Below, piece by piece: positions 1-64,000 of a stretch of DNA of 64,000 bases. Origin of the DNA: an uncultured Pelagibacteraceae bacterium (lineage in GTDB: Bacteria; Pseudomonadota; Alphaproteobacteria; Pelagibacterales; Pelagibacteraceae); the NCBI GenBank assembly GCA_902626725.1, contig CACOGI010000001.1:62001-126000 (forward strand), read 5' to 3'. The translations under genes and the position numbers were made by a program. Each line of letters starts with the position of its first letter. Position 1 is the first letter of the stretch. The notes below the pieces were generated by a model that did no database searches, was not told where the DNA came from, and was given only the letters and a program-made list of their open reading frames with translations.

Positions 1-660
1 GTTATAAATCTTCAGAACCCTTCTAGTCTTCCTGACCAAACATTAATAAAATTTATTGAAGAACCATGGATTAAGGCTACAATAATCACGCCTGATCAAT
101 ATTTAGGTTCAATAATAAAATTATGTCAGGATAAAAGGGGAATTCAAATAAATTTGGCTTATTCAGGAAATAGAGCAGTTTTGACTTATGAACTGCCTTT
201 GAACGAAGTGGTTTTTGATTTTAATGACAAGATTAAATCAATGACTAGTGGCTATGCAAGCTTTGACTATGAGATAATTGAACATAGGGAGGGTGACTTA
301 GTTAAGCTAGGAATTTTAGTAAATGGGGAACCAGTCGACGCTCTTGCGATGATGATACACAAAGATTTTGCTCAAAGAACTGGAAGAGAAGTTTGTGAAA
401 AATTAAAAGATTTAATACCAAGACATAATTTTATGATACCTGTTCAGGCAGCTATTGGAGGAAAAATAATTGCTAGAGAAACAATTAAAGGATTTAAAAA
501 AGATGTTTTGACTAAAATCCATGGAGGTGGAGCAACTGATAGGAAAAGAAAATTATTAGAGAAACAAAAAAAGGGTAAAGCAAGAGCCAAACAATTTGGA
601 AGAGTAGAAATTCCTCAAGAAGCATTTATAGGTGTATTGAAAATAAATAAAGATAATTAA
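1..660 (+). CDS. lepA: Elongation factor 4 (LepA), C-terminal part, truncated at window start
   Basis: Frame is open from base 1 ([49 protein letters not shown]...) into the listed ORF; LepA C-terminal signatures. Confidence 0.95.
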
Positions 661-1479
661 ATGAAAATATACGATTGTTTTTCTTACTGGGATGAGGACC
701 TGTTATTAGATTTGAGACTCAATATTCTTGATGATTTTGTAGATTATTTTGTCATAGTAGAAGGCAATAAAACATGGCAAAATAATTCTAAAAAACTTAA
801 ATTTAACAAAGATAATTTTTCTAAATTTAAAGATAAAATAATCTACATTCCAGTTGAGGATATGCCCGATGGCGACAATCCGTATATCAGAGAAAATTAT
901 CAAAGAAATGCTATTTCTCGTGGATTAAATCAAGCTAGTGATGATGATTATATTATAATTTCTGATTTGGATGAAATCCCTAATCCAAAAAAAATTCAGT
1001 CTTTCAATAAAAATATGAAATTTGCAGTATTTAAACAAATGCATTTTTATTACAAAATAAACCTTCAAAGCCAAAAGAATCCTTTTTGGTTTGGCAGTAG
1101 AATTTGTATAAAAAAATACTTAAAATCACCTCAATGGCTTAGAAATTTGAAATTTAAAAAAAGACCATTTTGGAGGGTAGATAAATTGAGACTGAATAAT
1201 ATAATTGATGGGGGAGGTTGGCATTTCTGTAACTTAAAAATACCTGAACAACTTTTATATAAATATAAAAATCTTTGTGAAACAAATGATCCACATGTTT
1301 TTAATGAAAAAATTGACGAAAAGTATCTAAACTTAGATGAAATTAAAAAAAGAATAATTGAAGGAAAAGATATAATTGGAAGAGATGAAAGCTATAATTA
1401 TGTAAATTTAGATGACAAATTTCCAGAGTTTATTTTAAAAAATAAAGAAATTTATCAAGATTGGATAATTAAAAAGTAA
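661..1479 (+). CDS. Glycosyltransferase family 17-like protein
   Basis: MKIYDCFSYWDEDLLLDLRLNILDDFVDYFVIVEGNKTWQ..., ISDLDEIPNP; resembles GT17 proteins. Confidence 0.75.
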   Translation: MKIYDCFSYWDEDLLLDLRLNILDDFVDYFVIVEGNKTWQNNSKKLKFNKDNFSKFKDKIIYIPVEDMPDGDNPYIRENYQRNAISRGLNQASDDDYIIISDLDEIPNPKKIQSFNKNMKFAVFKQMHFYYKINLQSQKNPFWFGSRICIKKYLKSPQWLRNLKFKKRPFWRVDKLRLNNIIDGGGWHFCNLKIPEQLLYKYKNLCETNDPHVFNEKIDEKYLNLDEIKKRIIEGKDIIGRDESYNYVNLDDKFPEFILKNKEIYQDWIIKK

Positions 1480-1501
1480 GATTATATTGTATTAAAAGTA
1501 T

Positions 1502-2212
1502 ATGAAAAAAAAAATTATAGTTACTGGTGGGTCAGGACGGTTTGGTAAATTTTTAAAAGATTATTCATCTAAGTATAAATTGTTATTTCCAAACAAAAAA
1601 GAATTAAATATTCTAAACGAAAAAAATATAAGAACTTATCTTGATAAAAAAAAAGTTGACATATTGATTCATTTAGCAGGTTTATCTAGACCAATGAAAA
1701 TTCATGAAAAAGATATTATAAAAAGTATAAATCTTAATATAATTGGCACTGCAAATATTACGAAGGTGTGTTCAGAGAAAAAAATTAAATTGATTTATTT
1801 TTCGACAAACTATGTTTATCCTGGCTCAAAAGGAAATTATAAAGAGCATGATCCAGTTCTTCCAATAAATAATTATGCCTGGTCTAAACTTGGTGGCGAA
1901 GCATCTGTTCAATTGTATAAAAATTCACTTATTCTGAGGGTTTGTATGACTGAAAAACCTTTTGTACATAAGTCGGCTTTTGCAAATGTTAAGACAAGCT
2001 TTATGTATCACGAGGATGTAGCAAAAATACTTTTCAAAGTATTATATAAAAAAGGTATAATTAACATTGGAGGAAATCCTCAATATATTTATGATTTCGC
2101 CAAAAAAGAGAATTTGAAAATTAAAAAAAAGTTTTTAAAAAAAATGAATAATTACGGAGTCCCAATGGATTCATCTATGAATTTATCAAAACTTAAAAAA
2201 ATAATATCTTAA
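1502..2212 (+). CDS. NAD-dependent epimerase / RmlD-like sugar-nucleotide reductase
   Basis: N-terminal Rossmann GGSGRFGK, LIHLAGLSRP, NNYAWSKLGGE (YxxxK). Confidence 0.75.
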   Translation: MKKKIIVTGGSGRFGKFLKDYSSKYKLLFPNKKELNILNEKNIRTYLDKKKVDILIHLAGLSRPMKIHEKDIIKSINLNIIGTANITKVCSEKKIKLIYFSTNYVYPGSKGNYKEHDPVLPINNYAWSKLGGEASVQLYKNSLILRVCMTEKPFVHKSAFANVKTSFMYHEDVAKILFKVLYKKGIINIGGNPQYIYDFAKKENLKIKKKFLKKMNNYGVPMDSSMNLSKLKKIIS

Positions 2213-2235
2213 AGATTAAAAGAAATTTATCTACA

Positions 2236-3033
2236 ATGGAAAAATTAAGAATTTATTGTGTAACTAATAAAAAATTAGATTTCCTTAATAATTCTTGTTA
2301 TCAAATTGCCTGGGTTGGTAAAGAAAAACCTTTATCAAATTATATTCTCTGTAATCAAGGAGATAATATTTTTCATAAAGAAAAATATTATTCAGAGTTG
2401 ACCTTTCATTACTGGTACTGGAAAAATTTATTGAATAAAGAATCTGATAACCAATGGGTAGGTTTTTGTCAAAAAAGGCGTTATTGGTTAAAGGATAAAA
2501 GTCAAAATTTTATTTCAAAAGTGAATCTAAATGAAAATTTATTAGTCGAGTTAGATATAAATAATCGCAAAATTAATTCTATCATTTGTGATCCAATAGA
2601 AATTTCTGGAGCAAAAAAAATCAAGATGATAAAGAGAGGCTGGAAAAACTTAATAAAAAAACCAAGTATATTATTTAACAAAAATGAGCAAAATATAAAA
2701 TTTCATTTTGATATGCACCATGGTTTTGGCAACTTAACTAAAGCCATAGATCTTCTGGATGATCAGGATAAAAATGAATTTCTTTCTTATGTTGAGAAAA
2801 ATACAAAATATAATCCACATATTATGTTTATTGCAAAAAAAGAAATTTTAAAAAAATGGTTTAGTACATTATTCCCATGGTTAGAGAGATGTGAAAAAGT
2901 TTTTGGATTTGACGATTTGCAAGGTTATGATACCACAAGGCTTTATGCTTATCTTGCAGAAAGATACCTTTCTTTTTGGTTCAAAAAATATACAGTTTTT
3001 AAGGAACAGCAATGGGTGCTTATTGATGAATAA
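2236..3033 (+). CDS. DUF4422-like putative glycosyltransferase
   Basis: IYCVTNKKLDFLN...GDNIFHKEKYYSELTFHYWYWKNLL...VGFCQKRRYW; DUF4422-like pattern by eye. Confidence 0.5.
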   Translation: MEKLRIYCVTNKKLDFLNNSCYQIAWVGKEKPLSNYILCNQGDNIFHKEKYYSELTFHYWYWKNLLNKESDNQWVGFCQKRRYWLKDKSQNFISKVNLNENLLVELDINNRKINSIICDPIEISGAKKIKMIKRGWKNLIKKPSILFNKNEQNIKFHFDMHHGFGNLTKAIDLLDDQDKNEFLSYVEKNTKYNPHIMFIAKKEILKKWFSTLFPWLERCEKVFGFDDLQGYDTTRLYAYLAERYLSFWFKKYTVFKEQQWVLIDE

Positions 3034-3036
3034 ATA

Positions 3037-4020
3037 ATGAAAATTTTAATTACAGGATGCTCAGGTTATATAGGAAGTTGTTTAAGTAATTATTTAAAAA
3101 TAAAAGGTAAGATTTATTTTCTTGATAAAGATAGACCAAAAAGCTTTACAAATATAAAAAAAAATTTTTTTAAATGTAATTTAAACAATCTTAAAAATAC
3201 AGAGAGAGTAATTAAAAAAATTCGACCGGATGTGGTAATTCACCTAGCTGCTAAATCTACAGTAAATCACAAAATTAAAAAAAGTTCATACATATTAAAC
3301 AATATCAAGGCAACCAAAAATCTTATTAAAGCTATGAATAAGTTTGATGTTAATAAAATTATTTTTTCAAGTACTGCGGCTGTATATAATGAAAATAAAA
3401 AATTGATTAAGGAAAATGATTATTTAAAACCAATTAGCAATTATGGAAAAACAAAACTTTTTGCAGAAAAAGAAATTATTAAAAATAAAAAAATCAATTA
3501 TATTATTTTAAGATTTTTTAATGTTGCTGGGAGTCTTACAAATAGTTCTATTGGAGAATTTCATAATCCAGAGACACATTTAATACCCATTTCTGTCTTT
3601 AGTGCGCTAAAAAATAAATCAATTAATATTTTTGGCTCAAATTATAAAACAAGCGATGGGACGTGTATTAGAGATTATGTACATGTAAAAGATATTTGTT
3701 CAGCAATTGAGAAATCTATTTTTTATTTTAAGAAAAAAAAATCATTAGTTGTAAATATTGGAAGTGGAAAGGGCACATCTAATAGAAGGATGCTAGTTAC
3801 CTTATCAAAAATTACAAAAAAAAAAGTTAAAATTTCATTTTTAAAAAAAAGAAAAGGCGATCAGGCTATTTTAGTTTGTAGTATTGATAAAGCTAAAAAA
3901 ATATTAAAATGGAAACCTAGGTATTCAAAAATAGAGAATATTTTAAAAGATGAAATCAGTTGGTCAAATTTTTTGATTAAGAAAAATATAAATAGAAAAT
4001 TTTTAAGTGTACAAAAATAG
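3037..4020 (+). CDS. galE: UDP-glucose 4-epimerase-like
   Basis: ITGCSGYIGS, HLAAKSTV, SNYGKTKLFAE, DGTCIRDYVHVKD. Confidence 0.85.
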   Translation: MKILITGCSGYIGSCLSNYLKIKGKIYFLDKDRPKSFTNIKKNFFKCNLNNLKNTERVIKKIRPDVVIHLAAKSTVNHKIKKSSYILNNIKATKNLIKAMNKFDVNKIIFSSTAAVYNENKKLIKENDYLKPISNYGKTKLFAEKEIIKNKKINYIILRFFNVAGSLTNSSIGEFHNPETHLIPISVFSALKNKSINIFGSNYKTSDGTCIRDYVHVKDICSAIEKSIFYFKKKKSLVVNIGSGKGTSNRRMLVTLSKITKKKVKISFLKKRKGDQAILVCSIDKAKKILKWKPRYSKIENILKDEISWSNFLIKKNINRKFLSVQK

Positions 4021-4873
4021 AAAAATTGTATTTGTTGCATTTGCATCATTAGATCTAAAATTAAGTGCAGAAAGAATTAAAAGTCAAGCACTTGAAACAA
4101 AATATTATGATGATATCAAAATTTTTGACTCTAATGATTTTGATTCTCAAATGAGGGAAACTTACAGAAATTTAAAATCTAGTCAAAAAAAAAGAGGTCA
4201 TGGTTACTGGTTTTGGAAACCCATTATATTAAAAAAAGTAATGGAAGAAATAGATGCAGGAAATATAATTCATTATGCAGATGTTGGATGTCATATTCAA
4301 AATAAGAATAAAAGGTTTTATGAATATCTTGACATAATGATTGATAGCAATATCTCTATATTACCTTTTCAGTATCATCTAGAAAATGTGAGTAATATGA
4401 ACGAAATTATTTTTCAGAAAAGGGAAGAATTTAAATATACAAAAGCAGATTTATTAGATTATTTTGGATGTCTTCACCAAAAAAATATTACCCATACCCC
4501 TCAATTTTGGTCAGGAACATTTTTTATGGAAAAAACAAATGATTCAGAAATTTTTCTAACAGAATGGGATGAAGTTTGGAAAAATAATTTTGAATTAGTC
4601 GATGATAGTGTTTCTAAAATTGAGAATTTTGATGGTTTCATAGAAAATAGACATGATCAAAGCATTTTCTCAATTTTATGTAAAAAAAAGGGCATAAAAT
4701 CTCTATCTGCATACGAATGTGAATGGGGTGAAAAAAATGGCGCTAGAACTTGGGAACATAATAAAGATAATCCTATTTTAGCAAAAAGAGATAAACGATA
4801 TAATTTTTTAAAAAGATTCATCAACAGACAATTAAGAAATTATAATAGATATAAAAAAAAATTATTAGGTTAA
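4007..4873 (+). CDS. Hypothetical protein, possibly a GT-A-like glycosyltransferase
   Basis: GTG start overlapping galE by 14 nt; HYADVGCHIQ, FWSGTFFMEK, ENRHDQSIFSIL motifs; last gene of the glycan cassette. Confidence 0.45.
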   Translation: MYKNRKIVFVAFASLDLKLSAERIKSQALETKYYDDIKIFDSNDFDSQMRETYRNLKSSQKKRGHGYWFWKPIILKKVMEEIDAGNIIHYADVGCHIQNKNKRFYEYLDIMIDSNISILPFQYHLENVSNMNEIIFQKREEFKYTKADLLDYFGCLHQKNITHTPQFWSGTFFMEKTNDSEIFLTEWDEVWKNNFELVDDSVSKIENFDGFIENRHDQSIFSILCKKKGIKSLSAYECEWGEKNGARTWEHNKDNPILAKRDKRYNFLKRFINRQLRNYNRYKKKLLG

Positions 4874-4877
4874 TTAT

Positions 4878-4967
4878 GGAGAGGTGGCCGAGTGGTTGAA
4901 GGCGCACGCTTGGAAAGCGTGTAAAGGGGAAACTCTTTCATGGGTTCGAATCCCATCCTCTCCGCCA
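4878..4967 (+). tRNA. tRNA-Ser (GGA), CCA encoded
   Basis: Full cloverleaf with long variable arm, anticodon loop cttGGAaag, T-arm GGGTTCGAATCCC. Confidence 0.95.
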
Positions 4968-5028
4968 TGAAATAAGCCTTATTTTTCAAGCATAATCTAT
5001 TAAATTTACTACTATTAGCAAAAGATAA

Positions 5029-7140
<2,112 letters not shown>

Positions 7141-7143
7141 GAA

Positions 7144-8424
7144 ATGAAGTTTTTTGAAACTTCAAAATATCATTCGTTTAAAAAATCGACTTATATAACA
7201 CTCAGATGGATTGGCATTATTGGTCAATTAATTGCAGTAAACTTTGTATATTTTATTTTAGGATTTGAATTTGATTTTTTCACATCAAATTTTGCTATAT
7301 TCTTAGGTATTTTAAGTAATTTATATTTAATTTATATTTATAAAAAAACTCAGTTATCAGATAGATCTGCTTTTTTATTTTTACTAATTGATATTTTACA
7401 ATTGGGAATATTACTCTATTTGTCTGGAGGAATTATTAATCCATTTATTATTTTTATAATTATTCCAAGTGTATTTTCCTCATCTAACCTTAGTTTTAAA
7501 ACTAATACTTTACTGGTAATTTTAACAACTGTAATAATTGTTTTTCTTACTTTTTTCTCAGAAGATTTGCCAGCACCATTGAGTGATCATTTCCATGTAA
7601 GTCCTTATTATTTCTATTCGATACCAATAGCTCTAATAGTAGCATTAATTTTTTTAAATTACTTTGCGATGACATTCGGAACTCAATCAAGACTCAGGAA
7701 AGAAGCTTTAGCAAAAATGGAGGAAGTCATGGCAAAAGAGCATGAAATGCTCTCATTAGGAGGCCAGGCAGCAGCAGCAGCACATTCACTTGGTACACCT
7801 TTATCAACAATAAAGATTATTACTCAAGAGTTATTAAAGCAGTTAAAGGATAATAAAGAAGTAATTCAAGATATTGAACTATTAGAAAGTCAAGTTGAGA
7901 GGTGTAATCAGATATTAAAAAGATTATCTTTAAATCCAAATCAAGAAGATGATTTTATAGATGAAGATTTAACAATGAGAGATTACATTAAAGAAATTGT
8001 TTATTCATTTAAAGAAACTAGTGATAAGAAATTTATCTTAAATTTTGATCAAGACTCCAATAAAAAAAAAATTACCAAATCAATAGAAATTGTTTATGGA
8101 TTGAGAAATTTTATTGGTAATGCAAATAAGTTTAGTGAAAAGAATATATTTATTACCTTAAAAAGTGATAATCAATTTACTGAAGTAATTATAGAAGATG
8201 ATGGTCCAGGTTATCCTTATGATATCATTTCAAAAATAGGTGAACCATATCTCAAGTCTTTAAAAAAAATAGAAAAAAATAAAATAGGGCTTGGGCTAGG
8301 ATTATTTATTGGAAAGACATTACTTGAAAAAAATTTTGCTTTTTTACAGTTCAGAAATTCAGAAACACGAGGAGGAGCCGAGGTCATAATTAAATGGAAA
8401 AATAAAGATTTATTTAATATTTAG
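7144..8424 (+). CDS. regB: RegB/PrrB-type redox sensor histidine kinase
   Basis: N-terminal TM segments, [21 protein letters not shown]-box, [14 protein letters not shown] ATPase motif. Confidence 0.8.
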
Positions 8425-10220
8425 TGATATTTCTTTTTAGTTTCAAATAAAGAACTTAATTGTGAAACCATTACGTCACCAAGTTCATTTACATCGGTAA
8501 TTTTAATTGCTTTATTATAATATCTTGATACATCATGACCAATTCCAATAGCAAGTATTTCTATCTCTGACTTTTCCTCAATAAATTTTACTATTTTTTT
8601 TAGATGTTTCTCTAAAAAGTCACCTGAATTAACAGATAAAGTTGAGTCATCGACTGGGGCTCCATCCGATATAACCATTAAAATTTTTCTTTCCTCTCTT
8701 CTTTTTTTTAATCTGTTATAAGCCCAAGCAATAGCTTCTCCATCTATATTTTCTTTAAGTAATCCTTCTTTTAACATTAATCCCAAGTTATTTTTTGCTT
8801 GTCTCCAATGAGTATCTCCACTTTTATAGATAATATGTCTTAGGTCATTTAACCTTCCTGGATTTTTCGGTTTGTTATTTTTGTTCCATTTTTCTCTACT
8901 TTGGCCACCTTTCCAGTTTTTTGTAGTAAAACCTAAAATTTCTACTTTTACAGAACATCTTTCCAAAGTTCTTGAGAGAATATCTGCACATATAGCAGCT
9001 ATAGTAATTGGTCTTCCGCGCATAGAACCAGAGTTGTCAATCAGTAACGTTACAATTGTATCTTTGAAATCCAAATCTTTCTCCTTTTTAAAAGATAGAG
9101 AATTATAGGGGTCCATAATAATTCTAGTTAATTTCGAGCTATCCAATAAACCTTCCTCCAAATCAAAGTTCCAAGACCGATTTTGTTTAGCCAAAAGTTG
9201 TCTTTGAAGTTTATTTGCTAATTTTGTTATTATATCGTGAAATCCTATTAGTTGTTGATCAAGATTTTTTCTAAGCTTAAAAGACTCCTCTGTGCTTTCA
9301 AGATTTTCAGCTTTAATTATTTCATCAAACTCATTCGTAAAAATTTTATAATCAAGATTTAATTCTTTGCTGGATTTTTGAACTATTTGTTCAGAATTTT
9401 GTTCATTTTGATCAATTTCGCTCAGTTGATCATCTAAATTAAATTCGTCTATATCATAATCAGAGTCTATTGAAGACTCTGTATCGTCTTTAGCACTTTG
9501 TTCTTTCTTATCCTCTTGTTCAGATTTATCATCTTCATTAGAAGGGTTCTCTTTTCCATCTTCACTATTTTCTTCCTTGTTTTCTTCAATTTCCTCAGTA
9601 TCGAAAATATCCATTTCTTGAAGTATTTCTGAAAATTTAGAACTATAAATATTTTGATTTTCTAAATTGTTTTTTAAAAAATCAAAATGTTTTTTGACTG
9701 ATTTGTCAAAATCTTTTTCCCAATAGCTCAATTTTTTCTCTGAAATTGAGTTCAATTGAATTTTTTGGAAATTTTTAAGCATATATAACTCAAAAGCCTC
9801 TGTTACTTGGATATCTTCTCTTGAATTAATTTTTTGATCTTTTTTTAAGTTGATTTTTTGAAAATAATTTTCATTAAGATTCTTTTCAATTCCTTTTAAC
9901 ATTTGGCAACCCAATAATTCATATCTTGTTTTTTCTGCAATCGTGTAAAGAGATCTACACGAAGAGTTTTTTGGCAGATTGTTTTTAAATATGTCAGGGT
10001 TAGAAAATTTTTTTTCTAAAGCCTTCGAGTCAAATTCTGCTCTAAGCCTAATAAAATCTTGAGGGCTTGATAAAGCGTCAATAGCAGCTATTCCAGAATT
10101 ATTAGAACTTGTTTTTTTTGAATCTTCATTTTTTAGCTTAAAATCTTCAGATATTACCTTCATTGTAGAAGTTAATGCTTGTCTCATTTTTTCTTTAAGA
10201 GAAGATATTTTACTATTCAT
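8421..10220 (-). CDS. cobT: CobT-like VWA protein (cobaltochelatase subunit family)
   Basis: Very acidic central linker and C-terminal VWA with [19 protein letters not shown]; adjacent to cobS. Confidence 0.85.
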
Positions 10221-11195
10221 TTATATTTGAATATTAATCAATGATTCTGGTAATTCTTCTCCAAAACATCTCTGATAATATTCTGCGATTGTATTTTTTT
10301 CTAAATCGTCACATTTATTTAAAAAAGTTACTCTAAAAGCATACCCGGTGTCTTTAAATATTTCTGTGTTTTCTGCCCAATGCAGTACTGTTCTTGGACT
10401 CATTACTGTAGAAATATCTCCAGCAATAAATCCTTTTCGAGTTAAAGATGCAACCTTAATCATATTTGAAATTTTTTCTTTACCTTTAGGATTGTTAAAA
10501 CTTTTGTTTTTTCCTAAAATGATTTCCATTTCTTTATCTAGGCTCAAATAATTTAAAGTTGAAACAATATTCCACCTATCCATTTGACCTTGATTGATTT
10601 GTTGTGTCCCGTGATACAATCCACTGGTGTCTCCCAATCCAACAGTGTTTGAAGTCGCAAACAATCTAAAATATTTATTTTGCTTAATTACTTTATTTTT
10701 GTCAAGAAGAGTGAAGCTTCCTTCAGACTCTAAAACTCTTTGAATTACAAACATCACATCAGGTCTTCCAGCATCATATTCATCAAAAACTAAAGCAACA
10801 GGATTCTGAATAGACCAAGGTAATATGCCTTCATTAAATTGAGTTATTTGTTTTCCATCTTTCAAAACAATGGCATCTTTACCAATTAAGTCTATCCTAG
10901 AAATATGGCTATCAAGATTTACCCTTATGCACGGCCAATTTAATCTTGCAGCAATCTGTTCTATGTGAGTTGATTTCCCAGTTCCATGATATCCTTGAAT
11001 TAAGACTCTTTTATTAAATGCAAAACCAGAAATAATTGCCAAAGTTGTATCTTTATCAAATTTATAATTTTTATCAATTTCAGGAACATATTCTGTTTTT
11101 TTGGAGAAGGCATCTACTTCCATCGTAGAATCTATACCGAATGTTTGTTTAAGTGATAACTTAATATCTGGTTGAATGTTTAAATTAGGTGTCAA
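10221..11195 (-). CDS. cobS: CobS-like MoxR-family AAA+ ATPase
   Basis: [67 protein letters not shown]. Confidence 0.9.
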
Positions 11196-11712
11196 TTTTT
11201 TCTCTATAAGTATTTTTTAATTGTGTATAAGCTAAAGTAATTAGTTTTAACTTTTCTTCGTATTTTTTATTTCCGGAATTCATATCAGGGTGAAATCTTT
11301 TGACAAGTACTTTGAATTTATCTTGAATCTTAGCCCATTTAATACCCACAGAAATGCCCAAAATACCAAATGCTTTAATATCTTTATGGTCAAATTTAAA
11401 TTGACGCATATGATTTAAGTCGCTTTTAAAATTTTTATTATCAAGCTCATTTTTAAGAGTGTTGTTCCACAAAACTTTAAAAAAATTATCTGAAGAACTA
11501 AAACTTTGTGTAGGTTTATGCCAGATCATATCTGATTTTAAAAAGTTAATTACTTGTTGATCATCCATCCCCGAAAAATAGTTCCAATTTTTATTAAATT
11601 CTTTCACATGTTCTAAACACAAAAGTCTATATTTTTTACTATTATCTTTTTCAATAGGGGCTTTATATTCACCGATCTTATTGCAATTATTCCAGTCACA
11701 TATATTTTTCAT
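11185..11712 (-). CDS. DnaJ-domain protein
   Basis: C-terminal J-domain with [11 protein letters not shown] (HPD motif); next to cobS as in other alphaproteobacteria. Confidence 0.85.
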
Positions 11713-11730
11713 GATATAATAATTATAGTT

Positions 11731-11991
11731 ATGAATATAAATGATTTAATTTCAATAATAAAAAAAAAAATTAAAGATAATATATCTTGTGAGAATATAA
11801 AAGTTGAGGATAAAAGTTTTTTACATAAAAATCATAAAAACAATGATGAAAGTAAATTTCATATTAAATTATCTATAAAGTCTCAAGAGTTAAAAGAAAT
11901 GGATAGAATTGAGAGTAACAAAAAAATTTACAAAATTCTTGATGAAGAAATTAAAAATTCAATCCATTCTTTACAAATTTTAATTCAGTAA
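11731..11991 (+). CDS. BolA family protein
   Basis: Small protein with BolA-like FHIKLSIKSQELKEMDRIESNKKIYKILDEEI; divergent from the dnaJ-like gene. Confidence 0.75.
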   Translation: MNINDLISIIKKKIKDNISCENIKVEDKSFLHKNHKNNDESKFHIKLSIKSQELKEMDRIESNKKIYKILDEEIKNSIHSLQILIQ

Positions 11992-13083
11992 GTTTTTATT
12001 TATAAATGATTTAATTTGCTTACCATTAAATTTTCTTTCTAAAGAAACTTCACCAATTTTTTTTAAAAGCACTAAGTTGATTTTTTCTGAAATATTTTTC
12101 TTGTCTTTCTGCATATAAGACACAATTTTATTAGTATCTTTTTTAGAAAAAAATTTTTTTATGTCGTAGTTTAATTCAGCTTTTTTTAAATGAGATACTA
12201 TTAAATTAAAGTCAGCTTTTTTTAAAATTTTATTTTTTAAACTAAACTTTAAAGCAGAATAAATTCCCAAAATAACAGCCTCACCGTGATTTAATTTTTT
12301 TGAATAATTCATAGAAGCTTCATAAGCATGAGCAAAAGTATGTCCAAAATTTAATATTTTTCTTAAATTAGTTTCATTCTCATCTTTTTGAACAATTTCT
12401 CTTTTAATTTTACAACTCTCAAAGATTGCTTTTTCAATAAATGGGGATTTGAGATTAAGAATTTTTTTTACATTTTTATTCAAATAATTAAAATTTTTAT
12501 TTTTTGAAATGATTGAATGTTTTAAAATTTCTGCATAACCACATATTATTTCTCTTTTTGGTAAACTTTTTAAAAAGATTGTATCTGCTAAGACTAAATT
12601 TGGTTGATAAAAACTTCCAATTAAATTTTTGCCATAAGTCGTATTTACTCCAGTTTTTCCACCAACAGATGAGTCTACTTGAGATAAAAGCGTTGTAGGT
12701 ATATTAATAAATTTTAAGCCTCTTTTGTATAAACTTGCAGCAAAACCACCAGTATCGCCTGTTATTCCTCCACCTATAGTTATGAAGCAATCATTCCTAT
12801 TAAAATTGTTTCCTTGAAGCAAATTTAAAATTTTAATGACAGTATTTATATTTTTATTTTTTTCGGAAGAGTGAAATTTATAAATTATTTTTTTTTGTTT
12901 TATAGAGTTTATTAATTTCCGAGCAATTTTTTTTTGTATTTTACTATCAATGAGTATAAAGCATTTATTTAAAGAAATTGAATTTTCTTTAAGAATTTTT
13001 GATAATTTATGAGATGTATTTGTCCCAATTATAATTGAATATCTACCATTTTTTGTTTTAACGTTTAGTCTATTTTTTTTCAT
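11980..13083 (-). CDS. aroB: 3-dehydroquinate synthase
   Basis: GGGITGDTGGFAASLYKRG, PTTLLSQVDSSVGGKTGVN, GHTFAHAYE. Confidence 0.95.
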   Translation of the reverse strand: MKKNRLNVKTKNGRYSIIIGTNTSHKLSKILKENSISLNKCFILIDSKIQKKIARKLINSIKQKKIIYKFHSSEKNKNINTVIKILNLLQGNNFNRNDCFITIGGGITGDTGGFAASLYKRGLKFINIPTTLLSQVDSSVGGKTGVNTTYGKNLIGSFYQPNLVLADTIFLKSLPKREIICGYAEILKHSIISKNKNFNYLNKNVKKILNLKSPFIEKAIFESCKIKREIVQKDENETNLRKILNFGHTFAHAYEASMNYSKKLNHGEAVILGIYSALKFSLKNKILKKADFNLIVSHLKKAELNYDIKKFFSKKDTNKIVSYMQKDKKNISEKINLVLLKKIGEVSLERKFNGKQIKSFINKNLLN

Positions 13084-13582
13084 TTAATTCAATTATTTTT
13101 TTTGTTATTTCTAATTTTGAAAGCTTATCACATTTAATTTGATAATTAGCTTTTGCATAAATTTTGGATCTTTTGTTAATTAATTTGTTTAAATCACTTT
13201 CATTCAATTGTATTGCAATTGGCCTTTTTTGGCTATTTTTTATTCTATTTATTAGATTTTTATTTTCCCATCTCAACCAAATTGAAATATGATTTTTCAA
13301 GACTTCACTTTGTATTTTTTTGTTAATAAAAGCTCCACCTCCTAAAGATATTACTGAATTTGTTTTTTTTAAATTTTGAAGGGAAATTTTTTCTTCCAAT
13401 TTTCTAAAAAAGGCTTCTCCTTTTTTTATAAACAATTCAGAGATATTCATGTTTTCATTAATTTCTATTTCTTGATCAATATCAATAAACTTTTTACTAA
13501 GTTTTTTTGAAACTATTTTTCCTAGAGTTGTTTTACCAGACCCCATCATACCTATAAAAACAAGATTTTTATTTGATTCCAT
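13070..13582 (-). CDS. aroK: Shikimate kinase (likely start MESNKNLVF)
   Basis: VFIGMMGSGKTTLGKIVSKKL, DIDQEIE, ISLGGGAF. Confidence 0.93.
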   Translation of the reverse strand: MESNKNLVFIGMMGSGKTTLGKIVSKKLSKKFIDIDQEIEINENMNISELFIKKGEAFFRKLEEKISLQNLKKTNSVISLGGGAFINKKIQSEVLKNHISIWLRWENKNLINRIKNSQKRPIAIQLNESDLNKLINKRSKIYAKANYQIKCDKLSKLEITKKIIELNEKK

Positions 13583-13639
13583 ATGTTTATTTATTGAAAA
13601 AACACAAATATGTCTTAATTTGAAAATACTTAAAGATAT

Positions 13640-13822
13640 ATGCAATTTTATAAAAAAACAAGATCAACAAGTTTTAACTTTTTTAGCTTAGCGATAAAGA
13701 TGCTTATTATTATGATAATTTTTGCTGGTATTGTTTTTTTATTAAATAAAGTAAATTTTCCAGCTCCTAATAAGACAATAGAAAAAATTATACCAAATGA
13801 AAATTTTAAGATTGTTAAATAA
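13640..13822 (+). CDS. Small single-TM hypothetical protein
   Basis: 60 aa with one hydrophobic segment; overlaps the next ORF by 26 nt. Confidence 0.45.
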   Translation: MQFYKKTRSTSFNFFSLAIKMLIIMIIFAGIVFLLNKVNFPAPNKTIEKIIPNENFKIVK

Positions 13823-15575
13823 GATATTTTTATCAATTTTAATATTTTTTTTTTTAATTTCTAGCAATCTGTATTCAGAAGATCAGCCAGTAGATATATG
13901 GAATATTGATAAAACAAAAATTGGTCAAAATAAAGAAAATCAAAACACAGGTCAAAAAAAAGAAAATAAAGATTTAAATGAGAGTTCGTCTTCAAATATT
14001 TTAAAGATTGAAATTCAGGACTCAATAAAAGAGATAGAACTTGATCAAAATCTGGATTCAAAACAAATAAAAATTTTAGGATTATATGATCCTGAAGATT
14101 TTGGCCTTGATATTAATATGTGGTTAAAATCTGATGGCGACCAACTAAAAAATATTTTTGCTAAACTAAATAAAATGAATCTATCCAAAGATGCTAAAGA
14201 ATTAATGAATATTTCCCTTCTAACAAATGCACATCATCCAGAAAAAAATATAACAGATAAAGAATTTATTAAAATTAAATCTGACTGGTTGAAAAAAAAT
14301 TCCGATCTAGATTTAATAGAAAAATATATTACAAGGAATCAAATTTTTGATAGTCATTCAGAATTAACTAGATTTTTAGTAGACCAACATCTATCTAAAG
14401 CGAATGTTGAAAAAGCGTGTGAAATTTTTTCAAAAAAACAAGAACCAATCATGGATGAGTATCTCTCAAAATTTAATATATATTGTTTAGTTGAAACTGA
14501 AAGAAATGAAGAAGCTCAGTTATTGTTAGATTTAAAAAAAGAACTTGGTTTCAAAGATATATATTTTGAAGAAAAAATATCTTACCTATTAGGGTATTCT
14601 AATGAAGTAGATAAAACTATTTCAGAAAAATCTATTCTTGATTTTCATTTAGCACAAAAAACAAATCCAGAATTTCTATTTGAACCAAAAGAAAGTACAA
14701 AAAAAATAATTTGGAAATATTTATCTTCATTTAATTTACTTAGCTCTTCTTTGGAAATTGATATTTCTGAATTAGATAAGATTTCTATACTTGAAAAAGC
14801 AACACATGATAAAAACTATTCCGAGGAAGATTTATTTGAGTTATATAAAAGGTTTCAGTTTAATTTAAATCAACTTTTAAATGTGAGAAAATTTACTCAA
14901 TCAATGTCTAATATTGAGGGAAGAGCCTTAATATATCAGAAGATTTTGCTTGAGTCTGAAAAAATTGAAAGATTAAAATTATTAAAAATTTTAAAAGACT
15001 CATTCAAAAAAGATAATTTGGAGAATGCTTTTGACACAGAACTTAAAAAATTTTTAGAAGATATTAATCCAACAGACATTCCAGATAATTTGACCAGTTT
15101 TTACTATACAAATATTGAAATTGAAAAAAATAAAGAAAAAAAAATCAAATATAATAAAGATATTATGCATCAGTCAAAACTTATTAATTATTTCAATGGA
15201 AACTATCCAAAGACAAAAATTGAAAAAGATTTAGAGAATTTTTTAAAAAAAATAAAAAAAAATAAAAAATATTTTTTTTCTAAAAAAGACAAAATATTTT
15301 TAGAATCACTTAAATCTGATGGAATTGAGATTTCAAAAAGATATGAAAATTTATATGAAGTAAATCAATCAGAGATTCCAACAGATATTCAAATTATGAT
15401 TAATAATGATGAAAAAGGTGCTGCGTTATTAAGAATAGCAGAAGTGATTGGACAAGATAATCTTGAAAGAATTGATGATGATACTATATATTTTATAATT
15501 TCTACTCTAAATCAATTAAATATTGATCAGATAAGAAATAAAATTTTATTAAAAGTTCTACCTTTAAAAGTTTAA
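13797..15575 (+). CDS. Secreted or periplasmic hypothetical protein (592 aa)
   Basis: N-terminal signal-like ILRLLNKIFLSILIFFFLISSNLYS followed by a long helical, charged body. Confidence 0.7.
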   Translation: MKILRLLNKIFLSILIFFFLISSNLYSEDQPVDIWNIDKTKIGQNKENQNTGQKKENKDLNESSSSNILKIEIQDSIKEIELDQNLDSKQIKILGLYDPEDFGLDINMWLKSDGDQLKNIFAKLNKMNLSKDAKELMNISLLTNAHHPEKNITDKEFIKIKSDWLKKNSDLDLIEKYITRNQIFDSHSELTRFLVDQHLSKANVEKACEIFSKKQEPIMDEYLSKFNIYCLVETERNEEAQLLLDLKKELGFKDIYFEEKISYLLGYSNEVDKTISEKSILDFHLAQKTNPEFLFEPKESTKKIIWKYLSSFNLLSSSLEIDISELDKISILEKATHDKNYSEEDLFELYKRFQFNLNQLLNVRKFTQSMSNIEGRALIYQKILLESEKIERLKLLKILKDSFKKDNLENAFDTELKKFLEDINPTDIPDNLTSFYYTNIEIEKNKEKKIKYNKDIMHQSKLINYFNGNYPKTKIEKDLENFLKKIKKNKKYFFSKKDKIFLESLKSDGIEISKRYENLYEVNQSEIPTDIQIMINNDEKGAALLRIAEVIGQDNLERIDDDTIYFIISTLNQLNIDQIRNKILLKVLPLKV

Positions 15576-15598
15576 AAATTAGTTTATCTATTTATTTT

Positions 15599-16123
15599 AT
15601 GAGTATTAAAGATATCATAACTGTACCTGATGAAACACTTAAAAAGATTTCAGAGCCTGTAGAAAAAATTGGGGTTAATGAAAAAAAACTCATTAACGAT
15701 TTATTTGAAACAATGTATAACTCTAAAGGAATTGGACTTGCAGCTGTACAAGTGGGAATTCTTAAAAGAATTTTAGTTATTGATGTTTCATCTAAAGATG
15801 AAAAAAAACAACCCTTAAGTTTTATAAATCCAAGTATTAAAAAAGTTAGTAACGAAATGTCAATTTATGAAGAAGGATGTCTATCAATACCCGAAACTTT
15901 TATTGAAATTGAAAGACCTAAAATATGTGAGGTTGAATACATTGATTTAAATGGAAAAAAAAGAAGTATGAAATGCGATGGTCTTTTATCAACTTGTCTC
16001 CAACATGAAATAAATCATTTAGATGGAAAACTAATAATTGATCATTTATCAAAATTAAAAAGAGATATTATTATAAAAAAAATTTCAAAATCAAAAAAAA
16101 ATCCTGATAGAATATTAGTTTAA
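15599..16123 (+). CDS. def: Peptide deformylase
   Basis: GIGLAAVQVG, EGCLSIP, CLQHEINHLDG. Confidence 0.97.
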   Translation: MSIKDIITVPDETLKKISEPVEKIGVNEKKLINDLFETMYNSKGIGLAAVQVGILKRILVIDVSSKDEKKQPLSFINPSIKKVSNEMSIYEEGCLSIPETFIEIERPKICEVEYIDLNGKKRSMKCDGLLSTCLQHEINHLDGKLIIDHLSKLKRDIIIKKISKSKKNPDRILV

Positions 16124-16125
16124 CA

Positions 16126-17058
16126 ATGTCTAAAAAGATTATTTTCATGGGTACACCACTTTTTGCTGTACCAATACTGAAATCTTTATATCAAAATGGA
16201 TACTCAATATCAGTAGTTTACACGCAACCTCCACAAAAATCTCATCGCGGTCAGAAAATAAATAAATCACCAGTCCAGGGTATTTCAGAAACTTTAAATA
16301 TAGATTTTAGATATCCACAAATTTTAAAAAATAATATTGAGGAATATGAATTCTTAAAAAAGCTAAACGCAGATCTTTCGATTGTTGTTGCTTATGGGCA
16401 AATAATACCTAAAGAATTTTTGAATTTAACAAAAAAGGGTTTTATTAATATTCATGCATCTATACTTCCAAAATGGAGAGGTGCGGCTCCTATCCAAAGA
16501 TCAATTATGAATTTAGATGATGAAACAGGAATAAGCATAATGAAAATTAATGAGGAACTAGACAGTGGACCAGTGAGCAACATATATAAAATAAAACTTG
16601 ATCAAAAACTTAATGCTAAAGAAGTTTCAGAAAAACTCTCACTTTTAGCAGCTGATAAAATTTTAGATAATGTTGATGATATTTTTGATGAGAAATCAAA
16701 TTTTATTGATCAAGATCACTCCAAAGCGACCTATGCCAAAAAGATTACTAAAAACGAAGGAAAAATCGATTGGAGTGGAGATGCTTTGAGCATTATTGGA
16801 AAAATTAATGGCCTGTATCCTTCTCCAGGAGCTTTTTTTAATTTTAATGGAGAGAGATACAAAATTTTAAAAGCAGAAATAGGTAATGGCATTGGTAAAA
16901 ATGGTGAAGTTATTACTGATAATCTTGAAGTAGCTTGTAATAATGAAAAATCTATTAAAATTCTTGAAATTCAAAGAGAGGGAAAAAAAGTGCAAAAAAT
17001 TGGAGAATTTATGCTTGGATCTAAAATTAGAAAAGGCTCTGTAATATCTAATGTTTAG
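16126..17058 (+). CDS. fmt: Methionyl-tRNA formyltransferase
   Basis: IIFMGTPLFAVPIL, INIHASILPKWRGAAPIQRSI, GLYPSPGAF. Confidence 0.97.
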   Translation: MSKKIIFMGTPLFAVPILKSLYQNGYSISVVYTQPPQKSHRGQKINKSPVQGISETLNIDFRYPQILKNNIEEYEFLKKLNADLSIVVAYGQIIPKEFLNLTKKGFINIHASILPKWRGAAPIQRSIMNLDDETGISIMKINEELDSGPVSNIYKIKLDQKLNAKEVSEKLSLLAADKILDNVDDIFDEKSNFIDQDHSKATYAKKITKNEGKIDWSGDALSIIGKINGLYPSPGAFFNFNGERYKILKAEIGNGIGKNGEVITDNLEVACNNEKSIKILEIQREGKKVQKIGEFMLGSKIRKGSVISNV

Positions 17059-17791
17059 GTATCAGATATTAATAGAATATGTAGGAACTAATTTTAGAGG
17101 TTGGCAAATTCAAACTAAAGGCAAAACTATACAAGGGCTTATTCAAACCAAAATTTCAAAACTATTAAAAGAAAAAATTATTTTAGTTGGTGCTGGTAGG
17201 TTAGATAAGGGGGTTCATGCGATTGAACAATCTGCACATTTTGAGTGTAAAACTAAAATTTTAAATTTAGATAAATTTCTAAAATCTCTAAACTTTTTTT
17301 TGAATAAAGACATGGTGACAGTTCTAAAACTTAAAAAACGAGGCAAAGATTTTCATGCACGATTTTCAGCAAAAATGAGAATATACAGGTATGTCATAAT
17401 CAATAGATTTAGTACACCGGTATTAAACAAGAATAGGGGATGGCATATTATTAAAAAGCTTGATTTAGTTATGATGAAAAAAGCAGCAAAAACATTGGTT
17501 GGTACCAAAGATTTTTCAACTTTTAGAGCCTCAACTTGTAGAGCTAAAAGTCCTATTAAAACAATGAAACTTGTAAAAATAAAATCAAAAAATAATCAAA
17601 TAGAAATAGAGTTTCGATCTCAATCTTTTTTACAACAACAAGTCCGTTCAATGGTAGGTTGTTTAAAATACGTAGGCGAAAAAAAATGGACCTTGGAAAA
17701 ATTCAATTTTGTTATGGGCTCAAAAAAAAGAACTTTATGTGCACCGCCAGCACCACCTGAAGGACTTTATTTAGTGAGAGTTATTTATTAA
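17051..17791 (+). CDS. truA: tRNA pseudouridine synthase A
   Basis: IEYVGTNFRGWQIQ, AGRLDKGVHA, FLQQQVRSMVG. Confidence 0.96.
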   Translation: MFRYQILIEYVGTNFRGWQIQTKGKTIQGLIQTKISKLLKEKIILVGAGRLDKGVHAIEQSAHFECKTKILNLDKFLKSLNFFLNKDMVTVLKLKKRGKDFHARFSAKMRIYRYVIINRFSTPVLNKNRGWHIIKKLDLVMMKKAAKTLVGTKDFSTFRASTCRAKSPIKTMKLVKIKSKNNQIEIEFRSQSFLQQQVRSMVGCLKYVGEKKWTLEKFNFVMGSKKRTLCAPPAPPEGLYLVRVIY

Positions 17792-18262
17792 TTTTTTTTT
17801 GTTACCCATTGCAAACTTTTTATTAATTCTCCATCTAGACTCTTCTCTTATAATATATCCACAGCAATTTTTTGAACCACATCTGCAAGGAAATTGTTTA
17901 TAGTCTTTATCATAACCAAATCCATAGTCACACGTAAACTCCTCGCCTTTTTTAATATTACGAATTGCAGTAATCCATACTTTTAAACCTTTGCCATTAT
18001 AATCACAGTTATTGTTGCAACTATGGTTTACTAGACCCGCAATATTCCATGAAAAATCTCCATCGAGGGTATATTTTTTGTTTAATGTGAATAAGTATAT
18101 CGGTTTCTTATTATCAAACTTAACTGACTCTTCCACTTCCTTATTTGTGATAATTTTTCCAACGTAATCTATTATTTTTGTTCCTTTTTTAATATCACGT
18201 GCAGCGTAAAGACCTCGTCCTTTCTTATCAATTTTAGATTTTCTAATTTTAAACAATTTCAT
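17771..18262 (-). CDS. SET-domain protein with Cys-rich post-SET motif
   Basis: GRGLYAARDIKKGTKIIDYVGK, LVNHSCNNNCDYNG, EEFTCDYGF, FPCRCGSKNCCGYI. Confidence 0.88.
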   Translation of the reverse strand: MKLFKIRKSKIDKKGRGLYAARDIKKGTKIIDYVGKIITNKEVEESVKFDNKKPIYLFTLNKKYTLDGDFSWNIAGLVNHSCNNNCDYNGKGLKVWITAIRNIKKGEEFTCDYGFGYDKDYKQFPCRCGSKNCCGYIIREESRWRINKKFAMGNKKKLINNSH

Positions 18263-18292
18263 AGAATCGATTTATAATGATCTAGAAATTAA

Positions 18293-19216
18293 TCAATTGA
18301 ATTCAATAAGTGCGTTAACGTGTTCATTGGCACTTTCAGCTAAAGCATTTAAATCATATCCACCTTCAAGTATTGAAACAACTTTGCCTTGAGTGAACTC
18401 TTTTGTAGCAGCTAGGGTTCTTCTTGTTATCTCATAAAAATCTTTTGAAGTTAATTGAAATTGGGCTAATGGATCATCTTTATGCGCATCAAAACCTGCT
18501 GAGAATAAAAGAAAATCAGGTTTATATTTAACTAGTCTTTCTAAAACTCTATCGAAAGCATTAAAATACTGTTCAGAGTTAGTTCCTGCAGGTAATGGAA
18601 TATTTAGAGAATTATTAAAGTCTCCCTTATCTTTATCTGTTCCTCCTCCTGGGTAAAACGGATATTGGTGAGTGGATATATATAGTGAATTCTTGTTATC
18701 GCGCATGACATCATAATTTCCATTCCCCCAGTGAACATCAAAATCTACACAAGCAATCCTTTTGTATTTATACTTTTTTATCAAATAATTAGCTGCTACC
18801 CCAGCATTTGATATACAGCAGAATCCCATGGCTTTATTTTTTTCCGCATGGTGTCCTGGTGGTCTTGCTAAGCAGAAAGCATTTTTAAATTGATTATTTT
18901 CTATTCCATCTATTGCTCTAATAGTTGATCCTGCAGCATCAAACACAGCTTTTTTGCTATTTGGTGATATGACTGTATCACCATCCAAAAACTTAAGACC
19001 TTTTTGGGGAAATGAGTTTTTCAAATTATCAATATAGTTTTTAGAATGTGTCATTGCTAGAATATCTTCAGGTACATTGTCAGGTTTTTCCCAAATAAGA
19101 TCTTTTCTCTTTTTTAACTTTTGTTTAATAGCTATTACTCTTTTAGGTTGTTCAGGATGACCGTCTCCTGTATCGTGCTTTTCATAAGAATCAGAGTTTA
19201 TGATTGCAGTTTTCAT
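18293..19216 (-). CDS. Histone-deacetylase-family (class II-like) amidohydrolase
   Basis: RPPGHHAEKNKAMGFCCISNAGVAA, VDFDVHWGNG, SAGFDAHKDDPL. Confidence 0.93.
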   Translation of the reverse strand: MKTAIINSDSYEKHDTGDGHPEQPKRVIAIKQKLKKRKDLIWEKPDNVPEDILAMTHSKNYIDNLKNSFPQKGLKFLDGDTVISPNSKKAVFDAAGSTIRAIDGIENNQFKNAFCLARPPGHHAEKNKAMGFCCISNAGVAANYLIKKYKYKRIACVDFDVHWGNGNYDVMRDNKNSLYISTHQYPFYPGGGTDKDKGDFNNSLNIPLPAGTNSEQYFNAFDRVLERLVKYKPDFLLFSAGFDAHKDDPLAQFQLTSKDFYEITRRTLAATKEFTQGKVVSILEGGYDLNALAESANEHVNALIEFN

Positions 19217-20370
19217 TTAAAATAATTTCGCAGAATATTAAAATAAATTTTCTTAAGATTTTTTAAATCTTTTAAGGATACTGCTTCATCAACTTTATGC
19301 ATAGTTTTTCCAACTAGACCAAATTCAAGACCGGGTGATATAGTTTTTATAAACCGTAGGTCTGAAGTTCCTCCAGTTGTAGACAATTTAGGTTTAATTT
19401 TAGTAATTTTTTTTATAATTTTTTGTATCATAAATGTAGTTCTATTAGGCTTTGTTAAAAAAGCCTCACCAGAAACACGATAATCAATTCTAAACTTCGA
19501 TTTATTTTTCTTAGACATCTTTTTGAAAATTTTATTTAGTCTTTTTTTAATAGAATTTGAAGAATGTTTATTGTTAAATCTTATGTTAAAAGTAGCTTCT
19601 GCTGATTTAGGAATAACGTTATCGGCGGTATTATCTATATTTATTTTTGTAACCTCTAAATTTGTCGGTTGGAAATCTTTTGTGCCTTTATCAAATTTTA
19701 TATCTTTTAATTCTTTTAAAATTTTTACAATAATAGTTGAAGGATTATTTGCTCTATGAGGATATGCAACGTGACCTTGTTGACCAAATATAGTTAACTT
19801 ACCAGTTAAACTGCCCCTTCGACCAATTTTAATCATATCACCTAATTTATTTGGATTAGTGGGCTCACCAACTAGGCAAAAATTAATTCTCTCTTTTCTT
19901 TTTTTTAAATATTCTACAACTTTTTTGGTGCCATTTATTGCATCACCTTCTTCATCACCTGTAATTAATAAGCTAATTGATCCATTAAATTTTTTATTTT
20001 CTACTAAAAAAGTGCTTACAGCTGAAACAAAAGCTGCAACAGAGCTTTTCATATCATTTGCACCTCTTCCAATTAGATGCCCTTTTTTTATAGATGGTTT
20101 AAACGGATTCACTGTCCAATCTTTTACATTGCCTGGAGGCACAACATCTAAATGACCTGCATAACAAAAGTTAGGTTTTTTTGTACCTAACCTTGCATAT
20201 AAATTTTTAACAGGTTTAAAGCCTTTCTCTTTGAACTCTAGTATTTTTGTTTTGAAACCAAGTTTTTTTAATTTTTTTTCTAAAAACTTCATCACACCTG
20301 CATCAACTGGTGTTATTGTTGGAAATCTGATTAGCTCTTTGGCTAATTTTAACTCATTATAAGTTTTCAT
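19213..20370 (-). CDS. dapE: Succinyl-diaminopimelate desuccinylase
   Basis: YAGHLDVVPPG, GRGANDMKSSVAAF, ITGDEEGDAINGT, TTGGTSDLRF. Confidence 0.95.
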   Translation of the reverse strand: MKTYNELKLAKELIRFPTITPVDAGVMKFLEKKLKKLGFKTKILEFKEKGFKPVKNLYARLGTKKPNFCYAGHLDVVPPGNVKDWTVNPFKPSIKKGHLIGRGANDMKSSVAAFVSAVSTFLVENKKFNGSISLLITGDEEGDAINGTKKVVEYLKKRKERINFCLVGEPTNPNKLGDMIKIGRRGSLTGKLTIFGQQGHVAYPHRANNPSTIIVKILKELKDIKFDKGTKDFQPTNLEVTKINIDNTADNVIPKSAEATFNIRFNNKHSSNSIKKRLNKIFKKMSKKNKSKFRIDYRVSGEAFLTKPNRTTFMIQKIIKKITKIKPKLSTTGGTSDLRFIKTISPGLEFGLVGKTMHKVDEAVSLKDLKNLKKIYFNILRNYFK

Positions 20371-20372
20371 TT

Positions 20373-21200
20373 CTAATCTCTTAAAAGGTCGTTTATGGAT
20401 GTTTTTGATCTTGTCTTTTCATCAACTTGTTTAATTATAACAGCACAATACAATGAAGGCACAGATGAATTATTTTTATCAGGCAATGAACCTGGAACAA
20501 CAACTGAGTAAGGTGGAATTTTACCATAGGTAATTTTTCCTGTTTTTCTGTCGACTATTTTAGTCGATTGACCAATATACATTCCCATACTTAATACTGA
20601 ACCTTCTCCTACAATCACTCCCTCGACTACTTCTGACATGGCCCCTAGAAAAACATTATCCTCAATTATTGTAGGTAAGGCTTGCGCTGGTTCTAAAACT
20701 CCTCCGACACCTGAGCCAGCTGAGATATGACAATTTCTTCCTATTTGACAGCAGCTCCCTGCTCTTGCAAATGTATCTATCATTGTTCCTTCATCAATGT
20801 ATGCACCAATATTCACGTAGCATGGCATTAGTACAGCATTCTTACCGACAAATGATCCTTTTCTGACTGGTGAATTAGGCACCATTCTAAAGCCAGCCCT
20901 TTCGTGATCTTCTTTTGACCATCCAGCAGTTTTACCTTTTAACAAATGAGATTTATCGTACCAGCTACTGTAAGGACCATTTAAATTTTCCATTGGATAG
21001 ATTCTAAAACTTAACATAATAGCTTTTTTTAAATGTTGGTGTGTTACCCAATTTCCATTAATTTTTTCAGCAACTCTGGATTTGCCACTATCTAAGTCAC
21101 TAATCACCTGGTTGATAGCATCCTTAATCTTTTGATCTGAGTTTTGGTTTATTTGATCTTTGATTTCCCAAGCATCATTGATAATTTTTTCTAAAGACAT
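20373..21200 (-). CDS. dapD: Tetrahydrodipicolinate N-succinyltransferase
   Basis: Left-handed beta-helix; RMVPNSPVRKGSFVGKNAVLMPCYVNIGAYIDEGTMIDTFA. Confidence 0.97.
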   Translation of the reverse strand: MSLEKIINDAWEIKDQINQNSDQKIKDAINQVISDLDSGKSRVAEKINGNWVTHQHLKKAIMLSFRIYPMENLNGPYSSWYDKSHLLKGKTAGWSKEDHERAGFRMVPNSPVRKGSFVGKNAVLMPCYVNIGAYIDEGTMIDTFARAGSCCQIGRNCHISAGSGVGGVLEPAQALPTIIEDNVFLGAMSEVVEGVIVGEGSVLSMGMYIGQSTKIVDRKTGKITYGKIPPYSVVVPGSLPDKNNSSVPSLYCAVIIKQVDEKTRSKTSINDLLRD

Positions 21201-21203
21201 AAT

Positions 21204-21896
21204 CTATTGACTTTTTAATAACCTTATTTCTTTCAGAAATAAAGATAGATTTTCAATTTTATGAGAAATATAATCTTTATCAGAGTCTATCATTCCAAAG
21301 TGCTCATCATTGATTAACCAAACAGTTGTACACCCTCTTGCATAACCAATACTGAGATTTTTAGCGATATCCTCTATATAAATGGTTTCTTTCGGATTAA
21401 TACCAAATTTTTTGACCATTAAATCAAAAGTTTTTTCTTCAGGTTTGGGTATGTATCCGGCATCTTTGATATCAAAGATTTTATCTCTACCAAAAAGATC
21501 ATAAATACCGAGATGTGTTAAGATATTTTCTGCATGTTCCGCGCTTCCATTGGTGAAAATAAATTTTTCCATATCTAGTTTTTTAAGTTCATTTCTCATT
21601 ACTTTATCCTCTTTCATGAATGAAAGATCTATTGTGTGAACATATTCTAAGAATTCTTCGGGTGGTATTTTGTGATGTATCATTAATCCATTTAAACTTG
21701 TGTTATATTTATAAAAATAATTAGTTTGAAGTTCCTTGGCTTTTTGGGTATTTATTTTTAATTTCTCTGAGATAAACATTGTCATTCTTTTGGAAACCTG
21801 ACCAAATACTCTCTCCAATGAATAGTTATTATGTTTTCCATAACAAACACCATCAAGGTCTAAAAGCAGATATTTCATGTTTTTAATATTTTTCAT
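21204..21896 (-). CDS. HAD-family pyrimidine 5'-nucleotidase-like
   Basis: LLLDLDGVCYG, FTNGSAEHAENIL, KPEEKTFDLM, YIEDIAKNL. Confidence 0.85.
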   Translation of the reverse strand: MKNIKNMKYLLLDLDGVCYGKHNNYSLERVFGQVSKRMTMFISEKLKINTQKAKELQTNYFYKYNTSLNGLMIHHKIPPEEFLEYVHTIDLSFMKEDKVMRNELKKLDMEKFIFTNGSAEHAENILTHLGIYDLFGRDKIFDIKDAGYIPKPEEKTFDLMVKKFGINPKETIYIEDIAKNLSIGYARGCTTVWLINDEHFGMIDSDKDYISHKIENLSLFLKEIRLLKSQ

Positions 21897-22741
21897 TTTC
21901 TTATTAACGTTCCAGAACCTTTGTCAGAAAAAATTTCGAATAAAATTGAATGTTGTTTTCTTCCATCAATTATTCCAACAGCTGTAACTCCATTATTAAC
22001 TGCATCTAAACAAGTGTTTATTTTTGGGATCATACCTTCAGTAATAGTTTCATTTTTTATCATTTCTAAAATTTCCGACGAAGATATTTCTTCTATTAGT
22101 TTTTTTTCTTTACTCAAAACTCCTTCAACATTTGTCATAAGAAGTAATCTTCTTGATTTCAAAGATTTTGCTACAGCTCCTGCAGTAGTATCTCCATTAA
22201 TATTGTATGTTTGATTATTTTTTCCAAGACCAAGTGGAGAAATTATAGGAATCTGATTTTTTTTAATTATATTTAACAAAAAAGTATTATCTATTTCACT
22301 TGGTGTTCCAACAAAACCAAGCTCTTCTGTCTCCGGCACCACTTTAATGATATTATTATTTTTTGTATGAATTGAAATTGCTGAAGTTTTTTTTTCAATT
22401 AGAGAATTTACAATGTCATTATTAAAATCAATTAAAACTTTTTCAACTATATCTATAATTTTTTCATCAGTGACTCTTAGTCCTCTAATGAATTTTGATT
22501 GAATATTAGATTTTTCTAATTCTTTTTTTATTCTTGGACCACCACCATGAACTACTACAATAGATATTCCTAAGCTATTTAATATACTTATGTCTGTTAT
22601 AAAATTATTGAAAATATTTCTGTCAATAAAGACATTGCCACCGTATTTAATTACAATTAATTCATTTTTATATTTTTCAATATATTTAGAAACTTCGTCA
22701 ATCGGAGGCCCATTTTTAGGTAATATCTTTTTAATATCCAT
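21893..22741 (-). CDS. argB: Acetylglutamate kinase
   Basis: IKYGGNVF, VVVHGGGPRIKKELEK, INGDTTAGAVAKSL, MTNVEGVL. Confidence 0.96.
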   Translation of the reverse strand: MDIKKILPKNGPPIDEVSKYIEKYKNELIVIKYGGNVFIDRNIFNNFITDISILNSLGISIVVVHGGGPRIKKELEKSNIQSKFIRGLRVTDEKIIDIVEKVLIDFNNDIVNSLIEKKTSAISIHTKNNNIIKVVPETEELGFVGTPSEIDNTFLLNIIKKNQIPIISPLGLGKNNQTYNINGDTTAGAVAKSLKSRRLLLMTNVEGVLSKEKKLIEEISSSEILEMIKNETITEGMIPKINTCLDAVNNGVTAVGIIDGRKQHSILFEIFSDKGSGTLIRK

Positions 22742-22770
22742 TGTATAAATTTTGACTGATTACTAAAATA

Positions 22771-24450
22771 TTATGTTACAGTTTTAACCGTTGTTCTCTT
22801 CATAATAAACACCTGTTGAGCCATTGTTAAAATATTGTTAATAGTCCAATAAATAACTAGTCCACTCGGGAATGGTGCAAGTATAACAGTTAAAAATAGT
22901 GGAAAAAACATGAATATCTTTGCTTGCATAGCATCTGTAGGTGCTGGATTTAGTTTTTGTTGTACCCACATTGAAACACCCATGGCAACAGGCCATGCTC
23001 CGATTACTAAAAATGAAGGGACATCATAAGGCAACAAACCAAATAAATTGAATATACTTGTAGGGTCTCTTTCAGAAAGATCTTGAATCCATCCATAAAA
23101 TGGCATTTGTCTCATTTCAATTGTAACAAATAAAACTTTATATAAAGCAAAAAATACCGGTATCTGAACTAAAATTGGCAAACACCCTGACATCGGATTT
23201 ACCTTTTCTTTTTTGTATAGTGACATCATTTCTTGCTGTAATTTCATTTTATCATTTTTATGCAGCTCTTTAAGTCTAACCATTTCTGGTTGAAGTGCTT
23301 TCATTTTGGCCATACTTCTGAATGAAAAGTTAGCTAACGGAAAAAAAGCTAATCGAATACAAATTGTGATGGCTATAATCGCCAAACCATAATTCCCTAA
23401 GAGTTTGAAAAAATAATCGATTCCAAAAAATAGTGGTTTAGTGATAAAGTATAAAAAGCCCCAATCTATAACTAAATCAAATTTGTCTATCTTAAGAGAT
23501 TCAGCATAACCATCTATTACATCTACCCTTTTCGCAGCCACAATAATTTGCAGCTCTTCTTCAATTGAACCTTTCTCATTTAATAATTGAGGTTTAGTAG
23601 TTATAAAATTAGCTCTAAACTTATCTTTATAATCGAAAGTGGTCTTAAATTCTTTATTTCTTGGAGGAATTAATGATGTAATCCAATATTTATCTCCAAT
23701 ACCAAGCCATCCTTTTTGAGCTATTTTAGTAAACTTTTTTTCTTGTATATCATCATAATCTTCCTCTATTAATTCATCATCAAGTGTTGCTATTAATCCT
23801 TCATGAAGAATATAAAAGTCAGTTATATCAGGAATTTGATTTCTTATTATTTGTCCGTATGAATAAAAATCATATTTTTTATTTGTTTTGTTAATAATCT
23901 TTTGTTTTATATTAAATAAGTATTTTTCATCTAAAGATATAATCTTTTCAAATGTAATCCCTTGATTATTTGTCCAAGCCAGTTTAATTGGGGATTGACT
24001 AGTAAGTTTATCATTACCTATTATAGACCATTCAGTCTCTGAATTCGGAATATCAATATTTTTATCATTTGTAACAAATCCACTTTCAATTAAGTATCCC
24101 TCGCTAAAAGTTCTTGGCCCAAGTAAAGTTACTTTTTTTTCATCATTTAAATTAATTTTATAATTTTTAAATGTTAAATCATCTATAGATGCCCCCTTTA
24201 ATGATATTGAACCTTTAATATTATTGTTCTCAAACCCAATCCTTTTACTCTGATTTAACGCCTCGTCTCTTGATATATTTTTTACAGTTTCACTTTGGTC
24301 TAAACTTGGTGTATCAGAATTTTGCTCTATCTTTTTTTTTTCAGTCAAATCTTGGTTTTTTAAGGTTTGTTCTGGAATAAAAAATAATGAATATAATACG
24401 ATTACCGCAGAGGATAATGCGATTGCTGCAATTACATTCTTTGTGTCCAT
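22771..24450 (-). CDS. yidC: Membrane protein insertase YidC
   Basis: Periplasmic P1 domain then YGLAIIAITICIRLAFFPLANFSFRSMAKMKALQPEM, MSGCLPILVQIPVFFALYKVL. Confidence 0.97.
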   Translation of the reverse strand: MDTKNVIAAIALSSAVIVLYSLFFIPEQTLKNQDLTEKKKIEQNSDTPSLDQSETVKNISRDEALNQSKRIGFENNNIKGSISLKGASIDDLTFKNYKINLNDEKKVTLLGPRTFSEGYLIESGFVTNDKNIDIPNSETEWSIIGNDKLTSQSPIKLAWTNNQGITFEKIISLDEKYLFNIKQKIINKTNKKYDFYSYGQIIRNQIPDITDFYILHEGLIATLDDELIEEDYDDIQEKKFTKIAQKGWLGIGDKYWITSLIPPRNKEFKTTFDYKDKFRANFITTKPQLLNEKGSIEEELQIIVAAKRVDVIDGYAESLKIDKFDLVIDWGFLYFITKPLFFGIDYFFKLLGNYGLAIIAITICIRLAFFPLANFSFRSMAKMKALQPEMVRLKELHKNDKMKLQQEMMSLYKKEKVNPMSGCLPILVQIPVFFALYKVLFVTIEMRQMPFYGWIQDLSERDPTSIFNLFGLLPYDVPSFLVIGAWPVAMGVSMWVQQKLNPAPTDAMQAKIFMFFPLFLTVILAPFPSGLVIYWTINNILTMAQQVFIMKRTTVKTVT

Positions 24451-24704
24451 TATTTCCTAGTTTTCATTTTTTTATTAACTGGATCAAAACCCTCACCCCC
24501 ACCTAAAAACTTTATTGGATGGCAAGACAAAATTCTTTTTGAACTTAAATATAAAGCTTTAATAAAATTGTGTGTTTTAATAGCGTCAATGCAATAATCA
24601 GAGCAAGTTGGCATATATCTGCAAGAATTTCCTAAGAAAGGGCTAATCAAATATTTATAACCTCTTATTAATTTTATTAATATTGATTTAAAAGTTTTCA
24701 TCAT
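24450..24704 (-). CDS. yidD: Membrane protein insertion efficiency factor YidD
   Basis: LIRGYKYLISPFLGNSCRYMPTCSDYCIDAI, GGGEGFDPV. Confidence 0.95.
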   Translation of the reverse strand: MMKTFKSILIKLIRGYKYLISPFLGNSCRYMPTCSDYCIDAIKTHNFIKALYLSSKRILSCHPIKFLGGGEGFDPVNKKMKTRK

Positions 24705-25042
24705 TTAATTTTTTTAAAGCTCTGAAATAAGGTTTCTTTTATATTTGTATAATCATTGTTTAACATAGTTGACTTAGCAATAACAAGATATGAATAATCA
24801 AATTTTATTGATATTTTTTTTACAGCATCATTTACAATACATCTCAAACGTCTTTTTATTTTGTTTCTTTTTACCGCATTACCAATTTTTTTTTTTGTTA
24901 CAAAACTGATGTTTAGTTTTTTATTACTTTTATTATTCAGAGAACCAAAAAAAATCGTCACATATTTATTTGTTAATTTTTGCTTACTTAACAAGTTTTT
25001 AAATTCTGCATTTTTAGAGAGAGCAAGTATTTTGCTTTTCAT
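24701..25042 (-). CDS. rnpA: Ribonuclease P protein component
   Basis: FVTKKKIGNAVKRNKIKRRLRCIV; located between rpmH and yidD. Confidence 0.93.
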   Translation of the reverse strand: MKSKILALSKNAEFKNLLSKQKLTNKYVTIFFGSLNNKSNKKLNISFVTKKKIGNAVKRNKIKRRLRCIVNDAVKKISIKFDYSYLVIAKSTMLNNDYTNIKETLFQSFKKIK

Positions 25043-25045
25043 TAA

Positions 25046-25186
25046 TTAACCAGACACAGTAAGTGATTTTCTACCTCTTGCCCGTCTTCTAGCTAAAAGT
25101 TTTTTTCCACCCTTAGTTTTCATTTTTGACCTAAATCCATGTTTTCTTGCTCTTTTAATTTTTGATGGTTGATACGTTCTTTTCAT
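25046..25186 (-). CDS. rpmH: 50S ribosomal protein L34 (below the ORF-track size cutoff)
   Basis: Reverse-strand translation [46 protein letters not shown]. Confidence 0.97.
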
Positions 25187-25278
25187 AAATGTGGTAAAAT
25201 TTTAATTAATTTCGCTCTTTTATAGTAATTAAATATATAAATAGCAAATAGAAGATTTTATTAATACGATAACTAATA

Positions 25279-26001
25279 ATGGAAAAAGCTAAAAAAATTA
25301 AATTAATTATAGGTTTATCATACTTAATATTGATTACAGCGTTTCTATTTTTAATTTTTTCAAAATTTAGCCTTCAGGAATTAACGTCTTATGATTTTAT
25401 TAAAGATAATAGACTATACTTTCTTGAATTAAGGCAATCTAATTTGTTTTTAATTTCAATAATCTTTTTATTATTTACAATATTATGGGTATTTCCATTT
25501 TTAGGTTTTGGATCTCCAATAGCAATTATAGGTGGATTTATTCTTGGTAAATGGATAGGAACTTTAGTTCTAGTATTAGGCTTAAGTATAGGTGCAACCT
25601 TTTTGTATATGTTTGGAAACTATTTTTTAAAAGATTTAATAAAGGAAAAATTTTTAGATAGGTTCAAAAATCTTGAGGTAAAATTCAAAAAATCTGAGTT
25701 TATTTATCTATTAGTGTATCGTTTTGTAGGAGGTATTCCTTGGCAATTAAGTTGCATTTTGCCAACATTGTTTAACGTTAAAATAAGAAATTTTTTCTTT
25801 GCATCATTGATAGGAATCATTCCTCAAATTTTCCTTGTTGTTTCTTTAGGAAGTGGATTAGAAAAAGTTATTGATCAGAATTCTGAAATACCTAGTGTAT
25901 ATGATATAATTTTTTTACCAGATGTATATATTCCCATTTTAGCTTTTTTGGCTTTGATTTTGATTACAATTTTTCTTAGAAAATTGTTTTATAAAAATTA
26001 A
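25279..26001 (+). CDS. TVP38/TMEM64 (VTT/SNARE-associated) family membrane protein
   Basis: PFLGFGSPIAIIGGFILGKWIGTLVLVLGLSIGATFLYMFGNYF, YRFVGGIPWQLSCILPTLFNVKIRNF. Confidence 0.85.
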   Translation: MEKAKKIKLIIGLSYLILITAFLFLIFSKFSLQELTSYDFIKDNRLYFLELRQSNLFLISIIFLLFTILWVFPFLGFGSPIAIIGGFILGKWIGTLVLVLGLSIGATFLYMFGNYFLKDLIKEKFLDRFKNLEVKFKKSEFIYLLVYRFVGGIPWQLSCILPTLFNVKIRNFFFASLIGIIPQIFLVVSLGSGLEKVIDQNSEIPSVYDIIFLPDVYIPILAFLALILITIFLRKLFYKN

Positions 26002-26075
26002 TGGTGCTCCCACCCTGTACTGACCAGGGAATTAGTCCTTACCAAGGACTTGTTATACCATTTAACTACAGGAGC
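26002..26075 (-). tRNA. tRNA-Thr (GGT), CCA encoded, atypical T-loop
   Basis: GCTCCTG TA GTTA-AATGGTA-TAAC A AGTCC-TTGGTAA-GGACT AATT CCCTG-GTCAGTA-CAGGG TGGGAGC ACCA. Confidence 0.85.
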
Positions 26076-26175
26076 AATTATCACAAATTGTATTTTATTG
26101 ATAATAGAGCATTTTTTACAAATTATTGCCTTAATTTTTTGATCAATTTGATTTATATCTATCTTAGGAAATTTT

Positions 26176-26382
26176 ATGGGCATTCATTACGATTATAAAT
26201 CAACTAGAAGTGCTAAGTTAATGGAAAAGCAGGCTAAAAGAGAAAAAAAACTTGCTGAAAAAAAAGCCAAAAGATTAGCCAAAGAAGGATTGAAAAAAGA
26301 GGATGATAGTGCAAAGGCGCTGGATACTTCTAAACCAATCACACTAGATTTTCTCACTAATCCTGACAAAAATGACCAGTAA
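26176..26382 (+). CDS. Small charged hypothetical protein
   Basis: 68 aa Lys/Glu/Ala-rich MGIHYDYKSTRSAKLMEKQAKREKKLAEKK; translationally linked to the next ORFs. Confidence 0.6.
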   Translation: MGIHYDYKSTRSAKLMEKQAKREKKLAEKKAKRLAKEGLKKEDDSAKALDTSKPITLDFLTNPDKNDQ

Positions 26383-26473
26383 AGACAGAAACGAAAAATT
26401 AAGTTTAGCATTAAGAAAAAATTTAAAAAAAAGAAAGTTTTTTCAAAAAAAAAATAAGAAAAAAAATAAGTAA
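26372..26473 (+). CDS. 33-aa strongly basic protein (absent from ORF track)
   Basis: [33 protein letters not shown]; overlaps the upstream ORF by 11 nt and shares one base with the dcd start. Confidence 0.55.
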
Positions 26474-27027
26474 TGTCAGTTCTTTCAGATAAATGGATAA
26501 AGAAGATGTCCAATGACCAAGAAATGATCACACCTTTTGAGGAAAAACAAATTAGAGGAGATAGTATATCTTATGGACTTTCTTCATTTGGCTATGATGC
26601 AAGAGTCTCAGATGAGTTTAAGATTTTCACTAATGTAAATTCTGAGATTGTTGATCCAAAAAATTTCAAACCAACTAATTTTGTTACAAAAAAAACTTCT
26701 GAATGTATTATTCCTCCTAATTCATTTGTTTTAGCAAGGACTGTTGAAAGATTTAAAATACCTAAAGATATTTTGGTAATTTGTTTGGGAAAATCCACTT
26801 ATGCAAGATGTGGAATTATAGTTAATGTAACACCACTAGAACCAGGATGGGAAGGTTACGTAACATTAGAGTTCTCAAATACTACACCCTTGCCAGCAAA
26901 AATTTATGCAAATGAGGGAGTAGCACAATTTATATTTTTAAAAGGAAATGAAAAACCAGAAGTGACTTATGCTGATAGAAATGGAAAATATATGGGTCAA
27001 ACTGGAGTAACTTTGCCTAAAGTTTAA
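26473..27027 (+). CDS. dcd: dCTP deaminase
   Basis: [55 protein letters not shown]. Confidence 0.97.
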
Positions 27028-27029
27028 CT

Positions 27030-28283
27030 ATGCAAAAACTAGAAGTTTTTGGAGCAAATAAGCTTAAAGGACAAATCAAAATATCTGGTTCTAAAAACGC
27101 CTCTTTACCAATATTAGCTGCAACTTTATTATCTGATAAAAAAATTTACTTAAGAAATCTTCCAAAAGTAAAAGATATCGAAACAATGATTTACTTATTA
27201 AAATCTTTGGGATCAAAAATTAAATTTGAAAAAAAAAAATTAATTATTAACAATTTAAATCAAAATAAAAAGTTTGCTTCATACAATTTGGTCAAAACAA
27301 TGCGAGCTGGTATATTAGTGCTTGGACCTCTTCTTGCAAAATTTGGGTATGCAAAAGTTTCGTTACCCGGTGGGTGTGCTATTGGCACAAGACCAATAGA
27401 CATACATTTAAAAGCTTTATCGAAACTTGGTGTCAGATATAAAATTATTGATGGTTACGTTCATGCTTCTGCACCTGAGGGATTAAAAGGGTCAAAAATT
27501 AGCTTTTCAAAAATTTCCGTCGGGGCAACAGAGAATTTAATAATAGCAGCGAGTCTCGCAAAAGGAGCCACAATTTTAAAAAACTGTGCTATTGAGCCAG
27601 AAATCAAAGATTTAGTAAATTTTTTAATAAAATTAGGGTGTAACATTGAGTGGATTTCGAAAAGAACAATTAAGATTGTTGGAGTAAGTAGTGTAAGACA
27701 AACATCTTATTCAGTTATGTTTGATAGAATTGAGGCTGGTACATATCTAATCGCAGCTGCCGTAACTGAGGGGAATTTAAAAATTAAAAATATAATTCCA
27801 AATATCATAAAAACTGAAATTAAAACGTTAAAAAAAATAGGTGTAAAAATAATTGTAAAAAAAAAGGAAATTCAAGTTGTTGGAAACAAAAAAATCAAAA
27901 GTCTCAATATTAAAACGGCTCCTTATCCTGGGTTTCCAACTGATCTGCAAGCACAAATTATGGTATTGTTGTGCAAAGCAAACAGTCGATCCTCAATTAA
28001 AGAAAATATTTTTGAAAATAGGTTTATGCATGTGGCAGAACTAAATAGAATGGGAGCACAAATTTCAATTGATGGAAACAAGGTTGTGGTAGAAGGAAAT
28101 ATTAATTTTGCATCGGCTGAATTAATGGCAACAGATTTGAGAGCTTCAGTTTCATTAATTCTAGCAGCATTAACAGCGAAAGGAAAATCAACAATTAATA
28201 GAATTTATCATTTAGATAGAGGCTACGAAAATATAGAAAAAAAATTACAGAAAGTTGGTGCAAAGATTAGAAGGATAACCTAA
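27030..28283 (+). CDS. murA: UDP-N-acetylglucosamine 1-carboxyvinyltransferase
   Basis: GANKLKGQIKISGSKNASLPILAATLL, GGCAIGTRPIDIHLKAL, ATDLRASVSLILAAL. Confidence 0.97.
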   Translation: MQKLEVFGANKLKGQIKISGSKNASLPILAATLLSDKKIYLRNLPKVKDIETMIYLLKSLGSKIKFEKKKLIINNLNQNKKFASYNLVKTMRAGILVLGPLLAKFGYAKVSLPGGCAIGTRPIDIHLKALSKLGVRYKIIDGYVHASAPEGLKGSKISFSKISVGATENLIIAASLAKGATILKNCAIEPEIKDLVNFLIKLGCNIEWISKRTIKIVGVSSVRQTSYSVMFDRIEAGTYLIAAAVTEGNLKIKNIIPNIIKTEIKTLKKIGVKIIVKKKEIQVVGNKKIKSLNIKTAPYPGFPTDLQAQIMVLLCKANSRSSIKENIFENRFMHVAELNRMGAQISIDGNKVVVEGNINFASAELMATDLRASVSLILAALTAKGKSTINRIYHLDRGYENIEKKLQKVGAKIRRIT

Positions 28284-28675
28284 TGGAAAAAAAGTACTTA
28301 GCACAAATCATCGCTACAGATAATGAGGGCTTACAAATGATTTCAGCTTGTAGTTCGGGGGCAAAAGTAAGGGTATCCGATATTAAATACCTTTCTTCAA
28401 ATAAAGTTTTTTTGTTATCAATCGAGCGAAATAAAAAAGAAAAAGAACAAGCAAACAAAAAAATTAAAAGTATATGCAGATTTGACTTTGTCGATAAGGT
28501 AAAATCTAAAAATATAGATCAGAAAAATGAAAAATTAGTTTTAGAATTGATAGCTATTGATTATTTAAAAAATAAAAAAGATTATGAAATTAATTTAATT
28601 TTTGATAATAATGCCCATATATCTCTGACTACTGAGACAATAGAGGCAAGACTTGAAGATCAAAATGAAATTTAA
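28283..28675 (+). CDS. DUF2948-like protein
   Basis: IIATDNEGLQMISACSSGAKVRVSDIKYL...CRFDFVDKVKS; murA-hisD context. Confidence 0.7.
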   Translation: MEKKYLAQIIATDNEGLQMISACSSGAKVRVSDIKYLSSNKVFLLSIERNKKEKEQANKKIKSICRFDFVDKVKSKNIDQKNEKLVLELIAIDYLKNKKDYEINLIFDNNAHISLTTETIEARLEDQNEI

Positions 28676-28680
28676 AATAT

Positions 28681-29964
28681 ATGAAAATACTTAATTGTAA
28701 AAGCAAAAAATTTAATCAGCAATTTAATGCTTTGCTTTTGAATAGGAAAAATAAAGTTAATTCTTCTTCTGTTTCAGTGTCTAAGATTATCAAAGATGTT
28801 AAAAGAAATGGAGACAAAGCTGTCTTAAAATTTGAAAAAAAATTCAATAAAAATAAAACAATTAAACCTAGTCCTAAACAAATTTCAAAATTAATTAAAT
28901 CTCTAGATCTAAAAATAAAAAAAGCAATTGATCTTGCATACAGTAGAATTTATAAATTTCATTCTCTTCAAAAATTTAAAAATATTTCATACACCGATAA
29001 ATTTAAGAATAAAATAGATTACAAATATACACCTATAGAGTCTGTGGCAATTTACGTGCCTGGCTCATCAGCATCTTATCCATCAAGTGTTTTAATGAAT
29101 GCTATACCCGCACTAGTAGCAGGAGTTAAAAGAATAATTATGATTAACCCAAGCTATAAAGGTAAACAAAACCCTGCAGTTTTGTATGCAGCAAGAAAAT
29201 GTAAAATAAAAGAAATTTATTCAATTGGAGGTCCATCTGCTATTGCTGCAGCAGCCTATGGAACAAAAAAAATTAAGAAAGTAAATAAAATTGTTGGACC
29301 AGGAAATCAGTATGTAGCTGCTGCTAAAAAAGAGGTTTTTGGGGATGTTGGAATTGAGGGTATGACTGCAGGACCGTCTGAAATTACTATTGTTGGTGAT
29401 AAATATTCTAATCCCGAGTGGTTAGCAAGTGATTTAATTGGTCAAGCTGAGCATGACATATTGGCTCAATGTATTTTAATTACGAAAGACATAAAATTAA
29501 TAAAAGAAGTTAAAATAGAAATTACCAATCAATTGAAAGAAATTCCAAGGTTATCAATTGCTAAAAAAAGTTTAATTAATAATGGTATTTTGATTTATGC
29601 TAATTCAGATAAAAAGATAGTTGATATTATCAATAAAATTGCACCAGAACATCTAGAATTAAATGTAAAAAATTATAAATCATTTATTCCTAAAATTAAA
29701 AATTCAGGATCTATTTGTTTAGGCAAGTATGCTGTTATGGCAATGACAGATTATAATGTTGGATCAAATCATATTTTGCCCACAAATACCTCTGCTAAAT
29801 ACTCAAGCGGTATAAGTGTTAACGAATTTTATAAAAGAATTTCTTACATAAACCTATCAAAAAAGGGTATTGAAAGTCTTGGACCATCAGTTATAACTCT
29901 TGCAAATTATGAAGGGTTAGCAGGACATGCTCAATCTGTAAAAAAAAGAATTAGGAGAAAATAA
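28681..29964 (+). CDS. hisD: Histidinol dehydrogenase
   Basis: [61 protein letters not shown]. Confidence 0.97.
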
Positions 29965-29966
29965 AT

Positions 29967-30182
29967 TTGTCAAAGCAAGACTTACTTGAATTCAAAGGAA
30001 AAGTAACTGATCTATTGCCAAACGCTATGTTTAGAGTTGAGTTAGAGAATGGACACGTCGTTACAGCTCATACAGCGGGAAAATTGAGAAAAAATAGAAT
30101 TAGAGTATTGCAAGGTGATAATGTGACAGTAGAAATGACACCTTATGACCTTACAAAAGGCAGAATAATCTTTAGAGGTTAG
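29967..30182 (+). CDS. infA: Translation initiation factor IF-1 (TTG start)
   Basis: [64 protein letters not shown]. Confidence 0.97.
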
Positions 30183-30187
30183 AATTT

Positions 30188-30262
30188 GCCTCGGTAGCTC
30201 AGGAGTAGAGCAGAGCCCTGAAAAGGCTTGTGTCGGAGGTGCGAATCCTTCCCGAGGCACCA
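30188..30262 (+). tRNA. tRNA-Phe (GAA), CCA encoded, G at position 55
   Basis: GCCTCGG TA GCTC-AGGAGTA-GAGC ... CTGAAAA ... GGAGG-TGCGAAT-CCTTC CCGAGGC ACCA. Confidence 0.93.
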
Positions 30263-30337
30263 TCAAAACACCTTGAAATTCATTAAAAAGAAATTAACTT
30301 CTATAAATTATAAATAACAAAAGGACGATAAAATAAG

Positions 30338-30550
30338 ATGAGTACACTAAAGGGAACAGTAAAATGGTTCAATGGCAAGAAGGGATTCGGGTTTATTGAA
30401 AGAGAAGACAAAGAAAAGGATGCTTTCGTTCATGCAAGTGCAGTAAAAGCAGCTGGTATGAGATATTTAAATGAAGGCGATAAGCTAGAGTTTACTCTAG
30501 AAGATGGACCCAAAGGTCCATCAGCGGTTAATTTAAAAAAGATAGATTAA
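30338..30550 (+). CDS. cspA: Cold shock protein
   Basis: GTVKWFNGKKGFGFIEREDKEKDAFVHASAV. Confidence 0.95.
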   Translation: MSTLKGTVKWFNGKKGFGFIEREDKEKDAFVHASAVKAAGMRYLNEGDKLEFTLEDGPKGPSAVNLKKID

Positions 30551-30560
30551 ATTAAAATTT

Positions 30561-30600
30561 TAAAGGACGTTTTTTGATGAGATGAAAAACGTCCTTTTTT
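30561..30600 (+). terminator. Rho-independent terminator after cspA
   Basis: AAAGGACGTTTTT-tgatgagatg-AAAAACGTCCTTTTTT: long perfect stem with T tract. Confidence 0.9.
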
Positions 30601-30639
30601 AAGCTTGAATAATTATGATTTTTGTCTAAAAGAATTTTA

Positions 30640-30741
30640 ATGAAACAAAACAAGATCAAAAACATCTGTGATTTAGGTACTCTTAGAGCAACTCTGGGAG
30701 GAGCTGATAAAGGTGTGCATTCTCATTTCCATGCTGGCTAA
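30640..30741 (+). CDS. Candidate 33-aa small ORF with terminal HSHFH upstream of tRNA-His/hisS
   Basis: ATG..TAA: MKQNKIKNICDLGTLRATLGGADKGVHSHFHAG*; no clear Shine-Dalgarno. Confidence 0.3.
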   Translation: MKQNKIKNICDLGTLRATLGGADKGVHSHFHAG

Positions 30742-30811
30742 AGCTAGCAAATAATCGTTTATATTATAATTTTAAAACAACACAAAATAAGATAAAAACA
30801 AAAAAGGATAT

Positions 30812-30885
30812 GCCTTGATGGTGAAATAGTATCACGTCGGTTTGTGGATCCGAAGTCGTAGGAGCGTAACCTACTCAAGGTACCA
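30812..30885 (+). tRNA. tRNA-His (GTG), CCA encoded, A73 and no G-1
   Basis: GCCTTGA TG GTGA-AATAGTA-TCAC G TCGGT-TTGTGGA-TCCGA AGTC GTAGG-AGCGTAA-CCTAC TCAAGGT ACCA. Confidence 0.88.
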
Positions 30886-30889
30886 AAAA

Positions 30890-32287
30890 ATGAGTGAAAA
30901 AAATAAATTAATTCCTGGACTACCTCCAGGTTTCGAAGATAGATGGAATAAAAAATTACTTCTCAAAAAGAGACTATTAAAAGTCATTGAGAAAAATTTT
31001 TCAATGTATGGATTTGATCCATTAGAAACCCCATCATTTGAAATAAGTGAAAATATAGGTTCCTTTCTTACAGAGGATGATAGCAATCCTATGTCTGATG
31101 TTTTTTCTTTTAATGATGGTGAAAAAAATATTACTTTGAGATATGACTTGTCAAGTCCATTAGCTAGGTTTGTTGCTCAAAACAATCAACAGCTTCCCTC
31201 AACATATAAAAGATATGCTATACAAAATGTCTTTAGAAATGAAAAAGCTGGCAATGCTAGATATAGAGAGTTTACCCAAGCTGACTGTGATATCGTAGGA
31301 AATTTTAATCCTGCACAGGCTAATGCTGAACTATGTAATTTAATTGCAAATACACTATTAGACTGTGGTTTAAAAAAGGATCAGTTTATTATTAACATAA
31401 GCAATAGGAAAATTGTTCAAGGAATAATCGAAGATTTAAGGATTTCAAAGGATAAACAAATAAAAGTAATGAGAGCAATTGATAAACTAGATAAACCTGG
31501 TTTTGGATTTAAAGGTGTTGAAGAATTATTAAAAAAGGAAAGGAAAGATAAAAGTGGAGCTATTACAAAAGGGGCTAATTTAAATGATGATCAAGTAACA
31601 AAAATTTTAAATTTTCTAAAGATTAAAGATTTGAAAGAATTAAAGCAAAATTATAAAAATCCTATTACTCAAGAAGGAACCAAAGAATTGGAGCAACTTT
31701 TTGAAGTTTTAAGTTACAGTAGCAATTCTGACCAGATCAAAACTAATTTTACAATAGTAAGAGGTCTTGCTTATTATGATGGTTTTTGCGTTGAGACCAA
31801 CCTAAATTTTAAAGCAAAAAACAATAAAGGCAAAGAGGTTGATATTGGAAGCATTTGTTCAGGGGGTCAATATAATAAGTTAATCTCAAGGTTTAAGGGT
31901 GTTGATATCCCAGGTACAGGTATGAGCATTGGCGTTGACAGATTACTTTTTGTAATGATGCAACTAGACCAAATAGAAATTAAAGATCAGAAACCAGTGA
32001 TAGTTTGTGTGATGGAAGAAAAATACTTAAAAAATTATTATGAAATTTTGGAAACTTTAAGAAAAAATAATATTAATTCTGAAATTTTTTTAGACAGCAA
32101 AAAAAATCTAGGCAAACAATTAACATACGCTAATAAAAGGGAGTGTCCAGTTGCAGTAATTTGTGGAGAAAATGAATTTAAAGATAATAAAATTACATTA
32201 AAAAATCTCCAAGGTATTAAAGGTGAAAATAATCAAATCTCATTTTCAAAAGAAAATTTAATTAATGAAATCAAAAAATTTATCTGA
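30890..32287 (+). CDS. hisS: Histidyl-tRNA synthetase
   Basis: True start MSEKNKLIPGLPPGFED (the track start lies inside tRNA-His); LRYDLSSPLARFVAQN, FRNEKAGNARYREFTQADCDIVG, GLAYYDGFCVE. Confidence 0.95.
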   Translation: MSEKNKLIPGLPPGFEDRWNKKLLLKKRLLKVIEKNFSMYGFDPLETPSFEISENIGSFLTEDDSNPMSDVFSFNDGEKNITLRYDLSSPLARFVAQNNQQLPSTYKRYAIQNVFRNEKAGNARYREFTQADCDIVGNFNPAQANAELCNLIANTLLDCGLKKDQFIINISNRKIVQGIIEDLRISKDKQIKVMRAIDKLDKPGFGFKGVEELLKKERKDKSGAITKGANLNDDQVTKILNFLKIKDLKELKQNYKNPITQEGTKELEQLFEVLSYSSNSDQIKTNFTIVRGLAYYDGFCVETNLNFKAKNNKGKEVDIGSICSGGQYNKLISRFKGVDIPGTGMSIGVDRLLFVMMQLDQIEIKDQKPVIVCVMEEKYLKNYYEILETLRKNNINSEIFLDSKKNLGKQLTYANKRECPVAVICGENEFKDNKITLKNLQGIKGENNQISFSKENLINEIKKFI

Positions 32288-33317
32288 AAAAATTCTTAGA
32301 TCTGTAAAGTCTAAAGGATTTAAACATATTGAATTACCTTCAGTAATTGAGACAAATCATATTGTTCAAAGATCAGGTGAAAGTTTTAGAAAATTTATTT
32401 TTTCATTTATTGATCAAACAGGCAATGAGTTATGTTTAAGGCCTGATTTGACGATCGCTTCTTGTCTTAGATATTTAGAAAAAAATTTAAAAGGGAAAGA
32501 AAAAATATATTACAGCGGGCAAGCTTATCGAAAGGCACAAAATATAAAAGACTCTATTATTAGAGATCAGATTGGTTTTGAAATTATAGGATCTCAGGAT
32601 GAAAAAAATGATGATAAAGAAATAATAAATACCTCTTTAAAATCACTTAAAAATTTTAACTATTCATCAGGAAATATTACAATTGGTAATGTAGAAATTT
32701 TTAATCTTTTAATTTCCAAATTAGATATACCAAAAAGATGGAAATTAAGACTTGCGAGACATTTTTGGAGAGAAAACTATTTTAATGACTTATTAAAAAG
32801 AATAGAAACAAATTCTGATGTAGACCCAACAATTGTTGAGGTTGATAAAAAACGCTACCTGAGAATGTTGAAAGATGATCAAACAACTGTTGTTGCAAGC
32901 AGAACATTTAAAGAAATTTTAGAACGATTTGATAAAAAGATTAAAGATCCTAGAAGGGCAAGTAAGGGAAGCAATATATCAAAAATTATAAAAGAATTTT
33001 TAAGAATTAAATGTCCAATCAATAATGCTGCGAAAGAGCTAAATAAGTTTTTTAAAAAACATAAGATTAATCTTGTTGTTGATCAAAAATATTTTCCAAT
33101 CTCAAAGAATAAGATATCCAAAGTAAATGTAGTTTTTTCAACTGCTTTTGGTAGACAACTAGAATACTACACTGGAATGGTTTTTAAGATAGACATCAAA
33201 TCAAAATCAAAAATTATTAATTGTTGTAATGGAGGCCGTTATGACAAATTAATCTCTGATCTTGGCTCAAAAAAACAAACATCAGCTGTTGGAGCTGCTT
33301 TTAACCTGAATTATTGA
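32265..33317 (+). CDS. hisZ: ATP phosphoribosyltransferase regulatory subunit
   Basis: HisRS-like ELCLRPDLTIASCLRYL, YSGQAYRK, GRQLEYYTGMVF, GGRYDKLI between hisS and hisG. Confidence 0.9.
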   Translation: MKSKNLSEKILRSVKSKGFKHIELPSVIETNHIVQRSGESFRKFIFSFIDQTGNELCLRPDLTIASCLRYLEKNLKGKEKIYYSGQAYRKAQNIKDSIIRDQIGFEIIGSQDEKNDDKEIINTSLKSLKNFNYSSGNITIGNVEIFNLLISKLDIPKRWKLRLARHFWRENYFNDLLKRIETNSDVDPTIVEVDKKRYLRMLKDDQTTVVASRTFKEILERFDKKIKDPRRASKGSNISKIIKEFLRIKCPINNAAKELNKFFKKHKINLVVDQKYFPISKNKISKVNVVFSTAFGRQLEYYTGMVFKIDIKSKSKIINCCNGGRYDKLISDLGSKKQTSAVGAAFNLNY

Positions 33318-33319
33318 TT

Positions 33320-34003
33320 ATGAGGAGTTTAATAAATGTAGGTATACCGAGTAAAGGAAGATTAAGAAAAGATGTTTTAGAAATTTTTAGTAAAAAAAAG
33401 TTAAAGCTTATTTCTGAAAGAGGAGAAAGAGATTTAATAGGATCAATTAAAAATAAACCCAATATTAAAATTTTATATTTACATGCCAGGGAAATTATCG
33501 AGAGACTAGGTGATGGTTCTCTAGATATTGGTTTTTCAGGTTTTGATTTATTAAAAGAAAGTGAAATAAATATTCAAAATAAAATTACTGTTGTAAAAAA
33601 ACTTAATTTTGGAAATGCTAATCTAGTTGTGGCTATCCCAGATCCTTGGATTGATGTTCAAACAATAGCTGATCTTGAGGAAATTGCTTTTGAATTTAGA
33701 GATAAAAAGAAAAAAAGATTAAGAGTTGCAACCAAGTATCCAAATTTAACTAGAGATTTTTTATTCTCAAAAGGTGTTACCCAATTTAAGTTAGTGAATA
33801 GTTTGGGGGCGACAGAAGCTTATCCTTTTACTGGTTCAGCAGAATTTATTACAGACATAACATCAACAGGTGAAACTCTAAGAGCAAATAATTTGCGTAT
33901 TTTAAAAGATGGAGAAATCCTAAAATCTCAAGCTTGTATTTTTATTTCAAAAAAAAGTAGTAAAAAAGGTTTAAAATATTTTGTGAAATTACTTTCTAAA
34001 TAA
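33320..34003 (+). CDS. hisG: ATP phosphoribosyltransferase catalytic subunit
   Basis: VGIPSKGRLRKDVLEIF, LDIGFSGFDLL, RVATKYPNLTRDFL, ADIT-type ITDITSTGETLRANNL. Confidence 0.95.
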   Translation: MRSLINVGIPSKGRLRKDVLEIFSKKKLKLISERGERDLIGSIKNKPNIKILYLHAREIIERLGDGSLDIGFSGFDLLKESEINIQNKITVVKKLNFGNANLVVAIPDPWIDVQTIADLEEIAFEFRDKKKKRLRVATKYPNLTRDFLFSKGVTQFKLVNSLGATEAYPFTGSAEFITDITSTGETLRANNLRILKDGEILKSQACIFISKKSSKKGLKYFVKLLSK

Positions 34004-34120
34004 CTTATCTTTAAAGTATATGAGAATAATTTTGATTATATCTAAGTTGCGAATAATTGCATAAATAGCAATTAAAAAACTTGTTACAAAAAAAATTTTC
34101 AAAATAAGATAAAATTCCAT
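33989..34120 (-). CDS. Candidate 43-aa single-TM small protein
   Basis: MEFYLILKIFFVTSFLIAIYAIIRNLDIIKIILIYFKDKLFRK*; fills most of the hisG-rmuC gap. Confidence 0.35.
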   Translation of the reverse strand: MEFYLILKIFFVTSFLIAIYAIIRNLDIIKIILIYFKDKLFRK

Positions 34121-34130
34121 AAAAATCCCT

Positions 34131-34136
34131 TATAAT
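34131..34136 (+). promoter_or_regulatory. Candidate rmuC -10 box (TATAAT)
   Basis: Exact TATAAT 14 nt upstream of the ATG at 34151. Confidence 0.45.
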
Positions 34137-34150
34137 ACAAGTTGCGAATC

Positions 34151-35242
34151 ATGGACACAATTTTATTAATTATTTTAATTTTAATATTCGGAGCAACTCT
34201 TGCAACTTTGTATTTAAATATAAAGTCTAAAAATAAGGGATCGGATGAGGAAACAAATGAAATAACAAATTTAAATGCCGAAATAGTTAGATTAAAAGAT
34301 AGCTTAAATTCGACAATTAATTCATCAATTAGTTCAATGTCTACTTCATTTAATTCATTATCAACAGGGGTTACTAAGGATATGACTGAGGCCCTTACTA
34401 AAGTTGATGAGAAGGTTGGGAATTTTAATGAACAAGTAAAATTACTTAATCAAAGCCAGGAGGGAATTACTAAAATTTTAGCGGGTGTCAAAAAGTATGG
34501 AACTCTAGCAGAGTATTCTTTGGATGCTTTAATAAAAGATTTGCTTCCGGCATCTCAATTTTTGATTAATGTAAAAATGAAAGAGGACACTGGTGAAAAT
34601 GTAGAATTTGCAATAAAGCTTCAGGATAACGTGCTGGTTCCGATAGACTCTCATTTCCCGGTAGAAAAATTTAAAGCAATTACTGATGCCTATGAAGCAG
34701 ATGATAAAAAGGCAGTCTCAGACGCCAGAACAAAATTAGCTACTGCATTTAAGACCAAAGCGAAAAGTGTGATGGAAAAATATATTGTTCCACCAAAAAC
34801 AACCGATTTTGCGATTGTGTATGCTCCTACAGAAAGTTTATATAAAGAACTAACTGAGTATCAAGATCCAAGTACAAAAGAATTATTAACTCAAGAATTA
34901 ATGAAAAAATTTAAAATAGTGATTTGTGGTCCAAATACTTTATCAGCGTATTTGCAATCTTTGCATATGGGATTTCAGTCACTGAAGGTACAAAAGGGAG
35001 CTACAGAAATTTATAATCATTTAAAAACAATAAGCACAAGATTTACTAAACATTTTGATAATGTAATAGTTTTGAGAAAAAAACTTGAGGAGGCAATGAA
35101 CGTTGTGGATAAGTTTGGAACTGACGCAAGGTCAATTTCAAGAACTTTAGAAAATATAAAAGATCCCGAACAAGTTGAAAAAGCTGTATTAACAGAGAAC
35201 GTAGAAAAATTTGTTGAAAGAAATAAACAGCTTAAAAAATAA
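34151..35242 (+). CDS. rmuC: RmuC-family DNA recombination protein
   Basis: N-terminal TM, coiled coil, then VKKYGTLAEYSLDALIKDLLPASQF, VPIDSHFPVEKF, ICGPNTLSAYLQSLHMGFQSLKV. Confidence 0.88.
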   Translation: MDTILLIILILIFGATLATLYLNIKSKNKGSDEETNEITNLNAEIVRLKDSLNSTINSSISSMSTSFNSLSTGVTKDMTEALTKVDEKVGNFNEQVKLLNQSQEGITKILAGVKKYGTLAEYSLDALIKDLLPASQFLINVKMKEDTGENVEFAIKLQDNVLVPIDSHFPVEKFKAITDAYEADDKKAVSDARTKLATAFKTKAKSVMEKYIVPPKTTDFAIVYAPTESLYKELTEYQDPSTKELLTQELMKKFKIVICGPNTLSAYLQSLHMGFQSLKVQKGATEIYNHLKTISTRFTKHFDNVIVLRKKLEEAMNVVDKFGTDARSISRTLENIKDPEQVEKAVLTENVEKFVERNKQLKK

Positions 35243-35280
35243 TTTCTTTTTTCAGATAATACCGACTATAAGAAATCACA

Positions 35281-35966
35281 TGCGTTGGAACAAGAAATAT
35301 AACTATCCTTCAAGTTCAAGAGCTATCGAAGATGGAATAAGAAGATATGTTTTAGGAGAAACAAAATTACCAAGTGTAACGTCTATACTTGATGCAACGA
35401 AGTCTGAAGAAGATAAAGCAGCTTTGGCGAATTGGCGAGAAAGAACTGGTTATAAAGAAGCTGAAGCTATTACAAAAGCAGCAAGTAGCAGAGGCTCTCA
35501 AATGCATAGTTATTTAGAATCTTTTCTTTTAGGTAGAGAAAATTTAAGTTTTTTTGATGATAATGAACAATATAAAAAAATGGCAAAAGAAATAATTGAT
35601 AAAGGTTTAACAAATAGACTTGAAGAAATATATGGTGTTGAGTGTACATTGTATTATCCCGAGAAATATGCTGGTACCGCAGATTGTGTTGGTTTGTTTG
35701 AGGGAAAAGAGGCAATAATTGATTTTAAGCAATCTAATAAACCAAAAAAAACTGAATATATAGACTCCTGGTTTTTACAAACCGCAGCCTATTCCTTAGC
35801 GCATAATGTTGTATATAATTCAAATATTAGAGCTTGCGTTATTCTTGTTTGCACCGTAGATAATTTGTATCAAGAGTTTAAAATTCAAGGATCTGAGCTA
35901 GTAACTTATCAAAATTTATTTTTAGGTAGATTAAAAAAATTTAATGAACTTACAAATTTTAGTTAA
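35281..35966 (+). CDS. PD-(D/E)XK exonuclease (phage/MGME1-like)
   Basis: LPSVTSILDATKSEEDKAALANWRERTG, SSRGSQMHSYLESFL, GTADCVGLFEGKEAIIDFKQSNKPK. Confidence 0.8.
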
Positions 35967-35969
35967 AAA

Positions 35970-37406
35970 ATGGATAAAATAGTAATTTACGACACAGAAA
36001 CGACTAATAGTACAATTTGGGGGTCCATAATTGAAGTTGGAGCAGTTGTAGTTGATAAGAATTTAAATGAAATTGGAAAATTAAATATCAGAGGCAGAAT
36101 GCCTGAAGGAGAGGTTCCAAGTGCAAAAGCATTACTTGTTAATTCAACCAGTATAGATTTACTCACTAAAGGTAATTATTCCCATTATGATTTTTTAGGG
36201 GCTGTTGAGAATTTTTTTTCTAAATGTGCTCCGGCAATGTTTATGGGTTGGTCAAATCTAAATTTTGATCGAAGGATGTTCCATTTTAATTTTTTTAAGG
36301 GTAATCGCTATCCTTATTCTACTCACTCATCACCTAACAGTGAACATGATGGTTTACATATAGCTAGAGCTGCCCAAACGCTGAACTCTGAGACTCTTAA
36401 AACTGAATTAACAGAAGCAGGGAATCCAAGTCTTGCTTTAGAGTCGTTATCTAGAATGCAGGGTTTTGATACTTCAGCAAGCCACACTGCTTATGTTGAT
36501 GCTCAAAATTCATTAAAAGTACTCCGGATTATTAAAGATAAACATAAAGCAAATTGGCAAAAATTTTTAAAAACATCAACAAAATCAAGTGTAGAGACTA
36601 TTTTAAAAACTGATGGGATATATTCAATTTTTGAGAATGTAAAGGGAAGGAATATGATGTATTTGGCTAGCACATTACATCCAAATCATTGTTTTCATCC
36701 TTCATATGCATCATGGGGATATTTATGGGATTGTCGTAGAGATCCAGAGCCATTATTGAATTTACCAATTAATCAACTTAAAGATGTTCTAAAAAAAATG
36801 AGTCCGAAGGCTTTAAGAGTTTTAAAAACAAATAAAGCTCCGGTAGTTTTAGATAAAGAGTTTGCTTTTAAACAAAAGCCATATTCGGATATAGATTTAG
36901 AAACAATTAAAAAAAGAGCAAATTTAGTTAGAAACAATGAAAACTTTTGTAAAAATATTCAAACTATAAATAGAGAGGTGGCAGAGGAAAAAGAACAAAA
37001 CAAAACCCAAGAAGATTTACTGCCAGAGGAAACTTTATATGAAAAATTTGTACCTAATAAAGATACAGCGCTTTTTAAAACTTGGCATAGTTCTTCTTGG
37101 GAAGAGAAGTTAAGATTATTAGATAAATTTCAGGATAAAAGATGTAGCTGGTTCGGTCAAAAAATTATCTATCAAGAAGCTCCTCAAATTTTGCCACCAG
37201 ATTTATATAAAAATATCAAAAGTGAAATTGCGAGAAGGATACTAAGTAAAAATAAAGAAAAGTGGCAAACAGTTAATATGGCTTATACAGAAATTGATTA
37301 TTTGAGAGACCAAGCTTCTAACAGAGATGACGAAGAAGAATTAAAAAAACTAGACGAAATTAATCAATTTATTATGTCAATTGAAAAAAAATACGAAATA
37401 GCATAG
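35970..37406 (+). CDS. DEDD-family 3'-5' exonuclease, ExoI (SbcB)-like
   Basis: VIYDTETTNSTIWGSIIEVGAVVVD, GWSNLNFDRRMFHFNFF, SHTAYVDAQNSL. Confidence 0.85.
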   Translation: MDKIVIYDTETTNSTIWGSIIEVGAVVVDKNLNEIGKLNIRGRMPEGEVPSAKALLVNSTSIDLLTKGNYSHYDFLGAVENFFSKCAPAMFMGWSNLNFDRRMFHFNFFKGNRYPYSTHSSPNSEHDGLHIARAAQTLNSETLKTELTEAGNPSLALESLSRMQGFDTSASHTAYVDAQNSLKVLRIIKDKHKANWQKFLKTSTKSSVETILKTDGIYSIFENVKGRNMMYLASTLHPNHCFHPSYASWGYLWDCRRDPEPLLNLPINQLKDVLKKMSPKALRVLKTNKAPVVLDKEFAFKQKPYSDIDLETIKKRANLVRNNENFCKNIQTINREVAEEKEQNKTQEDLLPEETLYEKFVPNKDTALFKTWHSSSWEEKLRLLDKFQDKRCSWFGQKIIYQEAPQILPPDLYKNIKSEIARRILSKNKEKWQTVNMAYTEIDYLRDQASNRDDEEELKKLDEINQFIMSIEKKYEIA

Positions 37407-37440
37407 TTGACTTTGAAGATAATAATTATAGATAGAATAT

Positions 37441-37758
37441 ATGCTTATAAATTTTAAAGATGACGATTTTGACAGCAAAATCAAAAATGAAGATATTTCA
37501 GTAATTCAGTTCAGTGCTGCGTGGTGTGGTCCTTGTAAAGCCTTAAAACCAATTATGGACAAGTTGGCTGATGAATATAAAGATAAAGCAGGTTTTTATT
37601 ATGCCGATATTGAAGATGGTGGAATAAACACTGGAAGTGCTGCAGGGGTAAGGGGAGTACCAACAGTTATAATTTATAAAAAGGGTGTAGAGGTAGATAG
37701 AAAAGTTGGTGGTGTTCCTGAAAGCAATATGAAAGAATTTTTAGATAAAAATATTTAA
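37441..37758 (+). CDS. Thioredoxin
   Basis: FSAAWCGPCKALKPIMDKLA, GVRGVPTVIIYKKG. Confidence 0.95.
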   Translation: MLINFKDDDFDSKIKNEDISVIQFSAAWCGPCKALKPIMDKLADEYKDKAGFYYADIEDGGINTGSAAGVRGVPTVIIYKKGVEVDRKVGGVPESNMKEFLDKNI

Positions 37759-39020
37759 TTCAAATTTAAAAATTCTCCGCTTAGATATAAAGACCCTGTT
37801 ATAATTAATAAATCGTTTTTTTCAAGAGGTACTGATTTTATAGCTGTTTCTAAACTTTCTTTATATTGAATGTTTGGAAAATTTTGAAATTTTTCTTTTA
37901 ATTTTTTTCCACTCATTGCATTAGGTTGATTAGGTATATCAATTGTTGTTAGAGAAGAAATATCTTTAAAATAACTTATATATTTTTCATGATTTTTATT
38001 AGCCATCATTCCCAAAATGACATGTTTTTTGCAATTCAAAGTTTGAAGATATTCATTCAAAACTCTTGCTCCATCTTCATTATGACTACCATCTAGTAAC
38101 AAACGATTATATTTTACAAGTTCTTTTAGTTTTCCAGAATTAATCTCTTGAAGTCTACCAATGCTTTTTATTTTTGTTATACCCTTTTTAATATCATCAT
38201 CTTTGATTTTAATATTAGTCATCCTCAAGGTTGCTATTGCAGTAGAAATATTTTCTAATTGAAATTCCCCCAGGATATTAGGTAAAGGAAGTCTTAACCC
38301 TCCAAATTTATCTTCATAATAAAAAAAACCATTCTCTTTATTTGAATAACTAAAATCTTTATTGAAAAAAAACTTATTTGAAAGGTTTTTTGAAATTGTT
38401 TTCTCTATACACTTTGTAGTTTCTTCAGAATTTTGTTTAGATACAATAATATTTGAATTCAAAAGTGTTGATGTTTTTTCAAATACAATTTGTTTGATTG
38501 TTTGTTGCTTTTTTGGTAACCAGTCAAGGTGATCTTCGCTTATTGAGCACACAACACTAGCTAAATTATTTTTTAAAACATTAGTTGCATCAAATCTATG
38601 AAACAAACCAGCTTCTATTAAATTTATATTATTAGAGAACTGAGCTGCCTTATAAAAAAAACATGCTGATAAAATTTCAAAAAAAGTAATAGGTTCATCG
38701 TTATTTATTTCCTCTACTTTTTCAAAAAGATCTGCTAGTTCGTCATCATTTAATTCTTGGTTATTAAAGATAAATCTTTCATTAATTTTTTGAATATGCG
38801 GACTTGTATAAATATTACATTGAACTTTTGCTTCTTTTAAAATTGAAAAAATTGCATTTATTGTTGAATGTTTGCCATTTGTACCGACTACAGAAAATGC
38901 TCTTATTTTATCTTGAGGATTTCCTAACTTTTTGCAAAGACTTTTAATACGATCTAAACTGAGATCTATTTCTTTAGGATGCAACCTTTGAAAGCGGCTG
39001 AGTATTTTCTGTAGTTTCAT
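37755..39020 (-). CDS. folC: Folylpolyglutamate/dihydrofolate synthase
   Basis: LHPKEIDLSLDRIKSL, VVGTNGKHST, SPHIQKINERF, LLDGSHNEDGARVL. Confidence 0.94.
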   Translation of the reverse strand: MKLQKILSRFQRLHPKEIDLSLDRIKSLCKKLGNPQDKIRAFSVVGTNGKHSTINAIFSILKEAKVQCNIYTSPHIQKINERFIFNNQELNDDELADLFEKVEEINNDEPITFFEILSACFFYKAAQFSNNINLIEAGLFHRFDATNVLKNNLASVVCSISEDHLDWLPKKQQTIKQIVFEKTSTLLNSNIIVSKQNSEETTKCIEKTISKNLSNKFFFNKDFSYSNKENGFFYYEDKFGGLRLPLPNILGEFQLENISTAIATLRMTNIKIKDDDIKKGITKIKSIGRLQEINSGKLKELVKYNRLLLDGSHNEDGARVLNEYLQTLNCKKHVILGMMANKNHEKYISYFKDISSLTTIDIPNQPNAMSGKKLKEKFQNFPNIQYKESLETAIKSVPLEKNDLLIITGSLYLSGEFLNLN

Positions 39021-39903
39021 TGTCTACAGTGCTTATAACAGAATTTTTCTTTAACAATATTGATAATAAAGTTCCTATTTTTTCCGAAAGATCTTTTCTT
39101 TCCACTATTAAGTCAACAAATCCAGTTTTTTCTACATATTCACTTTTTTGAAAACCTTCAGGCAATTCTTCTTTTACAGTTCCCTGAATGACTCTGGCAC
39201 CTGCAAAGGCAATTAAAGCACCTGGCTCAGCGATGTGTATGTCACCTAACATTGCGTAGGAGGCTGTAATTCCACCGGCAGTTGGATCAGTTAATAAAAC
39301 CAGGTAGGGTAGACCTTGAGATTTAATTTCATTAATCGCAAGAGTCGAACGAGTCATTTGGGACAACGAAAATAACGATTCTTGCATTTTCATTCCTCCT
39401 CCAGTCGAAACTACTAAGAGGGGTTGTTTATGTTCAAGGGCATGTTGTGCTGCAAATAAAAAAGCCTCACCTTCCGCAGCTCCAATGCTTGCACCCATAA
39501 ATTCAAAGTCTGACGCTATAGCAGTAATTTTAATATTATTAATAGATCCTGATGCGACAACCATACTACAATTTAGTCCAGTTTTTTTTCTAGCACTTTT
39601 TAATCTATCTTTATATGGTTTTGAGTCTGTCCAATCTAAAGGATCATCTTTTGGAATTGGAGTTTTGAATATTTCATAATTATTTTTTCCGAAAAGAATA
39701 TCAAATCTTTGTTTTGGTTTTATACGATGATGTTTATTACAATCAGGGCAGACCCAAAGATTTTTTTCTAAATCCTTTTTTAAAATTGGTCCTTTACAAC
39801 AAGATGTCCAGTCACTGCTGGCTATATCTTCCTTAGAAGCTCTTTTATGAATAGCAGATTTAATTTTTTCACCTGCTTTAATTATTTTAGTTATCCAATT
39901 CAT
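38974..39903 (-). CDS. accD: Acetyl-CoA carboxylase carboxyltransferase subunit beta
   Basis: Zn finger CCKGPILKKDLEKNLWVCPDCNKHHRI, STGGGMKMQESLFSLSQM, DPTAGGITASYAMLGDI. Confidence 0.96.
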   Translation of the reverse strand: MNWITKIIKAGEKIKSAIHKRASKEDIASSDWTSCCKGPILKKDLEKNLWVCPDCNKHHRIKPKQRFDILFGKNNYEIFKTPIPKDDPLDWTDSKPYKDRLKSARKKTGLNCSMVVASGSINNIKITAIASDFEFMGASIGAAEGEAFLFAAQHALEHKQPLLVVSTGGGMKMQESLFSLSQMTRSTLAINEIKSQGLPYLVLLTDPTAGGITASYAMLGDIHIAEPGALIAFAGARVIQGTVKEELPEGFQKSEYVEKTGFVDLIVERKDLSEKIGTLLSILLKKNSVISTVDNETTENTQPLSKVAS

Positions 39904-40703
39904 ATAATTTTATTTTTTAATCTTTTCACAATATTAGTAACATTTGTGACGACATTTTGTCTTCTTTTAATTGATCTAGTTATTTCTTTACAAATCGCAC
40001 TTCCTACTACCAATCCATCAGCTTTTTTAAGCGATTTAATAGTTTTTTCTGTGATCCCGAATCCTATAACAACATTCTTAGTTTTATTATGATTTTTAAT
40101 TTTACGATATTCAGCGATTATCTTTTTTGAAGAAACTTTTAGTTTTCCACCAGTTGTAGATAACATGCTTATATAATAAATCATGTCATGAGAATCGCTG
40201 ATTATTTTTTTTAATCTTAATTTTGAAGTGGTTGGTGAAATAAGTTGTATAAAATTAATCCCACTTTTTTTGCATTTAATTGCAAAAGATTTGTTTTCTG
40301 GATGAGGCAAATCTACAACAATTAAACCGTCAACTTTTGAATTTTTACATTTAGCTATAAATTTATCCTCATTATATTGATAAATCATATTATAGTAGCC
40401 CATTAAAATAATTGGTTTATTTTTTTTAAACTTTTTAAATTTATTAACGATTGAAAAAATATCATTTATCTTAATTCCATTTTTAATTGCACGGTAGGCA
40501 CTAGTTTGAATTTGACCACCATCTGCAATGGGCGTGTTATGTGGAAATCCTAACTCACAGATATCTGCATAATTTGAAATAGATTTCAAAATTTCTAAAG
40601 ATTTTTTTTTAGAATTATCACCAGCAACTATATATGTTAATAAAGCTGGTCTTTTTTCTTTTTTAGCGTTTTTAAATGATTGACTAATTAATGAATTTTC
40701 CAT
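39900..40703 (-). CDS. trpA: Tryptophan synthase alpha chain
   Basis: ALLTYIVAGDN, ELGFPHNTPIADGGQIQTSAYRAI, VGFGITEKTI. Confidence 0.95.
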   Translation of the reverse strand: MENSLISQSFKNAKKEKRPALLTYIVAGDNSKKKSLEILKSISNYADICELGFPHNTPIADGGQIQTSAYRAIKNGIKINDIFSIVNKFKKFKKNKPIILMGYYNMIYQYNEDKFIAKCKNSKVDGLIVVDLPHPENKSFAIKCKKSGINFIQLISPTTSKLRLKKIISDSHDMIYYISMLSTTGGKLKVSSKKIIAEYRKIKNHNKTKNVVIGFGITEKTIKSLKKADGLVVGSAICKEITRSIKRRQNVVTNVTNIVKRLKNKII

Positions 40704-41935
40704 TAATTTTTACCTAATCTTTCTTTTAAAATATCTCTATCTTTTTTAGCATCGCCACAAGAATTAACTATTATAATTGTATCTTTACTAAATTTTGGTG
40801 CGATCCTTATAGCTTCAGCGAATGCGTGGCTTGGTTCTAAGCTAGGATTAATTTTTTCAAATTTAGTTACTAACTTATATGCATTCAGAGCTGCCTCATC
40901 ATTTGCATAAGTATACCTTGCTCTTTTGGTATCTTTTAAAAAACAATGTATTGGACTGACACCAGGATAATCTAATCCAGCACTTATTGACTCTGTTTCA
41001 TGAATTTGACCCTCATTATTTTGACAAACATATGAAGCTGCACCATGCAGAATTCCAATTTTTGCATTTTTACTTAAGGGTGCTGCATGCAATTTTGATC
41101 TTTGAGGTCCTCCAGCCTCTACTCCTATCAATTCTACTTGTTTCTTATTATAGTCAATAAACTCACTCCAAAAACCATAAGCTGAACTCCCTCCGCCCAC
41201 ACAATTTATAAGCTTAATCTTTTTGGGTATTCTTTTAAATTCCTTCATTAGTTGTTTTTTTAACTCTCTTGAAATTTGGGTGGTAGACCATCCACAAATT
41301 TTAACAAAAATATTGGGGCCAACTGTAGATCCTACACACATGTGAGTATTATCACAATTCGAGACCCAATATCTCATACACTCACTCACTGCGTCCACTA
41401 AAGTTTGACTTCCAGAATAAACAGGTACAATTTCTGCACCATTTTTTCTCATTGCATCGCAGTTAGGTTTTTGACGCTTGATATCTTTTGCGCCCATAAA
41501 GATTTTACATTTTAGACCAAATTTTTTTGCAGCCATACTTAACATTTTTCCTGCATATCCAGCACCTGTATCTCCAACTATGTATTTTTTACCCATAGCT
41601 TTACAAATTAATGCATGCACTGTCGCATTGTATATTTTATGAGCTCCACCATTTGCCTCAGAAACAATTTTAGCCCAAATTTGAGCCCCTCCTAAATGAT
41701 TAGATAAATTTTCCAATTTGACAAATGATGTAGGAGAACCAATATAGTTTTTAAAATAATAGTCTCTTTTTTTAATAAATTTTTTGTTTTTTCTTAGCCT
41801 TTGGAATTCTTTTGTAAGATCTTCTACAGGTTTTTTTAGAGTTTCAGGAATAAAACTTCCACCAAATTTACCTCCCCAAAATCCAAATTTGTCATGTTGA
41901 TCTATTAGGGGAATATTTTTTTTAAGTTTCATCAT
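40703..41935 (-). CDS. trpB: Tryptophan synthase beta chain
   Basis: GGSFIPETLKKP, GGAHKIYNATVHALICKAMGK, CVGGGSSAYGFWSEF, GLDYPGVSPIHCFL. Confidence 0.95.
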   Translation of the reverse strand: MMKLKKNIPLIDQHDKFGFWGGKFGGSFIPETLKKPVEDLTKEFQRLRKNKKFIKKRDYYFKNYIGSPTSFVKLENLSNHLGGAQIWAKIVSEANGGAHKIYNATVHALICKAMGKKYIVGDTGAGYAGKMLSMAAKKFGLKCKIFMGAKDIKRQKPNCDAMRKNGAEIVPVYSGSQTLVDAVSECMRYWVSNCDNTHMCVGSTVGPNIFVKICGWSTTQISRELKKQLMKEFKRIPKKIKLINCVGGGSSAYGFWSEFIDYNKKQVELIGVEAGGPQRSKLHAAPLSKNAKIGILHGAASYVCQNNEGQIHETESISAGLDYPGVSPIHCFLKDTKRARYTYANDEAALNAYKLVTKFEKINPSLEPSHAFAEAIRIAPKFSKDTIIIVNSCGDAKKDRDILKERLGKN

Positions 41936-42551
41936 TCATTCTTTTTATTTTAGTTAAGAAAATTTCTATTTTGGAAATATCTTTTAATCCTAAGGTCTCT
42001 AGTCCTCCTGATATATCAATAATATCTGCTATTTTTTTAATTTTTTCAAGATCATCATTAATTTGTATGTTTCCTGCTAGCATAACTTCCTTACCAAAAT
42101 TAATATTTTCAATTAATGAGTGATCAAAAGACATACTTTTTTCGTAACCTTTGCTGTCAAACAGATAAATATCAGTTACATCTTTAAAACTTTCAAAATT
42201 TTCAAAATCTTTATAATTATTAATAGTAAAAGCTGTTATTATTTTTTTGTTATACTTTTTTTTAATTAATTGAATTTTTTCAAAATTGCAGTTGTAGAGT
42301 TGATAATAATCAAATGGAAAATCTTTAATTTTTTCAAGAAATTCATTTTGAGGGTTAACTAATACCGCAACATAAAAGGATTTCCTTTTGTTAATCTTTA
42401 ATAATTCCTGAAGTTTTTTTATTTCAACATACCTTTTTGATTTTGGGTAATTTATAACAAAACCTATAAATTGAGGTGGATAATTATGATTAACAATATA
42501 ATTTAAAGTTTTTGAATCAGAGACTCCACAGATTTTAGTTTTTAAGATCAT
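41922..42551 (-). CDS. trpF: Phosphoribosylanthranilate isomerase
   Basis: KICGVSDSKTLNYIVNHNYPPQFIGFVINYPKSKRYV, ISGGLETLGLKDISKI. Confidence 0.88.
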   Translation of the reverse strand: MILKTKICGVSDSKTLNYIVNHNYPPQFIGFVINYPKSKRYVEIKKLQELLKINKRKSFYVAVLVNPQNEFLEKIKDFPFDYYQLYNCNFEKIQLIKKKYNKKIITAFTINNYKDFENFESFKDVTDIYLFDSKGYEKSMSFDHSLIENINFGKEVMLAGNIQINDDLEKIKKIADIIDISGGLETLGLKDISKIEIFLTKIKRMNDET

Positions 42552-43222
42552 CGATTTAAATGATCAATTAATAATAAAATATTTTTCTTTATATTACCTT
42601 TGGTAATAGGTCTTCCTAAAACTAACCAGTCACTTCCATTCTTATAAGCTTGTTTTGGTGTTAAAACCCTTTTTTGATCGTGAGTTTTAGAATTTAATCG
42701 TATTCCAGGGGTAATAATTTCTTTTTTGAAAACTCTTCGGACTAGAGATACTTCTCTAGGGCTGCACACAATAGCATCAAGATTTGCTTTTTTGGCTAAT
42801 TTTGCCTGATGAAGAACTAATTTTTCTATTTGTTTGTTGAATCCAATTTCTTTGAGTGATTTGTTATTTAAAGAAGTTAAAATTGTAACACCAGTTAATT
42901 TAATTTTTCCTGAAACTTTTTTACATGCTTTTAAAGTATTTAGTCCACTACTTATGTGAATAGTCAAATAATTTATCTTTAAATCTTTTATTGCTTTTAT
43001 TGTTGAAACACATGTATTAGGTATATCGTGAAGTTTAAGGTCTACAAAAGTAATTTTATTCCTTAATTTAGATAAAAAATTTCTCCCATTTTTTGAATTT
43101 AGAAACTCTAATCCAAACTTATAACCAAATTTAATTTTAGAGTTTTGTGTCTTTTTTATTATTTCTTTTACTTTGGAAACTTTTGATGTGTCACATGCAA
43201 CAAAAATTTTATTCTTTTTCAT
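42548..43222 (-). CDS. pyrF: Orotidine 5'-phosphate decarboxylase
   Basis: VACDTSKVSKV, FVDLKLHDIPNTCVSTIKAI, TPGIRL, WLVLGRPITKG. Confidence 0.93.
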   Translation of the reverse strand: MKKNKIFVACDTSKVSKVKEIIKKTQNSKIKFGYKFGLEFLNSKNGRNFLSKLRNKITFVDLKLHDIPNTCVSTIKAIKDLKINYLTIHISSGLNTLKACKKVSGKIKLTGVTILTSLNNKSLKEIGFNKQIEKLVLHQAKLAKKANLDAIVCSPREVSLVRRVFKKEIITPGIRLNSKTHDQKRVLTPKQAYKNGSDWLVLGRPITKGNIKKNILLLIDHLNR

Positions 43223-43502
43223 TATTTAATTTATTAAACATTTCTTTAGACATTTTAAAGTGAATAGTTTTTTTTGCTGGTGTATTAACTTTTTCTCCTG
43301 TTTTTGGATTTCTTGATATTCGCGCTTTTTGAATTTTTGATGAAAAAATACCAAAACCTCTAAATTCTACTCTTTCACCCCGTTTGAGAGTATCTTTGAT
43401 TTCTTTTAAAATTATATTGATAAATTTTTCTAAATCTTTTTTTAAAAAATTTGGATAATTTTTTGATAATTGGCTTAAAAGTTTAGATTTAACAATAGAC
43501 AA
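43209..43502 (-). CDS. ihfB: Integration host factor beta-like HU/IHF protein
   Basis: KRGERVEFRGFGIFSSKIQKARISRNPKTGEKVNTPAKKTIHFK; downstream of rpsA. Confidence 0.88.
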   Translation of the reverse strand: MSIVKSKLLSQLSKNYPNFLKKDLEKFINIILKEIKDTLKRGERVEFRGFGIFSSKIQKARISRNPKTGEKVNTPAKKTIHFKMSKEMFNKLNNEKE

Positions 43503-43524
43503 AATTAAACTCTATTTTAATTAT

Positions 43525-45252
43525 TTATTTTTTATCTTCACCTTTTTTTTTTAGTTCTTCCGATAGAGATGAAAAAGGAAGGTTTTTTCCAGATCCTTCT
43601 GCACCATATTTGTCGAGAGCTTCTTTTTTCTCAATTTCTTCAAGAAGTTTCATACTTAGTGAAACCTTTCTTTTAGACATATCTAGCTCAGCAATTGCAC
43701 AATCAACTTTTTCCCCTCCTGTAAATCTGGAAGGACGAGCATCAGCTGCATTAATTGCAATTTGAGATTTTTTTATTATAAAATCCATCTCACAACCCTC
43801 AGGTCTTACTATTAATCCCTTATTATCTGTTGATATAATTTTAACTGTTATTGTTTGATTAATCTTTTTATCTTTAAACCAGTCAAAAGGATCAGATTGT
43901 GTTTGTCTCAATCCAACCCTTATTTTTTGTTCAGAGGCCTTTATTTCTAAAACTTTTACTTTTATTTTATCCCCCTTTTTGAATTTTGATAGTTCTTCCT
44001 CACCATTATTAAAATATGTTAAATCATTACAATGCAAGAAAGCATCTACATCAATATCTTTGACTTTTACAAACAGAGAGTATTCATTTTTATTTACAAC
44101 TTCAGCTTCTACAATAGTATCAACAGGGTGTTTTTTTTCAAAAGTTTCAAATGGATTTTCTTTTGTTAATCTGTGAGAAATAGCAACTCTTCGCTTATCT
44201 TTGTCTATTTCTGTAATAACACAATCTATAACATCTCCAATATTAAACATTTTTTTTGCCGATACATTCTTTTTTGACCAACTAAGTTCACTTGAGTGAA
44301 GCAGAGTAGTTAACCCCGGTTCTAATTCACAAAAAGCACCAAAATCCATAATCTTCATAACTTTAGCCTTATAAATTTTATTTAGTTCATAATTTTCAAT
44401 ATGTTCAAAAGGATCTGGTGATAATTGTTTTACAGAACAACCAACTTGAAGTTTTTCCATGTCAACTGAAATCACTTTAAGATCGTGTTTTTCTCCTATA
44501 TTAAAAACCTCATCTGGATGATTAACTCTTGAATAAGAAATTTCTTGTAAATGAACCAAAACATCTAATTCATCGTTTACATTGAAAAAACATCCAAAGG
44601 TACTATAGCCTTTAACTTCTGCATTTTTTATAATGTCACCTACTTTGTATCTTTCAATAATTTTTGCTTTATCTTCCTTTTTAAAATTTGAGATGATTTC
44701 CCTACGAGAAACACATGCATTACCTCTAACTTTATCTAACTTAATTAATGCAAATTTTTGTGGTTCGTTCATTAGATGACTTATATCTTTTAGTGGTTTA
44801 TCACTTATTTGAGACCCAGGTAGAAACATCAAAGATCCAGTATCTATATGTTCAACAATACAACCACCTTTACATTTAGATGTAATTTTTCCCATTATAG
44901 GTTCATTTTTTTCATATGCTTCAACAAGCTTATCCCAGCCTTTTATTTTTTGAGCTTTGGAAGCAGAAACAATTACTTCACCATTTTTATCTTCAATTTT
45001 TTCTAATAACACAGAAATTTTTTCACCAACTTTAATCTTCTCTGATAGGCCCATGTTTTTTAATTCATTTATATCTAAGACCGGTTCACTCTTTAATCCC
45101 TCAACAAATAAAAAAACAAACTTTTCAGTTATTTTATTAATTTTGCCCTCAATAATTTTTCCCTCTTCAATTTTGGATTTAGATAATTGACTGTTGAGTA
45201 ATTTTTCGAATTCTTTTGATGCTGGGCTTGATAGATCTTTATAAATTTCCAT
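43525..45252 (-). CDS. rpsA: 30S ribosomal protein S1
   Basis: Multiple S1 repeats; GKITSKCKGGCIVEH, SWSKKNVSAKKMFNIGDVIDCVI. Confidence 0.96.
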   Translation of the reverse strand: MEIYKDLSSPASKEFEKLLNSQLSKSKIEEGKIIEGKINKITEKFVFLFVEGLKSEPVLDINELKNMGLSEKIKVGEKISVLLEKIEDKNGEVIVSASKAQKIKGWDKLVEAYEKNEPIMGKITSKCKGGCIVEHIDTGSLMFLPGSQISDKPLKDISHLMNEPQKFALIKLDKVRGNACVSRREIISNFKKEDKAKIIERYKVGDIIKNAEVKGYSTFGCFFNVNDELDVLVHLQEISYSRVNHPDEVFNIGEKHDLKVISVDMEKLQVGCSVKQLSPDPFEHIENYELNKIYKAKVMKIMDFGAFCELEPGLTTLLHSSELSWSKKNVSAKKMFNIGDVIDCVITEIDKDKRRVAISHRLTKENPFETFEKKHPVDTIVEAEVVNKNEYSLFVKVKDIDVDAFLHCNDLTYFNNGEEELSKFKKGDKIKVKVLEIKASEQKIRVGLRQTQSDPFDWFKDKKINQTITVKIISTDNKGLIVRPEGCEMDFIIKKSQIAINAADARPSRFTGGEKVDCAIAELDMSKRKVSLSMKLLEEIEKKEALDKYGAEGSGKNLPFSSLSEELKKKGEDKK

Positions 45253-45911
45253 TAATTTTTTAATTTCCTGTCTATAATTTTTTTAATTTTTAAAAAACAG
45301 GAACTTTTAGATAACTTTGTTGTGTTAATCAATACCGAATCTTTGGTTTTCTTAAGTGGAGAAACTTTACGATTATAGTCACTTTTATCGCGTATTTTGA
45401 TACTTTTTAGTACTTCGCTGTATTTGATTTTTTTATTTATCTCCTTTAATTCTTTGTATCTTCTAAAAGCTCTTGTTTTAAGACTGGCTGTAATAAAGAA
45501 CTTAAAGTCAGCATCAGGAATAATTTTATAAGTAATGTCCCTTCCATCGAGGCAAGATCCATTGAAATTTCGTGGTGGCTTATATGCACAATTTCTTTGA
45601 AAAGAATATACCATTTTTCGAATATTTTTTTTTTTTGAAATTATTGATGCTTCAGTTCCTACCTTATCTGAAATTAATTTTTTGCTATTAAGATCATTTC
45701 TTTTAAGTTGTTGAATACTTTTTCTTATAAACTTATCATTAAACTTTTTGGGAAATTTAATTTTTAGATAGGCAATTAGCCTATAAATTTTACCTGTATC
45801 CAAGTAATATAAATTATAATGGGCTGATATTTTTTTTGCAAGAGTACCCGCACCAGCAGCAGCAGGGGAATCAATTGCAATCTTAATTATTTTTTTTTTT
45901 TTAACTTTCAT
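45252..45911 (-). CDS. cmk: Cytidylate kinase
   Basis: IAIDSPAAAGAGTLAKKISAHYNLYYLDTGKIYR, GRDITYKIIPDADFKFFITASLKTRAFRRYKE. Confidence 0.92.
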   Translation of the reverse strand: MKVKKKKIIKIAIDSPAAAGAGTLAKKISAHYNLYYLDTGKIYRLIAYLKIKFPKKFNDKFIRKSIQQLKRNDLNSKKLISDKVGTEASIISKKKNIRKMVYSFQRNCAYKPPRNFNGSCLDGRDITYKIIPDADFKFFITASLKTRAFRRYKELKEINKKIKYSEVLKSIKIRDKSDYNRKVSPLKKTKDSVLINTTKLSKSSCFLKIKKIIDRKLKN

Positions 45912-47230
45912 TTTTGAATTTCCCCTAAAATTCTCAAAAAATTTGGGAAAGAAGTATTGATTGAATTTTTGTCATGTATATGCCAATGACCACCAAAAGA
46001 CAAAGCAGCGATAACCGAAGACATAAATACTCTATGATCTTTTAGATAATCTTTAATGATTATCTTTTTTTTAATATTAATTTTTGGATTTCCAAAAATT
46101 TTGATAGAATTATTTGATAGTTTTGTTTTAATACCCATTAAGTTTAATATCTTAGAACCCCATTTTAACCTTGGGCTTTCTTTTTTATTTAGTTCACTTA
46201 AACTTTTAAAAAATGAAACACCATTTGCTTTAGCGGCTACCAAAAAAATTAAAAGAAATTCATCAATTGAACTACTGTTTAAGTTTTCTGGACAATTAAT
46301 TGGTTTTAGACTGTTTGTGCCCTTTACAAAAATATCAGCTATCGTCTCGCCTTTATATTTTCTTTTATTTTTAAAAATAATTTTAGCACCCATCCTTTTT
46401 AATATTATAATTACACCAATCCTTGAAGAATTTATATTGACATTTTTTATTGTCATTGAGGAATTATTTTTTAAACAAGTAAGAACTATAAAAAAAGCAG
46501 CAGAGCTAATATCTGCAGGAATGTTATAATTTAGTGGTTTAATTTTTTTTGCTTTTTTTATTTTTATTATGTCAAAATTTTTTTTTCTTAAGACTGTAAC
46601 AGGAAGATTAAGATATCTGCATAATAATTCTGTATGGTTTCTAGATTTTTTCGCTTTTATAAAAGTAGTGCCGTTAGTTCTTAAGGCAGCAAATATCAAA
46701 CTACTTTTCACTTGAGCAGATCCTTTTTTCTCATAATAATTTATTGGTTTCAAATTCTTAGTCCCCAAAATTCGTAACGGTAGATATTTGTTTTTTGTAA
46801 GTTTAAATTTTGCTCCAAATTTTTCTAAAGGTTTAGAAATTCTTTTAAAATCCCTCTTTGATAAACTTTTGTCGCCTATCAACTTAATATTTTTATCAGA
46901 GTTGACCAAAAGTCCTAAAATTAATCTTCCTAACGTTCCAGAATTTTTTGCATTTATGATAATATTATTTTTATAATTATATCCACTCAAACCTTTTCCA
47001 TGAATTTCACAAGAATTCTTCCTTAGTCTTGTTTTTATTCCTAGTTTTTTAATAGCTTGAATAGAAGCTTTAACATCTTCTGAAACAAGCAAATTTGATG
47101 ATTTTGATTTTCCCTCTGCTAAAGATGCAAAAAGAACCCATCGGATGCTTAGGCTTTTATCCCCACTTACAGTAATAATTTTGTTATTAAAATTCTTGAT
47201 TTTTTTTTTAATTACGAAAATATTTGGCAT
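45908..47230 (-). CDS. aroA: 3-phosphoshikimate 1-carboxyvinyltransferase
   Basis: VSGDKSLSIRWVLFASLAEGKS, NAKNSGTLGRLILGLL, KKGSAQVKSSLIFAAL. Confidence 0.94.
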   Translation of the reverse strand: MPNIFVIKKKIKNFNNKIITVSGDKSLSIRWVLFASLAEGKSKSSNLLVSEDVKASIQAIKKLGIKTRLRKNSCEIHGKGLSGYNYKNNIIINAKNSGTLGRLILGLLVNSDKNIKLIGDKSLSKRDFKRISKPLEKFGAKFKLTKNKYLPLRILGTKNLKPINYYEKKGSAQVKSSLIFAALRTNGTTFIKAKKSRNHTELLCRYLNLPVTVLRKKNFDIIKIKKAKKIKPLNYNIPADISSAAFFIVLTCLKNNSSMTIKNVNINSSRIGVIIILKRMGAKIIFKNKRKYKGETIADIFVKGTNSLKPINCPENLNSSSIDEFLLIFLVAAKANGVSFFKSLSELNKKESPRLKWGSKILNLMGIKTKLSNNSIKIFGNPKINIKKKIIIKDYLKDHRVFMSSVIAALSFGGHWHIHDKNSINTSFPNFLRILGEIQK

Positions 47231-47235
47231 TAAGA

Positions 47236-48012
47236 TTAATTAAATTTAAATGAATCACCAAAGTAAGCATTTTTTGCCTTAACATCACTTACTAGTTCAG
47301 CAGGAGTTCCTTTTGCAATTATTTTGCAATTAGATAGAATGATGGCACTATCAACGCATGATAGAAGATCACGAGCTTGATGATCACAAATGCAGATACT
47401 TATTTTTTCTTGAGATTGAAGGTTTACAATGAGTTCTTTTAGCATTTTGATTGTCAATACATCTAGAGCCGCAAATGGCTCATCTAGAAGCAAAACCTTT
47501 GGATTATTTAATAATGCCAAAGCAATTACTAATTTTTTCTTTTGTCCACCTGATAAAAATTTTGCAGGAATATTTATAATGGAGTCAAATTCAAACTTTG
47601 ATATCATTTTTTCTATTGTATTAGTCCTCGTCTTGTTATCTGCGATTTGAATTTCACTAATTGCTCTAAGATTTTGCATTAAAGTAAGATCATGAAAATA
47701 ACCACCATATTGTGGCACATAACCTAATTTAAATGTGGTAGCCCTCTCAGCAATTGGATAATTTAAAACATCTGTATTATCAATTATAATTGAACCAAAA
47801 TTGGGTTTTAAAAGTCCAGTTATTAGATTAAAAATAGTAGATTTTCCAACACCATTTGGACCCAATAGTCCTAAAATTTCACCTTGGTTAAGTTTAAAAC
47901 TTATTGAGTCAAGTATTGGTCTTGTTTTAAAAGAAAAGCTAACTTTTTCTAGTTTGATTATTGGTTTTATATTTTTAAAAGATTTAATTCTAAATTTCTT
48001 AATTATTGCCAT
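47236..48012 (-). CDS. lptB: LPS export ABC transporter ATP-binding protein
   Basis: LLGPNGVGKSTIFNLITGLLKPNFG, LGYVPQYGGYFHDLT, LSGGQKKKLVIALALL, LLLDEPFAALDVL. Confidence 0.9.
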   Translation of the reverse strand: MAIIKKFRIKSFKNIKPIIKLEKVSFSFKTRPILDSISFKLNQGEILGLLGPNGVGKSTIFNLITGLLKPNFGSIIIDNTDVLNYPIAERATTFKLGYVPQYGGYFHDLTLMQNLRAISEIQIADNKTRTNTIEKMISKFEFDSIINIPAKFLSGGQKKKLVIALALLNNPKVLLLDEPFAALDVLTIKMLKELIVNLQSQEKISICICDHQARDLLSCVDSAIILSNCKIIAKGTPAELVSDVKAKNAYFGDSFKFN

Positions 48013-48577
48013 TCGATTTTTTTTTTATTTGAACTTTATTCTCATTAAAATTAAATATTCTTGAATTTTTTGTTAATAAATCAATTTCTACTTTATCTGC
48101 TTTCATAATAATATCTAAGTTTTTATAAGTTAAATTTTTATATGCTTCAAGTAAATTGTCTTTAAAAAAAATATTCAGATTATCACAATGAATTTCATTC
48201 TCCAAAAACCTCAATCTTATATTATTTTCAAATTTTGTGTCATAATTAACGTTATTGTATTCAGCTTTAAGAGAATTAATATAAATTACACTTTTATCTA
48301 GGAGAATGATTTTTGCTCTTACATCAGACATATAAATTATTTCTGGTTTATCATCGTCAAGAGTACCGGTTTCTGCGTTGATTATATATTTCCTGCCAGC
48401 ACCATCAATTGACTCATATGTTATATTTATTAGCTTATTCTCACTTTTAATATTTTCTTTTTTGATTGTTTGATTTTTCCTTTCAGGTATTTCTTTGAAA
48501 TATTTTTGATAGATAAATAAAAAAAGTAAAAGAATTAATAGTAAAAGTAGTATTTGAATAAAAATTTTTTTTTTCAT
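47999..48577 (-). CDS. lptC: LPS export protein LptC-like
   Basis: N-terminal TM, DGAGRKYIINAETGTL, EIIYMSDVRAKIILLDKSVIYINSLKAEYNN; between kdsD and lptB. Confidence 0.75.
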   Translation of the reverse strand: MKKKIFIQILLLLLILLLFLFIYQKYFKEIPERKNQTIKKENIKSENKLINITYESIDGAGRKYIINAETGTLDDDKPEIIYMSDVRAKIILLDKSVIYINSLKAEYNNVNYDTKFENNIRLRFLENEIHCDNLNIFFKDNLLEAYKNLTYKNLDIIMKADKVEIDLLTKNSRIFNFNENKVQIKKKSNGNN

Positions 48578-49564
48578 TTACTCAATGTTTGCGTCAAGTA
48601 TATGATGTATATGAATTAATCCTGTAGTTTTATTCTTATTTGTATTTTTATAAACACAAAGTGAAGTAATCTTTTTTTCATTCATTATTCTTAAAGCTTT
48701 GATTGCCAATGTGTCAATATTGATATTAATAGGGTTTTTTGTCATCACATTCTTTACAATAGTTTTTTGAAAATCTATATTTTTTTGTCTTAATTTTCTT
48801 ACATTTCCATCTGTAATTATGCCAGTTGTAATTTTATTTTTATCTTGAACAATTACTACTCCAAGTTTTTTTTTCGAAATAATTTTTAAAGCTTCTTTCA
48901 TATTTTTATTTTCATTTATAAATGGAATTTTATTTCCTGAAGTCATTACATCGCCGACCGTTTTAAGTTGTTTTCCTAAATTGCCTCCTGGGTGCAATCT
49001 AGAGAAGTCGTATTTACTAAATTGTTTCTTTTTTAGAGCAGCAATCGCTAAAGCGTCTCCTATAGCTAATTGAATGCTTGTGCTTGATGTAGGAACTATA
49101 CCAAGGCCAGACTCTCTTACTTCTGGGAGTAAAATTTTAATATCCGATGCTTTATAAAGAAAAGAACTTTTTTTCGATACAATACCAATCAATTTTATTT
49201 TATTTCTATTAGCAAATTTAATAATAGGAATTATTTCATCAGACTTGCCAGAGTTGCTAATTAGTATTAGAACATCTTTCTTTGTTATGCTACCAAGATC
49301 TCCGTGTAAGCAATCATTTGCTGATAATGAGAAAGCCGGGCTACCGACAGATGAAAGAGTTGATGCAATTTTTGCTGAGATTAATCCACTTTTACCAACA
49401 CCACATAGAATAATTTTTGACTGACACTCAACTATTGCATTTACAGCTTTTTCAAAATTTTTATTGATGGATTTTTTTAATATTTTTAAAGAATTAATTT
49501 TTAAATCAATTACCTCTGTGGCAATACCTTTTAAAGATTTTTTATTCATTTTTAGTGAGACCAT
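48578..49564 (-). CDS. kdsD: KpsF/GutQ-type arabinose-5-phosphate isomerase (SIS + CBS)
   Basis: LCGVGKSGLISAKIASTLSSVGSPAFSL, DCLHGDLGSITKKDVLILISNSGKSDE, two CBS repeats. Confidence 0.93.
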   Translation of the reverse strand: MVSLKMNKKSLKGIATEVIDLKINSLKILKKSINKNFEKAVNAIVECQSKIILCGVGKSGLISAKIASTLSSVGSPAFSLSANDCLHGDLGSITKKDVLILISNSGKSDEIIPIIKFANRNKIKLIGIVSKKSSFLYKASDIKILLPEVRESGLGIVPTSSTSIQLAIGDALAIAALKKKQFSKYDFSRLHPGGNLGKQLKTVGDVMTSGNKIPFINENKNMKEALKIISKKKLGVVIVQDKNKITTGIITDGNVRKLRQKNIDFQKTIVKNVMTKNPININIDTLAIKALRIMNEKKITSLCVYKNTNKNKTTGLIHIHHILDANIE

Positions 49565-50163
49565 ATATCTTCTTTAAACTGAGCAAGATCTAAATCAACT
49601 CTAGTTTTCAAAAATTTTAGACATTCGTTATAAAGATTTATTCTATTTTCTCTAATAAGGATCTCTTCTAATTTTGTATGGATTTCATGAAGATAAATAA
49701 CATCATTTGCACAATATTTAAGTTGAGCACTATTTAACTCACCTCCGAAATCCGAGTTTTGAAACTGTTTACTTATATCTATATTTTTAAATTCTTTAAT
49801 AAGTGTTTTAAGGGAATGATTATCAGAATATGATCTAGCAAGTTTAGAAGCAATTTTTGTATCTTGAATATTATTTGTATCTATTTTCAAATAATATTTG
49901 ATATGTGCTAAATCTGCTCTACCATAATGAAAAATTTTTTTTATTTTATCATTTTCAAGAATTTTAGTTAAATTTGGTGCCTTATAATTTGATCGATCAA
50001 GTTGAACAATATGTGCGTCGGAATTTCCAGTAGAAATTTGAATTAAACAGAGCGGATCTCTTTTTACATCAAGCCCCATGAACTCACCATCTACAGCTAT
50101 TACATTGCCTAATTCTAAATCATCTGGTAAATCAGTCTTATGAAGCTTAATATCAATATTCAT
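49552..50163 (-). CDS. Ribonuclease D-like 3'-5' exonuclease (short, no HRDC domain)
   Basis: VIAVDGEFMGLDVKRDPLCLIQI, FHYGRADLAHIKYYL, YCANDVIYLHEIH. Confidence 0.88.
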   Translation of the reverse strand: MNIDIKLHKTDLPDDLELGNVIAVDGEFMGLDVKRDPLCLIQISTGNSDAHIVQLDRSNYKAPNLTKILENDKIKKIFHYGRADLAHIKYYLKIDTNNIQDTKIASKLARSYSDNHSLKTLIKEFKNIDISKQFQNSDFGGELNSAQLKYCANDVIYLHEIHTKLEEILIRENRINLYNECLKFLKTRVDLDLAQFKEDIWSH

Positions 50164-50179
50164 TTTTAGTTATATATAT

Positions 50180-51136
50180 ATGAAAGCAAAAAATTGTCTA
50201 ATTTTTGGCGGGACAGGTCAAATAGGTCGGAATTTGATTAGAAAGTTGGCTAAAAATAATTATAAAGTTACTGTAATTACCCGCAATGCACACACTAAAG
50301 GAAATTTTATTAAAACCCAAGCCAATGCTGGATATATTGATATTGTTGAAGCAAATCCGTTTGATGAAAAAGAAATTAATCTACTTTTAGCAAAGGCGGA
50401 TATTTGCATTAATTTAATAGGAATTTTGTTTGAAAAGGGTAAAAAAAATTCTTTCAATAATATTCATGCTAATTTTCCCATGATATTAGCAAAATTATGT
50501 CATCAAAATAAAATTAACCAATTTATTCATGTTTCAGCTTTAGGTATTGATAAAGCAGTAGACTCAAAATACGCGATCAGTAAATTGACGGGTGAGAGAA
50601 ATGTATTTCGACATTTTAATAAATCTGTTATTCTTAGACCATCAGTTGTTTATTCTGTAGATGATAATTTTTCTACAACCTTTATGACTCTTTTAAATAG
50701 ACTACCAATTTTTCCTTTATATTATAATGGGAACACAAGATTTTCCCCTATTCATTGTTCTGATATGACAGATATTATTTATAATATAATTAACAATAAT
50801 ATTAATTCAAAAATAATAGAGTGCGTTGGGCCTGAAATTCTTTCTTTTAGAGAAATATTGACTATCCTACTAAATTCTATTGGTAAAAAAAGGTTTTTTC
50901 TACCATTTCCACTTTTTGTAGCAAAAATAACTGCTAAAATATTTGAACTTATGCCTAATCCATTATTAACCACTGATCAACTAACACTTCTCAAGTATGA
51001 TAATGTTATTTCAAAAAATTATGCTACAAATTCAAGCATAGGTGTTCCGGCAAAAAAATTTTTTAAGATAGAAGTTGAAAAGTACAGTTATATGTGGAGA
51101 GAAGGTGGTCAATTCTCAAAAAAAACCAACTTATAA
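50180..51136 (+). CDS. NDUFA9-like complex I assembly/subunit NAD(P)-binding protein
   Basis: CLIFGGTGQIGRNLIRKLAKNNYKVTVITRN, HVSALGIDKAVDSKYAISKLTGE, SVVYSVDDNFS. Confidence 0.83.
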   Translation: MKAKNCLIFGGTGQIGRNLIRKLAKNNYKVTVITRNAHTKGNFIKTQANAGYIDIVEANPFDEKEINLLLAKADICINLIGILFEKGKKNSFNNIHANFPMILAKLCHQNKINQFIHVSALGIDKAVDSKYAISKLTGERNVFRHFNKSVILRPSVVYSVDDNFSTTFMTLLNRLPIFPLYYNGNTRFSPIHCSDMTDIIYNIINNNINSKIIECVGPEILSFREILTILLNSIGKKRFFLPFPLFVAKITAKIFELMPNPLLTTDQLTLLKYDNVISKNYATNSSIGVPAKKFFKIEVEKYSYMWREGGQFSKKTNL

Positions 51137-51143
51137 ATAAAAT

Positions 51144-51638
51144 TTAAGCAGATTTAATTTTTTTTTCTATAAATTCTGGCACATCTTCTTTTTCAGTATG
51201 GTCATCTTTTTTGCCTTTTGGTTGATATGCATATAAGAGATGTAATTTGCAATACGAAAAATCTTTGAGTGATGAACGTCCACAAAAGTAAAAATTTTTT
51301 TCATCAGGATGCCCAATCGGCCATTTGCATGAGTTTTCATCAAGTTCCTCAAGTTGTTTTGGATTTTCAGGTTCAAAATCTTTTTCAATAATTAAAGATT
51401 TAAAACGACTTCTTCTTCCTCTTTTTTGTTTTTCATTATGATTTAATTCTGAGCTGTCACCAATTTTTTTAAAATTGTGAGGTCTATTCTTAATTTTTGC
51501 AGATAAATTTAATCTATGCGCCTTACCAATTACAGCATTTCTGCTAATTCCACCAATTATTTCAGCGATTTGACTTGCTGTCTTTCCCTTACCCCATAAT
51601 TCCTTAAGCTTATTTACTTTTTCATCAGTCCAGCTCAT
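51144..51638 (-). CDS. gcrA: GcrA cell-cycle regulator
   Basis: MSWTDEKVNKLKELWGKGKTASQIAEIIGGISRNAVIGKAHRLNL, CKWPIGHPDEKNFYFCG. Confidence 0.95.
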   Translation of the reverse strand: MSWTDEKVNKLKELWGKGKTASQIAEIIGGISRNAVIGKAHRLNLSAKIKNRPHNFKKIGDSSELNHNEKQKRGRRSRFKSLIIEKDFEPENPKQLEELDENSCKWPIGHPDEKNFYFCGRSSLKDFSYCKLHLLYAYQPKGKKDDHTEKEDVPEFIEKKIKSA

Positions 51639-51815
51639 AAATATCTACATTATGTGTTAAATTATTTTATAAACACAATATACTGTTATAAATTTTAAAT
51701 AAACAAGTAATTATTGATACTTATCAACAAGAATAGATGGATAAAGTTATTATCTTTTCAATCCTAACTTGTATTTAATAATTTAATAAATAGAAGTTTT
51801 AATTATTTTAAAATT

Positions 51816-52982
51816 ATGAGTTATTTGGCAAAAAATTATAATAGAAAAAAAATTTCTTTTGAAAGAGGCAAAGGCAGTTATCTTTATTCTGTTAGTGGTA
51901 ATAAATATTTAGATTTTATACAAGGCATAGCAGTTAATTCATTAGGACACGCTCATCCCAAGCTAAATAAAACAATAAATCAACAATCAAAAAAGCTTTG
52001 GCATGTTTCAAATGCATTTATAATTCCCGAAGGTGAGATTTTAGCAAAAAAATTAGTAAAAAATACTTTTGCAGATTTTGTACTTTTTCAAAATAGTGGA
52101 ACAGAAGCGACTGAGGCTGCAATTAAAGTAGCTAGAAGATATTTTTTCTCGATAGGAAAAACAAAAAAAAATAGAATAATTTGTATAAAAAATTCGTTTC
52201 ATGGAAGAACTTTAGCTGCAATTCACGCGAGTGGTTCAAAAAAAATGACAGAAGGATTTGGCCCTAAAATTGGTGGTTTTGACCATTTTAAATTTGGAGA
52301 TCATAAAAGATTAAAGAAATTAATTACAAAGAACACTGCAGCAATTATGGTTGAGACTATTATGGGAGAAGGTGGAATTAAAACAATACCTGATTGGTGT
52401 TTAAAAGGATTAAGAAAATTATGTGATAAAAAAAAAATATTATTGATACTTGATGAAGTTCAATGTGGTATTGGAAGAACAGGAGACTTTTTTGCTTTTG
52501 AAAGATCTAAAGTAAAACCAGATATAGTGCCTATAGCCAAGGGTATTGGAGGTGGTTTTCCAATTGGTGCGGTTTTAATGAACAAAAAAGTAGCGTCAGG
52601 TATGACCGCAGGGTCTCATGGTTCAACTTTTGGAGGAAATCCGCTTGCGATGAAAGTTGGAAGTACAGTTATAGATATAATAGCAAAAAAAAACTTTTTA
52701 AAAAACGTCAAAAAAAATTCTCAATATTTTCACAAAAAGCTAAATCAACTTAAAAAAGATTTTCCAGAGATTATTAAAGAAATAAGAGGAAGAGGTTTTT
52801 TAATTGGTTTGCAATTATATAAAGATCAAACAGATTTTATAAAAAAACTTATGGATAATAAATTGCTTACGATTAAAGCTGCTGAAAACGTAATAAGAAT
52901 TTTACCACCACTTAATGTAAAAAAAAGTGAGATCGATCATGCATTAAAGATAATCAAAAAAGTTTGCCAAGAATATTCTTAA
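51816..52982 (+). CDS. argD: Acetylornithine/ornithine aminotransferase
   Basis: YLDFIQGIAVNSLGHAHPKL, NSGTEATEAAIKVARRYF, LILDEVQCGIGRTGDFFAFE, GSTFGGNPLAMKVG. Confidence 0.94.
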   Translation: MSYLAKNYNRKKISFERGKGSYLYSVSGNKYLDFIQGIAVNSLGHAHPKLNKTINQQSKKLWHVSNAFIIPEGEILAKKLVKNTFADFVLFQNSGTEATEAAIKVARRYFFSIGKTKKNRIICIKNSFHGRTLAAIHASGSKKMTEGFGPKIGGFDHFKFGDHKRLKKLITKNTAAIMVETIMGEGGIKTIPDWCLKGLRKLCDKKKILLILDEVQCGIGRTGDFFAFERSKVKPDIVPIAKGIGGGFPIGAVLMNKKVASGMTAGSHGSTFGGNPLAMKVGSTVIDIIAKKNFLKNVKKNSQYFHKKLNQLKKDFPEIIKEIRGRGFLIGLQLYKDQTDFIKKLMDNKLLTIKAAENVIRILPPLNVKKSEIDHALKIIKKVCQEYS

Positions 52983-53911
52983 TGAGACATTTTATAAATA
53001 TCAAAGACATACCATCAAAAGATTTAAGAAAAATTTTATCAGATGCAAAAAAAAGAAAAAAGCTTAGAAAAAATCTTAATAATTTAGAAGTAGATAAAAA
53101 CCCACCTCTAAGAGGAAAGCTTTTGATTCAAATGTTTGAAAAATCCAGTCTGAGAACAAGATTAAGTTTTTATCTTGCAATAAAACAACTTGGAGGCAGC
53201 ACTTTAACACTCAGACCTGATGAGCTGCATTTATCTAAAGGAGCCGAAAGTATTGAGGATACAGCAAAAATATTGTCTAATTTTGGAAATGCTTTCATGT
53301 TAAGAACAGATGATGATAAAAAATTAGAAGAATTTAAAAAATATTTATCGATACCAATTATTAATGGTTTAAGCCCGACTTCACATCCAACACAAATTCT
53401 ATCAGACATTTTTACAATAGAAGAGATTAAAAAAAAACCGATATCAAAATTGAAAATTTCTTGGATTGGTGACTCAAACAATGTATTAAATTCATTAATT
53501 GCCGCATCAATTAAGTTTTCATTTGAATTAAAAGTTGGTAGTCCAAAAAAATATTTACCAAATAGAAAAATTTTGAATTATATCAAAGGTAATAAAAATA
53601 AGATTTCTTTTTATGTTGATCCTAAAAAAGCAGCTAAGGACGTTGATGTTATCTTTTCTGATAAGGTAATTTCAATGAATGATAGGGTTAATAAAAAGAA
53701 AAAACTAAGTCATTTCAAAAAATTTAGAATTGATGAAAAATTAATGAGTTTTGCAAAAAAAGATTGTATTTTTCTACATTGTTTACCAAGAGGAAAAGAA
53801 GTCGATGAAAAAGTTTTTTTAAGTAAAAAGTCGAAAGTATGGCAACAAGCTCTGAATAGAGTGCATGTTCAAAAATCTATACTACTTTATTGTTTTGGGA
53901 AATTAAGGTAA
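52982..53911 (+). CDS. argF: Ornithine carbamoyltransferase
   Basis: MRHFINIKDIPSKDLRKIL, FEKSSLRTRLSFYLAIKQLGG, FLHCLPRGKEVDEKVF. Confidence 0.95.
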   Translation: MRHFINIKDIPSKDLRKILSDAKKRKKLRKNLNNLEVDKNPPLRGKLLIQMFEKSSLRTRLSFYLAIKQLGGSTLTLRPDELHLSKGAESIEDTAKILSNFGNAFMLRTDDDKKLEEFKKYLSIPIINGLSPTSHPTQILSDIFTIEEIKKKPISKLKISWIGDSNNVLNSLIAASIKFSFELKVGSPKKYLPNRKILNYIKGNKNKISFYVDPKKAAKDVDVIFSDKVISMNDRVNKKKKLSHFKKFRIDEKLMSFAKKDCIFLHCLPRGKEVDEKVFLSKKSKVWQQALNRVHVQKSILLYCFGKLR

Positions 53912-54445
53912 TGGAAGAGGATTATCTGAACTTTGATTCAAATATAAAATTACGGAAGCTCTATCTTTTTCTTTTCTTAATCCAGCAAAAGCCATCTTTG
54001 TGCCTTTAATCCATTTTGCTGGTTTAATTAAATAACCATTCAATTCTTCAAAGGTCCATTTTTTTCCATATTCAGAAAGAGCCTTTGAATATTTGTAATC
54101 ATTTATTGCTCCAGTTTCTCTTCCCACAACATTATATAATGCTGGGCCAATATTATTTTTTCCACCTTTTACAATCGAGTGACAAGCTGCACACTTTTTG
54201 AAAACTTTTTCTCCAGTTGCTAAATCTCCTAAAGCCATTAAAGCAGCTATATCAACTTTTTCTGCAGTTACTTCGGAGGTTGATTGAGTATTTACGGCCA
54301 CTGCTTGCTCAACTTCTACAACATAACCTGGTGTTTTTGGCTTTTCTACATAAAATATTATATCAGAGAGCTTTCCAATACCAATCACAAGAAGCGCCAC
54401 CATTAGCACGGCAGCTATTATTTTATTAATTTCAAAAGAATCCAT
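53903..54445 (-). CDS. Membrane-anchored class I cytochrome c (CycM-like)
   Basis: N-terminal TM anchor, KKCAACHSIVKGGKNNIGPALYNVVGRETG heme motif, WIKGTKMAFAGLRKEKDRASVILYL. Confidence 0.9.
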   Translation of the reverse strand: MDSFEINKIIAAVLMVALLVIGIGKLSDIIFYVEKPKTPGYVVEVEQAVAVNTQSTSEVTAEKVDIAALMALGDLATGEKVFKKCAACHSIVKGGKNNIGPALYNVVGRETGAINDYKYSKALSEYGKKWTFEELNGYLIKPAKWIKGTKMAFAGLRKEKDRASVILYLNQSSDNPLPLP

Positions 54446-54555
54446 TTTATATAAAATTATTTTGAACGTATAACACTATAAACATAAAATTGCTTACATA
54501 TTTTAATGTACAATTTTGCCTCTGTTTATATTGTAATGATAAATAAAAAAGACCA

Positions 54556-55293
54556 ATGAAAACATTAGTTATAATTCCTTCAAGGCTTTCAGCTACCAGG
54601 TTACCAGGCAAACCTTTACTTAAAATTAATGGTTTATCAATCATTTCTCATGTTTTTAAAAAAGCTGAAGAGGCAAATATTGGAGAAGTAGTGGTTGCTA
54701 CAGAGGATCAGGAGATTATTGATGATGTCAAAAAAAATGGTGGTCAAGCAATTTTGACAAAAAAACATCACAAAACAGGTACAGACAGAATTTACGAAGC
54801 TTTACAAAAATTTGATAATTCAAAAATTGATTTAGTAATGAACCTTCAAGGAGATGAGCCGTTAATGGATACAGATGATATAAAGAATTTAAATAATAAA
54901 ATGATAAAAAACAAATCTCAATTGGGAACTTTAGCTTCAAAAATTTTTGATAATAAAATATGTAACAATGAAAATGTTGTTAAGGTCACTACAAAAGAAA
55001 ATTTAAATAATTTTAATTTTCCACTGGCACTTAATTTTACAAGAAAAGTATTAGACCATAATGAAAATATCTATCGTCATCTAGGTATATATTGTTATCA
55101 AAAAGATACACTAAAAAGTTTTGTTTCTTACGATCAGTCTTCCAATGAGTTAAAAAGTAAACTAGAACAACTACGCGCTTTAGACAACAATATCTCAATT
55201 AATGTGGCCCTTGCAAAAACATCTCCAATAGGTGTAGATACTAAAGAGGATTTCGTAGCTATAAAAAAAATAATGGAATATAAAGCACTATGA
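54556..55293 (+). CDS. kdsB: CMP-KDO synthetase
   Basis: VIIPSRLSATRLPGKPLLKINGLSIISHVFKKA, TDRIYEAL, NLQGDEPLM, HLGIYCYQKDTL. Confidence 0.95.
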   Translation: MKTLVIIPSRLSATRLPGKPLLKINGLSIISHVFKKAEEANIGEVVVATEDQEIIDDVKKNGGQAILTKKHHKTGTDRIYEALQKFDNSKIDLVMNLQGDEPLMDTDDIKNLNNKMIKNKSQLGTLASKIFDNKICNNENVVKVTTKENLNNFNFPLALNFTRKVLDHNENIYRHLGIYCYQKDTLKSFVSYDQSSNELKSKLEQLRALDNNISINVALAKTSPIGVDTKEDFVAIKKIMEYKAL

Positions 55294-56123
55294 CTAAAAT
55301 TTTTTTTCAAGGCACATATGGAGCATACTCACATATGGCGGCTCTATCTATTGAGCCAAAATCAGAGATTATTCCATGTAAGACTTTTGATGAATGTTTT
55401 TTAAATGCTTCTAAAGACCCGACTTCAAAAATTATTATTCCAGAGTCGAACAGAATAACTGGAAACATAGGAATCGAATATCTAATATTTGAATATAGAT
55501 TAAATATTTATTCAGAATATTTTCAAAAAATTGAACATAATTTGTTAGGTATTAACGGTGCTAAAATTTCAGAAATTAAAGACGTATATTCACATGGTCA
55601 GGCACTTTCTCAATGTTCTAAATTTATTAAGTCTCATAATTTTGTTCAACATGTAAGAGCAGATACAGCTGGATCAGCAGAGATGGTATCAAAAAATAAA
55701 GATAAAACGAAAGCAGCAATAGCATCATCATTAAGTGCAGAGACTTATAGTTTGGAAATAATTAAAAAGAATATTGAAAATGCGAAAGGTAATCAAACAA
55801 GATTTTTAATAATGGGAAAAAATATTTTTCAACCAGAATATGAAAGGAAAAAAAAATATATTACTTCTTTTTTATTTAAATTAAAAAGTAAACCCGCGGC
55901 GCTTTATCAATCATTAGGTGGTTTTGCAATTAATGGTGTAAATCTGACAAAATTACAAAGTTACCCTGAAAAAAATACTTTCGACTCATTCTTTTTTTTG
56001 TGTGATCTTGATGGACATATTGAGGAGATTAAAGTCCAAAAATCTCTGGAAGAATTAGGATTACACTGTCAAGATTTTCACGTTCTAGGTGTTTTTGAAG
56101 CTGACAAATTAAGAGAAAAATAA
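55290..56123 (+). CDS. pheA: Prephenate dehydratase
   Basis: FFQGTYGAYSHMAAL, IPESNRITGNIG, YSHGQALSQC, NQTRFLIMG, ACT-like C-terminus. Confidence 0.92.
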   Translation: MTKIFFQGTYGAYSHMAALSIEPKSEIIPCKTFDECFLNASKDPTSKIIIPESNRITGNIGIEYLIFEYRLNIYSEYFQKIEHNLLGINGAKISEIKDVYSHGQALSQCSKFIKSHNFVQHVRADTAGSAEMVSKNKDKTKAAIASSLSAETYSLEIIKKNIENAKGNQTRFLIMGKNIFQPEYERKKKYITSFLFKLKSKPAALYQSLGGFAINGVNLTKLQSYPEKNTFDSFFFLCDLDGHIEEIKVQKSLEELGLHCQDFHVLGVFEADKLREK

Positions 56124-56137
56124 AATTTAAACTTTTC

Positions 56138-56167
56138 TTGTGGATCTGAAATTATTACTGCTATAAT
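56138..56167 (+). promoter_or_regulatory. Candidate SRP RNA promoter: TTGTGG - 18 nt - TATAAT
   Basis: TATAAT at 56162-56167 places a start site near 56174, the 5' end of the SRP RNA hairpin. Confidence 0.6.
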
Positions 56168-56173
56168 ACTTTT

Positions 56174-56258
56174 GGAGGCTAGAGGTGGATGCTGCTTGAA
56201 CCCGACCAGATCTTAACGGAAGCAATCGTAGAGACAGTTATTCAGGTTCTAGTCTCCT
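56174..56258 (+). ncRNA. ffs: Signal recognition particle RNA (4.5S type)
   Basis: Terminal pairing GGAGGCTAGAGGT / AGGTTCTAGTCTCC and helix-8 core CAGA-UCU-UAAC-GGA-AGCA; upstream of dnaX. Confidence 0.88.
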
Positions 56259-56268
56259 ATAAAAACAT

Positions 56269-57945
56269 ATGAATAAAAATAATAAAGTTTTAGCACTTAA
56301 ATATCGACCGCAAACTTTTAAAGATTTGATAGGCCAAAAGACTATTGTTGAAACAATAGTAAATTCCATCAAAAATGACAAAGCACCTAATGCTTACTTA
56401 TTCACTGGAATAAGGGGTGTTGGAAAAACAACCATTGCTAGGATAGTTGCGAAATCATTAAATTGTTTAAATGGCATAGATAATATCTGTGAGGAAAATT
56501 TCTGTGATAATTGTTTGTCAATATCTAATTCTAGACACATAGATGTTTTGGAGATGGATGCAGCAAGTAAAACTGGTGTGGATGATGTAAGAGATTTAAT
56601 TGAATTTTCTAGATATGGACCAAGTTCATCAAAATATAAAATTTTTATAATTGATGAAGTACATATGTTAAGCAAACAAGCATTCAACGCTTTATTGAAA
56701 ACTCTGGAGGAGCCACCAGACTATATAAAATTTATTTTTGCTACAACAGAAATAAAAAAAATCCCAATAACAGTAGTTTCTAGATGTCAAAGATTTGATT
56801 TATCAAGAATAAAATCATCAGAATTATTTCAGTTTTTACAGGAAGTTACAAAGAAAGAAAACGGCCTTGCCTCAGATGAAGCATTAAAATTAATTGTTAA
56901 AATTTCAGAGGGTTCTGTTAGAGATGCGCTCTCTTTATTAGATAGAGGTTTATTATCAAAAACTGAGGGTAAAGAACTTGATTTAAAACAAGCCCAAAAA
57001 ATATTTGGTTACTTTGATAAGTCGCAATTGATTGATTTATTTAAACTAATTGTTGAGGGTAGACAAAATGAAATATTAGTAATTTATCGAAAAATTTACG
57101 ATCAAGGAGTGGAACCAAAAGTATTTATTAATGATTTTTTAGAGATTTTATATTATCTAAAAAATATTAATCATTTATCTTCTGATAATAATAATTTTGA
57201 TTTAAATGATAGGGAATTTGAAGAAATAAAAAATTTGTCTAATAAGTTAGATAATAAAACTCTTATAATTTTTTGGCAGTTTACTATTAAAACTTTGAAT
57301 GAATTAGATGTTGTGGCGAATCAGAATTTGTCTATAGAGATGTTTTTAATAAGATTGATTTATTTAGTTGGATTAAAAGACTTAAATGAAAAAGTAGTTT
57401 CAGATAGGGATAAGATAGATTTAAACTCTAAAAAAGAAGATAATGAAAAAATAGTTAGAAATTCTCAAATTGAAAAAAAGGCTATAAGCCAGATGAAGAA
57501 TGTAGCTCAGCAGAAAGAAGTAAGTAATAAAATTATTAATAATGAAAACAAAATTCAAAAAAAAGATATTAAAATCAATTCATTTAATGATTTAATTTAT
57601 TTATGCTCTAACCATAAAGAAATTAAATTAAAATATGAATTGGAAAATCATGTCAATTTAGTGAAGTTTGAGAAGGAAAGATTAGAAATTTCTTTTAATG
57701 AAAAGTTAGATAAAAATTTTGTTAAGGAGCTTTCCGCAAAACTTTTAGAATGGACAAATCAAAGATGGATTATTTCCTTTTCTAAGACTGAGGGGAATTA
57801 TTCAATTAAAGAACAAGAAAAAATGAAACAAAAAGATAAATTAATTGAATTTAAAAATTCTAAATTTTTTGGTGATATTAAAAAAAAATTTACCGATATA
57901 GAATTAGTTGAATTTAAAGAGATTGATGGAGAAAAAGATGACTGA
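56269..57945 (+). CDS. dnaX: DNA polymerase III subunits gamma/tau
   Basis: LALKYRPQTFKDLIGQKTIVET, LFTGIRGVGKTTIARI, Zn motif CEENFCDNCLSI, EMDAASKTGVDDVRDL. Confidence 0.96.
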   Translation: MNKNNKVLALKYRPQTFKDLIGQKTIVETIVNSIKNDKAPNAYLFTGIRGVGKTTIARIVAKSLNCLNGIDNICEENFCDNCLSISNSRHIDVLEMDAASKTGVDDVRDLIEFSRYGPSSSKYKIFIIDEVHMLSKQAFNALLKTLEEPPDYIKFIFATTEIKKIPITVVSRCQRFDLSRIKSSELFQFLQEVTKKENGLASDEALKLIVKISEGSVRDALSLLDRGLLSKTEGKELDLKQAQKIFGYFDKSQLIDLFKLIVEGRQNEILVIYRKIYDQGVEPKVFINDFLEILYYLKNINHLSSDNNNFDLNDREFEEIKNLSNKLDNKTLIIFWQFTIKTLNELDVVANQNLSIEMFLIRLIYLVGLKDLNEKVVSDRDKIDLNSKKEDNEKIVRNSQIEKKAISQMKNVAQQKEVSNKIINNENKIQKKDIKINSFNDLIYLCSNHKEIKLKYELENHVNLVKFEKERLEISFNEKLDKNFVKELSAKLLEWTNQRWIISFSKTEGNYSIKEQEKMKQKDKLIEFKNSKFFGDIKKKFTDIELVEFKEIDGEKDD

Positions 57946-58255
57946 TTTTTCAAAAATTTTAGATAAAGCAAAAGAACTTGAGCAAAAAATGAAAGATAGC
58001 CAAGAAAAAATAAAAAAAATAAGAGCAGAAGGAATATCTGGGTCGAATTCAGTAAAAGTAGTATTAGATGGCGAGGGAGAGATGTGTAAAATCGAGATTT
58101 CAAAAGAAATACTTAAGGAAGAAAAAGGTATAGTCGAAGATTTGATTTTAGCTGCGCATAATAATGCAAAATCTCAATTAAAGACAAAAACCAATGAAGA
58201 AATTACAAAAGCCACTGGTGGATTCGGTATCCCTGGTTTTAAATGGCCTCTTTAA
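57938..58255 (+). CDS. YbaB/EbfC nucleoid-associated protein (start MTDFSKILDKA)
   Basis: LDKAKELEQKMKDSQEKIKKIRAEGISGSNSVKVVLDGEGEM, GGFGIPGFKWPL; dnaX-ybaB-recR order. Confidence 0.92.
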   Translation: MTDFSKILDKAKELEQKMKDSQEKIKKIRAEGISGSNSVKVVLDGEGEMCKIEISKEILKEEKGIVEDLILAAHNNAKSQLKTKTNEEITKATGGFGIPGFKWPL

Positions 58256-58258
58256 TAA

Positions 58259-58870
58259 ATGCAAGATATTAAAGAAATTGAAGAGTTAATTAAAATTATT
58301 TCTAAGCTACCAGGTCTTGGTCCTAAATCAGCCAAACGAATAGTACTTAAATTAATTAATGAAAAAGATACACTCGTAAAACCACTAGCTAATGTGCTTG
58401 CTCAACTATTTAAGAATGTAACTAGATGTCTTTCATGTGGCTCTTTGAAATCTAATATATCAGGCTGCTTGAACTGTGAAAATAAAAGTGAAAAATTGAA
58501 TAAAATTTGTGTAGTCGAGGACATTGCAGATAAATGGTCTATAGAAAATTCTAATATTTTTAAAGGATATTTTCATATTTTAGGAGGAACTCTATCTTCA
58601 GTAGGAAAAAATAAAGAAGAATTGCTAATAGACTCTCTTGTAGAAAGAGTAAAAAATGAAAAAATAGATGAGGTAATTTTAGCTACAAGTGCTACAGTTG
58701 AAGGGCAAACAACTGCGTATTATATTCAAGATAGTTTAAAAGGCACAAAAACAAAAATTACTAAACTTGCACAAGGTCTTCCGGTGGGAGGTGAAATAGA
58801 AAGTTTAGATGACGGCACTTTATACTCAGCATTTAAATTTAGATCAAATTTAAATTCTAATTCTGATTAG
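58259..58870 (+). CDS. recR: Recombination protein RecR
   Basis: ISKLPGLGPKSAKRIVLKLI, Zn finger CLSCGSLKSNISGCLNC, LATSATVEGQTTAYYI. Confidence 0.96.
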   Translation: MQDIKEIEELIKIISKLPGLGPKSAKRIVLKLINEKDTLVKPLANVLAQLFKNVTRCLSCGSLKSNISGCLNCENKSEKLNKICVVEDIADKWSIENSNIFKGYFHILGGTLSSVGKNKEELLIDSLVERVKNEKIDEVILATSATVEGQTTAYYIQDSLKGTKTKITKLAQGLPVGGEIESLDDGTLYSAFKFRSNLNSNSD

Positions 58871-61016
58871 ATTTTTTTTTTAACCGATTTAAATGTAATA
58901 AAGGCTCAGTATAACCAGATGGTTGTTGCTTTCCTTTAAAAATTAAATCACATGCAGTTTTAAAAGCTATTGAATTTTCAAAATCATCGCTCATTTTGAC
59001 ATAATTTTTATCTCTTTCATTTTGTTTATCTACAACCTTGGCCATTTGTTTCATTATTTCAGTAACTTGAATTTTTGTAGTTATCCCATGATGCAACCAG
59101 TTAGTAATATGCTGAGATGAAATTCTAAGCGTAGCTCTATCTTCCATTAGAAAAGTATTGCTGATATCAGGAACTTTTGAACAACCGATACCTTGATCAA
59201 TCCATCTTACAACATATCCTAATAAAGTTTGAGCGGAATTAGAAATTTCAGAATTTATTTCATCAACTGACCAATTAGGTCTATTAGCAATTGGAATTGT
59301 TAAAAGGTCATCCAATTTCGCTGGTGACCTTGAGGCAATCTTTTTTTGAACTTCAAAAACATCCACTTGGTGATAATGTAGAGCATGTAATGATGCTGCT
59401 GTTGGAGATGGGACCCATGCACAATTCGCTCCAGCTTTAAGGTGACCTATTTTTTCTTCCATCATTTTTTTCATTTCATCTGGAGCAGCCCACATGCCTT
59501 TTCCCACTGCTGCGATTCCAGAAAATCCACATTTTAAACCAATATCTACATTATTGTTCTCATATGCTTGTATCCATTTAGATGTTTTCATATCACCTTT
59601 TTTAATCATAGGTCCTGCTTCCATTGATGTATGCATTTCATCACCAGTTCGATCGAGAAAACCCGTGTTGATAAAAAAAACTCTATTTTTTAAAGCTCTA
59701 ATACATTCTTTCAAATTAGCAGAAGTTCTTCTTTCTTCATCCATAATACCACATTTAATTACATTCTGAGTAATTCCCAATACTTCTTCAACTTTTGTAA
59801 ATATTAAATCTGTAAATGCACATTCCTCAGGGCCATGCATCTTTGGTTTAACAATATAAATAGAACCAGTTCTTGAGTTTTTTTTTTTCTTTAAATCATG
59901 TAATGCAGCAGCAGAGGTGATAAATGCATCCATAATACCTTCAGGCACTTCACTTCCATCTTTTAAAAGAATAGAAGGGTTAGTCATAAGATGACCTACA
60001 TTTCTAACTAATAATAAACTTCTTCCATGTAATTTTAAACCTTTACCATCTTTTGATATATAGCTCCGATCGGGGTTTAATTTTCTTTCTAAATTTTTAC
60101 CATTTTTTTCAAATTGTATTTTTAAATCACCTTTCATTAATCCTAACCAATTTTTATAACATACAATTTTATCTTCACCATCAACAGCAGCTACACTATC
60201 TTCGTTATCACATATTGTTGAAATAGCAGACTCAGCTATAACATCACTTATTCCAGCTATATCGTGAGCAGCACTAAATGCTTTTGGGTTGATTATAATC
60301 TCAAAATGAAGGTTGTTATTCTTTATTATTATCGCATTAGGTTTATTGGCTTCACCCCTGTGGCCAATAAATTTATCTTTATCTTTTAATTTATATTCAT
60401 AATCATCCTTCGAAATTATTAAATTTTTATTAACTATTTTAAGTCCTGCAATATTTTTCCAGCTTGTGCCTTCTATTGGGATGATTTTATCTAAAAATTC
60501 TCTAACATATTTAATCACTTCTTGACCACGAAGTGGGTCGTATCTTTCGCTTCCCCCCTCATCTGACTCAATTATGTTTGTTCCATACAAACTATCATAT
60601 AAACTTACCCACCTTGCATTAGCAGCATTTAAGGAATATCTTGCATTCATTATAGGCACCACTAATTGTGGTCCAGCTATTTTTGAAATTTCTTCATCAA
60701 CATTTTTAGTTTCTATTTTAAAATCTGGTCCTTCTTCTTTTAAATAACCAATCCCCTTTAAAAATTTTTTATATTCATTGATTTCAATATTGTTACCTTT
60801 ATTTTCAATATGCCAATTATCAATTTTTTTTTGTAGAGCCTCTCTGATTTTTATTAACTCATTATTTTTTGGAGTTAATTCGTGAACAACTTTATCAAAT
60901 CCGTCCCAAAATTTTTTAGGGGTAATTTCTGTATTTTTAAGTAATTCATCATTTACAAAAGAAAGTAATTCTTTTGAAACTTTTAGATTATTAACACTCT
61001 CATAATTTTTAGTCAT
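58857..61016 (-). CDS. glcB: Malate synthase G
   Basis: ANARWVSLYDSLYGTNII, MHGPEECAFTDLIFTKVEEVLGI, NTGFLDRTGDEMHTSMEAGPM, GANCAWVPSPTAASLHALHYHQVDV. Confidence 0.96.
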   Translation of the reverse strand: MTKNYESVNNLKVSKELLSFVNDELLKNTEITPKKFWDGFDKVVHELTPKNNELIKIREALQKKIDNWHIENKGNNIEINEYKKFLKGIGYLKEEGPDFKIETKNVDEEISKIAGPQLVVPIMNARYSLNAANARWVSLYDSLYGTNIIESDEGGSERYDPLRGQEVIKYVREFLDKIIPIEGTSWKNIAGLKIVNKNLIISKDDYEYKLKDKDKFIGHRGEANKPNAIIIKNNNLHFEIIINPKAFSAAHDIAGISDVIAESAISTICDNEDSVAAVDGEDKIVCYKNWLGLMKGDLKIQFEKNGKNLERKLNPDRSYISKDGKGLKLHGRSLLLVRNVGHLMTNPSILLKDGSEVPEGIMDAFITSAAALHDLKKKKNSRTGSIYIVKPKMHGPEECAFTDLIFTKVEEVLGITQNVIKCGIMDEERRTSANLKECIRALKNRVFFINTGFLDRTGDEMHTSMEAGPMIKKGDMKTSKWIQAYENNNVDIGLKCGFSGIAAVGKGMWAAPDEMKKMMEEKIGHLKAGANCAWVPSPTAASLHALHYHQVDVFEVQKKIASRSPAKLDDLLTIPIANRPNWSVDEINSEISNSAQTLLGYVVRWIDQGIGCSKVPDISNTFLMEDRATLRISSQHITNWLHHGITTKIQVTEIMKQMAKVVDKQNERDKNYVKMSDDFENSIAFKTACDLIFKGKQQPSGYTEPLLHLNRLKKKSNQN

Positions 61017-61068
61017 AAAATATTATTTAAAACTACAGTAAAATTAAGTCAAATAATTAATAGTAGCA

Positions 61069-61097
61069 TTGACATTTTGTTGTCATTTTTCATACTT
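61069..61097 (+). promoter_or_regulatory. Candidate accA promoter: TTGACA - 17 nt - ATACTT
   Basis: Exact -35 TTGACA at 61069-61074; -10-like ATACTT at 61092. Confidence 0.45.
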
Positions 61098-61110
61098 ATG
61101 CAATAAGTAT
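61092..61110. promoter_or_regulatory. Perfect inverted repeat ATACTTAT-GCA-ATAAGTAT overlapping the accA -10 region
   Basis: 8-bp arms and 3-nt spacer read directly; 6 nt upstream of the accA ATG. Confidence 0.5.
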
Positions 61111-61115
61111 TTAAT

Positions 61116-62216
61116 ATGAAAAATTATCTCAATTTTGAAACAGATATAAAAAATTTAGAAAATGAGTTAGAAAAACTAAAAGACCCTTTTAACGAGGAGG
61201 GACTTTCTGAAGTGGATACTCAAAAGATTTCTAATATCCAGCAAGAAATTGATTTAAAATTAAAAACAATTTACGATAACCTCGATCCTTGGCAGACCAC
61301 TATGGTTGCTCGACACGAAGATAGGCCAAAATCAAAATTTTTTATTGATAACTTGTTTGAAGATTTTATTTCATTATCTGGTGATAGAAACTATGGAGAA
61401 GATAAATCTGTAATTGCAGGTTTTGCAAAGTTTGAACAAAAATCTGTTTTAGTGATCGGTCAAGAAAAAGGAGACAATCTTGAAAATAGAATCCAAAGAA
61501 ATTTTGGAATGATGAGACCCGAGGGTTATAGAAAAACAATTAGACTCATGAATTTAGCTAACAAGTTTGGAATTCCAATTATATCTTTTATTGATACTCC
61601 TGGCGCTTATCCAGGTGTTGGGGCCGAGGAGCGAGGACAAGCAGAGGCGATAGCGAAATCAATTGAATGCTGCATGAACTTAACGGTACCCACTATAGCA
61701 ATTATTATTGGCGAGGGCGGTTCTGGTGGAGCCATAGCATTGGCTTCATCCAATAAAGTTATCATGTTAGAAAATTCAATCTATTCGGTAATTTCTCCAG
61801 AAGGATGTGCTACAATACTTTGGAGAGATCCAAAAAAAATGCTAGAGGCTGCAGAAGCGATGAAGTTATCAGCAAAAGATTTATTGAATTTAAAAATTAT
61901 CGATGAAATTATTAATGAACCAGTTGGAGGAGCTCATAGAGATAAGAATAAAATACTGGAAAATGTTAAGACTTCATTAAGTCAGAATTTAAATTTATTT
62001 GATGGGATGAGTGGAGATGAAATCTTAATACAAAGAAAAAATAAATTTTTAAAAATTGGAAGAGAAAAAGGATTCATTGATAATCCAGAAGAAATCAGTG
62101 ATTTAAATAAAACTACGAACAAGTTTAGTTTTGATGTTCAATTTTTAAAAGATAATAAAATAAAAGTTTTTATAACTTTAGCCATAGTAGCTATTTTATC
62201 TTTTTTAATACTATAG
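61116..62216 (+). CDS. accA: Acetyl-CoA carboxylase carboxyltransferase subunit alpha with hydrophobic C-terminal tail
   Basis: DRNYGEDKSVIAGFAKF, SFIDTPGAYPGVGAEERGQAEAIAKS, GEGGSGGAIALASSNKVIMLENSIYSVISPEGCA. Confidence 0.96.
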   Translation: MKNYLNFETDIKNLENELEKLKDPFNEEGLSEVDTQKISNIQQEIDLKLKTIYDNLDPWQTTMVARHEDRPKSKFFIDNLFEDFISLSGDRNYGEDKSVIAGFAKFEQKSVLVIGQEKGDNLENRIQRNFGMMRPEGYRKTIRLMNLANKFGIPIISFIDTPGAYPGVGAEERGQAEAIAKSIECCMNLTVPTIAIIIGEGGSGGAIALASSNKVIMLENSIYSVISPEGCATILWRDPKKMLEAAEAMKLSAKDLLNLKIIDEIINEPVGGAHRDKNKILENVKTSLSQNLNLFDGMSGDEILIQRKNKFLKIGREKGFIDNPEEISDLNKTTNKFSFDVQFLKDNKIKVFITLAIVAILSFLIL

Positions 62217-64000
62217 AGCGCCACAACAACGTTTATATTTTTTGCCTGAGCCACAAAAACATGGCTCATTTCTACTCATTTTTTTTCCAATATATTTAGG
62301 ATCAACATTTCTTTGTTTGATTTCACTCTCTTTTTTTAATGGGGCTATATTAACTTTTAAATTAAGAAGTATAGTAATAAAATCTAATTTAAGTTTAGTT
62401 AATAAATTTTCAAATAATTCAAAAGCTTCTTTTTTATATTCAATTAAAGGATCTCTTTGACCATATGATCTTAATCCAATTACTTGTCTTAATTGTTCTA
62501 AATATTGTATGTGAGATTTCCAATTTAAATCAATAGATTGTATAAATATTCTTTTTTCAATTTCCTTAGCTTGCTCAAGGCTTAATATTTTTACTCTTTC
62601 TTCTCTTAAAGTCTTGAACATTTCTTTCAGTTTTTCACTAATTACATTACCAGACATTTCATTTAAAGATTTAATTTCTTGTAAATCAAAATTTTTGCCC
62701 ATTATAGATCTAATTTTATTATCAAATTCATTATTTTTTGGTTCACTTATTTTTTTTGATTTAAGTTTTATTAAATCATCAATTATTTCTTGTAAAAATT
62801 CATCGGAATATTCAAATATGTTTTCACTAGAAATTACCTTTTTTCTTTGTGAAAAAATTACATGACGTTGGTCATTAAGAACATTATCAAATTTGATTAG
62901 AGTTTTTCTTATATCAAAATTTCTTGCTTCAACTTTTTGTTGTGCTCTTTCAATAGCTTTATTTATCCAAGGGTGATCTATGCTTTCCCCATCTTTAAGA
63001 CCCAACTTTTCTAAAATATTATTCATAGACTCAGAACCAAAAATTCTCATTAGATCATCTTGAAGACTCACAAAAAACAATGAACTTCCTTCATCACCCT
63101 GTCTTCCAGATCTTCCTCTTGCTTGATTGTCTACTCTTCGAGACTCCATTCTCTCAGTTCCTATAACAAATAAACCTCCTAAATTTTTTATTTTGTTTTT
63201 ATTTTCATTTATTTTGTCATTAGAAAGTGAATCTTTTTTTCCACCAAGCTGAATATCAACCCCTCTTCCAGAGATACTTGTTGTAATTATTACAGAATTT
63301 TCTTTTCCTGCATTCGCAATTATTTCAGCTTCATTTGCGTGATTTTTAGCATTTAAAACTAAATGTTTTATTTTTTCTTTTTTAAGAAGATCAGAATAAA
63401 TTTCGGATTTATTTATACTTGATGTAAAGATAAGTAATGGCTGTCCAATAGAGTGACATTCTTGAATCTTTTTTATAATAGCAAAGTTTTTTTCTTTTTC
63501 TGTTCTAAATATTTGATCATTTAAATCTTTCCTGATCATTGGATTATTTGTTGGAATAACGATCACTGATAGATCATAGATTTCAAAAAATTCTTGAGAC
63601 TCGGTTAATGCAGTACCTGTACATCCAGATATTTTTGAGTAAAGTTTAAAGTAATTTTGATATGTGATTGATGCTAAAGTTTGATTTTCAGCTTGAATTT
63701 CAATTTTTTCTTTAGCCTCTAGGGCTTGATGTAGACCATCTCCATATCTTCGTCCTTCTAAAATTCTTCCAGTTAATTCGTCAATTATTTTTAATGAGCC
63801 ATCTTTTACTATGTAATCTTTTCCTTTTGTAAATAAATGATTTGCTCTTAAGGCTTGATTAACATGATGGACTAGAGATAAATTTTCTGGATCATAAAAA
63901 TTATTATTCTTTAAAATTCCTGCTTTTGTAAAAATTTTTTCAACATTATTAATACCAGTATTTGTAAGTAAAACATTTCTATCTTTTTCATCTATTTCAA
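62211..64000 (-). CDS. secA: Preprotein translocase SecA, C-terminal part, truncated at window end
   Basis: TTSISGRGVDIQLGG, GTERMESRRVDNQARGRSGRQGDEGSS, C-terminal SRNEPCFCGSGKKYKRCCG; frame stays open to 64000. Confidence 0.96.
   Translation of the reverse strand, partial: EIDEKDRNVLLTNTGINNVEKIFTKAGILKNNNFYDPENLSLVHHVNQALRANHLFTKGKDYIVKDGSLKIIDELTGRILEGRRYGDGLHQALEAKEKIEIQAENQTLASITYQNYFKLYSKISGCTGTALTESQEFFEIYDLSVIVIPTNNPMIRKDLNDQIFRTEKEKNFAIIKKIQECHSIGQPLLIFTSSINKSEIYSDLLKKEKIKHLVLNAKNHANEAEIIANAGKENSVIITTSISGRGVDIQLGGKKDSLSNDKINENKNKIKNLGGLFVIGTERMESRRVDNQARGRSGRQGDEGSSLFFVSLQDDLMRIFGSESMNNILEKLGLKDGESIDHPWINKAIERAQQKVEARNFDIRKTLIKFDNVLNDQRHVIFSQRKKVISSENIFEYSDEFLQEIIDDLIKLKSKKISEPKNNEFDNKIRSIMGKNFDLQEIKSLNEMSGNVISEKLKEMFKTLREERVKILSLEQAKEIEKRIFIQSIDLNWKSHIQYLEQLRQVIGLRSYGQRDPLIEYKKEAFELFENLLTKLKLDFITILLNLKVNIAPLKKESEIKQRNVDPKYIGKKMSRNEPCFCGSGKKYKRCCGAL

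What the first reader, a model, noticed from the sequence alone, without database searches (positions are those of the whole stretch)
30188..30885. Shared non-canonical tRNA elbow (A18/G55) in tRNA-Phe and tRNA-His
In tRNA-Phe the T-loop is TGCGAAT instead of TTCGAAT (G55) and the 7-nt D-loop AGGAGTA places A at position 18. In tRNA-His the T-loop is AGCGTAA (A54, G55, T58) and the D-loop AATAGTA again gives A18. The near-universal elbow contact is G18-Psi55, so both tRNAs have the same double substitution A18/G55. tRNA-His also seems to exchange the T54/A58 reverse-Hoogsteen pair for A54/T58. Paired changes at contacting positions look like coevolution rather than sequencing error. G55 also removes the TruB target uridine.
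Basis: partly seen in the sequence, partly recalled or inferred. Interest (0 to 1): 0.75.

Follow-up and report, generated by a model that had tools for sequence, protein, structure and literature searches.

The report
Alternative tRNA elbow in SAR11 bacteria
Ocean SAR11 bacteria build several of their indispensable transfer RNAs with a swapped contact at the elbow (A18 with G55 instead of the near-universal G18 with pseudouridine 55), a coupled change that recurs in several tRNAs, is also common in phage tRNAs, and occurs in a genus that has deleted the enzyme making pseudouridine 55.

Summary
The window (Pelagibacter, SAR11) has tRNA-Phe with A18/G55 and tRNA-His with A18/G55 plus A54/U58; G19-C56 is kept. 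In complete Pelagibacter genomes tRNA-Phe and tRNA-His are single-copy, so these are not spare pseudogenes. The same swap is in tRNA-Val(GAC) and, in relatives, tRNA-Thr(GGT). Of 120 distinct Pelagibacterales tRNAs, 92 are G18/U55, 28 A18/G55, none mixed. Pattern scans of 250 Pelagibacter genomes found no mixed state; 385 alphaproteobacteria and 399 Pseudomonadota gave no tRNA hit outside Pelagibacter. Near-twin loci carry canonical or alternative tRNA-His beside 97%-identical HisRS, so both forms should work.

Pelagibacter has cleanly deleted truB (Psi55 synthase) between rbfA and rpsO; but A18/G55 also occurs in TruB-bearing relatives, so the loss is associated, not causal. And the same elbow, with its 54/58 variants and a further covarying contact 16/59, is common in phage tRNAs (Acinetobacter phage Ac42, many IMG/VR contigs).

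Most likely mechanism: A18 intercalates in the T-loop and forms a sheared pair with G55, as known for non-tRNA T-loops. Geometry, expression and modification remain untested.

The parts
30188..30262 (+). tRNA-Phe(GAA) with encoded CCA; alternative elbow A18/G55, canonical T54/A58 and G19/C56
30201..30207 (+). tRNA-Phe D-loop AGGAGTA; A18 at 30204, G19 at 30205
   Evidence: register fixed by AGTAGTA relatives
30240..30246 (+). tRNA-Phe T-loop TGCGAAT; G55 at 30241
30812..30885 (+). tRNA-His(GTG) with encoded CCA; A18/G55, A54/T58, T16/A59; T at -1 and A73 (no G-1)
30825..30831 (+). tRNA-His D-loop AATAGTA; T16 at 30827, A18 at 30828, G19 at 30829
30863..30869 (+). tRNA-His T-loop AGCGTAA; A54 30863, G55 30864, C56 30865, T58 30867, A59 30868
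26002..26075 (-). tRNA-Thr(GGT), a further non-canonical T-loop: GTCAGTA = G54, U55, C56, A57, G58 with normal G18 G19
30890..32287 (+). hisS (histidyl-tRNA synthetase) directly downstream of tRNA-His; near-identical HisRS occurs next to both tRNA-His forms in relatives
29967..30182 (+). infA (IF-1), immediately upstream of tRNA-Phe
   Evidence: sequence; name from own reading of the translation
30338..30550 (+). cold-shock-type protein gene between the two tRNAs
   Evidence: sequence; name from own reading

Best explanation
These are working tRNAs with an alternative elbow. Shown: positions 18 and 55 change together (G/U to A/G), G19-C56 stays, and 54/58 has three states (U/A, A/U, G/G). Inferred: A18 still intercalates between 57 and 58, as G18 normally does, but pairs with G55 through a sheared (trans sugar-edge/Hoogsteen) A.G contact while G55 makes the turn that U/Psi55 normally makes; A54/U58 and G54/G58 replace the U54-A58 pair that closes the loop. 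This is the rule already known for T-loops in riboswitches and other RNAs, here used inside essential tRNAs. The elbow needs no Psi55 and, in tRNA-His and tRNA-Val, no U54, so it is indifferent to TruB and TrmA-type enzymes. In SAR11 it arose by in-place double substitution in some tRNAs and spread at the tRNA-His locus by short allele replacement.
For: Covariation: 92/28/0 among 120 distinct tRNAs, Fisher p about 6e-28, not corrected for ancestry. No G18/G55 in 250 Pelagibacter genomes; all listed A18 tRNAs there have G55. Several isoacceptors and backbones: Phe (2 types), Val(GAC), Thr(GGT), His (4 backbones). Close pairs showing the double change: His L034 versus L108 (89% identical, swap at 18 and 55), His in G241 versus G091 (84%), Phe versus canonical L047 (79%). 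Function: sole Phe and His genes in G082, encoded CCA, stems compensated, tRNA-His next to hisS; L125/L101 versus L092 differ mainly around tRNA-His (about 65% identity in that 100-base bin against about 97% in most of the flanks) with 97% identical HisRS; elbow type changes at least 8 times on the hisS tree. Sheared A.G rule for T-loops with G at position 2 and an inserted A: PMC11363276. Same coupling in phage tRNAs.
Against: No structure, tRNA-seq, aminoacylation or modification data. On starred branches only four independent pairs per tRNA could be counted, too few for a sign test on its own. The sheared geometry and the alternative 54/58 pairs are inferred. Phage tRNAs show some A18/T55 cases; many of these, though not all, have an ambiguous AGG D-loop.
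Confidence: 0.82

Rival explanations
1. Loss of TruB relaxed selection on U55, and the A18/G55 tRNAs are a downstream, near-neutral result of losing elbow modification during genome streamlining.
For: TruB absent from every sampled genome of the window's genus, including complete ones; clean deletion between rbfA and rpsO. One complete genome also lacks detectable TrmA, TrmH and a TrmFO hit. TruB-less genera g460 and g461 mostly carry A18/G55 tRNA-Phe.
Against: A18/G55 occurs in TruB-bearing relatives: Val in genus g459, His in G241, Thr in G091. TruB-less g462 rarely matches the pattern. Most tRNAs of TruB-less cells keep U55. Relaxation alone does not predict strict coupling of 18 with 55.
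Confidence: 0.3
2. The alternative tRNAs were captured from phages and replaced the host genes.
For: The identical elbow sets (AATAGTA/AGCGTAA, AAAAGTA/AGCGTTA, GGCAGAA, TGCGAAT) are common in phage tRNAs; tRNA-His is exchanged as a short segment.
Against: No viral tRNA found is more than about 75% identical to a SAR11 alternative tRNA; blastn of tRNA-His and tRNA-Val against 50,697 phage records gave nothing; the exact tRNA-His arm is absent from IMG/VR; tRNA-Phe and some tRNA-His clearly derive from canonical SAR11 backbones.
Confidence: 0.12
3. Decaying or specialised non-translational tRNAs (pseudogenes, or tRNAs for a side role).
For: Conserved elbow bases are changed, and ARAGORN misses tRNA-His.
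Against: Only copies for Phe and His in a 99% complete genome; conserved over dozens of species with compensated stems and encoded CCA.
Confidence: 0.02

Closest known systems
Canonical tRNA elbow (G18-Psi55, G19-C56, T54-A58; reviewed in PMC4810234 and PMC7912444)
   Same: Cloverleaf, 7-nt T-loop, G19/C56 kept, purine at 57, residue 18 next to G19
   Different: 18/55 is A/G instead of G/Psi; 54/58 may be A/U or G/G; 7-nt D-loop common
T-loop motif of riboswitches and other RNAs with G at position 2 receiving an inserted adenosine (FMN riboswitch example in PMC11363276)
   Same: G at T-loop position 2 (=55) goes with an adenosine (=A18) supplied by another loop
   Different: Here it replaces the tRNA-specific contact in functional tRNAs; geometry untested
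Suppressor tRNAs selected from randomised D/T-loop libraries (Zagryadskaya, Doyon, Steinberg, 2003-2004; recalled from memory, not held in the library)
   Same: As recalled, G54-G58 and other replacements support function in E. coli
   Different: Those were laboratory selections; here the variants are natural, inherited and covarying
tRNA-Sec with a 16-59 contact (C16-C59, PMC7609411)
   Same: Positions 16 and 59 covary in the non-T54 elbow class, including C/C
   Different: tRNA-Sec keeps the canonical D/T-loop contacts and has a different body
Alphaproteobacterial tRNA-His without G-1, with A73 (PMC3937112)
   Same: Window tRNA-His has T at -1 and A73
   Different: That known trait concerns the acceptor end, not the elbow; the paper's main text does not mention T-loop or elbow

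Membership tests
Functional elongator tRNA (RF00005) | Cloverleaf at or above gathering score | tested here: met
   62.6 and 50.6 bits against 29
Functional elongator tRNA (RF00005) | Sole gene for its codon set, encoded CCA | tested here: met
   one tRNA-Phe and one tRNA-His in complete relative G082, both alternative
Canonical tRNA elbow | G18 with U/Psi55 | tested here: not met
   A18/G55 in both window tRNAs
Canonical tRNA elbow | G19 with C56 | tested here: met
   all 120 distinct tRNAs
Canonical tRNA elbow | T54 with A58 | tested here: not met
   met in tRNA-Phe, not in tRNA-His (A54/T58)
T-loop motif with G at position 2 and inserted A | Sequence rule: G at position 2 goes with an inserted A | tested here: met
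   28 of 28 G55 tRNAs have A18; rule from PMC11363276
T-loop motif with G at position 2 and inserted A | Trans sugar-edge/Hoogsteen geometry and intercalation | not testable with these tools
   no RNA 3D modelling available
Phage-derived tRNA | Closer to phage tRNAs than to host tRNAs over the whole body | tested here: inconclusive
   Most Phe and the L034 and G241 His are as close or closer to SAR11 canonical genes; nothing viral above about 75%; window-type His and Val are about equally distant from both
Alphaproteobacterial G-1-less tRNA-His | No G-1, A73 | tested here: met

The most novel reading that the evidence does not exclude
There is a second, self-consistent tRNA elbow architecture (A18.G55, 54/58 as A/U or G/G, a 16/59 contact, A60, G19-C56 kept) that works without Psi55, T54 or Gm18. 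Phages use it widely for their own tRNAs, possibly to be independent of host modification enzymes or of elbow-reading nucleases, and SAR11 has installed it in essential chromosomal tRNAs while discarding TruB.
Probability: 0.35. Interest if true: 0.85.

Novelty: new variant of a known kind. Interest (0 to 1): 0.7.

Why it matters
G18-Psi55 is treated as near-universal and TruB as almost universal in bacteria. SAR11, among the most abundant cells on Earth, breaks both in indispensable tRNAs, and does so in natural matched pairs: near-identical genomes with either elbow beside the same synthetase. That makes it testable what the G18-Psi55 contact and Psi55 are for. It also gives gene finders and tRNA models a class they misread (ARAGORN misses tRNA-His here), and suggests a reason why phage tRNAs look odd.

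Tried and rejected
Pseudogene and sequencing-error readings: rejected by conservation, single copy and compensated stems. TruB loss as the cause: rejected as a sufficient or necessary cause, because TruB-bearing relatives carry the swap. Phage capture of tRNA-Phe: not supported. Two viral-contig scans used wrong gap lengths; their zero results are void; two searches were run with corrected gaps. Literature searches for 'A18-G55' and 'purine trap' found nothing in the open library; the Steinberg-laboratory paper tried is not held, so prior description of A18-G55 in selected or natural tRNAs cannot be excluded. Absence of TrmFO rests on tblastn with E. coli MnmG only.

Full report
Observation. 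tRNA-Phe (30188-30262) has D-loop AGGAGTA and T-loop TGCGAAT; tRNA-His (30812-30885) has D-loop AATAGTA and T-loop AGCGTAA. Rfam's tRNA model accepts both; ARAGORN finds only tRNA-Phe. The neighbourhood is hisD, infA, tRNA-Phe, a cold-shock gene, tRNA-His, hisS, hisZ, hisG. The window is from Pelagibacter: its closest named relatives by HisRS are Pelagibacteraceae single-cell genomes.

More tRNAs are involved. In the window's own genome (66% complete, 19 tRNAs found) tRNA-Val(GAC) has exactly the loops of tRNA-His, and tRNA-Thr(GGT) (26002-26075, minus strand) has T-loop GTCAGTA, i.e. G54/G58 with a normal G18/U55. Two nearly complete relatives were read in full: G082 has A18/G55 in Phe, His and Val(GAC); G012 in Phe, Val(GAC) and Thr(GGT), while its tRNA-His is canonical. 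Each has one tRNA-Phe and one tRNA-His. All other tRNAs are G18/U55.

Covariation. Among 120 distinct short-variable-loop tRNAs from the Pelagibacterales loci held, 92 are G18/T55, 28 A18/G55 and none mixed; G19/C56 is invariant; 54/58 is T/A, A/T or G/G. Position 18 was assigned from the D-loop alone, so the result is not circular. Genome-wide patterns for the commonest D-stem gave no G18/G55 in 250 Pelagibacter genomes, while every listed A18 tRNA had G55 (211 of 250 genomes have at least one; the listing is truncated). The A18/G55 pattern in 385 alphaproteobacteria hit tRNAs only in Pelagibacter, and A18 with any base 55 in 399 Pseudomonadota hit tRNAs only in the window genome. These patterns cover one D-stem class only, so they undercount: the G091 tRNA-Thr and G241 tRNA-His were found by reading tRNA sets.

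How it arose. Some changes look like in-place double substitutions: tRNA-His of L034 against canonical L108 (89% identical), tRNA-His of G241 against G091 (84%), tRNA-Phe against canonical L047 (79%). At the tRNA-His locus whole alleles are also exchanged: on a hisS tree the elbow type changes at least 8 times, and L125 or L101 against L092 are about 97% identical over most of both sides with a dip to about 65% at tRNA-His. The HisRS of these genomes is 97% identical, so one synthetase type evidently charges both forms (inference).

TruB. TIGR00431 and PF01509 find TruB in sister genera and in the other family of the order, but in no sampled genome of the window's genus; the tally by genus also leaves g460, g461 and g462 without it; all control genomes are positive. 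In complete G012 the nusA-infB-rbfA-rpsO-pnp order is intact and rpsO starts 8 bases after the rbfA stop, whereas G241 and E. coli have truB there. G012 also has no TrmA hit; its three SpoU-family methylases are RlmB, a TrmJ-type protein and TrmL, not TrmH; and the only MnmG/TrmFO-type hit is MnmG. So the elbow is probably unmodified at 18, 54 and 55 in Pelagibacter (inference). The loss is not the cause of the swap, since TruB-bearing g459, G241 and G091 have A18/G55 tRNAs.

Phages. In 1044 distinct tRNAs from these contigs (chosen for the feature, so not a frequency estimate) 54/58 leaves T/A mostly when 18/55 is A/G, and in the class without T54 positions 16 and 59 covary (T/A 75, A/T 36, C/C 10, T/T 14). 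The window's tRNA-His fits this class (T16, A59). The phage tRNAs are not close relatives of the SAR11 ones, so the shared elbow looks like a common solution, though transfer of the His, Val and Thr types cannot be excluded.

Mechanism. In the normal elbow residue 18 intercalates in the T-loop and touches Psi55 (PMC4810234). T-loops in other RNAs accept an inserted adenosine that pairs trans sugar-edge/Hoogsteen with a guanosine at T-loop position 2 (PMC11363276). Position 2 is residue 55, so A18/G55 is what that rule predicts. The 54/58 variants would replace the trans U54-A58 pair; G54-G58 is recalled from suppressor-tRNA selections (memory, not checked). No structure was modelled.

Verdict. 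Real, conserved, coupled and functional in all likelihood. The chemistry is a known T-loop variant; its use in essential cellular tRNAs, its coupling across isoacceptors, the missing TruB and the link to phage tRNAs appear unreported in the literature that could be searched, which is only the open-licence part.

Noticed in passing
window 30640-30741 (+), hairpin from 30733: Small ORF MKQNKIKNICDLGTLRATLGGADKGVHSHFHAG* between the cold-shock gene and tRNA-His; 56 of 80 Pelagibacter loci have a similar ORF with an HxHxH motif near its end, nearly all ending HAG* or HAS*, and its stop overlaps the hairpin GCTGGCTAAAGCTAGC. Candidate his leader (attenuator) peptide for tRNA-His-hisS-hisZ-hisG; present with both elbow types.
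   Followed up: partly
window 26002-26075 (-): tRNA-Thr(GGT) has T-loop GTCAGTA (G54/G58) with normal G18/U55, a separate departure from the T54-A58 pair.
   Followed up: partly
G012 contig 1, 1216400-1217100 (complete Pelagibacter relative): truB cleanly deleted between rbfA and rpsO; genus-wide absence of TruB.
   Followed up: yes
L050, L058, L074: Three Pelagibacter loci carry an unusual tRNA-Phe(GAA) body, e.g. GGGCCTTTGGTATAGCTGGTGCGTAC..., near hisS instead of either common type.
   Followed up: no
L190 (G012 contig 1, 1131481-1131553): tRNA-Thr(GGT) with A18/G55 whose 3' end reads ACCG rather than ACCA.
   Followed up: no
IMG/VR viral contigs L373-L604: In phage tRNAs lacking T54, positions 16 and 59 covary (U/A, A/U, C/C), suggesting a further D-loop/T-loop contact like that of tRNA-Sec.
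   Followed up: partly
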